A program made the translations under genes and the position numbers. Below, in pieces: positions 1 through 64,000 of a stretch of DNA of 64,000 nt. Source of the DNA: Halorubrum sp. CBA1229. GTDB lineage: Archaea > Halobacteriota > Halobacteria > Halobacteriales > Haloferacaceae. Position 1 is the stretch's first letter, and the number at the start of each line of letters is the position of its first letter. A model generated the notes under the pieces. The model had not been told where the DNA came from, did not search any database, and was given only the letters and a program-made list of their open reading frames with translations. The stretch lies in assembly GCF_003721435.2 (NCBI RefSeq), contig NZ_CP054585.1:1302001-1366000 (forward strand). The letters run 5' to 3'.

Positions 1-507
1 TGGCCGATCAACACCTACGACCCCGCGGAGACGCTGCCCGCCCTCGACGACCTCGTCGACGAGGGCGTGGTCGACCGGATCGGGCTCTCGAACTTCCGGC
101 CCGACCAGCTCGCGGAGGCGATCCACCGGCTCGACCACGACGTGTTCGCCCACCAGGTCGAGTGTCATCCCCTGCTCCAACAGGAGGAGCTGCGCGAGCT
201 CGCGGCCGAACACGGCCACTGGCTCGTCGCGTACTCGCCGATCGCGCGCAACCGGGTGGCCGACGTGGACGTCCTGCGGGAGGTCGCCGCGAAACACGAC
301 GCGAGCCCGGCGCAGGTGAGCCTCGCGTGGCTGCTCTCGAAGGAGCGGGTCGCGCCGATCCCGAAGGCCGCCGACTTCGACCACGTCGAGGCGAACTGGG
401 CAGCGCGCGACATCGACCTCGATCCCGAGGACATCGAGCGGATCGACGCGCTCGACCGCGGCGAGCGAATCGTCGACTTCGACGAGGCGCCGTGGAATCG
501 GGTGTGA
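1..507 (+). CDS. aldo/keto reductase, C-terminal part (5' truncated by window edge)
   Basis: The reading frame is open from base 1, so the N-terminus lies outside the window; 168 residues remain. The block IGLSNF (from about residue 26) followed by a helix-rich C-terminal half is typical of the aldo/keto reductase barrel, NAD(P)H-dependent reductases of carbonyl compounds. KAADFDHVEANWAARDIDL matches the region that shapes the cofactor phosphate pocket in the family. The catalytic Asp-Tyr-Lys-His residues would be in the missing part, so activity cannot be judged and the substrate cannot be named. It ends 170 bases before the next gene, which has its own TATA-like TTTTTAAAAGG, so the two are probably separate transcripts. 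Confidence 0.88.
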   Translation, partial: WPINTYDPAETLPALDDLVDEGVVDRIGLSNFRPDQLAEAIHRLDHDVFAHQVECHPLLQQEELRELAAEHGHWLVAYSPIARNRVADVDVLREVAAKHDASPAQVSLAWLLSKERVAPIPKAADFDHVEANWAARDIDLDPEDIERIDALDRGERIVDFDEAPWNRV

Positions 508-680
508 CCGCGGCCCGTCCGGGCCGAGCGTAGAGGAGCTCCTCGTCCGGCCGTGAGACGGGGGCGCGGCGGAACTGAACGCCGTCCCGCAGCGAACCGA
601 GACCCTGACGCCCCGTCGGCCGGGGTTTCACTTCCGCTTTCGGGCGCGTTTTTAAAAGGCGTCGGCACGACGTCTCCGGT

Positions 681-1088
681 ATGAGCCAGTCCACGTTCGA
701 CGACGACGACCTGTTCGGCGAGGCGGCCGAAGAGACCCGCGCCGAGGTCGAAGAGCACCTCGCGGCCGCCCGGGGGGAGCTCCCCGACCCGGACGCGGTG
801 TGGGAGACGGACGCGGACAACGTGCTCGGCGCGCTCAACGGGCTCAAGTCCGCCCTCGACGTCGGCGACGCGATCGACTCCGTCCGGTCGGCGAAGAAGG
901 CGTACGTGCTCGGCGAGCGCGCCGACGCCTTCGAGGACGCCGACGATTTAAAAGCGGAGATCGAGGAGCTGGAGTCGCTCGTCGGCGACATCGAGAGCGC
1001 CGCCGAGGAGGTCAGCTCGCTCACCGGCACCGTCCCGGCGATCCGCGGGGCGTTGCAGGACGCGGCGGAGGCGGCCGAGGACGAGTAG
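681..1088 (+). CDS. small acidic haloarchaeal protein (DUF5790-like)
   Basis: This 135-residue protein is very acidic and mostly helical by composition, with a probable coiled coil at about residues 85-112 (DLKAEIEELESLVGDIESA). No catalytic motif or membrane segment is visible. From memory it resembles the haloarchaeal family DUF5790, which has no known function; I could not check this. An ATG at 681 follows a TATA-like TTTTTAAAAGG about 30 bases upstream, which suits a leaderless or short-leader transcript. It converges on the creatininase-type gene with only 12 bases between the stops. Confidence 0.8.
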   Translation: MSQSTFDDDDLFGEAAEETRAEVEEHLAAARGELPDPDAVWETDADNVLGALNGLKSALDVGDAIDSVRSAKKAYVLGERADAFEDADDLKAEIEELESLVGDIESAAEEVSSLTGTVPAIRGALQDAAEAAEDE

Positions 1089-1100
1089 CGTCTCGCGTTT

Positions 1101-1868
1101 TTAAGCGGACTCCCGCTCGACGACCGCCGCCGCGAGCTCCGCCAGTGCGTCGCTCGCGAGGTCGAGGAGCTCCTCGCCGCGCGCCGCGTCGCCGGCGCTC
1201 GGATCGCCGACGACCCCGTTCCCCGTGAACTCGTCCGAGTCGTGCGCGAGGTTCACCCCCGATACCCACTCGCCCCACCGGTCTGCGGCGCCCTCGCGGG
1301 CCTCCTCGGTCCGGTCCTCGCGGACGAGGTCGGGGTTCGTCGCGCGCAGCAGCGCCGTCTCCAGCGGACCGGCGTGGCCCATGTCGCCCGCGTGCTCGCC
1401 GACCGCCTCGAACCAGGTGAACGCGACGGCGTACCCGTCGTGGGCGGAGTCGCGCGAGAACCGACGGGCGACCTCCGCGAGCGCCCCCACGTTGCCGCCG
1501 TGCCCGTTGACGAACACGACTCGGTCGATCCCGTGGTGCGGCAGCGATTCCGCCGCCTCGCGGACGTAGGCCCGGAACGCGTCGGGCGAGACCCACATCG
1601 TCCCGTCGAAGGCGCGGTGCTCCTCGGCGACGCCGACGGGGATCGGCGGGGCGACCGCGACCTCGCCCGTGCGTCCCTCGGACGCGTCGCGGTCGGCGGC
1701 CTCGTCCTCGTACGCCGCCGCGCCCGCCTCCGCGACGGCGACGGCGTCGAGCGTGTCGGTCCCGAGCGGGGCGTGGGGACCGTGCTGTTCGGTGCTGCCG
1801 ACGGGGACGAACGCGACGTCGACGTCGGCGTCGCGCACGTCGGTCCAGGTGGCGTCCGCGAGTCGCAT
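1101..1868 (-). CDS. creatininase family amidohydrolase
   Basis: The product (255 residues) carries the metal-site signature GSTEQHGPHAPLGTD at residues 24-38, with Glu27, His29 and Asp38 as likely ligands, and NGHGGN at 121-126. Both are diagnostic of the creatininase/MftE/ArfB superfamily of metal-dependent amide hydrolases. Members include creatininase and, in archaea, formamide hydrolase ArfB of the flavin and F420 pathway, so the substrate is open. The ATG at 1868 is chosen because the family domain begins almost at once after it; an upstream in-frame start would add about 50 arginine-rich residues unlike the rest. It is divergent from the small gene at 2020. Confidence 0.88.
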   Translation of the reverse strand: MRLADATWTDVRDADVDVAFVPVGSTEQHGPHAPLGTDTLDAVAVAEAGAAAYEDEAADRDASEGRTGEVAVAPPIPVGVAEEHRAFDGTMWVSPDAFRAYVREAAESLPHHGIDRVVFVNGHGGNVGALAEVARRFSRDSAHDGYAVAFTWFEAVGEHAGDMGHAGPLETALLRATNPDLVREDRTEEAREGAADRWGEWVSGVNLAHDSDEFTGNGVVGDPSAGDAARGEELLDLASDALAELAAAVVERESA

Positions 1869-2019
1869 ACGGCCCCCTCGGCGGGACGCGCCGTATAGCC
1901 GACGGTCTTCGGGCGGCGCCGAGTCGGGGCGGCGCTGGGAGGCGACGCGGAGGCGGGACAGCGCAGACGCGGGGCGATCGCCCCGGGGAATTATTCCGCT
2001 GCCGGACGAGACGCCACCC

Positions 2020-2355
2020 ATGGGGAATGAGAGCGAGGAACACGGTCGAACGGCGGGGGTGACGTTCGGACCGCTGAAGCGGGCCCTCCGCGAGCACAGC
2101 TACCCGGTGTCGGTCGCGGAGCTGGTCGAGCAGTACGGCGGCTTCGAGCTGGAGACCGGAACCGGCGGCGAGCGGCTCGAGACGACGCTGGAGCGATGCG
2201 GGCGGGACCGGTTCCACGAGCCGCGAGAGGTGCGCGACGCGATCCTCGACGCGCTGGGCGAGGAGCCGGGGAGCGACGGGGCGACGGCGGGAGCGGACGG
2301 GCCGGAGGAAGGCGAGAACGGCGGCGCGGACGACTGGAGCCGACTGTCGACGTGA
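2020..2355 (+). CDS. small haloarchaeal protein, DUF5789-like
   Basis: This 111-residue protein has a compact N-terminal domain (about residues 14-78, FGPLKRALREHSYPVSVAEL onward) and an acidic Gly/Ala-rich tail likely to be disordered. The domain, with a Tyr-Pro followed by Val-Ala-Glu-Leu and a closing DAILDALG helix, recalls the small DUF5789/DUF2795-type helical domains of haloarchaea, whose function is unknown. The start ATG at 2020 lies about 30 bases after TTATTCCG, a weak TATA-like element. It is divergent from the creatininase-type gene and convergent with the ABC exporter gene. Confidence 0.75.
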   Translation: MGNESEEHGRTAGVTFGPLKRALREHSYPVSVAELVEQYGGFELETGTGGERLETTLERCGRDRFHEPREVRDAILDALGEEPGSDGATAGADGPEEGENGGADDWSRLST

Positions 2356-2398
2356 GCGGTCGGGGAGGGAGACCGCCGGGCGGGGCGGCCCCGCGCCC

Positions 2399-4342
2399 TC
2401 AGTCGTCGTCGGTCTCCGCGTCCTCGATCAGGCGCGCGGTGCGCTCCTGCGCGCGGTCGATGAACTCCTGGGGCAGCTCGTCGATCTCGCCGGCCTGCAC
2501 GCCCCAGAGGTGGGCGTACAGCCCCCCGTTGTCGAGCAGCTCCGCGTGCGTCCCGCGCTCGACGATCTCCCCGCCCTCCAACACGAGGATGGTGTCGGCG
2601 TCCTTGATCGTGGAGAGACGGTGGGCGATCGCGAACGTCGTCCGCTCGGCCGTGAGCCGGTCGAGCGAGCGCTGGATCAGCATCTCCGTCTCGGTGTCGA
2701 CGTCGGAGGTCGCCTCGTCTAAGACGAGGATGTCGGGGTCTTTGAGCACCGCCCGCGCGATCGTGACGCGCTGGCGCTGGCCGCCCGAGAGCTTCACGCC
2801 GCGCTCGCCGACCATCGTGTCGTAGCCGTCCGGGAGGTTCTGGATGAACTCGTGCGCCTCCGCGGCCCGCGCGGCCTCGCGGACCTCCTCGTCGGTCGCC
2901 TCGAAGGTGCCGTACGTGATGTTCTCACGGACGGTGCCGTAGAACAGGTACGACGACTGCCCGACGTAGCCAATCGACCGTCGGAGCGACTTGAGCGTCA
3001 CGTCGCGCACGTTCTGCCCGTCGATCCGGATCGACCCGTCGTCGACGTCGTACATCCGGAGCAGGAGCTTGAGCACCGTGGACTTGCCGGCGCCGGTGGG
3101 ACCGACCAGCGCGAGCGTCTCCCCGCCCTCAACCTCGAAGTCGATGTCGGAGACGATAGTCTCCTCGTCGTACCCGAAGCTCACGCCGTCGTAGACGACG
3201 TCGCCGTCGTCGACGACCAGCTCCTCGGCGTTCGGGTCCTCGGCGAGCCGCGAGGGCTCGTCCATCAGCCCGAAGATCCGCGCGGAGGAGGCACGGGCGC
3301 GCTGGTACATGTTGATGATCTGCCCGAACTGCGCCATCGGCCAGATGAACCGCTGGGTGTAGAGGATGAACACGACGAACATCCCCTCCGAGAGCTCGCC
3401 GGTGAACGGGCCGGGCGGTCCCTGGAACACCCAGAGCCCGCCGACGACGAACGTGAGGACGAAGCCGATGCCCGCGAGCACGCGGAGCGCCGGGAAGAAC
3501 TTGATCCGGGTCCGGATCGCGTCCCAGTTGGCGTCGAAGTAGTCCATCGACACGTCGTCGACGCGGTCAGACTCGTACGGCTCCGTGTTCGACGACTTGA
3601 TCACCTGGATCCCGCCGAGGTTGTTCTCCAGCCGGGAGTTCATCTTGCCGACCGTCGACCGCACCTCGGCGTACTTCGGCTGGATGGTCCTGATGAACAG
3701 GTAAGTGAATCCGGCGATGACCGGCACGGGCAACAGCGCGACCAGGGCGAGCTGCCAGTTGATCCAGAACAGCAGGACACTGATCCCGAGCACCATCACG
3801 GCCAGGCGGAACACGGAGTTCATCCCGTCGTTGAGGAACCGCTCCAGCCGGTTCACGTCGTTCGAGAGGATGGACATCATCTCCCCGGTCTGCTTGTCCG
3901 AGAAGAACTCCATGTTGAGCCGCTGCATCTTGTCGTAGGTGTCCGTCCGGACGTCGTGTTGGATGTTCTGGGCGAACGCATTGAACCCCCAGTTGCGGAC
4001 CCAGTGGAACGCCGCGCCGAAGGCGAACGCGCCGACGAGGACGGCGATCGTGAACCAGAACTGCTCGGTCTGCGCGGTCGGGAGCCACGCGTCCGGCAGC
4101 AACACGAGCGGGATCTGCTCGTCGAACGGGGCCTCGCCGCGGAAGATCGCGTCGAGAGCGATACCGAGCATCAGGGGAGGGAGCAGATCGAGGAGTCGCG
4201 CGAAGACGCTGGCGAGGATACCGACGGAGACCTGCGGGAGGTAGTCGCGACCGTACGCGAGGAACAGCCGTTTCATCGGGTTCTCGATCTTCTCCCGCTG
4301 TTCCTCGAAGGGGTCGTCTTCCTCCCACTCGACGCTACTCAT
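2399..4342 (-). CDS. ABC exporter, fused permease and ATPase (MsbA/MDR-like half transporter)
   Basis: The protein of 647 residues has an N-terminal six-helix transmembrane domain, including the intracellular segment QNIQHDVRTDTYDKMQRLNM typical of type IV exporters, and a C-terminal nucleotide-binding domain. The ATPase shows Walker A GPTGAGKST near residue 410, signature LSGGQRQR near 515, Walker B ILVLDEATS and the H-loop IAHRLST. It would work as a homodimer exporting lipids, drugs or peptides across the cytoplasmic membrane; the cargo is not predictable. ATG at 4342 is preferred because upstream in-frame sequence is Arg/Pro-rich and not protein-like. There is no partner half-transporter nearby. 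Confidence 0.93.
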   Translation of the reverse strand: MSSVEWEEDDPFEEQREKIENPMKRLFLAYGRDYLPQVSVGILASVFARLLDLLPPLMLGIALDAIFRGEAPFDEQIPLVLLPDAWLPTAQTEQFWFTIAVLVGAFAFGAAFHWVRNWGFNAFAQNIQHDVRTDTYDKMQRLNMEFFSDKQTGEMMSILSNDVNRLERFLNDGMNSVFRLAVMVLGISVLLFWINWQLALVALLPVPVIAGFTYLFIRTIQPKYAEVRSTVGKMNSRLENNLGGIQVIKSSNTEPYESDRVDDVSMDYFDANWDAIRTRIKFFPALRVLAGIGFVLTFVVGGLWVFQGPPGPFTGELSEGMFVVFILYTQRFIWPMAQFGQIINMYQRARASSARIFGLMDEPSRLAEDPNAEELVVDDGDVVYDGVSFGYDEETIVSDIDFEVEGGETLALVGPTGAGKSTVLKLLLRMYDVDDGSIRIDGQNVRDVTLKSLRRSIGYVGQSSYLFYGTVRENITYGTFEATDEEVREAARAAEAHEFIQNLPDGYDTMVGERGVKLSGGQRQRVTIARAVLKDPDILVLDEATSDVDTETEMLIQRSLDRLTAERTTFAIAHRLSTIKDADTILVLEGGEIVERGTHAELLDNGGLYAHLWGVQAGEIDELPQEFIDRAQERTARLIEDAETDDD

Positions 4343-4475
4343 TACCGTTTCATATCGTATCGCGCCGCAAATAGGTTTCCTTCGAATCGAAATACATCGG
4401 CGGAAATCTCCGGTATCGGAGGCCAACGGCCGCGTTTCGGGGATCGGCTTCGCCTCGTAGCGCTCGGCGATCCGG

Positions 4476-4805
4476 TCACACCTCGCGGCGCTCGACCGAC
4501 GGGTCGACGTCGGCGGCGGCGAGGTCCTCTCGGATGCGCCGTCGGAGGGGATCCGGGATGTCGTCGCGAGGGACCGGGGCGGCCGTGGCGGGCGCCGTCG
4601 AGTCGTCCGCCGCCGTCGAGGCGTCGGCCGCGTCCTCGGCGTCGGTCCCGGCAGCGGCGGGCACCGTCCAGTAGAGGACGCACTCGGCGTCCGCGTAGAA
4701 CTCCACCGCGAACCGGGCGCCGCCGCCGTCGTAGTGGACCCGGGCGGCTGCGCCCTCCGCATGCCACCCCTCCTGTCGGACGAGCGCGGCGATCGAGTCG
4801 TGCAT
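4476..4805 (-). CDS. small conserved-looking haloarchaeal protein of unknown function
   Basis: The protein of 109 residues has an ordered N-terminal half (MHDSIAALVRQEGWHAEG, then strands ARVHYDGG and RFAVEFYADAECVLYWTV) followed by an Ala/Thr/Asp-rich linker and a charged C-terminal helix. I do not recognise the fold with confidence. ATG at 4805 is preferred to an ATG 24 bases further upstream because MHDSIAALV opens the ordered helix. It lies 133 bases upstream of the ABC exporter on the same strand and is divergent from rnz; the exporter has room for its own promoter. Confidence 0.65.
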   Translation of the reverse strand: MHDSIAALVRQEGWHAEGAAARVHYDGGGARFAVEFYADAECVLYWTVPAAAGTDAEDAADASTAADDSTAPATAAPVPRDDIPDPLRRRIREDLAAADVDPSVERREV

Positions 4806-4986
4806 GGTCGCGTTCGGGGCGGCGGGCACATGTCGGCTTCGGCTCGGATCGCGTCGGCCTCGGATCGTTTCGGGGTCGGCGGGGACGACTCACCGCCGGG
4901 CCGACCGGGACGACTCACCGCCGGACCGACCGGGACCCCGCCGCCCGCCTCGAAAGGAGTTTATCGCCGCCGGCCGCAGGAGGGGT

Positions 4987-5919
4987 ATGTCCCTTCGCGT
5001 CACGTTCCTCGGAACGGGCGGCGCCGTCCCGACCACCGAGCGCGCGCCGAGCGCACTGTTCGTCAACCGCGAGGGCGACCGCCTCCTCTTCGACTGCGGC
5101 GAGGGGACCCAGCGCGGCATGATGCGGCACGGCACCGGGTTCGGGGTCGACCACGTGTTCGTCTCGCACCTCCACGGCGACCACGTCCTCGGGATCCCGG
5201 GACTGGTCCAGACGCTCGGATTCAACGACCGGTCGGCGCCGCTGACGGTCCACTGCCCGCCCGGAACCGAGGAGGACCTCCGAGACCTGGTCCACGCAGT
5301 CGGTCACGACCCCGCGTTCCCGGTCCGGATCGAGGCGGTCGCGCCCGACGAGGTCGCGCTCGACGCCGACGGCTACGAGGTCCGTGCGTTCGAGACGGAA
5401 CACCGGACCGTCTCGCAGGGGTACGTCCTCGACGAGGACGACCGCCCCGGTCGGTTCGACCGCCCGAAGGCGGAGGAGCTGGGCGTCCCCGTCGGCCCGA
5501 AGTTCGGCCGGCTCCACGACGGCGAGCCGGTCGAGGCCGAGGACGGGACGATCGTCGAGCCGGACCAGGTCGTCGGGCCGCCGCGGCCCGGCCGGACCCT
5601 CGTGTACACCGCCGACACGCGCCCGCGAGAGCGAACGGTCGAGGTCGCCGAGGGCGCCGACCTGCTCGTCCACGACGCGACCTTCGCCGACGACATGGCC
5701 GACCGCGCCCGCGACACGGCCCACTCGACCGGCCGCGAGGCCGGGGGGATCGCCGCCCGCGCGGACGCGAAGCGGCTGGCGCTGGTCCACATCTCCTCGC
5801 GGTACGCCGCCGACGCCTCGCCGATCCGCCGGGAGGCGCGGGCGGCGTTCGACGGCGGCGTCATCCTCCCGGACGACGGCGACCTGATCGAGGTACCGTT
5901 CCCCGACGCGAACGAGTAG
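4987..5919 (+). CDS. rnz: ribonuclease Z, tRNA 3'-end processing endonuclease
   Basis: The protein of 310 residues opens with the metallo-beta-lactamase start VTFLGTGGAVPT and has the zinc motif HLHGDH at residues 61-66, followed by GIPGL, which is characteristic of tRNase Z. A later Asp in FADD and the His in LVHISSRY complete the usual metal ligands. The enzyme cuts precursor tRNA just after the discriminator base, making the end to which CCA is added; the tRNAs in this window have no encoded CCA, in keeping with a need for it. ATG at 4987 follows GGAGGGGT, close to a Shine-Dalgarno. Length fits the short form (RNase ZS). Confidence 0.95.
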   Translation: MSLRVTFLGTGGAVPTTERAPSALFVNREGDRLLFDCGEGTQRGMMRHGTGFGVDHVFVSHLHGDHVLGIPGLVQTLGFNDRSAPLTVHCPPGTEEDLRDLVHAVGHDPAFPVRIEAVAPDEVALDADGYEVRAFETEHRTVSQGYVLDEDDRPGRFDRPKAEELGVPVGPKFGRLHDGEPVEAEDGTIVEPDQVVGPPRPGRTLVYTADTRPRERTVEVAEGADLLVHDATFADDMADRARDTAHSTGREAGGIAARADAKRLALVHISSRYAADASPIRREARAAFDGGVILPDDGDLIEVPFPDANE

Positions 5920-5996
5920 GACGGAGCCGAGCCCGGCGGTGAGAACACCCCCGCACCCGGGAAACCTTGATGAGTCGAGGCGTCGACCCCTCGAGT

Positions 5997-6428
5997 ATGT
6001 CCGACGACTGCATCTTCTGTTCGATCGTCGCCGGCGACATCCCGGCGCGGACCGTCCACGAGACCGACGACGTGCTGGCGTTCCTCGACGCCAACCCGCT
6101 CGCGCGCGGCCACACGCTCGTGATCCCGAAATCGCACGCGCGGCACGTCGGCGACCTCGACGACGACCTCGCGAGCGAGCTGTTCGCGACGGTGACCGAG
6201 CTCACCCCGCGGGTGCAGGCCGCGGTCGACGCCGACGGCGCCAACGTCGGGATCAACGACGGCGAGGCGGCCGGCCAGGAAGTCCCTCACGTTCACGTCC
6301 ACATCATCCCGCGGTTCGAGGGCGACGGCGGCGCGCCCCTCCACGCGGTCGGCGGCGAGCGACCCGGCCTCTCCGACGACGAGCTGGACGCCGTCGCCGA
6401 GGACGTGACCGCCGCGATCGACGGCTGA
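5997..6428 (+). CDS. HIT family nucleotide hydrolase/transferase
   Basis: The 143-residue protein has the histidine-triad motif HVHVH at 98-102 followed by IIPR, and the zinc-binding CIFC at residues 5-8 seen in the HINT branch of the family. Such proteins hydrolyse nucleoside phosphoramidates, Ap4A-like dinucleotides or adenylylated amines; the middle His is the nucleophile. ATG at 5997 is chosen because SDDCIFC is the standard family start; an in-frame ATG 30 bases upstream adds unlike residues. It follows rnz by 77 bases in the same direction and could be co-transcribed. Confidence 0.93.
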   Translation: MSDDCIFCSIVAGDIPARTVHETDDVLAFLDANPLARGHTLVIPKSHARHVGDLDDDLASELFATVTELTPRVQAAVDADGANVGINDGEAAGQEVPHVHVHIIPRFEGDGGAPLHAVGGERPGLSDDELDAVAEDVTAAIDG

Positions 6429-6504
6429 GCGGCTGGCCCGAGGGACATCGATCGGTCCGCCGTCGCCTCGGGACACCGACCGGCGGTCGAACGCCCGCCG
6501 ACCG

Positions 6505-7722
6505 TCACCCCCGTCCCCCGGCGAGCCGGTCGGCCTCCGGGAGGGTGCGGAGCCACAGCATCGCGCCGGTGCCCACGAGCGGACCGACGACGAGCGGGGC
6601 GAAGGCCCACTGCCAACCGGCGGCGTCCCGCACGAGGGGGACCAGCTGGATCGAGGCGATGGTGATGAGGAAGCCGACGGCGGTCTGTAGGGTCAGCGCG
6701 GAGCCGACGTAGCTCTCGTCGGCGAGCTCGGAGACGGCGGCGGAGAACTGCGCCGAGTCGGCCACGATGAAGAATCCCCAGACGAGGACGAAGGGAACGA
6801 CCACGAGCGGCGACGAGCCGAAGACGACGCCCGCGAGCAGACAGGCGCTCCCCGAGACGGCCATGGACAGGCTGGTGACGGCGGACCGGCCCCACCGGTC
6901 GGCCGCGGATCCGGCCAGCCACGCGCCGACGCCGCCGACGGCGATGGTCGCGAACGCCAGCAGCGCGGCGCGGCTGTCGGCGTCGACCACCCCGCCGGCC
7001 TCGAAGCTCGCGGCGATGTAGACGGGGACCCACGTCCAGACCGCGTACAGCTCCCACATGTGACCGAAGTAGCCGGCGTTCGCGAGGACGACGCCGCGGT
7101 CGGTGACGATCCGCCGGATCGCGCCGGGGTCGAACGGCGCCGTCTCCGGCTGGTGCGGGCCGTCCTCGTACGCGAGGACGAGCGCTCCACCGAGCGTCGC
7201 CAGCGCGGCCGTACCGTAGAGGACCGCGTCGGGGCGACCGATCCCGCCGACCGCACGAAGGAGATGCGGCGAGGCCGACCCGACCGTCAGCGCGCCGACC
7301 AGAACGCCGATGGCGAGCCCTCGCCCCGCGTCGAACCACGACGCCATCATCTTCATCCCGGTGGGGTACACCCCCGCGAGCGCGACGCCGGTCAGGAATC
7401 GCAGGGCGATCGCGGGCGGGCCGCTGGCGACGACCGCCGCGATGGCCGCCGTCCCCGCCGCGCCGAGCAGGGCGGAGCCGGCGAACAGGTACCGCGGCGG
7501 GACGACGTCGGCGATCGTCAGCGACGCCGACGCGAGGGCCCCGACCACGAAACCGAGCTGGACCGCGTTGGTCAGCCAAGCCGTCTCGGCGGCGGAGAGC
7601 TCCCACGCCGCGGCCAGTTCCGGTCCGACGGCCGTCCCGCTGAACCAGAGCGTCATCGCGAACAGCTCCGCGACGCCGACGAGCACGAGCGCGCGCCACT
7701 TCCCGTCTGCGATAGCGGCCAT
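6505..7722 (-). CDS. MFS transporter
   Basis: The product of 405 residues is almost wholly hydrophobic with about twelve predicted transmembrane segments, typical of major facilitator carriers. The opening LVGVAELFAMTLWFSGTAVG and the loop GVYPTGMKMMASWF after helix 4 fit this superfamily. It most resembles transporters of small organic anions or related solutes, but the substrate cannot be read from sequence. ATG at 7722 lies behind an AT-rich stretch (TTATTAATAAATATGATATA at about 7735-7754) that probably holds the promoter and is shared with the divergent ParA-like gene. Confidence 0.88.
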   Translation of the reverse strand: MAAIADGKWRALVLVGVAELFAMTLWFSGTAVGPELAAAWELSAAETAWLTNAVQLGFVVGALASASLTIADVVPPRYLFAGSALLGAAGTAAIAAVVASGPPAIALRFLTGVALAGVYPTGMKMMASWFDAGRGLAIGVLVGALTVGSASPHLLRAVGGIGRPDAVLYGTAALATLGGALVLAYEDGPHQPETAPFDPGAIRRIVTDRGVVLANAGYFGHMWELYAVWTWVPVYIAASFEAGGVVDADSRAALLAFATIAVGGVGAWLAGSAADRWGRSAVTSLSMAVSGSACLLAGVVFGSSPLVVVPFVLVWGFFIVADSAQFSAAVSELADESYVGSALTLQTAVGFLITIASIQLVPLVRDAAGWQWAFAPLVVGPLVGTGAMLWLRTLPEADRLAGGRG

Positions 7723-7816
7723 GTGTCAGTACCCTTATTAATAAATATGATATAAACGTTGTGTCGGGGCAGCGGCGATCCGCGGCGCTTAACAATCGAC
7801 CCAAGCGAGCGGAGCC

Positions 7817-8593
7817 ATGCACACTCGAACGCTCGCGCTCGTCGGAGCGACCGGTGGCGCGGGGACGACGCGGACCGCCGTCGAACTGGCCGCGCTGGGG
7901 GCGCGCGACGGCCGCGACGCCGCCGTGGTCGACGCCGCGTTCACGACGCAAGGGCTCTCCGAGTACGTCTCGGGGCGGATAGACGCCGACATCACGGCGC
8001 TCGTCACCGACGAGACCGGCGCGTCGCTGTCGGCGGCGGCGTACCCGATCGACGCCGAGTCGAGCGACGGCGACCCGGACCTCCCGGGGCGCGTCGACCT
8101 GCTCCCGGCCCGCGCGCCGTTCGAGCGCGCGGCCCGCGCGAAGACGGCAGAGGCCGCGCGGAAACTGGAGCGACGGATCGACGAGGCGGCGACCGCCTAC
8201 GACGCCGTGGTCGTCGACGCCGCCCCCGTCGGATCGAACGAGGCGGTCGCCGCGGTCACGGCCGCCGATCGCGTCGAAGCGGTGACTCCTGCGACGGCGC
8301 ACGGCCGCGACGCGCTCCAGCGGCTCCGCGGCCGAGTGGCCGACGTCGGCGGGAGCGTCGACGGGACGATCGCGGTGGCTCGCGCGGGAGGGTCAGACGC
8401 CGAGAGCGATATCGGGGAGAACGCCGACACTCGGCTTCCGCCCGTCGACCCCGCGGTCGAGAGCGCTCCCGAGGCGGCGACGGGGACCGGCGAATACGTC
8501 GCGGCGCTGGCGGAGACGTACGAGCGCGCGTTCGACGCGGCGCTCGGGATCGAGTTCGAGGAGCCGGGGCTGGTCGAGCGGATCCGGTCCTGA
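7817..8593 (+). CDS. ParA/MinD-like P-loop protein with degenerate Walker A
   Basis: The 258-residue protein has the overall plan of a MinD/ParA/SIMIBI ATPase: an N-terminal glycine-rich loop GATGGAGTTRT at about residues 10-20, a Walker A'-like DAAVVDAAF, and VVVDAAPVGSNEA in the position of Walker B. The usual deviant Walker A is KGGxGKT; here both lysines, the signature one and the catalytic one, are replaced by threonine, so ATP hydrolysis is doubtful. It may bind nucleotide or act as a scaffold. The C-terminus ends in a short amphipathic stretch (EEPGLVERIRS) that could touch a membrane or partner. No ParB or MinE-like partner is adjacent. Confidence 0.75.
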   Translation: MHTRTLALVGATGGAGTTRTAVELAALGARDGRDAAVVDAAFTTQGLSEYVSGRIDADITALVTDETGASLSAAAYPIDAESSDGDPDLPGRVDLLPARAPFERAARAKTAEAARKLERRIDEAATAYDAVVVDAAPVGSNEAVAAVTAADRVEAVTPATAHGRDALQRLRGRVADVGGSVDGTIAVARAGGSDAESDIGENADTRLPPVDPAVESAPEAATGTGEYVAALAETYERAFDAALGIEFEEPGLVERIRS

Positions 8594-8638
8594 GCCGGTC
8601 GAACCGGGCGGTAAGAGTGAATGCGGTCGAGCGGGTTT

Positions 8639-9163
8639 TCAGCGCAGGCCGTCGGGCGACCCCAGCGCGCCGCCGAGGGCGTCGCCGTCGCCGCGGAGGC
8701 CGTCGCCGAGCGGCGCGGAGCCCGCGACGTGCGCGGCGACGGCGTCGGCGACCGCGGGGACCGGGTCGTGGGTCTCGACGTACGTCGCCAGCGCGAAGTC
8801 CGCCTCGTCGCCCCCGGTGAGCGCCACCGCCTCGCTGCGCGCAATCTTCCCGTCGAGCCAGTCGCGGACGACGCTCCGCCGGCTCGGCGCGAGCGGACAG
8901 ACGCCCTCGACGCCGCAGCGGTGCAGCGCCTTCGCGCCCGTCATCGGGGCCACGCCGGCCTCGCGGGCGGCGTCGCCGACGCTCCGCCCGGCCGTGTACG
9001 CGTCGACCAGCGTCGCGGTCGCGGCCGGGGTACAGGGGAGGTCGTCCGCGTGCGCCGCGAGGCGGTCGACGAGCGGCGTCTCCGTGTCGTCGGCGACGGC
9101 GACTCCGCGATCGCGCTGGCTCGCGGTCACCTCCAGCCCGTCCGCGATCTCCGACAGCGTCAT
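8639..9163 (-). CDS. haloarchaeal protein of unknown function, helix-turn-helix-like core
   Basis: The protein of 174 residues has a central segment (about residues 58-105) reading as an HTH-like unit, with GRSVGDAAREAGVAPMTGAK resembling a helix-turn-helix and a Cys pair in GVEGVCPLAP. The N-terminus MTLSEIADGLEVTASQRDRG also has an HTH flavour. The tail is Gly/Ala/Asp-rich. I do not know its role; a DNA-binding or tRNA-related function would be guesswork. ATG at 9163 is chosen because residues upstream of it are Arg/Pro-rich. It is divergent from the TFB gene across 163 bases. Confidence 0.7.
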   Translation of the reverse strand: MTLSEIADGLEVTASQRDRGVAVADDTETPLVDRLAAHADDLPCTPAATATLVDAYTAGRSVGDAAREAGVAPMTGAKALHRCGVEGVCPLAPSRRSVVRDWLDGKIARSEAVALTGGDEADFALATYVETHDPVPAVADAVAAHVAGSAPLGDGLRGDGDALGGALGSPDGLR

Positions 9164-9326
9164 GCGAACCGATGGCTCCCTCTGCGAGTTAAAACCACCG
9201 TACTGCGACGGAGTGAGCGGCGCAGTCACCGACCGGTAACCGGTCGGTTCGAGCGCGTCGATCCGGGCGATCACCCTCGAATTCTCCCGGGTTTAAGTAA
9301 GGTATCGGGCCCGAGTTCGACGTGTG

Positions 9327-10337
9327 ATGAGCCGAGCACGCTCTACCCGTGTCCGTTCGCACCGCACCGAGACGACCGACCGCGTCGAGGAGGCGACCGC
9401 CGACGGAGCGTCGACCGCCGAGAGCGAGGCGACCGCGACTGCAGCGGGAGAGGAGACGACGACGGACACGGGCGAGACGACCGCCGTCGACGAGTGTCCC
9501 GAGTGCGGCGGTCGGACCCGCGTCGACGCCGCCGAGCGCGTCTGCGCCGACTGTGGGCTCGTCGTCGAGGCCGACCGGATCGACCACGGCCCGGAGTGGC
9601 GGTCGTTCGACGACGACGACGCGAACCCGAAGCGCACCGGCGCGCCGCTGACGCGCTCCCGGCACGACAGGGGCCTCTCGACGGAGATCGGCCGGTCGAC
9701 CCGCGTGAAGGGGCGCAAGCGCCGGCGGCTCGCGCGGATGCGGACCCAGCACAACCGCGCGCAGATCTCGACGAAGCGCGACCGCAACAAGGTGTACGCC
9801 TACACCGAGATCCGGCGGCTGACCGGCGTGTTGGAGCTCCCCGACAGCGTCCGTGACACGGCCTGCGCGCTGTTCGACTCCGCGCAGGACGAGAGCCTGC
9901 TGCGCGGTCGGTCGCTGGAGGGGTTCGCTGCCGCCTGCGTCTACGTCGCCTGCCGCACCGCCGACGTCGCCCGGACCGTCGGGGAGGTCTGCGGCGAGGC
10001 GAAGGCGACGGAGGACGAGCACCGGGCCGCCTTCGACGCGATGAACCGCGAGCTCGGGCTTCCGATCGGCCCGACCGGTCCGGCGGAGTACCTCCCGCGG
10101 TTCGCGAGCGACCTCGGCTGTGCGGCCGACGTGGAGCGCCGGGCGGGCGAACTCGCGGAGCGCGCCGTGAGCGAGGGGATCGCGAACGGCCGCAACCCGG
10201 TCGGCGTCGCCGCCGCCTGCCTGTACACCGCGGCCCGCGAGCTGGGCGCCGACTGCACGCAGCAGGAAGCCGCCGACGTCGCCGGCGTGACGCCCGTAAC
10301 TGTTCGGCGGACGTACGTGGACCTGACCGAGGAGTGA
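9327..10337 (+). CDS. tfb: transcription initiation factor TFB
   Basis: The 336-residue protein is archaeal TFIIB, which binds the TBP-TATA complex and recruits RNA polymerase. It has a disordered Thr/Glu-rich N-terminal extension of about 55 residues, a zinc ribbon with Cys57, Cys60, Cys73 and Cys76 (CPEC and CADC), a B-reader/linker region with GAPLTRSRHDRGLSTEIG, and two cyclin-like repeats ending in a C-terminal HTH (TQQEAADVAGVTPVTVRRTY). ATG at 9327 is preferred over a GTG three bases upstream. A TATA-like TTTAAGTAA lies about 35 bases upstream. Haloarchaea usually carry several TFB paralogues; which one this is cannot be told from one window. Confidence 0.95.
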   Translation: MSRARSTRVRSHRTETTDRVEEATADGASTAESEATATAAGEETTTDTGETTAVDECPECGGRTRVDAAERVCADCGLVVEADRIDHGPEWRSFDDDDANPKRTGAPLTRSRHDRGLSTEIGRSTRVKGRKRRRLARMRTQHNRAQISTKRDRNKVYAYTEIRRLTGVLELPDSVRDTACALFDSAQDESLLRGRSLEGFAAACVYVACRTADVARTVGEVCGEAKATEDEHRAAFDAMNRELGLPIGPTGPAEYLPRFASDLGCAADVERRAGELAERAVSEGIANGRNPVGVAAACLYTAARELGADCTQQEAADVAGVTPVTVRRTYVDLTEE

Positions 10338-10668
10338 GTCGGGAGCGAAGGAGCCCGGAAAACGACGGTGAAACCGCCGTCCGTGACGTCCCGCCGGACG
10401 GCCGCAACGGCGTCAGCGGGGGATACCGCGGGTCGGAGCCCGCGGCGGGGGCGGACCGACAGCGGCGGGCCGGCGGCAGGGGACCGGCCCTCGGCGTAGG
10501 AGGGGGTGATCGGCGGGCGGAGGGCGTCGCGCCCGGCCGACGGGGCGTCACGCGTTCGGATCGAGGGGTTGGGGAACGTTCTACGTTAGCTGTGTATCGT
10601 CCGGATAAACCGAACAATCCGCGCACGACGAACGAACCGTTCGGCGTCGGCCGCACGCTCCGGAGTCC
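10338..10668. other. intergenic region without a supported gene
   Basis: Between the convergent TFB and CARF-like regulator genes there are 331 bases with no convincing gene. They contain hairpin-forming sequence, for example CCGCGGG at about 10427 pairing with CCCGCGG a few bases on, and a G/C-rich tract, which may help end transcription from both sides. The AT-richer stretch near 10590-10620 has no matching downstream gene in the plus direction. Confidence 0.5.
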
Positions 10669-11514
10669 TCACTCCCCGCCGAGCTTGTGCTGGAATGCGA
10701 AGAAGACGCGGCGACCGGTCTCGGTGAGCCTGACAGTGTCCGAGCGCCCGACGTCCTCCAGTTCGACGTAGCCACGGTCCAAGAGCGGATCGAGGACGTG
10801 CGTCTCCAGCGCGCGGTACTTCGCGGTCCGGCTCTCGCCGGCCTTCCGGAGGAACGACAGGTCGCGCTCGCGTGCCCATTCGATCAGGTTCCACTTGTCC
10901 GTCGTCAGGTGGTCGTCGTCGCGTTCGTGGAGCCTGCCGAGGACCGCGACCTGATCGGTCGTCGGCGCGTCCATGGGATAGATCGGGAGGTCGACCGTCT
11001 CCGCGACGCCCGCCGTGAGCGGCTCCTCGCGCACGTCGTGGCGGTGCGTCTCCGGCTCGACGCTGTACGGGCGCGCGCCGACGATCATGCACGCGATGGC
11101 GACGCCGACCGCGGCGATCCGCGGTCCGGTCGAGACGTTGGCGAACAGCCTGTCGCCGGCGGGCTCGCCGGCGCCGTGTTTCGCGGCGATCGTCGTCGTG
11201 ACGCCGAGCACGTCGTACACGTCGGCGAGCTCGACCGGAAGCGCTCGCACCGAGGCGAACTCGGCGGCCGCCGCCCACGCGTCGCGCTGGTAGTCGGTGA
11301 GCCCGTCGACCTCGACCCGGCTGCCGTCCGGGCCCGCGGCGGCCGCCTCGAAGTCGACGGTGCCTCGAGCGGCGTCGCGGGCGGGCGCGTCGGCCAGCAG
11401 GTAGACCACGTCGGCGCCGTATCTGCGGAGGGGCTCGACGATGCGGTCGCGCTCGTGGCCGAGCGGCGCGACGTGGACGCGCCGTTCGGAAACGCGGGGA
11501 ACCGTCGTGTCCAT
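10669..11514 (-). CDS. CARF-like regulator, HFX_2341/DUF6293 family
   Basis: The 281-residue protein has an N-terminal Rossmann-type domain (about 1-150; VHVAPLGHERDRIVEPLRRY, then VNVSTGPRIAAVG) and a C-terminal winged-helix domain (from about 185; TTDKWNLIEWARERDLSFLR and VRLTETGRRVFFAFQHKL). This matches my recollection of the haloarchaeal HFX_2341 transcriptional regulator family, distantly related to the CARF domain of Csa3 that senses cyclic oligonucleotides. The motif NVSTGPR sits where ligand-binding loops are found. No CRISPR array or cas gene occurs in this window, so the ligand and targets are unknown. Confidence 0.82.
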   Translation of the reverse strand: MDTTVPRVSERRVHVAPLGHERDRIVEPLRRYGADVVYLLADAPARDAARGTVDFEAAAAGPDGSRVEVDGLTDYQRDAWAAAAEFASVRALPVELADVYDVLGVTTTIAAKHGAGEPAGDRLFANVSTGPRIAAVGVAIACMIVGARPYSVEPETHRHDVREEPLTAGVAETVDLPIYPMDAPTTDQVAVLGRLHERDDDHLTTDKWNLIEWARERDLSFLRKAGESRTAKYRALETHVLDPLLDRGYVELEDVGRSDTVRLTETGRRVFFAFQHKLGGE

Positions 11515-11635
11515 ACCACCGTTCTCCGCGGCCGTCGGTTAAAAAGTGCGTCGCGCGGAGGCGGTCCGAACGCCACGGTACGTGGGGACGGATCGCACGA
11601 AAACCGTTAAGCCCGGCTGTCGCCTACGAGCGGGT

Positions 11636-13267
11636 ATGAGCGCTGACCGGTCCGCGTTGCGGCGGGCCATCGAGCGCGGCGAGCGCGACGGCGGCGCGAT
11701 CGAGTTCAAGGAGCGACTGACGCGCGAGGTTCACTTGGCGGAGGGCCGGATGGAGTCGCTCGTGGCGCAGCTCCGCCACCGGGTGCTCTCCGGCGACGGC
11801 GAAGCGACCTACGTCATCGGCGTCACCGACGACGGCGGGCTGGCCGGGATCGCGCCCGAGGCCTTCTCCGAGACGATGGACGTGCTCTCGCTTCTCGCCG
11901 ACGAGGCGGACGCCCACATCGCCGACGTGGAGACGTGGAGCGCCGGCGCGGACGGGAACGGAACGGACGCCGGGCTCGTCGGCCTCGCCACCCTCCGCGA
12001 CGGCGGGATGTTCGAGACGGACGACGACCACCTCGTGATCGGGACGGCCGGCCACGTCGACCACGGGAAGTCGACGCTCGTCGGCACCCTCGTCACCGGC
12101 CGGGCCGACGACGGGCAGGGGGGCACCCGCGGCTTCCTCGACGTCCAGCCCCACGAGGTCGAGCGGGGGCTCTCCGCCGACCTGTCGTACGCCGTCTACG
12201 GGTTCGAGGACGGCGGCGAGGAGCCGGTCCGGATGGACAACCCGCACCGCAAGTCCGACCGTGCGCGGATCGTCGAGGAGGCCGACCGGCTGGTCTCGTT
12301 CGTCGACACGGTCGGCCACGAGCCGTGGCTCCGGACGACGATCCGCGGGCTGGTCGGCCAGAAGCTCGACTACGGGCTCTTAGTCGTCGCCGCCGACGAC
12401 GGCCCGACGAAGACGACCCGAGAACACCTCGGCATCCTGCTGGCGACCGAGCTCCCGACCATCGTCGCGATCACGAAGGCCGACGCCGTGAGCGACGAGC
12501 GGCTCGCCGACGTGGAGCGCGAGGTCGAGTCGATGCTCCGGGACGTCGGCGAGACGCCCCTCCTCGTCGACCGCCACGGGATCGACGCGGCGGTCGCGGA
12601 GGTCGGCGACGGCGTCGTCCCGCTGCTCCGCACCAGCGCGGTGACGAAGGAGGGGCTCGGGACCCTCGACCGGCTGTTCGAGACGCTCCCGAAGCGGGCG
12701 ACCCCGGAGCGCGCGGAGTTCCGGATGTACGTCGACCGGAGCTACAAGGTGACCGGCGTCGGTGCGGTCGCCTCCGGCACCGTCAACTCCGGCACCGTCG
12801 AGGCCGGCGACGAGCTCCTCCTCGGCCCGATGGCCGACGGCTCCTTCCGCGAGGTGGAGGTCAGGTCGATCGAGATGCACTACCACCGGGTCGACAAGGC
12901 GACTGCCGGCCGGATCGTCGGCATCGCGCTGAAGGGCGTCGACGAGGCGGAGATCGAGCGGGGGATGGCCCTGGTGCCCCGCGAGAGCGACCCCGATCCG
13001 GTCCGCGAGTTCGAGGCCGAGGTGATGGTGCTGAACCACCCGACGCGGATCCGAGAGGGGTACGAGCCGGTCGTCCACGTGGAGACCGTCTCCGAGGCGG
13101 CCGTCTTCGCGCCCGAGGGCGGGCGGCTCCTCCCCGGCGACACCGGCCGGACGCGGGTCCGGTTCAAGTTCCGCCCGTATCTCGTCGAGGCGGGCCAACG
13201 GTTCGTCTTCCGGGAGGGGTCGAGCAAGGGCGTGGGGACGATCCGCGACGTGGACTCGGCGGAGTGA
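11636..13267 (+). CDS. GTPBP1-type translational GTPase
   Basis: The protein of 543 residues has an N-terminal domain of about 130 residues, then an EF-Tu-like GTPase core with G1 AGHVDHGKST at 138-147, G3 DTVGHE, G4 TKAD and SAV as a G5-like element, followed by domain 2 (GVGAVASGTVNSGTVEAGDE) and domain 3 (GRTRVRFKFRPYLVEAGQRF). This architecture fits the eukaryotic/archaeal GTPBP1 branch, near elongation factors but with a separate N-terminal domain, thought to act in translation or mRNA handling. ATG at 11636 opens MSADRSALRRAIERGERDGG. It is divergent from the CARF-like regulator. Confidence 0.9.
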   Translation: MSADRSALRRAIERGERDGGAIEFKERLTREVHLAEGRMESLVAQLRHRVLSGDGEATYVIGVTDDGGLAGIAPEAFSETMDVLSLLADEADAHIADVETWSAGADGNGTDAGLVGLATLRDGGMFETDDDHLVIGTAGHVDHGKSTLVGTLVTGRADDGQGGTRGFLDVQPHEVERGLSADLSYAVYGFEDGGEEPVRMDNPHRKSDRARIVEEADRLVSFVDTVGHEPWLRTTIRGLVGQKLDYGLLVVAADDGPTKTTREHLGILLATELPTIVAITKADAVSDERLADVEREVESMLRDVGETPLLVDRHGIDAAVAEVGDGVVPLLRTSAVTKEGLGTLDRLFETLPKRATPERAEFRMYVDRSYKVTGVGAVASGTVNSGTVEAGDELLLGPMADGSFREVEVRSIEMHYHRVDKATAGRIVGIALKGVDEAEIERGMALVPRESDPDPVREFEAEVMVLNHPTRIREGYEPVVHVETVSEAAVFAPEGGRLLPGDTGRTRVRFKFRPYLVEAGQRFVFREGSSKGVGTIRDVDSAE

Positions 13268-13274
13268 ACGCGGT

Positions 13275-13616
13275 TCAGTCCTCGACCGACACGAGCTCCA
13301 TCAGCGGGTAGCCGTCGGTCATCGTCATCCGCGTGCGGACCGTCACGCCCTCGCGTTCGATCCGCATCTCGACGTCCATCAGCGAGCCGGTGAGCTCCGT
13401 GTACCCGTTCTCGTGGTCGATCGCGTCGGCGACGCGGTCGTCGTGGATGTCAACGGTCACCGACTCGCAGAACGGCTGGTTCTCTATCGACTCCGCCATC
13501 GCGGCTTCGAGACTTCGCGTGCTCGACGGGCTGACGGGCGTCCCCGCGAACTGGTGGTACAGGGATCCGAACTTGATCCCGGCCTCGAAACACGCCTGCT
13601 GGGGGTCGGTTGCCAT
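13275..13616 (-). CDS. mptD: archaeal dihydroneopterin aldolase (MptD-like)
   Basis: The 113-residue protein contains the motif CFEAGIKFGSLYHQFAGTPV near its start, which matches the archaeal dihydroneopterin aldolase family, unrelated to bacterial FolB. In methanogens MptD cleaves 7,8-dihydroneopterin to 6-hydroxymethyl-dihydropterin and glycolaldehyde in methanopterin synthesis; in haloarchaea the same step would feed folate. Length fits the family. ATG at 13616 is the natural start (MATDPQQACFEAG). Its stop faces the GTPBP1 stop with seven bases between, so the two converge. The PHP gene upstream is on the same strand with a 23-base gap. Confidence 0.87.
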   Translation of the reverse strand: MATDPQQACFEAGIKFGSLYHQFAGTPVSPSSTRSLEAAMAESIENQPFCESVTVDIHDDRVADAIDHENGYTELTGSLMDVEMRIEREGVTVRTRMTMTDGYPLMELVSVED

Positions 13617-13639
13617 GCCGGCACTCCGGCGGCGCTGGC

Positions 13640-14476
13640 CTAAGGGGCTTCGGAGGGTCCCGACTCCGCGGCGGGCGGGAAGCCGCCGTCGGAGTCGCCG
13701 AGGACCGCCTCGACGGGGAGCGGTTCGATCCCCGCCTCGGCGAGGTACCGCTCCAGCCGGGGCGCCCTGTCGCCGAAATCCTCGGGGTCGTGCGAGTCGG
13801 TGCCGACGACGAACCGGACGCCTCGCTCGCGGAACGCCTCCAGGAACGGCTCGGTCGGGTGGAAGAGGTCGAACTCGCCGCGATCGCCGGCCCGGCCGGC
13901 GTTGATCTCCGGGACCGTCCGGGAGTCGGCGCAGGCGGCCGCCACCCGCTCGCGGTGGGCGTCGGTCGTGAGCCCGCGGAGCGCGGGGTGATTCTCCACG
14001 AGGTCGACGTGCGCGAGCACGTCGAACAGCTCCGATTCGACGAGCGAGACAACCGCGTCGTAGTAGTCGTCGACGAACGCGCGGCGCTCGGCGTCGCTCG
14101 CGTCGGCGAACGACTCGAACGGGAACACCTGCTTCCCGGCGACGTAGTGGACGCTCCCCAGCGCGTAGTCGAAGTCGGCGTCGTCGAGGAACGCCTCGAT
14201 CGCGGGCTCCAGCCCGGGCTCGTAGTCCATCTCGACCGCGTCGTAGAGCGTCAGGTCGGTGCGGTCGGCGGCGAGCGCGAGCGCCTCGCGGCGCCGCTCG
14301 TGCGTGCGGTCGAAGTTGCGGTTCCACAGCAGCCGCTCGTCGCGCCACGCCTCGCTCAGGCTGCAGTGGTCGGCGAAGCCGACGGCGTCGAGCCCCGCCG
14401 CCTCGGCGGCGTCGACCATGAGCGGGATCCCGGAGCCGTCGGAGTAGGACGTGTGCGCGTGGACGTCGGCGGTCAC
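13640..14476 (-). CDS. PHP domain metal-dependent phosphoesterase (histidinol-phosphatase-like)
   Basis: The 278-residue protein starts DVHAHTSYSDGSG with metal ligands His6 and His8, and has FADHCSLSE, HVDLVENHPAL and a late GTDSHDPEDFG, all standard PHP metal-site elements. The family hydrolyses phosphoesters such as histidinol phosphate or nucleotide derivatives; without other his genes nearby I would not call it HisJ firmly. The chosen start is the GTG at 14476, directly before TADVHAHT, since upstream in-frame sequence is Arg-rich. Only 23 bases separate its stop from the MptD-like start, so both may be one transcript. Confidence 0.87.
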   Translation of the reverse strand: MTADVHAHTSYSDGSGIPLMVDAAEAAGLDAVGFADHCSLSEAWRDERLLWNRNFDRTHERRREALALAADRTDLTLYDAVEMDYEPGLEPAIEAFLDDADFDYALGSVHYVAGKQVFPFESFADASDAERRAFVDDYYDAVVSLVESELFDVLAHVDLVENHPALRGLTTDAHRERVAAACADSRTVPEINAGRAGDRGEFDLFHPTEPFLEAFRERGVRFVVGTDSHDPEDFGDRAPRLERYLAEAGIEPLPVEAVLGDSDGGFPPAAESGPSEAP

Positions 14477-14596
14477 GCGTACACGGAGGGGCCGGAGCGG
14501 CCTAAGCCCGTCGCGGGCGCGGGAGACGACGAGCGGCGCGCTCCCCCGTCGCACTCGAACCGAAGCCGTTTGGTTCGGGGGCCGGGATGGGTCCGT

Positions 14597-15931
14597 ATGA
14601 ACACGCTTCGCGTGACGGGCGGCCGGGTGCTCCGTCCGGACGGCGCCGTGACCGAGTCGGACGTGACGGTCGACCGCGACGGGGGGACGGTCCTCGCGGT
14701 GGGCGACGAGACGGGGGGCGTCGCCGACGAGAACGTCCCATCGAGCGCCGACGAGACCCTCGACGCCGAGGGCTCGCTCGTGATCCCCGGGCTCGTCAAC
14801 GCGCACACGCACGTCGCGATGACGCTGCTCCGCGGGTACGCCGACGACAAGCCGCTGGACGCGTGGCTGCGGGAAGACATCTGGCCGGCGGAGGCCGAGC
14901 TGACGCCCGACGATATCGAGGCCGGCGCCGCGCTCGGCGCGCTGGAGATGATCCGCTCCGGGACGACCGCGTTCGCGGACATGTACTTCGCGATGGACCG
15001 GGTGGCCGACGTCGTCGACCGCGCCGGCCTGCGCGCGCGGCTCGGCCACGGCGTCGTGACGGTCGGGAAAGAGGAGGCCGACGCCCGCGCCGACGTCGAG
15101 GAGAGCCTCGCGGTCGCCCGCGAGCTCGACGGCGCCGCCGACGGGCGGATCCGGACCGCGTTCATGCCGCACTCGCTGACCACGGTGGGCGAGGAGCTCC
15201 TGCGCGAAGGGGTCGCCGAGGCGCGGGCGGCGGGCGTCCCGGTCCACCTCCACGCGAACGAGACGACCGACGAGGTCGACCCGATCGTCGACGAGCGCGG
15301 GGAGCGCCCGATCGCGTACGCGGCCGACATCGACGCGCTCGGCCCGGACGACTTCTTCGCGCACGGCGTCCACCTCGACGACGACGAGATCGACCGGCTC
15401 GCCGACGCCGGGACCGCGGTCGTCCACTGCCCGGCCTCGAACATGAAGCTCGCGAGCGGGATGGCCCCCGTCCAGCGGCTCCGCGAGGCGGGCGTCACGG
15501 TCGCGCTCGGCACCGACGGGGCGGCCTCGAACAACGACCTGGACGTCTTCGACGAGATGCGCGACGCCGCCATGCTCGGGAAGCTCGCCGCGGACGACGC
15601 CGCGGCGGTCCCGGCCGAGGCGGTCGTGGAGATGGCGACCGCGGCGGGCGCGGACGCCCTCGGCCTCCCCGGCGGCCGGATCGAGCCGGGCGCGGCCGCC
15701 GACCTCGCCGTCGTCGACCTCGACGCCCCGCATCTCACGCCCGTCCACGACCCCGTCTCCCACCTCGCGTACGCGGCGCGCGGGAGCGACGTCCGGCACA
15801 CGGTCTGTGACGGCGAGGTCCTCATGCGCGACCGCGAGGTCCTGACGCTCGACGCCGACGCGGTTCAGGAGCGCGCCGCCGAGGCCGCCGCCGCCCTCGT
15901 CGCCCGCGTCGACGGCGGCGACGGTTTATAA
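14597..15931 (+). CDS. mtaD: amidohydrolase: 5-methylthioadenosine/S-adenosylhomocysteine deaminase type
   Basis: The 444-residue enzyme belongs to the cytosine/adenosine deaminase-like amidohydrolases. It has metal ligands His70 and His72 in NAHTHVAM, HLHANET, HCPASNMKLASG and the Asp in GTDGAASNNDLD, the order found in MtaD/SsnA/TrzA proteins. MtaD deaminates SAH or methylthioadenosine to the inosyl forms. The adenosylhomocysteinase gene lies one gene downstream on the same strand, so a shared role in clearing S-adenosylhomocysteine is likely by inference. ATG at 14597 follows a divergent promoter region shared with the PHP gene. Confidence 0.9.
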   Translation: MNTLRVTGGRVLRPDGAVTESDVTVDRDGGTVLAVGDETGGVADENVPSSADETLDAEGSLVIPGLVNAHTHVAMTLLRGYADDKPLDAWLREDIWPAEAELTPDDIEAGAALGALEMIRSGTTAFADMYFAMDRVADVVDRAGLRARLGHGVVTVGKEEADARADVEESLAVARELDGAADGRIRTAFMPHSLTTVGEELLREGVAEARAAGVPVHLHANETTDEVDPIVDERGERPIAYAADIDALGPDDFFAHGVHLDDDEIDRLADAGTAVVHCPASNMKLASGMAPVQRLREAGVTVALGTDGAASNNDLDVFDEMRDAAMLGKLAADDAAAVPAEAVVEMATAAGADALGLPGGRIEPGAAADLAVVDLDAPHLTPVHDPVSHLAYAARGSDVRHTVCDGEVLMRDREVLTLDADAVQERAAEAAAALVARVDGGDGL

Positions 15932-16123
15932 ACGAGCGCCGGCGCCGACGCGGCTCGCTCCGCGGAGATCGGTCCGACTCGCCGCCGACGGGTCAAGCGC
16001 GACCGGAGCGCGTCCGAAGCGCGCGCGAGCCGCGAGCCGACCCGAACCGCCGCAAAGACGACCCCGATTCGCGGCGATCAACCGCGCAGTCGCCCCGATC
16101 GACGAAACAGGCGGTAGAGAGCC

Positions 16124-16180
16124 GTTAAGTCGGATAAAATCCGAATTAAACCGGCTTAACCGAACTCCCTTTTTATATGG
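16124..16180 (+). promoter_or_regulatory. promoter with nested inverted repeats upstream of the secreted acidic protein
   Basis: GTTAAGTCGG (16124-16133) is matched by CCGGCTTAAC (16151-16160) with one mismatch as an inverted repeat, and inside it TCGGAT (16130-16135) pairs with ATCCGA (16139-16144) around AAA. A strong TATA box TTTTATATGG follows at 16171-16180, about 26-35 bases before the ATG at 16206, so the transcript has almost no leader. The palindromes sit just upstream of the TATA box, where archaeal BRE and activator or repressor sites lie, and may be an operator. Confidence 0.55.
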
Positions 16181-16205
16181 TAACGGCGGCTGGACTCGAG
16201 TGGAC

Positions 16206-17591
16206 ATGAAAGGACGCACGACAGCAGTTCTGCTGGTCGCGGTCGTCGCGCTCGGCGCGATGGCCGGCGTCGCGGCCGCCGACGGTCACCTCAACGTGAG
16301 CGTCGAGACGGACGACGCGGAACCGACCGTTAATGTGACCGACGAGAACGGCACCGCCGTCGAGAACGCCACCGTGGTCGTGAGCGTCGTCGACGCGGAG
16401 AACGAATCGTACGCGGGAGCGGGCGAGTACGAGACGGACGCGAACGGCACCGTCGATCTCCCCGCCCCCGAGGAGGACGTGACGGTCGAGGTGACCGTCG
16501 CCTCCGGGAACGACACCGCCTCCACGACGGTCGATCTCGAGGCGCCCGACGGCCTCGAGCTCGGCGTTGAGAACACCGATGGCGAGCCCGTCGTCACGGT
16601 CACCGACAACGACACCGCGGTCGAGAACGCCTCCGTGAACGTCACGACCGCCGACGAGAACGCCTCGTACGCCGGAACGGGCGACTACGAGACCGACGCG
16701 AACGGCACCGTCGACCTCCCCGCCGCCGAGGAGGACGTGACGGTGAACGTCACCGCCGAGTACGAGAACGAGAGCGTCACCGAGACGGTCGATCTCGAGG
16801 CGCCGGACGGCCTCGAACTCGACGTTGAGAACACCGACGGCGAGCCCGTCGTCACGGTCACCGACAACGACACCGCGGTCGAGAACGCCTCGGTCGTCGT
16901 CGCGCTCGCCGACGACGCGGACGAGAACGCCTCGTACGCCGGCACGGGCGACTACGAGACCGACGAGAACGGCACCGTCGACCTCCCCGCCGCTGAGGAA
17001 GACGTCACCGTCGAGATCACCGCCGAGTACGAGAACGAGACCGTCTCGACGACGGTCGACCTGACGACCGGTGAGGAGGCCGACGAGGAGCAGCCGTTCG
17101 GCCTGCAGGTCCGGGAGTTCATCGAGAGCCTCGAGGACCGCGAGGGCGGCATCGGCGCCGCCGTCTCGGACTTCGTGACGGAGAACAACCCGGGTAACGC
17201 GCCGGACCATGCGGGCGGCCCCGGCGGCCCGGACGACGCGGACGACGCGGACGACGAGGACGCTGACGCAGAGAACGAGAGCGACGCCCCCGGCAACGCG
17301 CCCGACCACGCCGGTCCTAACGGCGACGACGGCGAGCGCGGCCCGCCGGACCACGCCGGTCCTGACGGCGACGACGACGCGGATGATGAGGACGCGGAAG
17401 AGGACGACGCAGAAGAGGACGACGCGGAAGAGGACGACGCAGAAGAGGATGACGCGGACGATGAGGACGCGGAAGAAGATGACGCCGAAGAAGATGACGA
17501 GGAGGACGAAGATGACGAGGAGGACGAAGATGACGAAGACGACGGCGAGCGCGGCCCGCCGGACCACGCGGGCGGCCCCGGCGGTAACTGA
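16206..17591 (+). CDS. secreted, heavily N-glycosylated-looking Ig-like repeat protein with acidic C-terminal tail
   Basis: The 461-residue protein has an N-terminal signal peptide (VLLVAVVALGAMAGVAAADG) with likely cleavage near residue 25. Then come three similar beta-sandwich modules of about 86 residues, each with VTDNDTAVENA (or DENGTAVENA) and ANGTVDLPA, like carboxypeptidase-regulatory or Big-type Ig folds. Many NxS/T sequons suggest dense N-glycosylation, usual for haloarchaeal surface proteins. After residue 310 there is a linker with four copies of PPDHAG or APDHAG and a tail of EEDDA repeats reading almost only Asp/Glu. There is no sorting signal or C-terminal membrane anchor that I can see. 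Function unknown; cell-surface or released, possibly cation-binding. Confidence 0.8.
   Translation: MKGRTTAVLLVAVVALGAMAGVAAADGHLNVSVETDDAEPTVNVTDENGTAVENATVVVSVVDAENESYAGAGEYETDANGTVDLPAPEEDVTVEVTVASGNDTASTTVDLEAPDGLELGVENTDGEPVVTVTDNDTAVENASVNVTTADENASYAGTGDYETDANGTVDLPAAEEDVTVNVTAEYENESVTETVDLEAPDGLELDVENTDGEPVVTVTDNDTAVENASVVVALADDADENASYAGTGDYETDENGTVDLPAAEEDVTVEITAEYENETVSTTVDLTTGEEADEEQPFGLQVREFIESLEDREGGIGAAVSDFVTENNPGNAPDHAGGPGGPDDADDADDEDADAENESDAPGNAPDHAGPNGDDGERGPPDHAGPDGDDDADDEDAEEDDAEEDDAEEDDAEEDDADDEDAEEDDAEEDDEEDEDDEEDEDDEDDGERGPPDHAGGPGGN
16566..16891 (+). repeat. near-identical 68-base direct repeat inside the secreted repeat protein
   Basis: Bases 16566-16633 and 16824-16891 are identical except for one silent change (GAT versus GAC), while flanking parts of the two modules differ more. 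The 258-base spacing equals 86 codons, one module. Such high DNA identity between protein modules points to recent duplication or gene conversion. A second repetitive tract of 15-base units coding for EEDDA lies at about 17391-17470. Confidence 0.85.
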
Positions 17592-17707
17592 CGACGCGGT
17601 CCGCCGGTCGGTTCGGTGACGCGAGCGGCGGTCGACGACTGAACCGCTTTTTCTGAGCGTAATCCGGTGTCGGCAGGGTTTAGTGCGCCGTGAGCGAACC
17701 GACTGGT

Positions 17708-18997
17708 ATGAGCGAAACCGCGTATTCGCCGGTGTCACAGCACCTCTCGGACCTCGAGATGGCCCGGGAGGAGGGGCGCCGGAAGATGGACTGGGCGCTC
17801 CAGCACATGCCAATCTTGAACGCGCTCCGCGAGGAGTTCGTCGACGAGCAGCCGCTCGCCGGCGAGACGATCGCGATGGCGATGCACGTCGAGGCGAAGA
17901 CGGCGAACCTCGTCGAACTGTTGGCCGAGGGGGGCGCCGAGGTGGCGATCACCGGGTGTAACCCGCTGTCGACCCACGACGACGTGTCGGCCGCGCTCGA
18001 CACCCACGAGTCGATCACCTCCTACGCGGTCCGGGGCGTCGACGACGACGAGTACTACGACGCGATGCACGCCTGCATCGCCCACGACCCCACCATCACC
18101 GTCGACGACGGGATGGACATGGTGAAGCTCGTCCACGAGGAGTACCCCGAGCTGATCGACTCCATCGTCGGCGGCGCCGAGGAGACGACCACGGGCGTCC
18201 ACCGCCTGCGCGCGATGGACGCCGACGGCGAACTCAACTATCCCGTCTTCGCCGTGAACGACACGCCGATGAAACAGCTGTTCGACAACGTCCACGGCAC
18301 GGGCGAGTCGTCGCTCGCGACCATCGCGATGACGACGAACCTCTCGTGGGCCGGCAAGAACGTCGTCGTCGGCGGCTACGGCCAGTGCGGGAAGGGCGTC
18401 GCCAAGAAGGCCTCGGGCCAGAACGCGAACGTCATCGTCTGCGAGGTCGACCCGCGCAAGGCCCTCGAGGCCCACATGGAGGGGTACGAGGTGCTCCCGA
18501 TGGCCGAGGCCGCGGAGAAGGGCGACGTGTTCATCACGACGACGGGCAACCGCGACGTGATCACTCGCGAACACTTCGAGCGGATGCAGGACGGCGTCCT
18601 CCTCGCCAACGCCGGCCACTTCGACGTCGAGGTGAACCTGGAGGAGTTAGACGACCTCGCCGTGGACCGCTACGAGGTCCGCGACGGCGTCGAGGGGTTC
18701 GAGATGGACGACGGCCGCGTCCTGAACGTGCTCGCCGAGGGCCGGCTCGTCAACCTCGCCGCGCCCATCTCGCTTGGACACCCGGTCGAGGTGATGGACC
18801 AGAGCTTCGGCGTCCAGGCCGTCGTCGTCCGCGAGCTCGCGGAGCGCGGCGACGACTACGGGCCGGGCGTTCACGACGTCCCCGACGAGCTCGACCGCGA
18901 GGTCGCCGAGATCAAGCTGGCCGCCGAGGGCGTCGACCACGACGACCTCACCGACGAGCAGCGCGAGTACATGGGGAGCTGGGAGCACGGGACGTAA
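17708..18997 (+). CDS. ahcY: adenosylhomocysteinase
   Basis: The 429-residue enzyme splits S-adenosylhomocysteine into adenosine and homocysteine, using bound NAD. Diagnostic elements are NPLSTHDDVSAAL near the start, EETTTGVHRL, the NAD-binding GGYGQCGKGVAKKASG and the end block NLAAPISLGHPVEVMDQSF. ATG at 17708 gives the natural start; a GTG 18 bases upstream is an alternative. The length is short for the family but usual for archaeal forms, which lack the C-terminal tyrosine-ending tail of animal enzymes. It removes the product inhibitor of methyltransferases together with the MtaD-like deaminase encoded upstream. Confidence 0.96.
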   Translation: MSETAYSPVSQHLSDLEMAREEGRRKMDWALQHMPILNALREEFVDEQPLAGETIAMAMHVEAKTANLVELLAEGGAEVAITGCNPLSTHDDVSAALDTHESITSYAVRGVDDDEYYDAMHACIAHDPTITVDDGMDMVKLVHEEYPELIDSIVGGAEETTTGVHRLRAMDADGELNYPVFAVNDTPMKQLFDNVHGTGESSLATIAMTTNLSWAGKNVVVGGYGQCGKGVAKKASGQNANVIVCEVDPRKALEAHMEGYEVLPMAEAAEKGDVFITTTGNRDVITREHFERMQDGVLLANAGHFDVEVNLEELDDLAVDRYEVRDGVEGFEMDDGRVLNVLAEGRLVNLAAPISLGHPVEVMDQSFGVQAVVVRELAERGDDYGPGVHDVPDELDREVAEIKLAAEGVDHDDLTDEQREYMGSWEHGT

Positions 18998-19027
18998 CGC
19001 GGCGGCGTTTATAATCAGATGGTGCGA

Positions 19028-19282
19028 TGGCGCGCGCCTGCGAGCGGTCGCCCCCGCGACCGCGAGCAGCGCGTGCGAGGGAGTCGGGTGCCCGGAGCGA
19101 AGCGGAGGGCGGCCGACGAGGCTGGGGAGGCGTGAGGCTGCGGTGCCGTGCGGTCGGGGGAGGACTCAAAGGGGCAGTCGGCGAGGCGGGCGCAGGGGAC
19201 GCAAGGACCGCAAGGAGGGAGCGATAGCGACCGACTGAGGACCGCAGCGAGCGTGCGCCCGCCTCGCCGACTGGGGCTTTGG
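19028..19282 (+). ncRNA. candidate structured RNA, element 1 (covaries with element 2)
   Basis: No protein is supported here. A TATA box TTTATAAT (19008-19015) lies 20 bases before the conserved opening TGGCGCGCGCCT. Helices: P1 GCGGTCGC (19044-19051) with GCGACCGC (19056-19063); P2 19083-19093 with 19107-19117 (one mismatch, one wobble); P3 a perfect 20-pair stem, 19175-19194 with 19254-19273; P4 CAAAG (19167-19171) with CTTTG (19277-19281), closing a GGG/GGG internal loop. Conserved single-stranded blocks are GCGTGCGAGGGAGTCGG, GAGGCTGGGGAGG, GACTCAAAGGGGCAG and CTGGGGCTTTGG. Element 2 at 41022-41359 keeps the blocks and the pairing but changes the stem sequences. A second TATA-like TTTATAAA follows at about 19313. 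Direction is inferred from the TATA box. Confidence 0.6.
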
Positions 19283-19442
19283 CGGAGTTCACCGAATCGT
19301 TGGCAGCAACAATTTATAAACGATCGACAGAGAGGCCGATTTCGTACAGCCTACCACCGTCAACAATAGCGATGGATACCCGACCACATACATCGACCTC
19401 TTCCTCGCGCCCTTTTTGGGCAACAACCCCCTACACGTATCA

Positions 19443-20219
19443 GTGACAGTCACGAGCGTCCACGACCCGAGCCACCGCGAGGCCCTCTGGGAGTTAGAGG
19501 ACGCCTTCGAGCGCGGCGACCTGATAAGCGTCTTCGGGCGCTGCACGGTCAGCTACGAGGGTCGCGCCGCCTCGGACCTCGGCCTCGGCGACCGGCTGCT
19601 CGTGTTGAAGCCTGACGGGGCCGCTCTCGTCCACACCGACGAGGGGCGCCAACCGGTCAACTGGCAGCCGCCGGGGTCGGAGCACCGCGCCGCGGTCCGG
19701 GAGGGGCGGCTCCGGGTGCGCTCGACCAGAAGCAACCCCGACGAGACGCTCACCGTCCGCTTCGACCGGGTCCACCAGCTCTCCGCGATGGCGGTCACCG
19801 GCGGGCGCGACCTCACGCTCCACGGCAGCGAGGAGGACCTCCGGACCCGGATTCTGGAACGCCCGGAGCTCGTCGAGCCGGGATTCGAGCCGCGGGAGAC
19901 CGAGCGCCCGTCGAGCGCCGGCCCGATGGACGTGTTCGGCGTCGACGCCGACGGCACCCCGGTCGTCGTCGAGCTGAAGCGCCGGCGCGTCGGGCCGGAC
20001 GCGGTCGGGCAGCTCGCGCGGTACGTGCGAGCGTTCCGCGAGGAGTTGGGGGCGGAGGCGGACGGTCGCGAGGGCGACGGCGACGCCGAGGGCGACGACA
20101 CCGACGGCCCCCGCGTCCGGGGCGTCCTCGTCGCCCCCTCGGTCACGGATCGGGCCGCCGAGCGGCTGTCGGACCGGGGGTTCGACCACGTCGCGCTCGA
20201 ACCGACGCCCGAGAGGTAA
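19443..20219 (+). CDS. nucS: endonuclease NucS (mismatch/branched-DNA nuclease)
   Basis: The 258-residue protein has an N-terminal DNA-binding half ([40 protein letters not shown]) and a C-terminal RecB-like nuclease core with [20 protein letters not shown], giving the D-(x)n-ExK metal site, followed by QLARYV. NucS/EndoMS cuts mismatched or flapped DNA and serves in non-canonical mismatch repair in archaea and actinobacteria. The start is the GTG at 19443; it follows structured element 1 by 160 bases. An Asp/Glu-rich insertion near residues 205-225 is halophile-specific. Confidence 0.92.
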
Positions 20220-20371
20220 CCCACTGGCGCCCGGGAAGCGGCTCAACGCCGCCGAAGAAGCGGCTCGGCGACGGCCGAGAAGTGAGCCACCAACGTCCGG
20301 GAGACGACCCGCCGACGCCGTGGTATCGAAGGGTTTATCGCCGCAGCGCGGGCTACATCGGGCAAGTAGCC

Positions 20372-20902
20372 ATGTCTGACAAACCCGCCTCTATGTATCG
20401 GACGATCGACAAGCCGTCGTACACCCGCCGCGAGTACATCACCGGAATTCCCGGCTCGAAGATCGCCCAGCACAACATGGGCGACCTCTCCGCGGAGCCC
20501 GACGACTACCCCGTCCAGATCAGCCTCCGCGTCGAGGAGGAGCTCCAGATCCGCCACGGCTCGCTGGAGAGCGCGCGCCTCTCGGCGAACCGCCACCTGA
20601 TCAAGGAGCTCGGCGAGGGCAACTACAAGATGACCCTCCGCAAGTTCCCCCACCAGGTCATCCGGGAGAACAAGCAGGCGACCGGCGCCGGGGCAGACCG
20701 CGTCTCCGACGGGATGCGGCAGGCGTTCGGCAAGCCGGTCGGGACGGCCGCGCGGCTCAACAAGGACGACATCGTCTTCACCGCGTACTGCGACGTCGAG
20801 CAGGCGTCCGCCGTGAAGGAGGCGTTCCGCCGCGCGTACAACAAGCTCTCGCCGCCGTGCCGGATCACGGTCGACCGCGGCGAGAAGCTCCTCGTCTCGT
20901 AG
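20372..20902 (+). CDS. rpl10e: 50S ribosomal protein L16/L10e (uL16)
   Basis: The 176-residue protein is the archaeal L10e form of uL16: [20 protein letters not shown], then [42 protein letters not shown] and [16 protein letters not shown]. It sits at the A-site of the large subunit and contacts the tRNA acceptor end. ATG at 20372 is clear; the TATA-like GTTTATCG lies about 40 bases upstream. As is common in archaea it stands apart from the main ribosomal protein clusters. Confidence 0.97.
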
Positions 20903-21035
20903 ACGCTCCGACCCTTTTCGAGGCGCGGTTCTCACGGCCGCGAGCCGCGCGGCCGGACGCCGTCCCCGTGACACCGCGAACCCGCTGCACGGCGAGCCGA
21001 ACTCCTGAAATACCTTCCTCGCGTACCGATCGGCA

Positions 21036-23090
21036 GTGTCACAGCAGTTGGCCGAGGTCGAGACGCTGTTCCTCCACGAGGCGCGGAGCGACTACACCGT
21101 CGTCGCGAACCGGGACGGGAACCGGGTGCTCCGCGGGCGGCTCGAGCTCAAGGAGACCTCCGCGGGCCCGCGCCCGGGGAAGTTCCGCGTGATCCGCGAC
21201 GGCGAGGACCACCCCCGCCAGCCCGACGAGTTCGTCGACCTCGCCCGCGCGGCCGACCGGATCCGCATCTCCGAACAGACCACGCCGGAGAACCGGAAGC
21301 AGCTGGAGGCGATGCTCGACGGCTACCAGCTGGAGGCGATGGCCGTCCGGACCTGCCGGCGCTGCGCGAACGACGGCCGCTACGGGCCGATCACGAGCGA
21401 GAGCGCGGTCGAGCACAACGGCGAGCTGATCTGCCGCGACTGCGCTCGGCGAGAGCTTGAGCGGGAGCTCTCTTATAAAGGCGAGTTCACGGGCGCCGCC
21501 GAGGAGCGGTTAGAGGAGCTGCTGTACGAGTCCGGCGACTTGGACCGGATCGTCAACCTCCTGCAGGGCGGGCTCGACCCCGACCTCACCAAGTACGACG
21601 AGGTCTCCGCCAACGTCGACGACGTGAGCCCCGTGCGCACCGAGGATCTCGACCTTCACCCGGACCTGTCCGCGCATCTGCAGGGCCGCTTCGAGGAACT
21701 GCTCCCGGTTCAGAGCCTCTCGGTGCGGAACGGCCTCCTAGACGGCGACGACCAGCTCGTCGTGAGCGCGACCGCGACGGGGAAGACGCTCGTCGGCGAG
21801 CTGACCGGGATCGACCGCGCGCTGAAAGGGGAGGGAAAGCTCCTCTTTTTAGTGCCGCTCGTCGCGCTCGCCAACCAGAAGCACGAGGACTTCAAGGACC
21901 GCTACGGCGACCGGCTGAACGTCTCGATCCGCGTCGGTTCCTCGCGGGTGAACGACGACGGCAACCGCTTCGACCCGAACGCCGACGTGATCGTCGGCAC
22001 GTACGAGGGGATCGACCACGCGCTCCGGACCGGGAAGGACCTCGGCGACGTCGGCACCGTCGTCATCGACGAGGTCCACACGCTGAAGGAGGGCGAGCGG
22101 GGCCACCGGCTCGACGGCCTCATTTCTCGGCTGAAGTACTACAGCGAGGAGCGGATGGAGACGCACCCGGGGTACGGCGGCACGCAGTTCGTCTACCTCT
22201 CCGCGACGGTCGGGAACCCGGAGTGGCTCGCCGAGAAGCTCCGGGCGACGCTCATCGAGTACGAGGAGCGACCCGTCCCCATCGAGCGCCACGTCACCTT
22301 CGCGGACAGCCGGGAGAAGGCCGACATCGCCGACAAGCTCGTGAAACGGGAGTTCGACACGAAGTCCTCGAAGGGGTACCGCGGACAGACGATCGTCTTC
22401 ACGAACTCCCGGCGGCGCTGCCACGAAATCAGCCGGAAGCTCCGATACGACTCCGCGCCGTACCACGCCGGGCTCGACTACAAGCGCCGGAAGAAGGTCG
22501 AACGCCAGTTCGGCAACCAGGACCTCTCCGCGGTCGTCACCACCGCGGCGCTCGCGGCGGGCGTCGACTTCCCCGCCTCGCAGGTGATCTTCGACTCGCT
22601 GGCGATGGGGATCGAGTGGCTCTCCGTCCAGGAGTTCTCCCAGATGCTCGGCCGCGCCGGGCGTCCCGACTACCACGACCGCGGGCGCGTCTACCTCCTC
22701 GTCGAGCCCGACGGCGTCTATCACAACTCCATGGACCGCACCGAGGACGAGGTCGCGTTCACGCTTTTAAAAGGCGAGATGGAGGACGTGGCGACCCACT
22801 ACGACGAGGCGGCCGCCGTCGAGGAGACGCTGGCGAACGTCGTCGTCGCCGGCAAGAAGGCCAAGCGACTCAACGACCGGATGATCGGCGAGGTGCCGAC
22901 GAAACACGCAGTCGGGAAGCTGCTGGAGTGGGAGTTCATCGACGGCTTCGACCCCACGCCGCTCGGCCGCGGCGTCACGAGGCACTTCCTCGCGCCCGAC
23001 GAGGCGTTCTTCATCCTCGACGCGGTCCGGAAGGGGACGGACCCGTACCAGATCGTCGCCGATCTGGAACTGCGCGACGACGAGGAGTGA
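21036..23090 (+). CDS. DEAD/DEAH-box helicase, Ski2-like, with N-terminal zinc site
   Basis: The 684-residue protein starts at GTG 21036. The N-terminal 200 residues include a zinc-binding site with Cys107, Cys110, Cys133 and Cys136 (CRRC and CRDC). Then the helicase core shows the Q-like QSLSVRNGLL, motif I ATATGKT, DEVH as motif II, SAT as motif III, HAGLDYKRR, TTAALAAGVDFPA and QMLGRAGR as motif VI. It belongs to superfamily 2, close to Ski2/Hel308-like enzymes, so an RNA- or DNA-remodelling role is expected; the zinc domain makes it a haloarchaeal variety. Downstream come two tRNA genes. Confidence 0.92.
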   Translation: MSQQLAEVETLFLHEARSDYTVVANRDGNRVLRGRLELKETSAGPRPGKFRVIRDGEDHPRQPDEFVDLARAADRIRISEQTTPENRKQLEAMLDGYQLEAMAVRTCRRCANDGRYGPITSESAVEHNGELICRDCARRELERELSYKGEFTGAAEERLEELLYESGDLDRIVNLLQGGLDPDLTKYDEVSANVDDVSPVRTEDLDLHPDLSAHLQGRFEELLPVQSLSVRNGLLDGDDQLVVSATATGKTLVGELTGIDRALKGEGKLLFLVPLVALANQKHEDFKDRYGDRLNVSIRVGSSRVNDDGNRFDPNADVIVGTYEGIDHALRTGKDLGDVGTVVIDEVHTLKEGERGHRLDGLISRLKYYSEERMETHPGYGGTQFVYLSATVGNPEWLAEKLRATLIEYEERPVPIERHVTFADSREKADIADKLVKREFDTKSSKGYRGQTIVFTNSRRRCHEISRKLRYDSAPYHAGLDYKRRKKVERQFGNQDLSAVVTTAALAAGVDFPASQVIFDSLAMGIEWLSVQEFSQMLGRAGRPDYHDRGRVYLLVEPDGVYHNSMDRTEDEVAFTLLKGEMEDVATHYDEAAAVEETLANVVVAGKKAKRLNDRMIGEVPTKHAVGKLLEWEFIDGFDPTPLGRGVTRHFLAPDEAFFILDAVRKGTDPYQIVADLELRDDEE

Positions 23091-23182
23091 GGCGGCCGGT
23101 CGCCGCGGAACAGCTTGCGACCGAACGCGGCCCGCCCGCGCAACGAAACGCTTTACCGGCCGATGCGGGTACGTATGGACGC

Positions 23183-23253
23183 GGGACCGTGGGTTAGTGG
23201 TATACTCCGGGCCTTGGGTGCCCGTGACCCCGGTTCGAATCCGGGCGGTCCCA
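23183..23253 (+). tRNA. tRNA-Pro (anticodon UGG)
   Basis: Acceptor arms GGGACCG (23183-23189) and CGGTCCC (23246-23252) pair fully, followed by discriminator A. The anticodon stem CGGGC/GCCCG closes the loop CTTGGGT with anticodon TGG. The T arm CCCGG TTCGAAT CCGGG is standard. No CCA is encoded and no intron is present. Confidence 0.95.
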
Positions 23254-23401
23254 CTTTCGCGGCGCGAGCGACACCGAGAGCACCGCGGCTGTGAGCCGGA
23301 TTCGAAGCAAAGAGCGGAACGGATTCGAAGCTCGATCGATCCGACCCGCCTGCCGCCTTTCGAAATCCTTTTGTCTCGAATCGGCGTTGGTCCGAGTGCG
23401 A

Positions 23402-23475
23402 GCCGCCTTAGCTCAGACTGGGAGAGCACTCGACTGAAGATCGAGCTGTCCCCCGTTCAAATCGGGGAGGCGGCA
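23402..23475 (+). tRNA. tRNA-Phe (anticodon GAA)
   Basis: Acceptor GCCGCCT (23402-23408) pairs with AGGCGGC (23468-23474), discriminator A. The anticodon stem CTCGA/TCGAG closes the loop CTGAAGA with anticodon GAA. The T arm is CCCCG TTCAAAT CGGGG. The 3' end of this gene is repeated downstream, see the repeat entries. Confidence 0.95.
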
Positions 23476-23588
23476 TATTCTGAACCCGCGAGCGACAGCG
23501 AGCGGGTGAAGAAACGACGCCGGGTCAATTTGAGCAGACAAGTCGCGACCCCGAGCGTCTCGGCGAGTTCAAATCGGGGAGGCGGCAT
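23455..23588 (+). repeat. duplicated tRNA-Phe 3' end (possible att site scar)
   Basis: The last 21 bases of tRNA-Phe plus one more (23455-23476) recur exactly at 23567-23588, GTTCAAATCGGGGAGGCGGC followed by AT. Duplication of a tRNA 3' end is the usual mark left by integration of a virus or plasmid at a tRNA gene. Only about 90 bases separate the copies and hold no gene, so anything that was inserted between them is gone. Confidence 0.75.
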
Positions 23589-23680
23589 TCCTTTTCGGCG
23601 CGATCGGCATTCGTAACACTCCGTCACCGAAAAACCAAGAACCGTCACGTCGGGTGACGGTCACGAGACGACGCTATCGG

Positions 23681-24931
23681 CTAGCGCCTGCCGCGGGACG
23701 GGAAGGCCTCCATCGCCTCGACCGCCGCCTCTTCGGTGCAGTAGAACGCCACGAAGCTGATCGCGAACTTTCCGCCGTTCGCGGTTTCGACCGTGACGCT
23801 CCCGTCGGTCTCCTCGATGGACTGCACGTCCAGCTCCCGGCCGCTCTTGACCAGCGCGTAGAGGTCGCAGTACTCCGTGTCGAAGGTGGCGGTCATCGGC
23901 TCGAACGCCTCGCCCTCCTTGCTCTCGAAGGAACCGGGGGTGTACGCGACGTTGTCGTCGGCGTCCCCCTCCGGGACGAAGTCGTACGCGAGGCACTCGC
24001 CGGTGTCGGGATCGGTCTCGACGCAGGCGAACTCGTACTTCGCGAGCTGGCCGTCGACGGAGCAGTCGACGCACTCCTCGCAGACCTCGCTGATGAGCGC
24101 TTCCAGCTCCGCGCCCAGGTTCGACGCGTCCTGGACCGCGACGAAGTCGTCGGTGGCGCTGGCGATATCGTCCCGGAGATAGTCGTCGAAGCCGGCGACG
24201 TTCTCGCCGACGCCGACGGCGATGACGCGGCGACCGGCGTTCTTGATCGCGGTCGCTGTGGCGGTGGTCTCGGTCAGTTCACCGGGTTCGCCGGCGATAC
24301 CGTTCTCACCGCCGGTCGTTCCCCCGGTGTACTCGAACGTGCCGTAGGGGAACGTCGTATCGTCGGCGGGCGGCGAGGCGCCGTCGCCGACCACGCCGTT
24401 CTCGTAGTTCGGCCCGCCGTCCGTGATCAGGACGACGATCTCTCTCCCGCCGCGGCCCTCCTGCTCGAGGATCGCGTTGGAGTAGTCCAGCGCGCCGGGC
24501 ATGTGCGTCGCGTTCTCCCCGGGCGGGGTGCTCGCCGGCACGCCGGCCTGAACCGCCGAGACGTTGCTCGCGGTCGCGAAATCCAGGAGGTTTCCCGGAC
24601 CGTACTCGAACGCGGCGGGCGCGTCACCGAACGTGACGAGCCCGAGCTGGACGTCGGCCGGGACGACGCCGAGGAAGCTGTCCACGCCGCTCTGGATGTC
24701 TCCCCAAGTGCCGGCGTTCCGTATCGAGCCCGAATAGTCGAGCGCGACGACGACGTCGACCTCGCCGCCGCAGGTCTCGATGAGGTGCTCGTCGGCGGCG
24801 GCGACGCCGGTGACGAACGGGAGGCTGGTTCCTCCGAGCGCCAGCGCGCCGGCTGCGCCCGTCGTGCGGAGGATGCTGCGCCGCGAGATGGGAACGGTCC
24901 GGCCCGATTCGTTGTTTCTATTTGTTGTCAT
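23681..24931 (-). CDS. Tat-exported von Willebrand factor A domain protein
   Basis: The 416-residue protein has a twin-arginine signal (SRRSILRTTGAAGALALGG, Arg18-Arg19) with likely cleavage after AAA near residue 46. The vWA domain begins about residue 55 and has the metal site DYSGS (65-69) and a TDGGPN strand. After it comes a Cys-rich segment (CEECVDC, then FACVETDPDTGECLAYDF) and a final beta domain with EYCDLYALVKSGREL and FYCTEE; the paired cysteines may form disulfides outside the cell. ATG at 24931 is chosen because MTTNRNNESG leads straight into the Tat signal. It lies between copies of the tRNA-Phe 3' end, so it may be mobile cargo. Role probably in surface adhesion; ligand unknown. 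Confidence 0.85.
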   Translation of the reverse strand: MTTNRNNESGRTVPISRRSILRTTGAAGALALGGTSLPFVTGVAAADEHLIETCGGEVDVVVALDYSGSIRNAGTWGDIQSGVDSFLGVVPADVQLGLVTFGDAPAAFEYGPGNLLDFATASNVSAVQAGVPASTPPGENATHMPGALDYSNAILEQEGRGGREIVVLITDGGPNYENGVVGDGASPPADDTTFPYGTFEYTGGTTGGENGIAGEPGELTETTATATAIKNAGRRVIAVGVGENVAGFDDYLRDDIASATDDFVAVQDASNLGAELEALISEVCEECVDCSVDGQLAKYEFACVETDPDTGECLAYDFVPEGDADDNVAYTPGSFESKEGEAFEPMTATFDTEYCDLYALVKSGRELDVQSIEETDGSVTVETANGGKFAISFVAFYCTEEAAVEAMEAFPSRGRR

Positions 24932-25292
24932 TAGATGCCGATCTACTGTGTAACTCGGCTGCAAACTCGGCGCGGAGATCACTCGAAGACGCGTGTCACC
25001 GTCGAATTGGATCGCTCCGAGAGCGTCAAGGGACAGTAGTCATCTACTTATACGTCTCGTGATAACATAGGTATGATCCGACAGCCGGATTCGTTCGGCC
25101 GTGCTTCGGTGGATCGTGAAACCGCTATGCCCGGCTCCGGTAGGAAGTCCATAACGGTCTTCGGCGACGTGCGGCGAGGACAAATCGGAGAGGCGGCGTA
25201 TTCTGCGTCCGCGAGCGGAGCGAACCGTCGAGAAAGCGACGCCGAGAGCCACGAGCGGGGCCGCAGGGGGCCCGGACCGGGTCGGGCCGAGG
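24932..25292. other. intergenic region with diverged tRNA 3'-end copy
   Basis: These 361 bases upstream of the vWA gene have no supported gene. They contain the probable promoter of the vWA gene just upstream of 24931, an AT-richer stretch near 25035-25070, and at 25181 a diverged copy of the tRNA-Phe 3' end with its downstream flank. Confidence 0.5.
25181..25246 (+). repeat. diverged copy of tRNA-Phe 3' end and flank
   Basis: From 25181 the sequence CAAATCGGAGAGGCGGCGTA and about 45 bases after it match 23458 onward (end of tRNA-Phe plus the bases after the gene), including TATTCTG, CCGCGAGCG and the ending AACGACGCC/AGCGACGCC. The match covers both tRNA and non-tRNA sequence and is imperfect, so it looks like an old attachment-site copy bounding the 23.6-25.2 kb segment. 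Confidence 0.6.
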
Positions 25293-25925
25293 TCAGTCGG
25301 CGGTCGCACAGAAGTTCTGCGTGATCACGACGCGCTTGTCGGCGAACGCGACGCCGACGCCTTCCTCGTCGAACGCCTCGGAGAGGATGTTCTGTCGGTG
25401 CCCCGCCGAGTCCAGCCACAGCGAGAGCGCGCGTTCGGCGACCACGTCCGGGTCCGTGTCGGGGCCGCCGGCGACGTGGACGATGTTCTCCGCGACTCCC
25501 ATACAGTGGCCCGGGAAGAACTCCTCCAACCGGTCCGAGGAGTCCTCGCCGCCCGGTGATTCGTGGCCGAAATACCCCTGTTCGACCATGTCGACGCTGT
25601 GCGCGCGAGCGACGGCGGCGATTTCCTCGTGGTACTCGTACGGCTCACGGTCGTTCTCGCTGCGGATCGCGTTCACGCGGTCGTGGATCGCCCGCTCGTA
25701 GGCCGCCGGGTCGTCGGTATCCCGGTCGCCGTCCGAGGTGGTCCCGTCGGTGGTCTGGCCGTCGGTCGAATCGTTCTCGTTAGTGTCTCGATCGCCGTTC
25801 GGCGCCGTCTCGTCGGTGTCCGGTCCGTCGAGGCATCCGGAAATCACCGCCGTCGAGACGATCGCGAGCGAACGCCGGAGAACCGTCCGCCGGTCCCAGA
25901 CGCGGCTCGGCTGTTCGGAGGCCAC
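25293..25925 (-). CDS. CAP/SCP domain lipoprotein
   Basis: The 210-residue protein has a signal with arginines (WDRRTVLRRSLAIVSTAVIS) ending at Cys31 in ISGC, a lipobox for membrane anchoring on the outer face of the cell. A Thr/Asp-rich linker (about 33-75) precedes a CAP domain with HDRVNAIRSEN, HSVDMVEQGYFGHESPGG and WLDSAGHRQNIL, where the two histidines form the family's conserved cavity. CAP proteins are secreted and their biochemical role in archaea is not established. Its GTG/ATG choice is simple: ATG at 25925. It is divergent from the DoxX-like gene. Confidence 0.88.
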   Translation of the reverse strand: MASEQPSRVWDRRTVLRRSLAIVSTAVISGCLDGPDTDETAPNGDRDTNENDSTDGQTTDGTTSDGDRDTDDPAAYERAIHDRVNAIRSENDREPYEYHEEIAAVARAHSVDMVEQGYFGHESPGGEDSSDRLEEFFPGHCMGVAENIVHVAGGPDTDPDVVAERALSLWLDSAGHRQNILSEAFDEEGVGVAFADKRVVITQNFCATAD

Positions 25926-26075
25926 GTTCCGTTCACCGGCTTAAATGTGGTACCACACCACATGAATGTTCCGCCCCGGGTCCCGTGGCCACGGCAAGCG
26001 GAGGCGAGTCTCACCTCCACGCCGCCGTTCGGATCCGGGAGAACGCTCATTACCCGGCCGACGCTACCGACGCAG

Positions 26076-26570
26076 ATGAGCGACGACACGGCGATCGCCG
26101 CCGACGACGCCGATGACGCCGGCCCGCTCGCCAGGCGAAAGCGGCTCCTCCGCCGCGTGATGGGTGCGAACTACGTCCTCGCGGGCGTGGCGCACTTTCT
26201 CGCGCCGGATTCGTTCGCCGAGGCAGTCCCGCCCGAGTTCCCGCGGCCGCGGACGCTCGTCTATCTGTCCGGCGTCGCGGAGATCGCCCTCGGGGTCGGT
26301 GTGCAGTTCGATCGGACGCGACGCGCGTCGGCGTGGGGCATCGTGGCACTGCTGGTCGCCGTCTTCCCGGCGAACGTCTACATGGCGACAGACGACGCGG
26401 CGGCCGAGTTCGTCCCCGACCGACTCGCGGGGGTCGCCCGCGCGGCGGCGTGGGCGCGGCTCCCGTTGCAGGCCGTGCTGGTGCTGTGGGCGTGGTGGCA
26501 CGCGCTCCCCGAGCCCGGGGGCGACGGCGACGTCGAGACGGGCGGTGCAGAGACGGAAGCGGCGAGCTAA
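26076..26570 (+). CDS. DoxX-like membrane protein
   Basis: The 164-residue protein has about four transmembrane segments (VMGANYVLAGVAHFLAPDSF, LVYLSGVAEIALGVGV, WGIVALLVAVFPANVYMA, LPLQAVLVLWAWWH). This layout and the motif GVAHFLAP with a later AEI fit DoxX/DoxD-like small membrane proteins, some of which are parts of quinol oxidases, but most are uncharacterised. ATG at 26076 is chosen because the preceding in-frame stretch is not protein-like. Its stop overlaps the stop of the convergent zinc-ribbon gene by four bases. Confidence 0.82.
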   Translation: MSDDTAIAADDADDAGPLARRKRLLRRVMGANYVLAGVAHFLAPDSFAEAVPPEFPRPRTLVYLSGVAEIALGVGVQFDRTRRASAWGIVALLVAVFPANVYMATDDAAAEFVPDRLAGVARAAAWARLPLQAVLVLWAWWHALPEPGGDGDVETGGAETEAAS

Positions 26571-26848
26571 CTTCCGGGACCGAGCGGCGCCGCGCAGCGC
26601 CGACAGTAGTCGAAACCCGGCTCGTTGGCCGCCCCGCACCGGGGACACGTCGCGGTCGGGTCGTCCGAGTCGTCTGGCGGTCCCGGCCCGTACTCCTCGG
26701 TGTACTTCTCCACCTCTCCGGTCCGGCGGCGTCGACGGAGGTCGAGCCCCTCCCGGACGATCCCGCGAAGCACGTGGAGTCCGGCCCCTAACGCGACGAG
26801 CAGCAGCGCCCCCGTAACGGCGAGGTAGACCGTCCCGAGGTCGATCAC
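26567..26848 (-). CDS. small membrane protein with C-terminal zinc ribbon
   Basis: The 93-residue protein has one N-terminal transmembrane helix (VYLAVTGALLLVALGAGLHV), a basic stretch (LDLRRRRRTGE) that should lie in the cytoplasm, and a C-terminal zinc ribbon CPRCGAANEPGFDYCRRC with the CxxC-x10-CxxC layout. Similar short proteins are common in haloarchaea (DUF7577-like, from memory). Function unknown; it may recruit a partner to the membrane. Confidence 0.75.
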   Translation of the reverse strand: MIDLGTVYLAVTGALLLVALGAGLHVLRGIVREGLDLRRRRRTGEVEKYTEEYGPGPPDDSDDPTATCPRCGAANEPGFDYCRRCAAPLGPGS

Positions 26849-26923
26849 GCGAGACCTACGGGCCGGAACCTTAGGAATTGTGGGGTGATCGCACGGGACA
26901 AGGTCGACGCCGACGACCGCGAG

Positions 26924-27439
26924 TCAGTACCGCAGCGTGGCGTCGAGGATGCCGGCGGTCTGACCGACGCCGACGACCGCGAGCCCGAGCACGGTCCACG
27001 TCGCCGACGGCGCGACCGCGACGGCGACCGCGCCGGCGACGCAGCACGCGACGCCGACGGCGTAGATCCGGGCGCCCGCCTCGACCCGGCGCGCGGTGTA
27101 CGCGAACCCGGCGGCTGGGAGGAGCGCCCAGCCGAACAGCGAGAGCGCCAGGAGGGCGTCGGCCGGGAGGCCGGCGTCGCCGCCGCGAAGGAGGAAGCCG
27201 GCGACGCCCGCGAGCGTCACGGGCGTGCCCGTTACGATCACGAGCTTCCACGCCCGGAGCACGCCGTCCGCCATGTCGCGCCACGAGGCGACGACGAACG
27301 CGACGAGCAGGGCGCTCATGACGACGTGTGCGACGAACAGGGCGCGCGTCGAGACGACGCCGATCACCGTCGCGGCGGCGACGGTCCAGGCGGCGGGGAC
27401 GAGCAGCGCCGGGCCGTTCTCCCTGAGCGACCGGAACAC
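26924..27439 (-). CDS. integral membrane protein of unknown function
   Basis: The 171-residue protein has five or six hydrophobic segments, for example PALLVPAAWTVAAATVIGVV, ALFVAHVVMSALLVAFVV and TPVTLAGVAGFLL. The best start is the GTG at 27439, giving MFRSLRENG before the first membrane helix; a TATA-like TTATAAATG lies about 25 bases upstream on this strand. I do not recognise a family and no catalytic residues stand out. Confidence 0.68.
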   Translation of the reverse strand: MFRSLRENGPALLVPAAWTVAAATVIGVVSTRALFVAHVVMSALLVAFVVASWRDMADGVLRAWKLVIVTGTPVTLAGVAGFLLRGGDAGLPADALLALSLFGWALLPAAGFAYTARRVEAGARIYAVGVACCVAGAVAVAVAPSATWTVLGLAVVGVGQTAGILDATLRY

Positions 27440-27655
27440 GTCGAGGCGATCGCGGCGGGCGCTTATAAATGTCGCTCCGCTGACGGAGACCGACCGAGGA
27501 ACCGACGGATCGGTCGGTGGGACGCGTCGAATCCGCGTGTACGGTCAGCGATCGTCGCAGGAACCGCCTAGAAAGAAATACGAACGTTCGCCTACACCCG
27601 TGGTAACTGTACACTCGCAATCCTTATCACCTGACGGGGCGTCCGTTAGGATGCA

Positions 27656-27850
27656 ATGGCGACCGGAAAGGTTGATTTCTTCAACGACACTGGCGGCTAC
27701 GGATTTATTGAGACTGACGACGCTGACGACGACGTGTTCTTCCACATGGAAGACGTCGAAGGGCCGGACCTCGAAGAGGGCCAGGAGCTCGAGTTCGATA
27801 TCGAGTCCTCGCCCAAGGGGCCGCGCGCGTCCAACGTCGTTCGGCAGTAA
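27656..27850 (+). CDS. cspA: cold-shock domain protein
   Basis: The 64-residue protein is a single OB-fold with RNP1 GYGFIE (14-19) and RNP2 VFFHM (27-31), the nucleic-acid-binding strands of the cold-shock family. It lacks lysines common in bacterial CspA and carries an acidic loop DDADDD, as expected for a halophile. It acts as an RNA chaperone or antiterminator. A TATA-like CTTATCA lies about 30 bases upstream and the leader is short. A probable terminator hairpin lies 72 bases after the stop. Confidence 0.95.
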   Translation: MATGKVDFFNDTGGYGFIETDDADDDVFFHMEDVEGPDLEEGQELEFDIESSPKGPRASNVVRQ

Positions 27851-27921
27851 GCCGATCCGATAAGGTGGGTCGGTCCGGCTGACGCCGAACGCGACTCTGA
27901 CACGCGACAACGAGACTTCTG

Positions 27922-27957
27922 CCCGCTCCGGACGTTCGTCCGGCGCGGGTTTGTATT
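27922..27957 (+). terminator. hairpin with T-rich tail after the cold-shock gene
   Basis: CCCGC (27922) pairs with GCGGG (27945-27949) and CCGGAC (27928) with GTCCGG (27938) around a GTTC tetraloop, followed by TTTGTATT. Archaeal termination mainly needs the T-rich run; the hairpin may protect the 3' end. Confidence 0.5.
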
Positions 27958-28119
27958 ACGACACCGAGCGTCGCCGCCGCCGGTCGGTCCGGCCGGTGAC
28001 GACGAGCGGCGGCGGTCGATGATGAAGAGCGATTGCGAACGCAGTGACGACGTGGAGCGACGAACAGTGACGCTGGGCGTCCTCGATTTATGAGCCGAGA
28101 GCGGCCGGCGACGGCCGAG

Positions 28120-28434
28120 TCAGATGTGTTGGCCGAAGAGCCCCCGGCCCTTCGTCACCTCGACGTCGCCCTCGACCTTCGTCTGACACGCGAGGCGGAC
28201 GTCGTGGCTCGGGTGGTGCGGCGGGAACCAGAGGCGGGCCTTCTCCTTTTTTCCCGGCTCGCTCACCTCGCCCTCGACCTGGACCGCACAGGAGCCGCAC
28301 GACCCCGCGCCCCGGCAGTTGAGCTGTTTCATCTTGCCGTTGTACACGGAGAGGCCGGCCTCGGCCAACACGTCGCGCAACACGTCGCCCTTCTCGCACT
28401 CGATCTCCTCGCCCTGATAGGATACGGTAGGCAT
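28120..28434 (-). CDS. 2Fe-2S ferredoxin
   Basis: The 104-residue protein is a plant-type ferredoxin fold with Cys residues in NCRGAGSCGSC and a fourth in RLACQTK, which bind a [2Fe-2S] cluster. It would carry electrons in the cytoplasm; the redox partners are not evident nearby. ATG at 28434 is chosen since the domain (MPTVSYQGEEIECEKGD) starts there; an upstream in-frame start adds ten unlike residues. It is divergent from the acidic zinc-ribbon gene. Confidence 0.9.
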   Translation of the reverse strand: MPTVSYQGEEIECEKGDVLRDVLAEAGLSVYNGKMKQLNCRGAGSCGSCAVQVEGEVSEPGKKEKARLWFPPHHPSHDVRLACQTKVEGDVEVTKGRGLFGQHI

Positions 28435-28604
28435 GTCGGTGAACGATACAGCGGCGATCCACAAAGAGTCTGTGTCCGCGGCGCCCGGGAGTCGGACCCG
28501 GGGTCGATCCCGCGTTGAGACGGACGCGCGCGGAGACGGACGTGCGCCGGGCGTCTGACGGCGGACGGGGCGTTTTTTACCTTCGGCACCGCAGGACGGA
28601 CATA

Positions 28605-29786
28605 ATGGGACTCAGGTGTCTGCTCGGGCACGACTTCGGCGAGCCCGAACTGCGACGCGAGCGCGAGGAGGACGGGGACGAGGTCGTCACGACCGTCACC
28701 GAGGTGAAGACCTGCGCTCGCTGTGGCGAGACGCAGGTCGTGAGCGAGAACACCGAGGTCACGACGATGGAGCAACTGGCCGACGAGGCCGCCGCGGGCG
28801 CCGAAGGCGCCGAGGCGTCGGGCCCCGACCCGACCGCGACTGGGCCGAACGTCGGCGGCGACCGCGCCGCGGCAGGCGAGGGCGAACCGGGCGTCGGCTC
28901 GCCGGTCGACGCGTCGGCGGACGCCGAGCCGGCCCGTACCGACTCGACAGTAGACGCGACCACCGACGGCGACGTCGACGACGCCGTGATCATCGACGAC
29001 GACCCGACCGCGCCGGGCGACGGCCGGTCCGAAGACGGGGTCGAGGCCGCGAGCGCGGGCGACGGACCCGCGGTCGACGCCGAGGGCGACGGCGCCGCGG
29101 CGGACGCGACGGCCGACGAGACCGCCGACGGCGACGACGACGGCGCGGAGCTCCTCGAATCGGGACCGGACGACGAGGCGGGCTCGCTCGGGGGCGGCGA
29201 GGAGTACGCGGAGTACCCCGAGGCCGAGTCCGCGGAGTCGCCGGCGGACGACGAGCGGGACGCCGAGACGGACGACGGCGTGATCCTCGACGAGGAGGAC
29301 GAGCCGGCGGCCGACCGCGAGCGCGGGGCGTGGCCGGAGGTCGACGAGGCGGACGACGCCGGGGCGGAGACGACGCCGTGGCCCGACCAGCGCGGGGACG
29401 ACGAGGGGTTCAGCGCGGAGGTCGGCGAGGGCGGCGCGGGCGACGTCGAGTTCGGCGGCGGCCTCACTCCCGAATCGGCCGGTCCGGCCGCGGAAGACGG
29501 GGCCGCGGAAGACGGGGACGCCGAGTACGTCGAGGCGCCGGAGCGGGACGCCGACGAGGTCGACGGAACGGTCGAGCCGCGGGACACGGAGGCGGAACCG
29601 GCCGACACGGGGACGGGGATCACCCGCGCCGAGAGCCCCGACCTCCAGACGTCGACCTCGGAGGCGGCGACGGAGTACCACTGTCCCGAGTGCGGGATGA
29701 CCCGCGAGGCCGACGGCAACTCCATGCGGGCGGGCGACATCTGTCCCGAGTGCAAGCGCGGCTACGTCACCGAACGCCCGATCTGA
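28605..29786 (+). CDS. acidic protein with zinc ribbons at both ends (DUF7093-like)
   Basis: The 393-residue protein starts MGLRCLLGHDFGEPELRRER and has a first Cys pair CARC near residue 37, then about 300 residues of Asp/Glu/Ala/Gly-rich sequence with no predicted fold, then a C-terminal zinc ribbon CPECGMTREADGNSMRAG followed by CPEC. Two metal-binding knobs joined by a long acidic tether is the visible design. From memory the N-terminal part resembles haloarchaeal DUF7093. The role is unknown; it may tether nucleic-acid or protein partners. ATG at 28605 follows a T-rich TATA-like GTTTTTTACC. Confidence 0.75.
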   Translation: MGLRCLLGHDFGEPELRREREEDGDEVVTTVTEVKTCARCGETQVVSENTEVTTMEQLADEAAAGAEGAEASGPDPTATGPNVGGDRAAAGEGEPGVGSPVDASADAEPARTDSTVDATTDGDVDDAVIIDDDPTAPGDGRSEDGVEAASAGDGPAVDAEGDGAAADATADETADGDDDGAELLESGPDDEAGSLGGGEEYAEYPEAESAESPADDERDAETDDGVILDEEDEPAADRERGAWPEVDEADDAGAETTPWPDQRGDDEGFSAEVGEGGAGDVEFGGGLTPESAGPAAEDGAAEDGDAEYVEAPERDADEVDGTVEPRDTEAEPADTGTGITRAESPDLQTSTSEAATEYHCPECGMTREADGNSMRAGDICPECKRGYVTERPI

Positions 29787-29866
29787 TCGGTGCCGGAGGG
29801 GTCTCGGAACGGCCTGAAGACCCCGTGACGAAACTGGTTTACGCCCCCCTGTCGAACGGTCGCGGC

Positions 29867-30250
29867 ATGAAGGAGTACAAGATGCGCCGCGGCGAGCATC
29901 TGGACGACCGCATGCCCGACCTGAAGGGCTCCATCGAGGAGTACTTCGGCGAGGTCTCCGGCACGGAGGAGTGGCAGGGCCACGAGCTGTACGTCGTCGA
30001 GGACCCCGACAACCCGGTCTTCGAGCGGATCGTGGCGGGCGCCGCGGAGTACGGCAGCAAGAAGGACAAGCTCGCGGTCCACTTCGAGGAGCGACCGGCC
30101 GAGGACGTCATCGCCGAGGGGAACGCCGACGCCGCCGCCGACGCGGTCGACGCGAAAAACGAATTCCTGCTGGAGGCGACGGGCCGCGACGCGAAGTCCC
30201 GGCGCGACTCGCTGAAGCGCGAGGTCGAGGACGAGGCGCCCGACTACTGA
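29867..30250 (+). CDS. small conserved archaeal protein (DUF5611-like)
   Basis: The 127-residue protein opens MKEYKMRRGEHLDDRMPDL, then KGSIEEYFGEVSGTEEWQG and strands HELYVVEDPDNPVFERIVAG. From memory this matches DUF5611, a small alpha/beta family of archaea without known function. The C-terminal 50 residues are Ala/Asp/Lys-rich helix. ATG at 29867 is favoured over an in-frame GTG 42 bases upstream because MKEYKMRRGE is the family start as I recall it. It lies 80 bases after the zinc-ribbon gene on the same strand. Confidence 0.78.
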   Translation: MKEYKMRRGEHLDDRMPDLKGSIEEYFGEVSGTEEWQGHELYVVEDPDNPVFERIVAGAAEYGSKKDKLAVHFEERPAEDVIAEGNADAAADAVDAKNEFLLEATGRDAKSRRDSLKREVEDEAPDY

Positions 30251-30314
30251 GGCGGATCCGCTCTCTCACGAACCGAGTCCCGTCTCCCCGCAACCCGGAT
30301 CCCGTCCCCCGCCG

Positions 30315-30908
30315 CTATTTATACGACGGGTCGTTCTCGCGGACGAGCGCGCCCCGGTCGTCGACCGCGGTGACCGAGCAGTTGTCGGCCGACAGCTCCG
30401 TGAGCGACCGCACGACCGAGAGGTCTCGGCGCTCGCCGGCGACGAGCCGGATCGGGTTCACGTGCGTGACGGCGACGACCGTCTCGTCGCGGGCGCGGAA
30501 GTCGGCGGCTGCGTCGAGGACGCGCTCGCGGACGGCGAGCCAGCTCTCGCCGCTCTCGGGCGCGCGTTCGGCCGCGTCCCGCCCGTTCTCCAGCAGGTCG
30601 AACGCGGGGAAGCGCTCGAAGAAGTCGCCCGAGGCGAGCCCCTGAAAGACGCCGAAGTCGCGCTCGCGGAGCCGCGGGTCGGTCTCGAGCTCGACCCCGG
30701 CCGCCGCGGCGATCGGCTCGGCGGTCTCGACGGTCCGCGCGAGGTCGGAGGCGACGACCGCGTCGATAGCGTGGCGCTCCGCGAGCGCGTCGGCGACCCG
30801 GTCGGCCTCCGCGCGCCCGCTCTCGGAGAGGCCGACGGGCGCCCACCCCTGTATCCGGCCGAGCTCGTTCCACTCGGTCGTCCCGTGTCTGACGAACAGC
30901 GTGTTCAC
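30315..30908 (-). CDS. histidine phosphatase family protein (phosphoglycerate-mutase-like)
   Basis: The 197-residue protein has the phosphohistidine motif RHGTTEWN (Arg7-His8-Gly9), Glu in RERDFGVFQGL, and the second catalytic His in VAVTHVNPIR. These define the histidine phosphatase superfamily, acting on sugar phosphates, alpha-ribazole phosphate or other small esters. CobC-like or broad-specificity activity is possible; the only cobalamin gene in the window (cbiE) is far away. ATG at 30908 is the natural start. Confidence 0.9.
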   Translation of the reverse strand: MNTLFVRHGTTEWNELGRIQGWAPVGLSESGRAEADRVADALAERHAIDAVVASDLARTVETAEPIAAAAGVELETDPRLRERDFGVFQGLASGDFFERFPAFDLLENGRDAAERAPESGESWLAVRERVLDAAADFRARDETVVAVTHVNPIRLVAGERRDLSVVRSLTELSADNCSVTAVDDRGALVRENDPSYK

Positions 30909-30959
30909 GGCCGAGAGTCGGGAGCGCGCGGCAAGGACCTTTCGTCATTAGGGGGTCCG

Positions 30960-33185
30960 TCAGCGTTCGAGCGACCGCGTCAGCGCGAAGACGAACAGCG
31001 CGATGAGGAACGCCCCGACGAACCCCTCGAGGGTGGCGGCGAGCCGGACCGCCAGGTCGGACTGCTCCGTGCCGCCGCCGAGGATCAGCGCGACGAACGA
31101 CTCGAGGCTCAGGAGTCCGTACCCGACGAGGCCGCCGTACGGAGGGTCAGGGAGCAACACGGCGAACACCCCCGCGAAGACGAGCACGACGCCGCCGGAG
31201 AACGTGAGCACCCTCCCGGGGCGCTCGCCGTAGCCCGAGCTGAGGGCGAACAGCAGGTTTGAGACGTAGTCGAACCCGGCGCCGAGACGCTCCCGAGGCG
31301 GGCTCCCGGCGCGGGCCGCCGCCCGATAGACGCGGCGGCGCTGGAGCATCTCGTTCCGGAAGAACCGCGAGGCGGCGTTGGTGTCCCCGACGCGGTTCGC
31401 ACCGTTACGCGCGAGCACGTACGTGGTAACCAGCGTCTCGGCGTCCGGGAGCTCCGCGTCGACGTCGGCGATGGCGCCGGCGATCGCGCTCTGTAGGTCC
31501 CCTCGGACGACCGCGCTTCCGGGGTCGTCAGCGGGGTACGCGTCGGGAGCGGCCCTCCGGAGGACGTCGCGGACCGCGGGGTCGCTGAGAGCGACGACGG
31601 CGTCGGGGGTGGAGTCCGTCGTCGACCCGGAGTCCGAGTTCGCCGCCGCGAGACCGCGAACGAGGCCCACCCGACCGCTCTCCCGCGAGTCGAACGGGTC
31701 CGGCAGAGCGGATTCACGGAGTGACTCGGACCCTCGGTCGACCGCGGCGAAGTCGGTGTGAGCCCCGATGAGGGACGTGACCGCGGCGGCGGGATCGTCG
31801 GCGTCGAGCTCGTCTTCGAAGCCCTCGAACGTCGCTACCGCCGCGAGGAGATCGTCCGCGAGCGCCATCGCGTCCGCGGCCGAGGAGGCCGTCGCGAGGG
31901 CGCGGTAGCCGGAACCGTTGATCGCCTCCGAGACCTCGTGGATCCGCCAGTCGGCCGCCTCGAAGGCGTCGCGGTTTCGGCCGAAGACGAACCCGTCGAA
32001 CGTCGTCTCGACGAGGTGGAGGCGGTCGACGGAGCCGCCGTTCGTCCCGAGTCGGACGTCGCCGAGGGTGGCGTTCCGGAGGTCGTACACGACGGGATCG
32101 CTCGCGGTCGGCTGCGAGAGCGAGCCGGCGTCGACGGTCACGTCGCGCAGTCGCACGACCGGGAACTCCTCGTCGACGGGAGACGTCCTGTCGCGGAGCC
32201 GCGGCGTGCAGTTCAGTCCGCCCGCGACCGCGGTCCCAGAGAGGTCGAGACAGCCGCCGACGACCGGACCGGGAAGGGTACCGTCCCGCGGCTCCGCGAG
32301 GTCCGCGTCGCCGCCGATCCGCCCGTTTCGGACCGAGAGGTTCCCCTCCACGTTCACCGGACCGAGCGTCGTCGACTCGTCGTCGACGCCGCCGAGCCAG
32401 AGCGAGTCGTCGAGGTCGACGGCGTCGAGTCGGAGGTCGCCGCCGACGTAGAGGTCGTTCAACAGGAGCGCGCCGCGGCTCCGAAGGTGTTCGAGGACCA
32501 CGTGCGAGCGCACTTCGGTGAGCCGGAGCGTGAGCTCCGAGGTGTTCGCGTGGTGGCGCTCGCCCCGGAGCGTGAGACCCGGACAGTAGAGTCGCCCCTC
32601 GACCGCGCCGTATTTAAATTCGAACCGTCCGTCGACGACGCACTCCGTCGCTTCGACGTCGCCCTTCACGACCGCGTCAGTGAGCACGAGCCGTCCGCCG
32701 ACGCGCGCGTCGTCGAGCGTCAGCGCGCCGAGAACTGTGTCTCGGAGCAGGCAGTCACCGTCGACGACGCACTCCGTCGCGTCGACGGTCTCGATCCGCG
32801 ACCCGCCGAGGTCGAGATCCGCCTCGATCCGCGCGTCGCGACAGCTGAACGCTCTGATCCGAGCGCCGCGGAGGTCGAGCGGGAGCGTGTCGCGGCGCTC
32901 GATCAGCTCGTCCGAGAGGTCGAGTGTCGGGAGTCGGGCCCCGACGAACCGCTTGCGCTCGCGGGCGAAGCGCCGCTCGTCGAGGTCGACCGCGAACGGG
33001 TCGTCTTCCGGCGTCGCGGAGAGGGAGTCGAGGACCTCGGCGGCGGCCTCACCCTCGGAGAGCGCCTCGGGGTCGTGAAACTCGCAGCGGTTGCCGCCGT
33101 CGACGGTCTTTCGCGGGCAACGCCAGTCGTCGTCGAGATCGCCGGGAATGGCGGCGGCGGCGGCGGTGTACACGCACCGTGACAT
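30960..33185 (-). CDS. beta-helix (pentapeptide/bactofilin-like) protein fused to a two-helix membrane pore-like domain
   Basis: The 741-residue protein has three parts. Residues 1-40 carry a zinc-like set Cys4, Cys23, Cys34, His37 (WRCPRK, RCEFHDPE). Residues about 85-400 are short strands with repeated turns such as LDLGGSRIETVDATECVVDG and GGRLVLTDAVVKGDVEATEC, typical of a right-handed beta-helix. The last 120 residues have two clear transmembrane helices (VLTFSGGVVLVFAGVFAVLL and GFVGAFLIALFVFAL) around a re-entrant-looking segment LLSLESFVALILGGG, like ion-channel-2 pores but without the TVGYG filter. It resembles haloarchaeal pentapeptide/ion-channel proteins; ion selectivity cannot be stated. 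A TATA-like TTTATGTA precedes ATG 33185. Confidence 0.75.
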   Translation of the reverse strand: MSRCVYTAAAAAIPGDLDDDWRCPRKTVDGGNRCEFHDPEALSEGEAAAEVLDSLSATPEDDPFAVDLDERRFARERKRFVGARLPTLDLSDELIERRDTLPLDLRGARIRAFSCRDARIEADLDLGGSRIETVDATECVVDGDCLLRDTVLGALTLDDARVGGRLVLTDAVVKGDVEATECVVDGRFEFKYGAVEGRLYCPGLTLRGERHHANTSELTLRLTEVRSHVVLEHLRSRGALLLNDLYVGGDLRLDAVDLDDSLWLGGVDDESTTLGPVNVEGNLSVRNGRIGGDADLAEPRDGTLPGPVVGGCLDLSGTAVAGGLNCTPRLRDRTSPVDEEFPVVRLRDVTVDAGSLSQPTASDPVVYDLRNATLGDVRLGTNGGSVDRLHLVETTFDGFVFGRNRDAFEAADWRIHEVSEAINGSGYRALATASSAADAMALADDLLAAVATFEGFEDELDADDPAAAVTSLIGAHTDFAAVDRGSESLRESALPDPFDSRESGRVGLVRGLAAANSDSGSTTDSTPDAVVALSDPAVRDVLRRAAPDAYPADDPGSAVVRGDLQSAIAGAIADVDAELPDAETLVTTYVLARNGANRVGDTNAASRFFRNEMLQRRRVYRAAARAGSPPRERLGAGFDYVSNLLFALSSGYGERPGRVLTFSGGVVLVFAGVFAVLLPDPPYGGLVGYGLLSLESFVALILGGGTEQSDLAVRLAATLEGFVGAFLIALFVFALTRSLER

Positions 33186-33282
33186 GGGCGAAAGAGTCGG
33201 ACGCGATACATAAACGATCGGCAGTCGGTGCGACCGCCCACCGACGATAGGCTATTGACGGACCGCCGGGTAGGGGAACCGA

Positions 33283-34095
33283 ATGCGCCAGGACCCGATC
33301 CCGACCGCGGTCGCCGACCGGCTGTCGGCCGCGGCCCGTCGCCTCCGGGACGCCCGCCGGACCGCGCTCGACCGCGTCGCCGTCGCGGAGACGGAGTGGG
33401 AGTACGCGGACCGGACGTGGTCGTGGCCGGCCGGCGAGGCGATGACTTACTTCCGCGAGCTCGCGCCGGGCGAACGCGAGGTCCTCGACGGGCTGATCGC
33501 GGATCTGGACGGCCTCGGCGAGGCGGAGAGCGCGGACGGTCCCCGGGCGGACTCGGGAGCCGAGATCGTCGGGATCGGGACGGGCCGCGTCGCCGTCGCG
33601 ATCCCGGGGTCAGCTCGCGAGGGCGAGTCCGAATCGGCCGATGCCGACCCTCTCGTCGCGAAGCTGGCGCGGTACGGTCCCTCGGCCGAGATGGGCGACG
33701 GTCGCCCGCAGAACCGCCGGGAGCGACGGATCTGGTCGGCGGTCGAGTCGCACCCGTTCCTCCCGGTTCTCGACGACGGGTCCGGCGGGGACTGGATCGC
33801 CATGCCCCGGGCGGACGTGCCCCCGGACGAGCCCGTGCGGGAGGAGGCGCTCGAGCGCGTGCGGGCCGCCCTGGCGCCGCACCGCGACCGGTTCCACTTC
33901 GACGAGCTCAAGCCGGAGAACGTCGGCGCCTACCGCGGTCGGTACTGGATCGTCGACTACGGCCGACCGGCCGGCGACCCGCTGTTCGTCGATCCGCCGG
34001 GGGAGCCGTCCGAGACCGACCCGAACGCGAACGACCCGACCGAGACCGACCCGAACGCGAGCGAGAACCCTCAGGATCGATCGCACAAAAGTTAA
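33283..34095 (+). CDS. compact protein-kinase-like protein
   Basis: I do not recognise a named family, but the 270-residue protein shows kinase-like elements in order. A glycine-rich loop GIGTGRVAVAI sits at 97-107, VAK with Lys127 after a short loop, Glu147 in RRERRIW as a possible alpha-C glutamate, MPRAD as a hinge-like segment, FDELKPENV at 206-214 as a catalytic loop, and IVDYGR (223-228) as DFG. The catalytic loop reads D-E-L-K-P-E-N where kinases have D-L-K-P-E-N, so the catalytic Asp is shifted by one or replaced by Glu208. The C-lobe after DYG is nearly absent and ends in a repeat of TDPNAN-type residues. Active kinase, small-molecule kinase or pseudokinase are all open. Confidence 0.6.
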   Translation: MRQDPIPTAVADRLSAAARRLRDARRTALDRVAVAETEWEYADRTWSWPAGEAMTYFRELAPGEREVLDGLIADLDGLGEAESADGPRADSGAEIVGIGTGRVAVAIPGSAREGESESADADPLVAKLARYGPSAEMGDGRPQNRRERRIWSAVESHPFLPVLDDGSGGDWIAMPRADVPPDEPVREEALERVRAALAPHRDRFHFDELKPENVGAYRGRYWIVDYGRPAGDPLFVDPPGEPSETDPNANDPTETDPNASENPQDRSHKS

Positions 34096-34152
34096 TTCAG
34101 AACTGAGTTAAAACTTCGACACTCTTAAGCCGACAGGGCGCGAAGTAGAGGT

Positions 34153-34611
34153 ATGAGCATAGAAACGGTGTTACTGGCGGTCGGAACCGAAGACGAGACG
34201 CAAACCGAACAGATCGCGCGGGAGGCGATCGCGGTCGCCGGGCCCACGGGCGCGGAGGTCGTGTTGACCCACGTGTTCACCGACGAGGAGTTCGACGGCA
34301 TCCGCTCGAAGCTCGGCGTCGACGATTCGAGCGAGGGATCGACCCCGGACGCGGTCGCCGAGCGACACACGACGACGCGGGCGCTCGCGAAGGCCCTCGA
34401 CGAGGCCGGCGTCGACTACTCGATCCGCGGCGCGGTTGGCGACCACGCCGACGAGGTCGTCGGGGTCGCCTCGGCCGTCGAAGCCGACCGCGTGGTGGTC
34501 GGAGGCCGGCGCCGGTCGCCGACCGGCAAGGCCGTCTTCGGCAGCGTCGCGCAGGAGGTCATCCTCTCGTCGCCGTGCCCGGTGACCTTCGTGCGGGACG
34601 CCGCCGCCTGA
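34153..34611 (+). CDS. universal stress protein, UspA family
   Basis: The 152-residue protein has the UspA fold with opening VLLAVGTEDETQTEQIAREA and the ATP-binding loop GGRRRSPTGKAVFGSVAQEV near the end, followed by SSPCPVTFV. The GxxxxxxGxxxGS pattern suggests the nucleotide-binding branch. It likely acts in stress adaptation; haloarchaea have many paralogues. A TATA-like CTTAAGCC lies about 30 bases before the ATG at 34153. Confidence 0.93.
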   Translation: MSIETVLLAVGTEDETQTEQIAREAIAVAGPTGAEVVLTHVFTDEEFDGIRSKLGVDDSSEGSTPDAVAERHTTTRALAKALDEAGVDYSIRGAVGDHADEVVGVASAVEADRVVVGGRRRSPTGKAVFGSVAQEVILSSPCPVTFVRDAAA

Positions 34612-34699
34612 GCGATCGGCGCGCCCTCCCGTCGCCGGTCGCGGCGAATCGACTCGGGAAGCGTCCCGCTTAAGTGATACCGGTTCGCGGTTTTACCCG

Positions 34700-35680
34700 A
34701 TGTACTACGTGGGCGTCGACCTCGGGGCGACGAACGTCCGGGCGGTCGTCGGCGACGGCGCGGCGACCATACTCGGCTCCGACACGCGGGGGACTCCCCG
34801 CGGTCCGAACGGAATCGCCGTGACCGAGGCCGTGCTCGGCGTCGTCCGCGGCGCGTGCGCCGACGCCGAGATCGACCCGACGGAGGTCGTCGCGGCCGGG
34901 ATCGGCTCGATCGGTCCGCTCGACCTCGCCGCCGGAGTCGTCCAGGGGCCGGCGAACCTCCCGGACACCGTCGAGCGGATCCCGCTCGTCGGGCCCGTCT
35001 CCCAGCTGCTCGACACCGACGAGGTCCACCTCCACAACGACACCATCGCGGGCGTCATCGGCGAGCGGTTCCACTCCGAGCGCAACCCGGACGACATGGT
35101 GTACCTCACGATCTCCTCGGGGATCGGCGCGGGGGTCGCCGTCGACGGCAACGTGCTCTCGGGGTGGGACGGCAACGCCGGCGAGGTCGGCCACATGACC
35201 GTCGACCCGCACGGCTTCATGACCTGCGGGTGCGGCCACGACGGCCACTGGGAGGGGTACTGCTCCGGCAACAACATCCCGAAGTACGCCCGGGAGCTCC
35301 ACGCGGAGGACCCGGTCGAGACGGCGCTTCCGATCGAGGACCCCGACTTCTCCGCGGTCGACGTGTTCGAGGCGGCCGGTGAGGACGTCTTCGCCGACCA
35401 CGTGATCGACCAGGTCGCCCACTGGAACGCCATGGGCGTCGCCAACGTGATCCACGCGTACGCCCCGCTCGTGGTGAGCGTCGGCGGCGCGGTCGCGCTC
35501 AACAACCCCGAGCGGGTGATCGATCCCGTCCGCGAGAAGCTCTCAGACATGGTGTTCATCAACGTCCCGGAGGTCAGGCTCACCGACTTGGGCGACGAGG
35601 TCGTCGTGAAGGGGGCGCTCGCGAGCGCGCTCACCGGCGGCACGGGCGACCGGTCGCGGGCGGAGTCGCCGCCGGAGTGA
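34700..35680 (+). CDS. glk: ROK family glucokinase
   Basis: The 326-residue protein has the phosphate loop VDLGATNVRAVVG (residues 6-18), AGIGSIGPLDLAAG, HNDTIAGVIGERF, ISSGIGAGVAVDGN and GNAGEVGHM, which place it among ROK sugar kinases. It probably phosphorylates glucose with ATP. The ROK zinc motif, usually CxCGxxGCxE, here reads CGCGHDGHWE, with His in place of the third Cys; His can still bind zinc. ATG at 34700 stands directly after a TATA-like GGTTTTACC region, so the message may be leaderless. Confidence 0.92.
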   Translation: MYYVGVDLGATNVRAVVGDGAATILGSDTRGTPRGPNGIAVTEAVLGVVRGACADAEIDPTEVVAAGIGSIGPLDLAAGVVQGPANLPDTVERIPLVGPVSQLLDTDEVHLHNDTIAGVIGERFHSERNPDDMVYLTISSGIGAGVAVDGNVLSGWDGNAGEVGHMTVDPHGFMTCGCGHDGHWEGYCSGNNIPKYARELHAEDPVETALPIEDPDFSAVDVFEAAGEDVFADHVIDQVAHWNAMGVANVIHAYAPLVVSVGGAVALNNPERVIDPVREKLSDMVFINVPEVRLTDLGDEVVVKGALASALTGGTGDRSRAESPPE

Positions 35681-35703
35681 CCGATTTTTAAACTCGCACG
35701 GGG

Positions 35704-36714
35704 TCAATCCTCGAACTCCGTGAGCTCCGGCTCGACGTCGGAGTCGACCGCGTCACGCGTTTCCACGTACGCGTCCCGGTAACGCCAGATCTTCCGGAGG
35801 AGGACGTAGCCGAACGCGCCCTGGAACAGGAGGACGAAGAGGAACAGCGTCGGGAGCCGCGGCAGGGGCGTGAGCGCCGGGACCACCGAGGTGACCGGGC
35901 CGACGAGGGTGTTGTACAGCCCGTGGATCGCGGCGGCCATGACGAGCCCCTTCACGACGATCGGGCCGCGGTTCTCGGGGTTGAACTTCGCGAGGCCCAG
36001 GTAGTAGCCCGCGAACGCCGAGTAGACGACGTGGCCCGGGCCCGCGAGCGCGCGCAGCGCCGTGATCCCGTCGCCCGCGCCGAGGACGGCGATCCCGAGC
36101 GTCAGCTCCGACATCTCGACGTTCTGGGCGATGTACACGAGGTTCTCGATGACGGCGAAGCCGAGGCCGGCGATCGCCCCGTACACCGCGCCGTCGACGA
36201 CGGCGTCGAACCGGTCGTCCGTGTACGCGTACAGCCGGACCGCGAGCAGCTTCACCGACTCCTCGATCGGGCCGACGAACACGAAGAAAAAGAGGACGAG
36301 CCCGGGGAACCCGAGCGGAGAAAAGAGGGGCTGCGCGTAGCTGTTGAGCAGCGCGGCGAACGTCGCCGTGAGGATCGACAGCAGGAACGTCGCCACGAGC
36401 AGGGAGAGCGGCTCCGCGGTCGTGACGTCGGAGACGTACACGTACGCGGCGAGCCCGAACGCCGGGATCGCCGAGAGACCGACGAGCATCGCGACTGCGG
36501 GATCGAAGACGAGGCCGAGGCCGAACGACCCGAGGATGGCGAGGAGCCCGAGGAAGGCGACGAGCACGACCAGCGCCTTCGCCGATCGGGTGATGAGCCA
36601 GTACAGCGCGACGGAGAGCCCGTCGAGGGAGGTGCGCTCCTCCCACGTGGCGACGTCGTAGAGGTCGCGGTCGTCGTCGGCGCGCGACTTGACCGGGTCC
36701 GACCGTGATGGCAT
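35704..36714 (-). CDS. PrsW-family intramembrane metalloprotease
   Basis: The 336-residue protein has about eight membrane helices. The family signatures are present: GPIEESVKLLAVR (EExxK), GLGFAVIENLVY, GPGHVVYSAFAGYYLG and AAIHGLYNTL, which supply the Glu and His residues of a probable zinc site inside the membrane. PrsW cleaves anti-sigma factors in Bacillus; archaea lack that pathway, so the substrate is unknown. ATG at 36714 is preferred because upstream in-frame sequence is Arg/Pro-rich. The acidic C-terminus should lie in the cytoplasm. It converges with glk. Confidence 0.9.
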   Translation of the reverse strand: MPSRSDPVKSRADDDRDLYDVATWEERTSLDGLSVALYWLITRSAKALVVLVAFLGLLAILGSFGLGLVFDPAVAMLVGLSAIPAFGLAAYVYVSDVTTAEPLSLLVATFLLSILTATFAALLNSYAQPLFSPLGFPGLVLFFFVFVGPIEESVKLLAVRLYAYTDDRFDAVVDGAVYGAIAGLGFAVIENLVYIAQNVEMSELTLGIAVLGAGDGITALRALAGPGHVVYSAFAGYYLGLAKFNPENRGPIVVKGLVMAAAIHGLYNTLVGPVTSVVPALTPLPRLPTLFLFVLLFQGAFGYVLLRKIWRYRDAYVETRDAVDSDVEPELTEFED

Positions 36715-36844
36715 ACGGCTCGGTTCGGACCGGCGCGACTTAAGCCGTTGCCGGACGAGACGCGGTCGGCGGACGCCCGCGAACGGGACGCGCCCGCCGC
36801 GTCGAGCCGATGGAGTTGAAACCACGGCGCCCGAAGGAAGCGGT

Positions 36845-37249
36845 ATGCACTTCGACCGACGGATCCAGCGAGCGCTCCGGGAGGCGGGGCTCGACGACGA
36901 CGCGGTCGCGGCCGCCTCCGATCGCGTCGCCGAGCTGGTCGCCGAGGACGCTGACCGCCTGCGAGAGTTCTTCGCCGCCGACGGCCCGTACTACTCCGAC
37001 ATGGAACTGGCCCACAGCGCGGCCGAGATCGAGGAGCATCCGACCGCCGACGTCGACGTGTTCACTCACGGGAGCGACCTCCGCGGGTACCTCTCGCTCG
37101 ACGGGTGGGGCGTCCCGGTCGAGGGCGGGCGGGTGTTGCGGTCGACCGAACGCGACGACGGGACCGAGCGGCCCGTCCTCGTCGAGCTCTCGCTCGGCGA
37201 GACGGTCCACGACCGGGTGCGCTTCGCGCGCGACCCGGAAGAACTGTGA
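36845..37249 (+). CDS. small haloarchaeal protein (DUF7532-like), start-stop coupled to FAU-1-like gene
   Basis: The 134-residue protein opens MHFDRRIQRALREAGLDDDA and contains YYSDMELAHSAAEIEEHPTA and RGYLSLDGWGVPVEGGRVL. From memory it matches a haloarchaeal family listed as DUF7532, of unknown function. Its stop codon overlaps the GTG start of the next gene in GTGA, which suggests translational coupling and perhaps a joint role in RNA metabolism. Confidence 0.75.
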   Translation: MHFDRRIQRALREAGLDDDAVAAASDRVAELVAEDADRLREFFAADGPYYSDMELAHSAAEIEEHPTADVDVFTHGSDLRGYLSLDGWGVPVEGGRVLRSTERDDGTERPVLVELSLGETVHDRVRFARDPEEL

Positions 37250-38721
37250 CCGCGGCCGTCCGCGTCCGGGGGATTTACACCACGGCGCTGACGCGGCTCC
37301 TGCTCGACGCGGGCCACGAGGTCGTCGACGCGTCGCCGCCGATCCGGCGGCGCTTCGACGCGGAGTTCGGGAACACACCCCCGGACGCGCGGGTCGAGAC
37401 GACGGCCGACCGGCAGGGCATCGGGGTCCACGGCGACCCCGAGGCGGTGGCGTCGCTCCGCGATCGCCTCCGCGGCGTCGGCCTCGACGCGCTGGCGTGG
37501 AGCGACCCGACGCCGCCCGGGACCGTCCTCGACGGCGAGGTGACCGAGACGCTCGGCGGCGGGGCGGTGGTGCGGCTCCGCGTCGGCGACGCGGGGAGCG
37601 ACGCCGAGGCGGCGAGCGGCGACACCGCCGAGGGGTACCTCCCGTACGGGAGCGTCGACGATCGCGTGGAGACGGGGGACGCCGTCCGGGTGCGGGTCGA
37701 CGAGTCCGCGGCGCCGTGGACGGACCGCCGCCCGGAGCTGGACGGGTCGCTGCGCGCCGGTGGCGGGCTCGTCGCGCTCGAGCCGGGATCGGGGACGCGG
37801 GTCGACGTCCGGAACGACGAGGCGGCCCGGGAGCTCTCGGGAATGCTCGACCTGCTGGGGTTAGAGCCGCCGGACGGGTGGCGGGCGGTGTGGAAACCGC
37901 CCGCGGTCGACGCCGGGACCGAGGCGCTGGAGGCCGGACTGGAGCGCGCCGTGGCGGCGGCCGAGGGGCTCGACGACGCGGTCGACGCGGCCGGCGGAAT
38001 CGGCGTCCTCGACGACCCGACGCTCGTCCGCGACGAGCCCGTCGCGTCGCCGAACGACGGCGTCTGGGTCTGGTTCGGCCGCGAGAGCCGGTTCGCGCTC
38101 GACGACCGGCGCCGCGAGGCGACGGCGACGATGCCGGGCCACCACCGGGTGAAAGCGGAGTCGGCGGACGCCTCCGCCGGCGTCGACCTCGCGGAGGCGC
38201 TCTGCGACCCCGACCCGGACGCCGCGTTCCCGTTCGGGGTCGTGACGGACGCGTTCGGGCCGAGCGAGGGCGACGCGCTCCGGCTCGAACACGGGAAGCC
38301 CGACGGCCGGCTGATCACGCTCGGCGAGGGGACGGTCACGGCGGTCGACGCCGACGGCTCGGTCACCGTCGAGCGCGAGATGACCGGCGGCGGCACCTAC
38401 GACGGGCTCGGCACGCCGCGGGAGGCGGGCGACGTCGCCGAGACGAGCCTGAAGGAGGGCCGGTGGTGGTACCCGACCACCTACCGCGGCCGCGACGGGA
38501 CGGTGCGCGGCACCTACGTCAACGTCTGCACCCCGGTCGAGGTGTTCCCGGACGCCGCCCGCTACGTGGACCTACACGTCGACGTCGTGAAGCGCCCGGA
38601 CGGTCAGGTCGAGCGCCTCGACGACGACGAGTTGCGGGAGGCGGAGGCGACCGGCGCGGTGCCGGAGCCGCTGGCGGAGAAGGCGCGGAGCGTCGCCGCC
38701 GCGCTGGAGAACGCGTTATAA
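37246..38721 (+). CDS. FAU-1-like RNA-binding protein / probable ribonuclease (RNase E/G-like with DUF402)
   Basis: The 491-residue protein starts at GTG 37246. The N-terminal half has an S1-like segment (GTVLDGEVTETLGGGAVVRL, GYLPYGSVDDRVETGDAVRV) as in RNase E/G-type proteins, and the C-terminal third has a DUF402 domain (LKEGRWWYPTTYRGRDGTVR, YVNVCTPVEVFPD, YVDLHVDVVKRPDG). This is the layout of archaeal FAU-1, an AU-rich-RNA-binding protein reported to have ribonuclease activity in related archaea. It would act on rRNA precursors or mRNA in the cytoplasm. ACGT and acidic insertions are typical halophile changes. Confidence 0.85.
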   Translation: MTAAVRVRGIYTTALTRLLLDAGHEVVDASPPIRRRFDAEFGNTPPDARVETTADRQGIGVHGDPEAVASLRDRLRGVGLDALAWSDPTPPGTVLDGEVTETLGGGAVVRLRVGDAGSDAEAASGDTAEGYLPYGSVDDRVETGDAVRVRVDESAAPWTDRRPELDGSLRAGGGLVALEPGSGTRVDVRNDEAARELSGMLDLLGLEPPDGWRAVWKPPAVDAGTEALEAGLERAVAAAEGLDDAVDAAGGIGVLDDPTLVRDEPVASPNDGVWVWFGRESRFALDDRRREATATMPGHHRVKAESADASAGVDLAEALCDPDPDAAFPFGVVTDAFGPSEGDALRLEHGKPDGRLITLGEGTVTAVDADGSVTVEREMTGGGTYDGLGTPREAGDVAETSLKEGRWWYPTTYRGRDGTVRGTYVNVCTPVEVFPDAARYVDLHVDVVKRPDGQVERLDDDELREAEATGAVPEPLAEKARSVAAALENAL

Positions 38722-38796
38722 ACGAGACGGCGCGTCGGAACGAGAGCAGAAACGGGGGAGTCGGACGGGAACGACGCCCTGATCGAACCGACGGCT

Positions 38797-39123
38797 TCAG
38801 AAGTGGTTCGCGGACTCGGTCTCGTGTTTCAGCTCGCCGCCGCGGCCGCCCTCGACGGTGGAGGCGCCCTGGTCGCCGGAGGAGGCGGTCCGGACGGTAA
38901 CGTTGTCCACCTCCTCGAAGTCCATGATCAGGTCGCGGCGGATGTTGTCGGCCGTGATGTTCGAGATGCCGCAGCCGGAACAGGTGCCGCCGAGCTCGAC
39001 GACGACCTCGCCGGTCTCGGGGTCCGCCTCGCGCACGACGCTCGTGCCGCCGTGCATCTGGATGATCGGCATCTGTCCGACCATCCACTCCTCGACTCGG
39101 TCCGCGAGGCTCTCGTCGCTCAT
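38797..39123 (-). CDS. NifU-like Fe-S scaffold protein
   Basis: The 108-residue protein has the NifU C-terminal-domain signature [20 protein letters not shown], in which the CxxC pair holds a labile Fe-S cluster. It probably hands clusters to apo-proteins such as the ferredoxins encoded nearby. ATG at 39123 starts [15 protein letters not shown]. The last 30 residues are a Gly/Ser/Glu-rich tail. Confidence 0.92.
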
Positions 39124-39251
39124 TACCAACCGTTGGCACCCGAGCCTATGGAAGCTTGCGGTTTCCGAGCAGCCTGAAGAAACGAAACGAACTGTGTCAC
39201 CGTCGATCCCGCGGGACCGAGGTGACGAAACGACGTTCGGTTGCCCGACGG

Positions 39252-39578
39252 TTACTCCTCGGAGTCGTCCGCCCGCTCCGACTCGCTCGGGAGGCGAGTC
39301 GGGTCGGCGGGGTCGTCGCCGTGCATGGAGTCGTCGCGTTCGAGGAGGTAGAGGAGCGGCCCGAGCGCGACCAACACGAGCACGCCCGGGAGCGGCGCGT
39401 CGGGAACGAGCAGGGCGGTGATCAGACCGGCGCCGGACGTGGCGACGACGAGGGCAGCCCACAGCGGCGGGGAGCCGAGGTCGACCCCGACGCGCGCGGC
39501 GTCCCGGTAGACGAACGCCGCCGCGAGGGCGGCGAGGAGCGCGACGGCGCCGCCGCCGAGGACCGTGGTGAAAGACAT
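39252..39578 (-). CDS. small membrane protein of unknown function
   Basis: The 108-residue protein has three hydrophobic segments ([56 protein letters not shown]) and an acidic cytoplasmic-looking tail. I recognise no family. It lies behind a polypurine-rich spacer following the anchored ferredoxin gene on the same strand. Confidence 0.7.
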
Positions 39579-39599
39579 ACCGTTCGTTCGGCCGAGACG

Positions 39600-39722
39600 C
39601 GAAAAAGGGTGTCGCGAGCGGGCGGGAGCGGCGGAGCGAAGCGAGGGGGAGGAGAGGAGCGAAGCGAGAGTGAGGGGGGTGTGAGAGGGAGAGGCGGAGC
39701 GGGCGAGGAGAGATAAGGAAAA
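39600..39722 (+). other. purine-rich tract with repeated GGAGCGAAGCGAG-type units
   Basis: On the plus strand about 120 bases are very rich in G and A, with GGAGCGAAGCGAG near 39632 and again near 39656 and runs such as GAGGGGGAGGAGAGGAG. No gene fits here. The tract lies between two minus-strand genes, so the transcribed RNA would be pyrimidine-rich in this spacer; this could terminate or pause transcription. Confidence 0.6.
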
Positions 39723-39756
39723 GGTCGGAACGGCGATCGCGGGTCGGCCGGCCGGA

Positions 39757-40362
39757 CTACGGCGCCTCGCCCGTCTCGATGCTGAACGAGTCGCGGGGGT
39801 ACGCGACGCAGGTCAGGGTGTAGCCGTCGTCGATCTCGGCCTCCTCGAGCATCTGCTGGTTGTCGTGCTCGACGAAATCCTCCGAGGGGCCGTCCGCGAT
39901 GCGGCCGGCACAGGAGACGCACTGGCCCTGGCGGCAGGCGTACGGGAGGTCCCACCCCTCGTCCTCGCCCTGTTCGAGGATGGGCTGGTCGTTCGAGAGC
40001 TCGACCGTCTCGCCCTGCTTGACGAACTCGACCTCGAAGTACTCGACCTCGTCCTCGGGGATGTCGCCCGGACCCGAGCTGGCCGCGCTGCCGTCCTCGA
40101 GCTCGCCTTCCCCTCCCTCGCCGCCGCCGGCGGGGATCGCGCCGCCGCCACCGCCGCCGCCGATGGCGCGATTCCCGGGTTCGGGGAAGTCGGTCTCGGG
40201 CACCGCCGACGCGCGGCGTTCGAGCACTTCGTCCGAGATATCGGTCGTGGGCTCCCACCCCGTCCCCTTCAGGCTACTGACGAAGACGACGAGCAGCGTC
40301 ACGATCACCCCGAGAACGATCGCGGGCATGTTCGCGACGTTCGCAATGAGCGGGTTGAGCAT
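39757..40362 (-). CDS. membrane-anchored 2Fe-2S ferredoxin
   Basis: The 201-residue protein has an N-terminal membrane helix (MPAIVLGVIVTLLVVFVSSL, about 12-31), a flexible linker with eight glycines in a row, and a C-terminal plant-type ferredoxin domain with the cluster motif YACRQGQCVSC and a fourth Cys in TLTCVAYP. Anchoring would hold the cluster at the membrane to pass electrons to or from a respiratory or desaturase-type partner, none of which is nearby. ATG at 40362 precedes the anchor. It is divergent from the PUA-domain gene. Confidence 0.88.
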   Translation of the reverse strand: MLNPLIANVANMPAIVLGVIVTLLVVFVSSLKGTGWEPTTDISDEVLERRASAVPETDFPEPGNRAIGGGGGGGAIPAGGGEGGEGELEDGSAASSGPGDIPEDEVEYFEVEFVKQGETVELSNDQPILEQGEDEGWDLPYACRQGQCVSCAGRIADGPSEDFVEHDNQQMLEEAEIDDGYTLTCVAYPRDSFSIETGEAP

Positions 40363-40497
40363 ACGAACCGATATGAAGAGGTGGCTTAAGGCCGTTTTGA
40401 TCGGTCCAACCGCGTGAGAGCCCCCGTGTCGGGGGAGTGGAGGGCGCGCCACGCCGCGGAACGGACCATTTATCGGCCGAGCGGTCGAGTGACGCCC

Positions 40498-40980
40498 ATG
40501 GAAGTGAAATCGCGACACCACCTCCGGAGCGACGACATCGCGGCGATCCGCGAGGCGGTCGCCGACCACCTCGGCGTCGACATCGACGGCGACACGTTCG
40601 AGTTCGTCGAGTTCGTGGACGCGAACTACGAGCTCGTCCTGGTCGACGGCGAGCCGGCCGTCTTCTACGTCGACGACGACGAGCCGTTCCTCACCGTCCG
40701 CGGCGCGAACGACTACGAGCCGGAGACCGGGATCGTCACGGTCGACGCGGGCGCGATCTCGTTCGTCTCCGACGGCGCCGACGTGATGCGGCCCGGCATC
40801 GTCGAGGCCGACCCGGAGATCCGCGAGGGCGACCTCGTCGTGGTCGCCGAGGAGACCCACGAGAAGGTCCTCGCGGTCGGCCGCGCGCTGGTCGACGGCG
40901 ACGAGATGGTCGGGGACAGCGGGAAGGTCGTCAACTCCATCCACCACGTCGGCGACGAGCTGTACGAGTTCTCGGCGTAA
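40498..40980 (+). CDS. PUA-domain RNA-binding protein (MCTS1/Tma20-like)
   Basis: The 160-residue protein has an N-terminal half (VKSRHHLRSDDIAAIREAVA) and a C-terminal PUA domain (about 78-155; VDAGAISFVSDGADVMRPGI, REGDLVVVAEETHEKVLAVG). The arrangement is that of archaeal MCTS1/Tma20 relatives linked to translation initiation or ribosome recycling. ATG at 40498 is 84 bases inside a longer frame whose upstream part is not protein-like; TATA-like CATTTATCG is about 30 bases upstream. Structured element 2 begins 40 bases downstream. Confidence 0.88.
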   Translation: MEVKSRHHLRSDDIAAIREAVADHLGVDIDGDTFEFVEFVDANYELVLVDGEPAVFYVDDDEPFLTVRGANDYEPETGIVTVDAGAISFVSDGADVMRPGIVEADPEIREGDLVVVAEETHEKVLAVGRALVDGDEMVGDSGKVVNSIHHVGDELYEFSA

Positions 40981-41021
40981 GCGGGCGCGAGCGGGAGTTT
41001 GTTTATAAACAAACGGTGCAG

Positions 41022-41359
41022 TGGCGCGCGCCTCCGAGCGGCCGTTTTTAAACGGCCGTGAGGAGCGCGTGCGAGGGAGTCGGTGGTCCGAAGCAACGCG
41101 GAGGACCACCGACGAGGCTGGGGAGGTGAGAGGTGCGGTGCGGTTGTGGTCGGGATGGGACTCAAAGGGGCAGCCGGGAGGACCGCGCAGGCGTTCACGA
41201 GAGCAAAGCTCTCGTGAGCCAATCAGAACGCTTTGCGTTCTGATGACGACGTAAGCAGCGTGGCGCGTAGCGCCACGGGCAGCCGGCGGCGGAGCCGCCG
41301 GCGACACCGCAGGGAGTGAGCGAAGCGAGCGTGCGCGGTCCTCCCGGCTGGGGCTTTGG
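41022..41359 (+). ncRNA. candidate structured RNA, element 2 (covaries with element 1)
   Basis: The element shares blocks with 19028-19282 but not its stem sequences. A TATA box TTTATAAA (41002-41009) stands 20 bases before TGGCGCGCGCCT, the same spacing as in element 1. P1 is CGGCCGTTT (41039-41047) with AAACGGCCG (41050-41058); P2 is GTCGGTGGTCC (41079-41089) with GGACCACCGAC (41103-41113), fully paired; P3 is 19 perfect pairs, 41171-41189 with 41332-41350; P4 CAAAG/CTTTG again closes a GGG/GGG internal loop. The P3 loop holds four short hairpins absent from element 1. After GTTCACCG a second TATA-like CTTATAAACGACCGAC follows, as in element 1. Function unknown. Confidence 0.6.
41195..41302 (+). 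repeat. four successive perfect hairpins with 3-base loops inside element 2
   Basis: TCACGAGAGC-AAA-GCTCTCGTGA (41195-41217), ATCAGAACGC-TTT-GCGTTCTGAT (41222-41244), CGTGGCGC-GTA-GCGCCACG (41259-41277) and GCCGGCGGC-GGA-GCCGCCGGC (41282-41302). Stem lengths are 10, 10, 8 and 9 and sequences are unrelated, so these are separate structures, not copies. Confidence 0.85.
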
Positions 41360-41498
41360 AAGTGTTCACCGCGGAGCCATAGGCAATTACTTATAAACGA
41401 CCGACTGGAACGCCGCCACGATACCCGCTGATATCGTACTAGTCGAACTCGCGATCGCTCCGCGTCATTTAATCGGCTCGCCCGCGACGCACACCGTA

Positions 41499-42356
41499 AT
41501 GACCGCGCTTCGGGTGCTGAGCTACAACGTCCGCTACGCCAACCGGGGCGACCACCACGACGCCTGGCACGACCGCCGGGACGCGGTGGGGAGGCTCGTC
41601 CGCTTCCACCGCCCGGACGTCGCCGCGTTCCAGGAGCCGCTCCCCGAGCAGCGCCGGGACCTCCGCGAGCGGCTCCCGGCGTACGAATTCGTCGGGCGGG
41701 GGCGAGGGAGGGACGGCAAAGGGGAGGGGTGCCCGATCGCGATCCGCGCCGACCGCTGGGAGGTCGTCGACGACGACACGTTCTGGCTCTCAGAGACGCC
41801 CGACCGACAGTCGGTCGGCTGGGACGCCGCCCACCCGCGGATCGCGACGTGGGCGCGAGTCCGGGCCGTCGACGGCGACGCGGACGCGCCCGCGGAACTG
41901 CTCGTCGTCAACACGCACTTCGACCACGTCAGCGCGGACGCCCGGCGGGGAGCCGCGCGGTTGCTCCGCGAGCGACTCCCCGAACTGGCGAGCGCGGGCG
42001 CGAGCGACTCCGCCGGGTCGGCCCCGGTCGCGCTCGTCGGCGATCTGAACTGCACGCCGGGCTCGGACCCGCATCGGATCCTCCTCGGCGACGATCCGGA
42101 GGGGGACTCCGGGAGCCCGAGGAACGCGGACGACGACCCGCTCCGGCTCCGCGACGCGGCCGCGGCCGCCGACCTCAGACACGGCCCGCGCACCAGCCTC
42201 ACCGACTTCTCGCGGCTGATCGACGGCCGGCGGATCGACCACGCGCTCGTCTCGTCCGAGTTCGACGTCGAGGCGTTCGCCACGCTGACCGACCGCGACG
42301 ACCGCGGCCGGTACCCGTCCGATCACCTGCCGATCCTGACGCGGCTGTCGCTGTAA
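41499..42356 (+). CDS. endonuclease/exonuclease/phosphatase family protein
   Basis: The 285-residue protein has the EEP fold elements LSYNVRYAN, FQEP with the metal Glu, NTHFDHVS, GDLNCTPGSDP and the closing SDHLPILTRL with catalytic Asp-His. Members cleave DNA, RNA, phosphoinositides or sphingomyelin, so the substrate is not fixed; the short size and cytoplasmic look suggest a nuclease or general phosphodiesterase. ATG at 41499 has a TATA-like CATTTAATC about 30 bases upstream. Confidence 0.9.
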   Translation: MTALRVLSYNVRYANRGDHHDAWHDRRDAVGRLVRFHRPDVAAFQEPLPEQRRDLRERLPAYEFVGRGRGRDGKGEGCPIAIRADRWEVVDDDTFWLSETPDRQSVGWDAAHPRIATWARVRAVDGDADAPAELLVVNTHFDHVSADARRGAARLLRERLPELASAGASDSAGSAPVALVGDLNCTPGSDPHRILLGDDPEGDSGSPRNADDDPLRLRDAAAAADLRHGPRTSLTDFSRLIDGRRIDHALVSSEFDVEAFATLTDRDDRGRYPSDHLPILTRLSL

Positions 42357-42365
42357 CGTCGAGAT

Positions 42366-43082
42366 CTACTCGTCGTCGGCCTCAGCGTCGGCGCCCTCGT
42401 CCATCTCGTCGGCGTACTTCTCTAACACCGTCTCGTAGCCGCGCTTCGCCGTCTCGTACGTCTCGCGGAGGTCGGCCACCGGCGTCTCGCTCGCGTCGAC
42501 GCGGAGGTCGTTGTAGTACGGGTCGTCGACCTCTTCCTCCGTGTTCCGGACGAGAAGCGCCGCGGACTGGACCTCCAGATCCTCGCGCTTGTCGCCGCCG
42601 GCGGCGTGGCCGGCCGCGAGCGCGTCGATCAGCCGCTCCGCGAGCGGGGCGTCACCGTGGGCGGCGGACTCGTAGGCGGCTGCGGTGTCGTCTATCACGT
42701 CCTCGCCCGTCAGGAGGTTGCCGGCGACGGTGTAGTTCTCGCCGACGACGTGGCCGTACCAGTCGTTGCACTCGTCGCCCGAGAACGCGAAGGTCTCGTC
42801 GGCGTCAACGCCGTGGAGCTGGCGCTGCGGCTTCCCCTCGTCGGCATTTAAAAGCGCCTCCAGCGCGTCGTCGACCGCGAGCCCGTCCCCGAGGTACTCG
42901 ATCCCCTTCCGCCCGAGTTCGACGTTGACGAGCGACTGGGTCGCCACCGCGCCGTCCGCCGACGCGAACGGACACAGCGTGCCCACCCCCGGCAGCCGGG
43001 TGGTCACCGCCACGCCGTAGCGGACTTGGTCGTCGCCGTCGTCGTCGGTGTACCGCTCGCGAACGCAGATGCTGAACGTCAC
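42366..43082 (-). CDS. DUF1028 family protein (Ntn-hydrolase-like fold)
   Basis: The 238-residue protein opens VTFSICVRERYTDDDGDD and has GVAVTTRLPGVGTLCPFASA, QRQLHGVD and VVGENYTVAGNLLTGEDVID, matching DUF1028, a family with a proteasome-like Ntn fold whose substrate is not known. Start is the GTG at 43082: VTFSICVRE is the conserved start, and the first Thr or Ser would be near the exposed nucleophile position. The 5' end is duplicated as a short broken copy at 43455-43505. The promoter repeat at 43173-43196 lies about 90 bases upstream. Confidence 0.85.
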   Translation of the reverse strand: MTFSICVRERYTDDDGDDQVRYGVAVTTRLPGVGTLCPFASADGAVATQSLVNVELGRKGIEYLGDGLAVDDALEALLNADEGKPQRQLHGVDADETFAFSGDECNDWYGHVVGENYTVAGNLLTGEDVIDDTAAAYESAAHGDAPLAERLIDALAAGHAAGGDKREDLEVQSAALLVRNTEEEVDDPYYNDLRVDASETPVADLRETYETAKRGYETVLEKYADEMDEGADAEADDE

Positions 43083-43172
43083 ACCGGTCGTGGGAGGGCG
43101 ACCGGCAAAAGCCCCCGTGCCGGGGGCGACGTTTCCGGTTCCCGCCGTCGACGGGTCGGTCGCAAAATGACC

Positions 43173-43196
43173 CGTGTGAACTGGCGACACACTTAT
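43173..43196 (+). promoter_or_regulatory. promoter/operator repeat, copy A
   Basis: CGTGTGAACTGGCGACACAC followed by TTAT, then GAATGAGAATC. The inverted ends GTGTG and CACAC make a small palindrome just upstream of an ACTTAT TATA-like box. A copy with one change in 24 bases lies at 43693-43716. This copy would drive the candidate RNA at 43217-43438; the palindrome could also act on DUF1028 on the opposite strand. Confidence 0.6.
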
Positions 43197-43216
43197 GAAT
43201 GAGAATCGGCTGTCAT

Positions 43217-43438
43217 TCGTTTAGGTTCCGTGCGCGGCTAGGCAGCGTGAACGGAGCCTGAGGCAACTATTAGCCTCGAAATCAAGTTCGAGGTCGGTAG
43301 AGGAGTGATCCTCCTCGTACTGATTCTCGTCACGCACCTGTGAAAGCGGGTGCTAAGCGATCGAAGGTACGTGACCTGAGGGGTCACGCGACTAGGCAGC
43401 GCAGGAGACGATACAGGGTGGTTGGTCTAAAGATTTTT
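43217..43438 (+). ncRNA. candidate small RNA with competing hairpins
   Basis: There is no supported protein. About 26 bases after the promoter repeat A starts a stretch with hairpins: GAGGC/GCCTC (43260-43277), which competes with CCTCGA (43274-43279)/TCGAGG (43288-43293); GTA+GAGGAG/CTCCTC+TAC (43297-43320); GCACCTG/CGGGTGC with a TGAAAG loop (43334-43353); and CGTGACC/GGTCACG (43370-43388). CTAGGCAGCG occurs at 43238-43247 and again at 43392-43401, framing the hairpins. A T run (GATTTTTG, ending about 43438) could terminate it. I do not recognise the RNA family; start and end are estimates. Confidence 0.45.
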
Positions 43439-43454
43439 GTCGAATATCGGATGA

Positions 43455-43505
43455 TTAGCCGTCGCCGTCGGTGCACCGCTCGCGAACGCAGATACCGAAC
43501 GTCAC
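43455..43505 (-). pseudogene. broken copy of the DUF1028 gene 5' end
   Basis: Reading the minus strand from GTG 43505 gives VTFGICVRERCTDGDG and then a stop, against VTFSICVRERYTDDDG at the intact gene's start at 43082. The sequence upstream of both starts also matches (GTCGACGTTTCCGGT against GGCGACGTTTCCGGT, then CCCGCCGT). It is a truncated duplicate of 17 codons including the stop, too short to work. Confidence 0.7.
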
Positions 43506-43692
43506 GCTAGGAGCAAGGGGGCGCGCGGCAGAAGCTCTCACCCTAAGGTCGACGTTTCCGGTCCCCGCCGTCAACGGCTCCGATTCGACGGCCGATCGCT
43601 CACACCCTCGTTTTATTCCCGCTACACTCCGATACCGGCCGTTCGAACCGACGAAACCCGCAGAGAGCAGGGAGATCCGCGGTCACGTGTCA

Positions 43693-43716
43693 CGTGTGAA
43701 CTGCCGACACACTTAT
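43693..43716 (+). promoter_or_regulatory. promoter/operator repeat, copy B, upstream of the PrkA operon
   Basis: CGTGTGAACTGCCGACACAC followed by TTAT, then CAGTGAGAATC, is the counterpart of copy A 520 bases upstream. A second AT-rich TATA-like CATACATATAG at 43732-43742 follows. It likely drives the four-gene operon beginning at 43901. Confidence 0.55.
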
Positions 43717-43900
43717 CAGTGAGAATCCCTCCCATACATATAGCCTCGGTTACGGGCGAAACGGCGACCCGCGGCGGGTCCCCCTCGACGACAGCGGCGT
43801 TCGCGGCTCGATGAGCCGTCGTACCGGCACGGAGAGCCGCGCCGCCGTCGAACGCGGTCCGGCCGTCGAGGACCCTCGCCCGTCCGAGAGACGTGATACG

Positions 43901-45976
43901 ATGACAGAACGACACACGCTCGAACGGCTCAGCGAGGAGTACCGGACGAACGTCCCGGACGACCTCCGGGAGCCCCGCTCGTTCGACTGGTACCTCGACG
44001 CGGTGTACGAGGAGCCGCGCATCGCGCGGAACGCCCACCAGCGCGTCGCCGACATGTTCGACCACTACGGCACGCGGTACGACGAGGAGCGCGGGGTCGT
44101 CGAGTACGCGCTCGCCGCGGACGACCCCCTCCACGACGGCGAGAACGTCTTCTACGGCCGCGAGGTCCACGAGGCGATCCACGAGTTCGTCAACAAGGTG
44201 AAGTCCGGCGCCCGCGGGCTCGGCCCCGAGAAGCGTATCAAGCTCCTCTTGGGCCCCGTCGGCTCCGGCAAGTCGCACTTCGACTGGCTCACGCGCCGGT
44301 ACTTCGAGGCGTACACCCGCGAGGAGGCCGGCCGGATGTACACCTTCCGGTGGATCAACCTCTGCTCGGTGATCGACGACCAGGACCCGGGCGACGACGC
44401 GGTGCGCTCGCCGATGAATCAGGACCCGCTCGTGCTCCTCCCGCGCCCGCAGCGCGAGGCGGTGATCGACGAGATCAACGAGCGACTTGACGCCCCCTAC
44501 ACCCTCCGAAACGACCAGCACCCGGACCCGGCCTCCGAGTTCTATTTAAACGAGCTGCTCGCGCACTACGACGACGACTTACAGCGCGTGCTCGACGAGC
44601 ACGTCGAGGTCGTCCGGCTCGTGGCCGACGAGAACCGCCGGGAGTGCATCGAGACGTTCGAGCCGAAAGACAAGAAGAACCAAGACGAGACGGAGCTCAC
44701 CGGCGACGTCAACTACGCGAAGCTCGCCGTCTACGGCGAGTCCGACCCGCGCGCGTTCGACTACGCCGGCGCGTTCTGTAACGCGAACCGCGGGCTCTTC
44801 TCCGGCGAGGAGCTGCTCAAACTGCAGCGCGAGTTCCTCTACGACTTCCTCCACGCCTCCCAGGAGTCGACGATCAAGCCGAAGAACAACCCCCGGATCG
44901 ACATCGACCAGGTGATCGTCGGCCGGACGAACATGCCGGAGTACCGCGAGAAGACCGGCGACGAGAAGATGGAGGCGTTCAACGACCGCACCAAGCGGAT
45001 CGACTACCCGTACGTGCTGGAGTACGACAGCGAGGCGAAGATCTACGAGAAGATGCTCGCCAACGCCGACGTGCCGAACGTCCACGTCGAGCCGCACGCG
45101 CTGGAGATGGCCGGCCTCTTCGGCGTGCTCACGCGGTTAGAGGAGCCCACCGACGAGACGGTGAGCCTCCTCGACAAGGCGAAGGTGTACAACGGCGAGT
45201 TAGAGGACGAGGAGATCGACCGCCGGAAGCTCCGGGAGGACGCCGCCGAGGAGGCCGACGTGAGCGAGGGGATGGACGGCGTCTCCGCCCGGTTCATCGG
45301 CGACGAGATCGCCGAGGCGATCATGGACGCCACCCACCGCGAGCGCGGATACCTGTCGCCGCTGTCCGTCTTCGACCACTTCGAGGCGAACCTCGGCGGC
45401 CACGGCTCCATCGCGGCCGACGACCTCGATCGGTACGAGCGCCTCCTCGAAACCGTCCGCGAGGAGTACCGCGAGCGCGCCATCGAGGACGTCCGACACG
45501 CGCTGGCGTACGACGTCGACGAGCTCCGTCGCCAGGGCGAGAAGTACATGGACCACGTGATGGCGTACATCGACGACGACACCGTCGACGACGAGCTCAC
45601 CGGCCGCGAGACGGAGCCCGACGAGACGTTCATGCGCGCGGTCGAAGAGCAGCTCGACGTCCCCTCGGACCGGAAGGACGACTTCCGCCAGGAGGTGTCG
45701 AACTGGGTGTCGCGGCGCGCCCGCGAGGGCCGCGGCTTCGACCCGCAGGAGAACGACCGCCTCCGGCGCGCGTTAGAGCGCAAGCTGTGGGAGGACAAGA
45801 AGCACAACATCAACTTCTCCGCGCTGGTCTCCGCGACCGACCTCGACGACGAGGAGCGCAGCGCCTGGGTCGACGCCTTAGTCGACCGGGGCTACTCCGA
45901 GGACGGCGCGGCGGAGGTGTTAGAGTACGCGGGCGCCGCCGTCGCCCGCTCGGAGATCGAGGACGGCGGGGGCTGA
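43901..45976 (+). CDS. prkA: PrkA-type serine protein kinase
   Basis: The 691-residue protein is PrkA/YeaG: an AAA+-like ATPase with P-loop GPVGSGKS at 118-125, preceded by FVNKVKSGARGLGPEKRIKL, and conserved blocks such as ALEMAGLFGVLTRLEEPTD and the helical C-terminal region. In E. coli and Bacillus the family phosphorylates proteins in starvation or sporulation and is co-transcribed with DUF444 and often SpoVR, as here. ATG at 43901 begins MTERHTLERLSEEYRTNVPD; an in-frame ATG at 43811 would add 30 residues that look unlike the family. It is the first gene of the operon. Confidence 0.92.
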   Translation: MTERHTLERLSEEYRTNVPDDLREPRSFDWYLDAVYEEPRIARNAHQRVADMFDHYGTRYDEERGVVEYALAADDPLHDGENVFYGREVHEAIHEFVNKVKSGARGLGPEKRIKLLLGPVGSGKSHFDWLTRRYFEAYTREEAGRMYTFRWINLCSVIDDQDPGDDAVRSPMNQDPLVLLPRPQREAVIDEINERLDAPYTLRNDQHPDPASEFYLNELLAHYDDDLQRVLDEHVEVVRLVADENRRECIETFEPKDKKNQDETELTGDVNYAKLAVYGESDPRAFDYAGAFCNANRGLFSGEELLKLQREFLYDFLHASQESTIKPKNNPRIDIDQVIVGRTNMPEYREKTGDEKMEAFNDRTKRIDYPYVLEYDSEAKIYEKMLANADVPNVHVEPHALEMAGLFGVLTRLEEPTDETVSLLDKAKVYNGELEDEEIDRRKLREDAAEEADVSEGMDGVSARFIGDEIAEAIMDATHRERGYLSPLSVFDHFEANLGGHGSIAADDLDRYERLLETVREEYRERAIEDVRHALAYDVDELRRQGEKYMDHVMAYIDDDTVDDELTGRETEPDETFMRAVEEQLDVPSDRKDDFRQEVSNWVSRRAREGRGFDPQENDRLRRALERKLWEDKKHNINFSALVSATDLDDEERSAWVDALVDRGYSEDGAAEVLEYAGAAVARSEIEDGGG

Positions 45977-45977
45977 G

Positions 45978-48422
45978 ATGAGCGAGTCCGACCGGTCCGA
46001 CGGCGAGGGGTTCGTCCGGGCGGCCGACGAGACCCTGCGGGGCGCGTACGACCCGCCGATGAGCCTCGACGAGTACGTCGACCGCGTGTTGGAGAACCCG
46101 GTCGCCGCCGCCTCCGGCGCGCGCTACGTGCTCGCGGCGATCGAGTCCGAGGGCACCCGCGAGGTCCGCGAGCGCGGGGAGCGTCGGGAGCGGTACCGCT
46201 TCTTCGACGACCCGTTCAACGACGGCGAACACGCCGTCCTCGGCAACACCGCCGCGCTCAACGCGTTCGTCGACGACCTCCGGGCCGCCGCGGCCGGCCG
46301 CGGGAACGACGAGAGCATCGTCTGGATCGACGGCCCCACCGCGACCGGGAAGTCGGAGTTCAAGCGCTGTCTGGTGAACGGGCTCCGCGAGTTCTCGAAG
46401 ACCGAGGCCGGGCGCCGCTACACCGTCGAGTGGAACGTCACCGGCGCCGGGAGCGGGATCGGTGGGGGCGGGGCGGGCGCCGCGTCGCTCTCGTACGGCG
46501 ACGGCGGCGACGCCTCCGCGTGGTACCGCAGCCCGGTGCAGGCGCATCCCCTCTCGGTGTTCCCCGAGGACGTTCGGGAGTCGATCGCCGACGCCGTCGA
46601 CGACGACGCCTACCCGATCGCCGCCGACGTCGACCTCGACCCGTTCAGCCGCGAGGCGTACGACCACCTGGAGTCGGCGTACCGCGACGAGGGGCGCCGG
46701 GACCTGTTCTCGGCGATCACCGACCGCGACCACCTCCGCGTGACGAGCTACGTCGTCGACGTCGGCGAGGGGATCGGCGTGCTCCACGCCGAGGACGACG
46801 GCACGCCGAAAGAGCGGCTCGTCGGCTCGTGGATGGGCGGCATGCTCCGCGAGCTCGACTCGCGCGGGCGCAAGAACCCGCAGGCGTTCAGCTACGACGG
46901 CGTGCTCTCGCAGGGGAACGGCGTCGCCACCGTCGTCGAGGACGCCAGCCAGCACGCCGACCTGCTCCGCCGGCTGCTCAACGTCCCCGACGAGCGCCGC
47001 GTGAAGCTCGACAAGGGGATCGGGATGGATCTGGACACCCAGCTGATCGTCATCTCGAACCCGGACCTCGACGCCGAGCTCGACCGCCACGCCGAGCGCG
47101 AGGGGGCCGACCCCCTGAAGGCGCTGAAGCGGCGGCTCACCCGCCACGAGTTCCGCTACCTGACGAACCGCCGGCTGGAGGCGGAGCTGCTGCGCCGCGA
47201 GGTCGCCGGCGCCCGCGGCGTGCCGACCGTCGACGGGGTCGACGACGGGACGGACGACGAGAGCGAGCGGAACGGCCCCGGCGACCCCGAGCGCGATCCG
47301 GACGACGAGCCCGGCGCCGCGGCCCTGACGATCGACGTCCGCGACGACGACGGGACGGTCACCGAGCGCGAGCTCGCGCCCCACGCCGTGGGCGCGGCGG
47401 CGCTGTACGCGGTCGTCACGCGGCTCGACACGGAGGACCTCCCGGCCGATTTCGGACTCATCGAGAAGGCGGAGCTGTACGAGACCGGCGAGATCAGGCG
47501 CGAGACCGGCGCGGGAGACGACGATCGGATCGCGATCGACGACGTCGACTTCGGCGACGGCGACGGCCGCAACGGGATCCCGGTGACGTACACCCGCGAC
47601 GTCGTCGCCGACCTGCTGGGGGCCGACGCCGACCGGAGTCACCCGGAGCTCCCGGTCGAGCGGGTGATCACACCGACAGACGTGCTCGACGCGATGGCCG
47701 AGCGGCTCTCCGAGGCGCCGCTGTTCTCCCGGTCGGAGGTCGCGGAGTTCGAGAGCCGGAAGGCCCCGGTCGCCGAGCGCGTCCGCGAGCGCCAGCGCGC
47801 CGACGTGATCGACGCCGCGCTCGCGGAGGCGACCGTCGCAGAGGAGACGGTGGCCGAGTACGTCGAGCACGTGTACGCGTGGGACGCCGACGAGCCGGTG
47901 GAGTCGGAGCGCGGTCCGGAGGAGCCCGACGCGCTCGCGATGAAGGTGTTCGAGACGGAGACGCTCGGTCGGTTCGACGAGGACGACTACTACGGGACCG
48001 ACCCGACGCGGCAGGTGGCCGAGTTCCGCCGCGAGCGCGTGATCCGGGCGCTCACCCGGTACGCGTGGCGGAACCGCGGCGACGAGTTCAGCGTCGACGA
48101 CGTCGACCTCGGGGAGATCCCGGAGCTGCGCGAGGTGCTCGACGCGAACGACCTCGCCGACGTGAAGCGTCGGTTCCCGGAGCTCGACCCGGCAGAGTGG
48201 GCCGACCCGCCGGCCGACACCGAGACGGCGCGCGTGAAGGCGGCGACGATCGACCGGCTCGTCGACCGCGGGTACAGCCCCGCGTCGGCCGAGCTGACCA
48301 GCCGCGCCGTGATGCGCGACGCCCGCGACGAGTGGGCGGACCTCGACGACGAGGGGGACCGCGCCGATCCGCCGCGCGGCGGGCGCGGCGACGGGAACGG
48401 GGGTGACGTCTCGTGGGACTGA
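45978..48422 (+). CDS. second PrkA-like kinase paralogue
   Basis: The 814-residue protein has a P-loop GPTATGKS at 119-126 within [20 protein letters not shown], and later [14 protein letters not shown], where PrkA has its sensor region, and the long helical C-terminal part. It is a divergent partner of the upstream PrkA, so two PrkA-like ATPases may form a mixed complex. Acidic insertions lie near residues 165-180 and 420-450. ATG 45978 is one base after the stop of the first gene, and the last bases overlap the next start by ten, which indicates tight coupling. Confidence 0.85.
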
Positions 48423-49783
48423 GCGACGACCGCGAGCGCTTCCGCGAGATCGGCGAGCAGCGCCGCGAGGACCTCGCGGAGTTCATCAGCCACGGCAATC
48501 TCGGGCGGTCCGGACCCGACCGGGTCAAGATCCCGGTGAAGATCGTCGACCTCCCCGAGTTCGAGTACGACAAGCGGGAGGCCGGCGGCGTCGGGCAGGG
48601 CGGAGACGGCCAGCCGCAGCCCGGCCAGCCGGTCGACCCCGACCCGGACGACGGCGACGAGGAGGGCGACCCCGGCGAGGAGGGCGGCGAGCACGAGTAC
48701 TACGAGATGGATCCCGAGGAGTTCGCGCGCGAGCTCGACGAGGAGCTCGGGCTCGACCTCGAGCCGAAGGGGAAACGCGTCGTCGAGGAGGTTGAGGGTG
48801 ACTTCACCGACACCGCGCGCGCCGGGCCGCGCGGCACCCTCGACGTCGACGAGTTCTTCAAGCGCGGGCTGAAGCGCCACCTCGCGACCGACTTCGACGA
48901 GGAGTACGTCCGCGAAGGGCTGTTCGTCGCCGGCGCCGACGTCGACGACGCCTTCGCGTGGGCGCGCGACCGAGGGGTCCCCGTCTCGCGGGCGTGGATC
49001 GCCGACGCCGCCGCGACCCTCGCCGAGGAGCACGGGACGCCCGTGGCGGCGCTCGACCGGTGGGAGAGCTTCGACGCGCTCGACGAGGAGGTCGACCGCG
49101 AGCCGGTGAGCCACCGGATCCGACGAGAGGGGCTCGACAGCATCCCCTTCCGGCGGGAGGACGAGCGGTTCCGCCATCCGGAGGTGATCGAGAAGCGCGA
49201 GCGCAACGTCGTCGTCGTCAACGTGCGGGACGCCTCGGGCTCGATGCGCGAGACGAAACGCGAGCTGGTCGAGCGCGTGTTCACCCCGATGGACTGGTAC
49301 CTGACGGGGAAGTACGACGCCGCGGAGTTCCGGTACGTGGTCCACGACGCGGAGGCGTGGGAGGTCGACCGCGAGGAGTTCTTCGGGATCCAGTCCGGCG
49401 GCGGCACCCGGATCTCCAGCGCCTACGAGCTGGTCGCGGAGATATTGGAGGAGTACCCGTACAGCGAGTGGAACCGCTACGTGTTCGCGGCCGGCGACTC
49501 GGAGAACTCCGGCAGCGACACGACCGACTCGGTGATCCCGCTGATGGAGTCGATCGACGCCAACCTCCACGCGTACGTGGAGACCCAGCCCGGCGGCGCC
49601 GCGCCGAACGCGCGCCACGCCGACGAGGTGGAGAACGCCCTCGGCGACGCCGACAACGTCGCGGTCGCGCGCGTGTCGGAACCGGCCGACGTCACCGACG
49701 CCATCTACGAAATCCTCAGCACCGAGTCGTCGGGTGAGACGGCAGAGCCCGGGGCGGCGGCCGGTCGAGGGGGTGATCGCTAA
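48413..49783 (+). CDS. DUF444 (YeaH-like) vWA-type protein
   Basis: The 456-residue protein starts at GTG 48413 and has the family's early motif [20 protein letters not shown], an acidic Gly-rich linker at about 60-100, and a C-terminal von Willebrand A fold with metal site DASGS (273-277) and [14 protein letters not shown]. In E. coli YeaH partners the kinase YeaG; a complex here with the two PrkA-like proteins is inferred from order. The stop TAA overlaps the next ATG in TAATG. Confidence 0.92.
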
Positions 49784-51846
49784 TGAGAGACGAGCGCGTG
49801 GAGGCGAAACGCGAGGCGGACTCCCTCGACGAGCCCGCCGAGGAAGCCCGCGAACTCGCCAAGCGGCTCGGGCTGGATCCGTACCCGGTCCGGTACTGGG
49901 TGGTCGGCCACGACGAGATGAACGAACTGATCGCCTACGGCGGCTTCCAGCGGCGCTACCCGCACTGGCGCTGGGGGATGAACTACGAGCGACAGCGCAA
50001 GAAGGACCGCCACGGGCTCGGGAAGGCGTTCGAGATCGTCAACAACGACGACCCGAGCCACGCGTTCCTCCAGGAGTCGAACTCGATCGCCGACCAGAAG
50101 GCCGTCATCACGCACGTCGAGGCCCACGCCGACTTCTTCGCGAACAACGGCTGGTTCGGACTGTACGCCGACCGCGGCGAGGGCGGGCCGAACGCCGCGG
50201 CGCGGCTGGAGCGCAACGCGGACCGGATCGCCGCGATCGCCGACCGGCCCGACGTCGACCGCGACGAGGTCGAGCGCCTCGTCGACGCCGTGAGCGCGCT
50301 CGAGGACACGATCGACCAGCACAGCCCTGTCGATGCCGCCCGGTCGGTCGAGGATCCGGGCGTCGCCGAGGACGTGAACGACCCCGACGAGGACCCGCTC
50401 GCGGCGGTCGAAGAGCGGATCGCCGAGCTCGACCTCTCCGAGGAGGTGCGCCGGGACGTGTTCGACGACGAGTGGCTCGACGCGCACGGCGAGGGCGTCG
50501 AGCCGGAGGAGCCGCGCCCGGACGTGCTCGCGTTCTTGCGCGACCACGGGAAGCGGTACGACCCCGAGAGCGGGAAGGCGGTCGACCGCGAGCCGTGGGA
50601 GACGACCGTCATCGACGCGATCCGCGAGGAGGCGTACTACTTCGCGGGCCAGAAGACGACGAAAGTGATGAACGAGGGGTGGGCGACCTACTGGGAGTCC
50701 GTCATGATGGGCGGCGAGGGGTTCGCCGGCCCCGACGAGTTCCTCACCTACGCCGACCACATGGCGCGGGTGCTCGGCTCGCCCGGGATCAACCCCTACA
50801 AGCTCGGCTTCGAGTTGTGGACGCACGTAGAGCTGCGGGCCGCCCGCCGCGACGTGATCGACCGCCTGCTCCGCGTCGAGGGGGTGACGGCCGAGAACTT
50901 CCACGCCCGGATCGACCTCGACGAGGTCGCCGAGGCGCTCGAACCCCATCCCGCGATCGCCGGCGCGGGACCCGCGACGCTCGACGAGCTCGCCGAACTC
51001 GCCGCCGACGGCGACCCGCGGGTCGACGCCGAAGCGGTCGACCGGGCGCTCTCGGCCCGGACCGACGACGGGGGGTTCGACCCCGACGCCGGCCCGGACA
51101 TCGAGCACTACCCGTGGAAGCTCCTCACCCGCGAGGGGCTGGCGGAGCGCCACTACGTCCTCTCGCGACCGGAACACCGCGGCGCGCTGCGCGACATCTC
51201 GCGGGAGACGCTGACGGAGCGTGCCCGGTACATGTTCGACGTCGACCGGTACGCGACGGTCGACGAGGCGCTCGCCGACGTCGACCGGACCGCCGGTTGG
51301 GACCGGATGTTGGAGGTGCGCGAGAGCCACAACGACGTGACGTTCATCGACGCGTTCCTCACTGACGAGTTCGTCCGCGAGGGGAACTACTTCACCTACG
51401 AGTACAGCCGGGCGGCCGAAGAGCACCGCGTCGCGAGCGTCGACGCCGACGACGTCCGCCGGAAGCTCCTCCTCCAGTTCACGAACTTCGGGAAGCCGAC
51501 GGTCGTCGTGCTCGACGGCAACTTCCGGAACCGGGGCGAGCTCCTCTTGGGTCACCGGTTCAACGGGGTCGCGATCGACGAGGAATCCGCGAAGGAGACG
51601 CTAAAACGGGTCTTCGAGCTGTGGGGGCGCCCCGTGAACCTCGCGACGATCCGCGTCGAGTACTCCGACGAGGCGATCCGGCGGGCGAAGCGCCGGGGGA
51701 CCGAGCCGGAGGGCGAGGAGGTCGGCGTGCGGTTCCAGTACGACGGCGGCGAGGTGACCGAACACGACCTCGACCCGGAGATCCGCGAGCGGATCGCGGC
51801 CGACGAGGTCGACTACGACACCAAGCCGGACGACTGGCTGGCGTGA
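49783..51846 (+). CDS. SpoVR family protein
   Basis: The 687-residue protein has the SpoVR signatures GLDPYPVRYWVVGHDEMNEL, ERQRKKDRHGLGKAFEIV, HVEAHADFFANNGWF, a long variable middle, and NEGWATYWESVMMGGEGFAG with the metal-like histidine/glutamate set. In sporulating bacteria SpoVR acts in cortex formation; in other genomes it goes with PrkA and DUF444, and its biochemistry is not settled. It is the last gene of the four-gene operon, with a 4-base overlap-type start at 49783. Confidence 0.92.
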   Translation: MRDERVEAKREADSLDEPAEEARELAKRLGLDPYPVRYWVVGHDEMNELIAYGGFQRRYPHWRWGMNYERQRKKDRHGLGKAFEIVNNDDPSHAFLQESNSIADQKAVITHVEAHADFFANNGWFGLYADRGEGGPNAAARLERNADRIAAIADRPDVDRDEVERLVDAVSALEDTIDQHSPVDAARSVEDPGVAEDVNDPDEDPLAAVEERIAELDLSEEVRRDVFDDEWLDAHGEGVEPEEPRPDVLAFLRDHGKRYDPESGKAVDREPWETTVIDAIREEAYYFAGQKTTKVMNEGWATYWESVMMGGEGFAGPDEFLTYADHMARVLGSPGINPYKLGFELWTHVELRAARRDVIDRLLRVEGVTAENFHARIDLDEVAEALEPHPAIAGAGPATLDELAELAADGDPRVDAEAVDRALSARTDDGGFDPDAGPDIEHYPWKLLTREGLAERHYVLSRPEHRGALRDISRETLTERARYMFDVDRYATVDEALADVDRTAGWDRMLEVRESHNDVTFIDAFLTDEFVREGNYFTYEYSRAAEEHRVASVDADDVRRKLLLQFTNFGKPTVVVLDGNFRNRGELLLGHRFNGVAIDEESAKETLKRVFELWGRPVNLATIRVEYSDEAIRRAKRRGTEPEGEEVGVRFQYDGGEVTEHDLDPEIRERIAADEVDYDTKPDDWLA

Positions 51847-51913
51847 GCCGGCGGCGAGACCGGGCCGCGACCCGGGCTTTCCCCGGCGACGCGGCCGGAC
51901 AGCGCTCTCGATC

Positions 51914-52663
51914 TCACGACAGCGACGCGACAAGCGCGGCGACGGCCTCCGTCTCGTCCTCGTTGATCCCGTGGCCCATCCCCTCGTAGATCCGCTCGTC
52001 GACGTCGGCGCCGAGCGCCTCTAACACCGCGGTCGTCTCGTGGACGCGCTCCTCCGGGATGTGCGGGTCGACGTCACTGCAGCCGAGGAACGCCGGGGTT
52101 CCCCCGAGCGCCGCGGCGACGTCGCCCTCGATCTCGGCCGCCGCGTGCGAGCGGTAGTCGTCGACGTCGATCGACTCGCCGATCAGGCCGCCGCTCAGGA
52201 CCGCGAGCCCGCCGTATCGAGCCGGGTTCCGCGCGACGAACTCGCTCGCGAGGCAGGCGCCCTGCGAGAATCCGGCGACGAGGACGCGCTCGGTCGGGAT
52301 CCCGGCGTCCGTCGCCGTCTCGACCGCGCGGGCAACGGCGCGGAGCCCGGAGCTCCGGCCGGGCTCGTTGTCCGCGACGGGCGCGAGGAAGGAGTTCGGG
52401 TACCAGGTGTTCGCGGCCGCCTGCGGGGCGAGTAGTGAGAGACCGGAGGTCTCTCTGACAGCCGGCGGCGAAGCCGCCGACGAGAGCGCAACGTCGCCGG
52501 CGCCCGCGACCTCCTTGCCGAAGCCGACGATGCTCCGCGCGGTCGCGCCGCGGCCGTGCACGAGGACGACGGCGGCCTCGGCGTCCGCGACGGGGGTCCC
52601 GGCCGTCACCAGCTCCTCGTCGGCGTGGGGGTCGTCTCCCGCGTGAGGCGTCCGGCCGCTCAT
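51914..52663 (-). CDS. carboxylesterase/phospholipase-like alpha/beta hydrolase (MhqD-like)
   Basis: The 249-residue protein has HGRGA (36-40) as the oxyanion side, the nucleophile elbow GFSQG with Ser133, an Asp region in GCSDVDPHIPEERV and the closing His in EGMGHGIN. Its start overlaps the stop of the VOC gene by four bases (ATGA). In Bacillus the pair MhqD (esterase) and MhqO (ring-cleaving dioxygenase) detoxifies quinones; the same pairing is inferred here. Confidence 0.88.
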   Translation of the reverse strand: MSGRTPHAGDDPHADEELVTAGTPVADAEAAVVLVHGRGATARSIVGFGKEVAGAGDVALSSAASPPAVRETSGLSLLAPQAAANTWYPNSFLAPVADNEPGRSSGLRAVARAVETATDAGIPTERVLVAGFSQGACLASEFVARNPARYGGLAVLSGGLIGESIDVDDYRSHAAAEIEGDVAAALGGTPAFLGCSDVDPHIPEERVHETTAVLEALGADVDERIYEGMGHGINEDETEAVAALVASLS

Positions 52664-53274
52664 ACGCCGACGCCCGCGTCCGCGTCGGGCAGGTCGTGCT
52701 TTATCACCGGGAGGCCGATCTCCTCTAAGGCCGCCTTCATGTGTCGGTCCTTCGCGAAGTCGGCGCCGTCCTCCTCGCGGAGGCGCTGGGCGGTCGCGAG
52801 CACTTCGCCCTTCCGGTCGTCCGGGATCTCGTACTTGTCGGCGGAGAGCTCGATGACGAGGCCGTTGTTGTCCTGCGTGTAGATCGAGTGGAAGATCCCG
52901 CGGTCGAACACGTTGTATCCCTTGCCGGCCTCCTCTAACGCCGCCATGATGTCCTCGTACTCGTCCGGATCGACGCTGAAGCAGAGGTGGTGGACGGCGC
53001 CGGTGCCGGCGCGCTGGCCGCGGGCCGAGGGCCGGTCGTCGCTCACGAAGAACGTCAGGATGCGCCCGTCGCCCGTGTCGAAGAACAGGTGCGTCTGCGA
53101 CGGGTCGTCGAGGTTCGGCTGGCGGAGGACGAGCGGCATCCCGAGCAGGTCGCGGTAGAAGGCGATCGTGTCGGCCTCGTTGCTTCCCCAGACCGTGATG
53201 TGATCGGTGCCGCTGGTGTGGAACGGTGCGTCCGGAAGCTCCGTCGTGACCGGAGCCGCGCTTTCGTCGCTCAT
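52660..53274 (-). CDS. VOC family dioxygenase-like protein (MhqO-like)
   Basis: The 204-residue protein is a glyoxalase/bleomycin-resistance fold with two VOC repeats: GTDHITVWGSNEADTIAFYR and GTGAVHHLCFSVDPDEYEDI. Metal ligands would be His24 or so in DHITVWG, His in HHLCF and Glu in LVIELSADKYE. It likely cleaves or isomerises an aromatic or dicarbonyl compound, with Fe(II) or another metal, and is translationally coupled to the hydrolase gene behind it. ATG at 53274; TATA-like TTTTTATAC lies about 25 bases upstream on this strand. Confidence 0.88.
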   Translation of the reverse strand: MSDESAAPVTTELPDAPFHTSGTDHITVWGSNEADTIAFYRDLLGMPLVLRQPNLDDPSQTHLFFDTGDGRILTFFVSDDRPSARGQRAGTGAVHHLCFSVDPDEYEDIMAALEEAGKGYNVFDRGIFHSIYTQDNNGLVIELSADKYEIPDDRKGEVLATAQRLREEDGADFAKDRHMKAALEEIGLPVIKHDLPDADAGVGV

Positions 53275-53425
53275 ACCGGTGGTACGTGACGGGTGCGTAT
53301 AAAAACGAAAGGGACCCCCGGGTGATCGCCTGACATCGGTGTTATCGCCGTCGAATCGCGAGTGACGATCGCGACTCCCGCCGACGAAGCGGTCGATTTA
53401 CCCCGCCAACGGCGGATCGGTACCC

Positions 53426-53572
53426 ATGGAGCTACTACTGCACTCCGGCCTCGAACATCCGAACACGCTCTGGATCGCCGTCAGCGCGGTCGTCGCCTTC
53501 GCCCTAGGCGTCGGCGTGAGCGTCTACCGGGCGGGAGTGATGGCCACGCTCCGCGACGCGGTCGACGAGTAA
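53426..53572 (+). CDS. 48-residue single-span membrane protein
   Basis: ATG 53426 to TAA 53572 encodes 48 residues beginning MELLLHSGLEHPNTLWIAVS, with one membrane helix LWIAVSAVVAFALGVGVSVY and a polar tail GVMATLRDAVDE. The third codon positions are GC-rich as in real genes here. A TATA-like GATTTACC lies about 25 bases before the start, which suits a leaderless transcript. Convergent with the 69-residue membrane protein gene 26 bases downstream. Function unknown. Confidence 0.6.
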   Translation: MELLLHSGLEHPNTLWIAVSAVVAFALGVGVSVYRAGVMATLRDAVDE

Positions 53573-53597
53573 CGCGGGAGCCCGAACGGAGGGGCGG

Positions 53598-53807
53598 TCA
53601 CGGGCGCTGCCAGACCGGCGGGGCGACGCCGAGCGCGCGGACGACGTAGGGGTAGCCGATCGCGACGGCAACGACCAGTCCCGCCGAGAGGAGAAGCCCG
53701 GGCGCACCGGCGACCCGTTCGACGAGCGTCAGCACGGCGATCATGAGGAGGAACATCGCGGCCCAGTGCGGGAGGAGCTGTCGGACCTTCTCTGCGGTCG
53801 AACTCAT
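53598..53807 (-). CDS. 69-residue membrane protein of unknown function
   Basis: The protein starts MSSTAEKVRQLLPHWAAMFL and has two hydrophobic stretches (HWAAMFLLMIAVLTLVERVA and GLLLSAGLVVAVAIGYPYVV), so it is a small two-span membrane protein. No family is recognised. It faces the 48-residue gene tail to tail; a shared membrane role cannot be shown. Confidence 0.6.
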   Translation of the reverse strand: MSSTAEKVRQLLPHWAAMFLLMIAVLTLVERVAGAPGLLLSAGLVVAVAIGYPYVVRALGVAPPVWQRP

Positions 53808-53947
53808 GCCTCGGACGACGGGCGCAGGCCATACGAGCGTATCGGGTGGCGTCGCGGTCCGCGAGCGCCAAGCGGAGAATCGTGCCGGAGGAGCGAGAAG
53901 CAGGATCGGCGAGAAGAACCGGAATTGGAACGGCAGGCGAACTCAGA

Positions 53948-54808
53948 TCAGTACCGCGAGGGGATGAACGCCGCTCCGAGCAGGAGCAGGGAGGAGAGGA
54001 ACGCGAGAACCAGCACCCGCGTCAGCCCGCTGTTGTACTGCTGGAACTGGTCGATCTGTGCGACCTGCGACTCGTACTCCTCCATGTCGCTCGACAGCTG
54101 CATCGTCGAGGCGTCGGGGAAGTGCGCGACGAAGTCGGTCTCACCGATAGTGACAGTCGCGTGCTGGGTGACTTCGATGCTCTCGGTCTCCGTCGTCTCC
54201 CAGACGAGCACCGCCTGGTCCGCCGTGACCTCGTCGACGGTCACGGTGTTGCCGCCGTACTCGAGGGAGTCACCCGCGGCGTACGAGCGCTCCTCGGGTG
54301 CCGGGAAGTACTCCTCGGCCGGGACGAGCGTCGACTCGCCGTCCTCGGTGACGACGACGTACTCGCCGTCGTCGCGCTCGACCGTCTCGTTGTCCGCTTG
54401 GGGGTCATCCTCGAGGATCGCCTGTCGGTCGAGCACCTCGACGAGCGTGAAGCTATTCGAGTCGTTCCCCTCGGTCTCCACGCGCCACTCCCGGTCGCCG
54501 ACCTGAACCGTCGACTCGTTCGCCCAGGCCTCCGACTGTTCCACCGTGACGTTGCGCTCGAGCGTCCCGACGATAGAGGTCCCGCCGCCACCGCCACCGT
54601 GACCACCGCCGCCTCCCTCCTCGACCTCGGTGATCTCGGCGACGACGTACTCCTCTCCGCCGACTTCGACCGGGTCACCCGTCGAGACTTCGAAGTCGGG
54701 GTTTTCGAAGCCGATCTCCGGGCTATCGGCCGTCGCGGTGAGAACACCCGCTCCGCCCGCGATCAGCACGAAGAGCGCGACGTACACGGCCACAGCGCGT
54801 CGTTGCAT
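53948..54808 (-). CDS. secreted or surface beta-rich protein with two terminal membrane helices
   Basis: The 286-residue protein has an N-terminal membrane segment (AVYVALFVLIAGGAGVLTAT) and a C-terminal one (LTRVLVLAFLSSLLLLGAAF), with about 220 residues of beta-rich, acidic sequence between, including EVGGEEYVVAEITEVEEGG, then a Gly/His stretch GGGGGHGGGGGG. The middle should lie outside the cell. Repeats of the EVxxxEVxV type suggest one or two beta domains. ATG at 54808 is preferred to one 18 bases upstream. Function unknown. Confidence 0.7.
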   Translation of the reverse strand: MQRRAVAVYVALFVLIAGGAGVLTATADSPEIGFENPDFEVSTGDPVEVGGEEYVVAEITEVEEGGGGGHGGGGGGTSIVGTLERNVTVEQSEAWANESTVQVGDREWRVETEGNDSNSFTLVEVLDRQAILEDDPQADNETVERDDGEYVVVTEDGESTLVPAEEYFPAPEERSYAAGDSLEYGGNTVTVDEVTADQAVLVWETTETESIEVTQHATVTIGETDFVAHFPDASTMQLSSDMEEYESQVAQIDQFQQYNSGLTRVLVLAFLSSLLLLGAAFIPSRY

Positions 54809-54894
54809 GGTTTCAGCATGGGTCACCCCGTGTATAACGGTTACTAAGCCGCTCCGTCGGGACGGCCGAACCTCGCCACCGCTCTGCCTCGGCC

Positions 54895-55683
54895 CTACCG
54901 GCGGACGACCAGTACGGACAGGTCCGAGAACGGCGTGTCCGACCGCGCGGTGCCGCCGGCGTGGCGCGCGAGCTCACCGACGGTCGTCCGCGTGATCGCC
55001 TCGTCGTCGCGGGTGAGCCGCTCGCAGACGAGCGCGACGTCCGACCGCTCGCAGCCGTGATCGAGCAGGTCGCGAGCGATATCGCCGGGCATCCAGTCGA
55101 ACGGACGCGGGAGGACGAGCAGGTGCCGCTGGCCCGCGTCACGCCGAAGCCGAGCGAGGTCGTCGCCGAGGTCGCCGCTCTTGTGGAGCGTGACGAAGGT
55201 CGCGTCCTCCATGGGCGTCCGGCCCCGGCTCGCCGCGACCTGAAGCGAAGAGATCCCCGGGACGACGCGGAAGGCGACCGAACCGCCGGTCGCCTCGTCG
55301 AGCGCGCGTTCGACCTTGCCGACGAACTGATAGCCCGAGTGGTTCGGATCGCCCATCAACACCGCTGTCCCCCGCTCCCCGTCCGCGACCCGTTCGGCGA
55401 ACGTCGCCAGCGCGGTCGCCTCGTCGCGGTAGCCGCAGGCCACGCAGTCGGCGTCCGTGCGATCACGGACGAGGTCGACGACCGTCTCGAAGCCGACGAC
55501 GACGTCGGCCGCCCGGATCGCTCGCTCCGCCCGCGGAACGAGGTGCTCCGGATTCCCCGGACCGACACCGACGGCGTGCACCACGCGTCCATCGTCGTCC
55601 GCGCACGCGGGTTCGGGCGTCGCCGCCGCGTAGTCCGCCGGGTCCGGTCCCGCGTCGAGGTCGTACGAGGCGTCGTCGCTCAC
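54895..55683 (-). CDS. cbiE: cobalt-precorrin-7 (C5)-methyltransferase
   Basis: The 262-residue protein has the tetrapyrrole-methylase opening HAVGVGPGNPEHLVPRAERA, then DVVVGFETVV, VLMGDPNHSGYQFVGKVERA, and VPGISSLQVAASRG, which fit CbiE in the cobalamin pathway: it transfers methyl from S-adenosylmethionine to C5. The first 30 residues are a halophile-type acidic extension. The start is GTG 55683. No other cob/cbi gene lies near, unlike the usual clustering. It is followed, on the minus strand, by the membrane-protein gene at 54808. Confidence 0.9.
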   Translation of the reverse strand: MSDDASYDLDAGPDPADYAAATPEPACADDDGRVVHAVGVGPGNPEHLVPRAERAIRAADVVVGFETVVDLVRDRTDADCVACGYRDEATALATFAERVADGERGTAVLMGDPNHSGYQFVGKVERALDEATGGSVAFRVVPGISSLQVAASRGRTPMEDATFVTLHKSGDLGDDLARLRRDAGQRHLLVLPRPFDWMPGDIARDLLDHGCERSDVALVCERLTRDDEAITRTTVGELARHAGGTARSDTPFSDLSVLVVRR

Positions 55684-55684
55684 G

Positions 55685-55906
55685 TCACACCCCGACGACG
55701 GGCGCCGCGGCTCTCCGGTCGATACCGTGGCCGACGGGCCGTCCGCGGTGCCCCTCCGAGAAGTCGATGCGCCCGGCGAGAGTCGAGTCGTCCACGTGAG
55801 CCGGAAACGACACCGAGCGCTCTATACGTTCGGGTTGCGGTAGCCCAGCGAGTGTCACCGGCGACGATCGTCGCTCGACCGTCCACCGCGAACCAGCGGC
55901 GGTCAC
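55685..55906 (-). CDS. possible 73-residue frame upstream of cbiE
   Basis: A reading frame from GTG 55906 ends one base before the cbiE start. Its last third (VDDSTLAGRIDFSEGHRGRP) has codon use like genes here, the first half less so. It has no recognisable family and could be a remnant, a leader peptide or chance. The remaining 55907-55999 has no visible feature apart from the tRNA-Cys gene end. Confidence 0.25.
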   Translation of the reverse strand: MTAAGSRWTVERRSSPVTLAGLPQPERIERSVSFPAHVDDSTLAGRIDFSEGHRGRPVGHGIDRRAAAPVVGV

Positions 55907-55999
55907 CGAAGCCGCGATGTTGAGGCCGGAGTGTTACGGGTGAACGCGACGGTGCCGATACCCGTCGCTGTCCGACTCGTCGTTCGTGATGAAAATGAA

Positions 56000-56075
56000 A
56001 GCCAAGGGCCGGATTTGAACCGGCGTTGGGCGGCTCTGCAGGCCGCTGCGTCTGACCAGACTCTGCCACCTTGGC
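56000..56075 (-). tRNA. tRNA-Cys (anticodon GCA)
   Basis: Read on the minus strand: acceptor GCCAAGG (56075 down to 56069) pairs with CCTTGGC, discriminator U, which is a Cys identity element. The anticodon stem GCGGC/GCCGC closes CTGCAGA, anticodon GCA. It is the last gene of the rRNA operon. Confidence 0.95.
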
Positions 56076-56218
56076 GCTGATCGAAAGTACCGCAGTCGAG
56101 CGTTTAAGCCTAGCGGTCACGAGCGAGGCCGTGGCCGCCGCTCGGGAAGATATTGAAGACGGCCGCAAACCGGATGGGTTGCGGGCGTGATGTGTGGGGC
56201 AATCGCCCCTATGAGTGG

Positions 56219-56340
56219 GCAGGCGGCGAACCGCGGTTCCCAGAGGATCGCTCACTCCAGTACTTCCCGGTACGCTGGTGGGCTTAACTTCCGTGTTCGG
56301 AATGGGTACGGGTGTTCCCCCACCGCTCTGGCCGCCTTTA
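56219..56340 (-). rRNA. 5S ribosomal RNA
   Basis: The minus strand reads GGCGGCCAGAGCGGTGGGGG, then CCCGTACCCATTCCGAACAC, AGTTAAGCCCACCAGCG and GTACTGGAGTG, ending with a stretch that pairs with the 5' end (GGCGG/CCGCC). This is the standard archaeal 5S. Ends are estimated from the terminal stem. Confidence 0.93.
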
Positions 56341-56426
56341 CGCTGACGCTCGGACTCGAACCGAACCTCCCTACACGTCTGTGTAGCGAGACGCCTGTGT
56401 CAGTGGTCCCGATCTCCCGATCGGCC

Positions 56427-56472
56427 GACCGTGTATACGTGCGATCCAGTTACCGCCTGAACTCATGCGAGT
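56427..56472 (-). other. 23S pre-rRNA processing stem, 3' half
   Basis: Bases 56427-56449 are the exact reverse complement of 59515-59537 (23 pairs), and 56457-56466 of 59498-59507 (10 pairs), with 7-base stretches between the two helices on both sides. The stem brings the ends of 23S together; the internal loop lies where the splicing-endonuclease bulge-helix-bulge is expected in archaea, but the exact bulge form is not clear. Confidence 0.85.
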
Positions 56473-56489
56473 GTGGTGTCAGTGCCGTA

Positions 56490-59402
<2,913 letters not shown>

Positions 59403-59497
59403 AGTGTGTTGGACGGTTCCGTAAGGAACCTCCAACGGTGTCAAGTGACGTAGTGTCACCCGACTGTATATGGTTCACTGACGTTCCACGAACTCGT

Positions 59498-59537
59498 ATG
59501 AGTTCAGTGGACGTCTGGATCGCACGTATACACGGTC
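59498..59537 (-). other. 23S pre-rRNA processing stem, 5' half
   Basis: Partner of 56427-56472: CTGGATCGCACG at 59515 pairs with CGTGCGATCCAG, and ATGAGTTCAG at 59498 pairs with CTGAACTCAT. It lies about 95-135 bases upstream of the mature 23S 5' end in the direction of transcription. Confidence 0.85.
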
Positions 59538-59669
59538 GTCATCGAATCGCCCTGGCGGGGCGTTCGTCGAACCCTTCCCATCCGCGGTTTCCCGGGATGG
59601 TGCATCGGTCGTCGTAACCCAACGGAATCGCGTCGCCCACTTAAGGGGACGGATTCGCGCTGGGGGACA

Positions 59670-59741
59670 TGGACTCACTGGGATTCGAACCCAGGGCATC
59701 CTCCTTGCAAGGGAGGCACTCTACCGCTGAGCTATGAGCCC
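59670..59741 (-). tRNA. tRNA-Ala (anticodon UGC)
   Basis: On the minus strand GGGCTCA (59741 down) pairs with TGAGTCC, discriminator A; the anticodon stem loop CCTCC-CTTGCAA-GGAGG has anticodon TGC; the T arm is CTGGG TTCGAAT CCCAG. It lies in the 16S-23S spacer, the usual archaeal position. Confidence 0.95.
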
Positions 59742-59830
59742 ACCTTCCCGTGAGGGAAGGGGTGGTCTGCGCGTGTGTGTGTGTAGTGTGAGCCGTGGTA
59801 GTTCGTCGGTGTCCAGGGCGGTGGGTGGTC

Positions 59831-59846
59831 GGACACGCGACCATGC
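59831..59846 (-). other. 16S pre-rRNA processing stem, 3' half
   Basis: GGACAC and GACCATGC here pair with GTGTCC and GCATGGTC at 61461-61480, two helices interrupted by unequal internal loops (2 and 6 bases). Nearby the hairpin GACCGTCT-CGAG-AGACGGTC (about 59856-59875) lies between this stem and the 16S 3' end. Confidence 0.75.
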
Positions 59847-59913
59847 ATGAGTAGTGACCGTCTCGAGAGACGGTCGAAAGGTGAGCTCCCGCGGGGCGGG
59901 AGTCTCGGGTCTG

Positions 59914-61383
<1,470 letters not shown>

Positions 61384-61460
61384 GTATAACCTCTGAACCT
61401 GGTTCCCGGCTCAGAGGGGGTGTTGGCGGGTTTTGACTCGCGGTGAGTCAAAACACCATT

Positions 61461-61480
61461 GCATGGTCTATATGGTGTCC
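61461..61480 (-). other. 16S pre-rRNA processing stem, 5' half
   Basis: Partner of 59831-59846. A strong hairpin TTTTGACTC-GCGGT-GAGTCAAAA (61431-61453) lies between this half and the start of 16S. Confidence 0.75.
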
Positions 61481-61593
61481 GAGTCACCCAGCGACCTGGA
61501 TGACACCGAACTACCATGGCTCACATCAGATTTCCTCTTACGCCGGAGCGCAGGGGGCGAAATCCTCATCTTCGCGGACTTGATTGTACCCTT

Positions 61594-61619
61594 CGAGGGG
61601 TCATAAACCCATCGAAGCG
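61594..61619 (-). promoter_or_regulatory. rRNA operon promoter P2
   Basis: Minus strand GCTTCGATGGGTTTATGACC. It shares the layout TTCGAYGGGKTTWAT with P1, typical of tandem haloarchaeal rRNA promoters: TTCGA box and TATA element 10 bases on. Confidence 0.75.
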
Positions 61620-61697
61620 TTCCAAGTCCAGCGAAACCGGGCCGAGTTGAACGGCCCGAGTTCGCGGATGCGTTCTTCGCATTAGTCACGATGCCCG

Positions 61698-61720
61698 GGT
61701 TGTATTTAACCCCGTCGAAC
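61698..61720 (-). promoter_or_regulatory. rRNA operon promoter P1
   Basis: Minus strand GTTCGACGGGGTTAAATACA, about 330 bases upstream of 16S. TATA-like TTAAATA and a TTCGAC box match P2 about 100 bases downstream. The 438-base interval 61384-61821 otherwise holds the leader and the processing stem; I see no gene in it. Confidence 0.75.
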
Positions 61721-61821
61721 TACCGGCGCCACGTCATGCGGTTTCATGCCGGGGGGAAACTGTGAACGAACCCACAGCTACGCGGTGGAGGGTGCGAAAA
61801 AAGATCGAACGATCCCCGAGG

Positions 61822-62151
61822 CTACTCCTCGTCGATGTACTCAATTCCCTGCTTCGAGACGTTGGCCTTCGTGATGTCGTCGAGGTCGTTGAGCCAGAAG
61901 TCCTCGTCCGCCTCGTCGACTTCGGGGGCGCTGTCCTTCCAGGCCCAGCCCTCGTACTCGTGGACCTTTTTCGTCCCTTTCTCGCGGAGCCGGAGCGTCG
62001 TTCGATCCGCCTCTTCCTCCGATGGAGCCGGGTCGAGGGTTCGGGCCGCCTTGAGCGCGGCCTGTCGGGGCATGTTTCCGGAGAACTCGCTCGGTTCCGA
62101 TCCGTCTTCCTCTCGAAGGGCGAAGTTTCGCTTACCGTCTTCACGTACCAT
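61822..62151 (-). CDS. non-histone chromosomal protein MC1
   Basis: The 109-residue protein is MC1: NFALREEDGSEPSEFSGNMP, ALKAARTLDPAPSEEE, then LRLREKGTKKVHEYEGW, the basic-aromatic DNA-binding strands. MC1 bends DNA and is a chromatin protein of methanogens and haloarchaea. The halophilic form is acidic overall but keeps the key arginines and lysines. Its promoter TATTTATTAC (minus strand, about 62190-62199) is 40-50 bases upstream. It reads away from the AbrB-like gene. Confidence 0.95.
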   Translation of the reverse strand: MVREDGKRNFALREEDGSEPSEFSGNMPRQAALKAARTLDPAPSEEEADRTTLRLREKGTKKVHEYEGWAWKDSAPEVDEADEDFWLNDLDDITKANVSKQGIEYIDEE

Positions 62152-62476
62152 GGTTTATGCTCCATGCGAACCCAGCACACAGTGTGTAATAAATATATCG
62201 GGGAAATGAAAGCTGCTCGGCAAAACATTTATATATTGACTCCGTCCCGGCTAGCGGTTTTGTCTCCTCAGTACGGAGGGGCTGGGAGGAACGTGAAGCG
62301 TCGAGGTGCGGAGTGGCCGGGTGACGCGTCGTGCGTGCACGGGGTAAAGAGAGAGAGAAAGCGGGTTGACCGCGGCGGGTCGAGCCCCCGAACCGCCCGG
62401 TGGAACCGAGAGGCGCGGATGCGGGTAAACAACACTTATGTGTCTGCTATGGCGAAATGCGACCAGTACAACCGCG
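62152..62476. other. intergenic region with divergent TATA boxes and a long possible leader
   Basis: These 325 bases hold the MC1 promoter, a plus-strand TATA box TTTATATAT at 62228-62236, and a second TATA-like ACTTATG at 62431-62437 close to the AbrB-like start at 62477. The plus-strand box at 62228 lies 240 bases before any start codon, so a leader or small RNA from about 62258 on is possible. No protein is supported in it. Confidence 0.5.
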
Positions 62477-62680
62477 ATGGTCCGTAAAAAGAAGCTCAGC
62501 CCCAGTGGCGCCAAGGACGACGAGGGGGAGTACCACAACGTCCACGTGAACCTCCACGAGGACGAACTCGCCGTCGCCGGCATGGAGATCGGCGACGAGG
62601 TGTTCGTGCGGGTCCGAGACGGGAAGATAATCATCCAGAAGGCGGATTCCAACCCCGAGCAGCTCGAGCACGACTTCTGA
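62477..62680 (+). CDS. small AbrB/SpoVT-like protein
   Basis: The 67-residue protein reads MVRKKKLSPSGAKDDEGEYH, then NVHVNLHEDELAVAGMEIGD and EVFVRVRDGKIIIQKAD, with the swapped-hairpin pattern of AbrB/MazE-type DNA-binding domains; the G-D-E-V-F-V-R-V element is typical. It is probably a dimeric regulator. No toxin or partner lies adjacent. ATG at 62477 is preferred over an upstream in-frame start that lacks family resemblance. Confidence 0.78.
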   Translation: MVRKKKLSPSGAKDDEGEYHNVHVNLHEDELAVAGMEIGDEVFVRVRDGKIIIQKADSNPEQLEHDF

Positions 62681-62759
62681 AGCGGATCTCCTTTTCCACC
62701 TTCCGCCGGCTCACCGGTCGGTCGGCGGATTGATGCCCGCTCGTGACGAGTCCGAAACG

Positions 62760-63815
62760 ATGGGTGCGTACGATCTGTTGAAGCCGGCGCTGTTCGGGCT
62801 GCCGGCGGAGACGGCACACGGGATGACACACCGCGTGTTACGAGCCGTACAGGGGACCGCGGTCACGAGCGCGCTACGCGATCGGTACGTCGTCGACGAC
62901 CCGCGACTGCGGGTCGAGGCGTTCGGGAACGCGTTCCCGACGCCGGTCGGCGTGGCCGCCGGCTTCGACAAGAACGCGGAGGTGCCACGTGCGCTCGCGT
63001 CGCTCGGGTTCGGGCACGTCGAGGTCGGCGGCGTGACGGCCGAGCGACAGCCGGGGAACCCGCGACCGCGGCTGTTCCGGCTCCGCGAGGACGAGGCCCT
63101 GATCAACCGGATGGGATTCAACAACGAGGGCGCGGACGCCGTGGGCGCCCGGCTCGACCGCGAACCGATGCCCGACGTGCCCGTCGGAATCAACATCGGG
63201 AAGTCGAAGTCGACGCCGCTCGCCGACGCGCCGGACGACTACCTGTACACCTACGAGCGCGTCGCGGACGCGGGCGACTACTTCGTCGTCAACGTCTCGA
63301 GTCCGAACACGCCCGGACTCCGCGAGCTACAGAACCGCGAGGCGTTAGAGAAGATACTCGGCGGCCTCGCCGACGCAGGTGCGAGCCCCCTCCTCGTGAA
63401 GCTCTCGCCGGACCTTCCCGAGCCGGCGGTCGAGGACGCGCTCGGCGTCGTCGACGACCTCGGCCTCGACGGGGTCATCGCGACCAACACGACGACCTCT
63501 CGCCCGGAGTCGCTGGAGAGCCCGAACCGCGCCGAGCGCGGCGGCCTCTCGGGGACGCCCATCGAGGATCTCGCCACGAGCCGTGTCAGATTCGTCGCGG
63601 AACGCACCGACGTTCCCGTGATCGGCGTCGGCGGGATCTCGGACGCGGCGGGCGCCTACGAGAAGATACGCTCGGGGGCCTCGCTCGTCCAGCTGTACAC
63701 TGGGCTCGTGTACGAGGGCCCGAGCCTCGCGCGCGACATCAACGAAGGACTTCTCGAACTGCTCGAACGGGACGGGTTCGACTCCGTCACCGACGCGGTC
63801 GGCGCAGATCTGTAG
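62760..63815 (+). CDS. pyrD: dihydroorotate dehydrogenase, quinone-dependent (class 2)
   Basis: The 351-residue enzyme oxidises dihydroorotate to orotate in pyrimidine synthesis with FMN and membrane quinone. Markers: the N-terminal helices YDLLKPALFGLPAETAHGMT that touch the membrane, AAGFDKNAEVP, RMGFNNEG, VVNVSSPNTPGLRELQ with catalytic Ser, and GVGGISDAAGAYEKIRSGAS at the phosphate site. ATG at 62760 gives the expected N-terminus; the 80-base gap after the AbrB-like gene leaves co-transcription open. Confidence 0.96.
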   Translation: MGAYDLLKPALFGLPAETAHGMTHRVLRAVQGTAVTSALRDRYVVDDPRLRVEAFGNAFPTPVGVAAGFDKNAEVPRALASLGFGHVEVGGVTAERQPGNPRPRLFRLREDEALINRMGFNNEGADAVGARLDREPMPDVPVGINIGKSKSTPLADAPDDYLYTYERVADAGDYFVVNVSSPNTPGLRELQNREALEKILGGLADAGASPLLVKLSPDLPEPAVEDALGVVDDLGLDGVIATNTTTSRPESLESPNRAERGGLSGTPIEDLATSRVRFVAERTDVPVIGVGGISDAAGAYEKIRSGASLVQLYTGLVYEGPSLARDINEGLLELLERDGFDSVTDAVGADL

Positions 63816-63847
63816 TCGGAGAAGGTGGCGGACCGAGGACCGTCGGC

Positions 63848-64000
63848 CTACGTCTCGCTGACGATGACGACGACGTCGTCGGCCTCTAACAGCTCTCCGT
63901 CGCCCCGATACTGCCGCTCCTCCTCGATCGCGAACTCGTCGTCGACGAGCGTGACCCCGGCGACGTGGAGTTTCTCGCCGTCGATCTCGTACGCCTTCTG
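63848..64000 (-). CDS. unidentified protein, C-terminal 50 residues (truncated by window edge)
   Basis: The frame is open to the window end. It reads EIDGEKLHVAGVTLVDDEFA, then IEEERQYRGDGELLEADDVV, ending VIVSET and a TAG. The strands suggest a small beta domain; I cannot name the family from this much. It converges on pyrD with 32 bases between stops. Confidence 0.6.
   Translation of the reverse strand, partial: QKAYEIDGEKLHVAGVTLVDDEFAIEEERQYRGDGELLEADDVVVIVSET

Follow-up and report, generated by a model that had tools for sequence, protein, structure and literature searches.

Two intergenic elements of the window, by which we mean the whole 64,000-nucleotide stretch of Halorubrum DNA analyzed here, belong to a large family of structured repeats. 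Our preferred explanation, held with slightly better than even confidence, is that they are members of a class-wide, non-autonomous (MITE/REPIN-like) mobile repeat family with a conserved hairpin, P3, as its core. The original prediction described two related RNAs with shared sequence blocks, each close to a TATA box, and direct reading bore out these observations: TGGCGCGCGCCT, GCGTGCGAGGGAGTCGG, GAGGCTGGGGAGG, GACTCAAAGGGGCAG and CTGGGGCTTTGG are common to both elements in identical order, TTTATAA (19008 and 41002) stands about 20 bases before the TGGCGCG that starts at 19028 in element 1 and at 41022 in element 2, and the basal stem of P3 has 20 pairs in element 1 (CAGTCGGCGAGGCGGGCGCA / TGCGCCCGCCTCGCCGACTG) and 19 in element 2 (CAGCCGGGAGGACCGCGCA / TGCGCGGTCCTCCCGGCTG). 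The likeness of the two is far above chance. Both were also detected by R2, a covariance model of P3 trained without either of them, at 19158-19285 for element 1 (84.9 bits, E=2.6e-15) and at 41154-41362 for element 2 (42.4 bits, E=9.2e-7, with a 108-base insert); the E-values of this model and of the model R1 described below are rough.

All parts of the elements are read on the + strand. Element 1 is preceded by the TTTATAA box (19008-19014), promoter-like or a remnant of an element end as judged by sequence, and begins with the P1 domain (19028-19078), in which an outer helix, a tandem GA/GA internal loop and an inner hairpin are formed by pairs that covary among 39 copies from the same genome. 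It continues with the covarying P2 hairpin (GTCGG...CCGAC; 19083-19117), a purine-rich unpaired linker of invariant alignment columns with GAGGCTGGGGAGG, GTGAGG and GGACT (19118-19166), and the P3 module (19158-19285), delimited by the R2 match and by covariation, with CAAAG/CTTTG, a GGG/GGG internal loop, the 20-bp stem and conserved apical internal loops. In element 2, sequence, alignment and covariation place the P1 domain at 41022-41074 and the P2 hairpin at 41079-41113, while the upstream TTTATAAA box (41002-41009) was assigned from sequence, the conserved linker (41114-41162) from sequence and alignment, and the P3 module (41154-41362), its apex enlarged by inserted perfect hairpins (~41183-41305), from the R2 match and sequence. 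The elements as first delimited were a little short: a conserved tail (~19282-19330 and 41359-41400), also conserved in the other copies of the genome, ends in a second TTATAAA box, with the terminus TTTATAAACGA in element 1 and TTATAAACGA in element 2. Open reading frames of the small-gene kind exist at the elements here.

Across the family, the order from 5' to 3' is an AT-rich box, GCGGTGGCGCG, P1, GCGAGGGA, P2, linker, P3 and tail. P1 consists of an outer helix, a symmetric GA/GA internal loop and an inner hairpin, and the unpaired, purine-rich linker carries GAGGCTGGGGAGG, GTGAGG and GCGG repeats. P3 opens with GGGACTCAAAGGGGCAG and closes with CTGGGGCTTTGG, with CAAAG/CTTTG pairing; its long stem is variable, its GGG/GGG internal loop is invariant and the internal loops at its apex are conserved. 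The tail often comprises 1-3 tandem units of ~60 bp with the terminus TTTATAAACGA. Inserted perfect hairpins enlarge P3 and other hairpins in some copies, element 2 among them; those in its P3 (41183-41305) resemble the SMR repeats of Haloquadratum, which are reported to target palindromes (PMC3119063), and a similar hairpin (87.5% over 32 bases) stands alone at window 52459-52490. Two variants of P3 were seen. A second class (L215, L295, L297, L314) has a different conserved apex (CGACCCCTATC...GATATGTCGGT) with unchanged GACTGAAAGGGGC and GGGGCTTTC ends, and in L367:2106-2230 and L126 the apical half runs opposite to the family consensus, as it would after a flip inside the palindromic stem.

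The predicted fold held for the two elements, but the family is not one of two. At the DNA level, element 1 matched dozens of further places in the genome at ~77-86% identity, and R1, a covariance model of the 5' half (P1, P2 and the linker up to GGGGCAG) built from 39 copies of this genome, gave at least 107 matches in it at E<=0.01, elements 1 and 2 being two of them. All 107 lie on the main chromosome (C1; 3,218,340 bp); C2 (~364 kb), for which about 11 were expected, has none. Four relatives hold at least 68-125 R1 matches per genome at E<=1e-5, all per-genome copy numbers being lower bounds. Among the ~150 places listed in Halorubrum-like relatives, a single one is off the main contig (G022:C2:45146-45289), and the copies are nearly confined to the main contig even in G029, about a quarter of whose genome lies elsewhere. 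Within 374 kb of the own genome, every P3 match was part of a full copy. The copies are randomly spread along the chromosome (KS p=0.18; CV of gaps 0.99), and a regular chromosomal spacing is ruled out by these Poisson-like gaps. According to gene calls from a simple codon model, the genes flanking 102 own copies are tandem in 50 cases, convergent in 30 and divergent in 22. As this orientation equals the background, a terminator or 3'-UTR role is disfavoured, and for Halorubrum it was ruled out by the random orientation of copies relative to their neighbours.

The compensatory changes reported for the two elements proved to be real and highly significant, with P1, P2 and P3 all covarying. In a MAFFT alignment of the 39 own copies, 92.2% of cells were paired, compared with 23-44% when the partner was slid, and 20 of 30 pairs had changed on both sides. 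For P3 in 48 sequences, of which 38 came from other genera, the corresponding values were 93.2% and 29-42%, with 28 of 35 pairs changed on both sides; none of 500 shuffles reached the observed number in either alignment, counts that are not probabilities, because the copies are related and exchange modules. Both-side changes affected 347 cells of the class-wide P3 alignment against 103 in shuffles, and one-sided changes 45 cells. A clean double change distinguishes CAAAG/CTTTG in Halorubrum from GAAAG/CTTTC in other genera.

These changes could have arisen at the level of DNA, if template switching and gene conversion at replication maintained the complementarity of palindrome arms and the folded strand had no function. 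The large excess of double over one-sided changes, the low share of G.U (only 3-5% of pairs), the exchange of whole hairpins and the inverted apices of some P3 copies all agree with such a process. However, a strand-symmetric process acting on double-stranded palindromes predicts equal numbers of G.U and A.C, and in well-formed pairs of the same strand the ratio of G.U to A.C was 45:14 for class-wide P3, 42:6 for P1 and P2, and 33:5 for the own P3 basal stems. The folded + strand is therefore selected as a single strand. The internal loops and unpaired linkers are, moreover, conserved across the class, and we consider the palindrome explanation improbable. Of the claim that the elements form a functional RNA structure, the part that stands is selection for a fold of one strand. 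That this strand is an RNA is the natural reading of the fold and strand bias seen in the sequence, and a structure-specific single-stranded DNA would be the other candidate.

The chief rival to a mobile repeat family is a multigene family of expressed, host-beneficial non-coding RNAs, which would be driven by the TATA boxes, fold as P1-P2-P3, act in trans, for example by binding protein, and have spread by duplication and gene conversion. It is favoured by the covariation, by the class-wide conservation of unpaired blocks and P3 internal loops, by the excess of G.U over A.C on one strand and by the near absence of copies from secondary replicons in Halorubrum. The upstream boxes also belong here: 75 of 103 copies have TTATAA within 60 bases upstream, in most cases between -24 and -16 and hence near -20, and AT-rich boxes are found in 78 of 103 copies against ~1% in shuffles. 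The TATA boxes that had been pointed out are accordingly present, but they lie too near and too variably to be persuasive as promoters of a P1-containing RNA; with archaeal transcription starting ~27 from the box centre, the start would fall inside the 5' strand of P1. The variably placed box may instead be an end of the element. Furthermore, several copies outside Halorubrum have no TATA box, the head-to-head P3 pairs described below, with only about 21-36 bp between them, are too closely spaced for two promoters, and the copy number ranges from 0 to more than 100. We regard this reading as possible, at roughly one chance in four. As with structured non-coding RNAs of Rfam, strong covariation is combined with conserved unpaired motifs; unlike them, the family has more than 100 copies per genome that turn over, and the Rfam search proposed for the elements gave no family match at gathering thresholds and noise only at a relaxed threshold. 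Covariation alone is no proof of a conventional RNA gene, because module exchange in mobile DNA can also yield strong covariation.

Such exchange is extensive in the family. Among 64 own copies, similarities in P1, P2, linker, P3 and tail are essentially uncorrelated, and for the four core segments (P1, P2, linker and P3) all values of r lie between -0.04 and 0.02, that is, at linkage equilibrium. Copies that are near-identical in P3 can have unrelated P1 and P2. At site A, the orthologues in G000 and G004 have a P3 lineage in common, with compensatory changes, and different P1 and P2, the P2 of element 1 being entirely replaced in G004. Because copies exchange whole hairpins, many of the compensatory changes are module swaps and not paired point mutations, and the excess of double over one-sided changes fits such whole-hairpin exchange.

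The sites themselves are also subject to turnover. Sites A and B, each compared in 30 Halorubrum-like genomes, carry the element in some species and lack it in others, and the same was seen for further sites in 16 syntenic regions; one intergenic site holds the element in + orientation in G015, G022, G026, G028 and G061 and in - orientation in G005, G011 and G029. At site A (window 18998-19445), a gene of ~55 codons (MNLTAVLHSGFGV...) was found instead of the element in L079, L085, L086, L091, L093 and others. At site B, L129 and L114 contain TTATAA boxes and a tail-like remnant without the core, resembling either a core deletion between boxes or an empty target.

The occurrence of similar stretches in many haloarchaea, mentioned in the original prediction, was confirmed. 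The family is present in all Halorubrum-like genomes scanned, and R1 matches were obtained in 27 of 73 genera of Halobacteria, with 56-89 copies in G077, G178 and G226. R2, which detects P3 alone, gave matches in 220 of the 292 haloarchaeal genomes searched, representing 61 of 77 genera; genomes scanned across the phylum outside the class gave none. Carriers of the family include Haloarcula, Natrinema, Haladaptatus, Halorussus, Natronococcus, Halobaculum and Haloparvum. Outside Halorubrum, P3 mostly stands without P1-P2 (81 P3 versus 20 R1 matches at the same loci), and head-to-head P3 pairs 21-30 bp apart recur in several other genera, with none in Halorubrum. The literature searched, which was thin in subscription journals so that an earlier description is possible, contained no description of the family, no recognisable transcript and, in line with what had been stated, no assigned function.

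The best-resolved ends were found in G264 and G302. G264 contains near-identical 377-bp head-to-head P3 doublets (L434 and L435 are 99.7% identical) with the termini GGTACTGTTTAGATTAGC... and ...GCTTATCTAAACACTACT and the inverted ends GGTACTGTTTAG / CTAAACACTACT. Perfect 8-bp target duplications flank L435 (TCGAACCG on both sides) and L437 (TCAGCGAC), L438 in G302 has the 8-bp duplication GGTGAGGG if one extra G is counted as element, and the flanks of L434 match at 6 of 8 positions. The G264/G302 doublets thus appear to have been inserted with an 8-bp target duplication. Terminal inverted repeats are present in these copies, whereas in Halorubrum only TTTATAAA is found at both sides, with no target duplication beside the TATA boxes (6 of 59 versus 4.3 in controls). 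The family behaves as mobile DNA, because its copies come and go between species, stand in either orientation and, in G264/G302, carry inverted repeats and 8-bp duplications. Against the mobile reading are the main-chromosome restriction, which is unusual for mobile elements, the lack of a Halorubrum target duplication, the failure to find a mobilising enzyme and the absence of a recent full-length twin in the own genome (best 92% over 247 bases). The P3 doublet of G264 could also have been captured by an unrelated MITE.

As in MITEs, the copies are short, non-coding, intergenic and numerous, those in G264/G302 being bounded by terminal inverted repeats and 8-bp target duplications. Unlike MITEs, the family has a core hairpin that is conserved and covaries across a whole archaeal class, its Halorubrum copies are without a clear terminal inverted repeat or target duplication, and it keeps almost wholly to the main chromosome. 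The G264 ends matched nothing in plasmid or viral collections, and no parent transposon came to light. A phage or virus origin was rejected, as phage and viral collections contained no copies; haloarchaeal plasmids gave a few weak matches, and one match, to Streptomyces, is probably noise.

The hairpins could alternatively be archaeal counterparts of REPINs or PATEs, processed as single-stranded DNA by an IS200/IS605-type Y1 transposase. REPINs, or REP doublets with RAYT transposases, are bacterial and have hairpins of 20-40 nt (PMC3116915, PMC8266576), and PATEs, which are abundant in Haloquadratum, share their ends with IS605-type transposons and insert without duplicating the target (PMC3119063). 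The inverted hairpin doublets and the dispersed, intergenic placement of many copies are shared with REPINs, and the single-strand fold also favours this reading. The family resembles PATEs and SMRs in that these, too, are palindrome-rich haloarchaeal repeats without a transposase; in Haloquadratum, SMRs go into palindromes belonging to other elements (PMC3119063), much like the small hairpins nested in family copies. The family hairpin, in contrast, measures ~110 nt and has conserved internal loops. The Y1 transposase is missing from three carriers, G077, G183 and G199, with 56, 43 and 15 copies, several carriers being without a Y1/RAYT gene, and family motifs are missing from nearly all flanks of Y1 loci; it was rejected as the engine on these grounds. 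The best-resolved copies also show inverted ends and 8-bp target duplications, and such duplications are not produced by IS605-type elements (PMC3119063). A Y1-processed REPIN or PATE is therefore quite unlikely. Even less credible is a SINE-like RNA copied by a reverse transcriptase, to which the promoter-like box, the structured RNA-like body and the tandem 3' tail repeats would be suited: no RVT_1 domain was found in any of 13 genomes, including some with more than 100 copies, and the ends in G264 are cut-and-paste-like. This reading is already largely refuted, barring an unrecognised reverse transcriptase.

For the mobile repeat family that we prefer, we hypothesize that each member is built around the P3 hairpin, folding as a single strand, which outside Halorubrum usually stands alone or as a head-to-head pair and in Halorubrum is fused to the P1-P2 module. 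Copies would be inserted into intergenic DNA by a trans-acting protein working on the element ends or on the folded strand, and short-tract recombination at the conserved linkers would afterwards swap hairpins between them. This protein, or a host partner, may recognise the folded strand, be it RNA or single-stranded DNA. More tentatively, with odds well short of even, the family could be a class-wide archaeal counterpart of SINEs and REPINs: a transcribed structured RNA whose fold is kept under selection by a role in the host and whose genes are mobile, limited in Halorubrum to the main chromosome, and continually rebuilt from a common pool of hairpin modules. If the preferred reading is right, ~1% of a Halorubrum chromosome consists of unrecognised structured repeats, which are spread through most haloarchaea and missing from Rfam. 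The covariance model can be used for annotation and the polymorphic sites for measuring mobility, and the family is a natural case of hairpin modules that recombine freely yet retain their fold.

Two further arrangements were observed at individual loci. L213, L216 and L232 each contain two full elements of opposite orientation, their tails facing each other across a few tens of bases. In G031 (L124), a tandem GACGGCGTAGACAGCGTA array stands beside an element, in the first 110 bases past the upstream gene.
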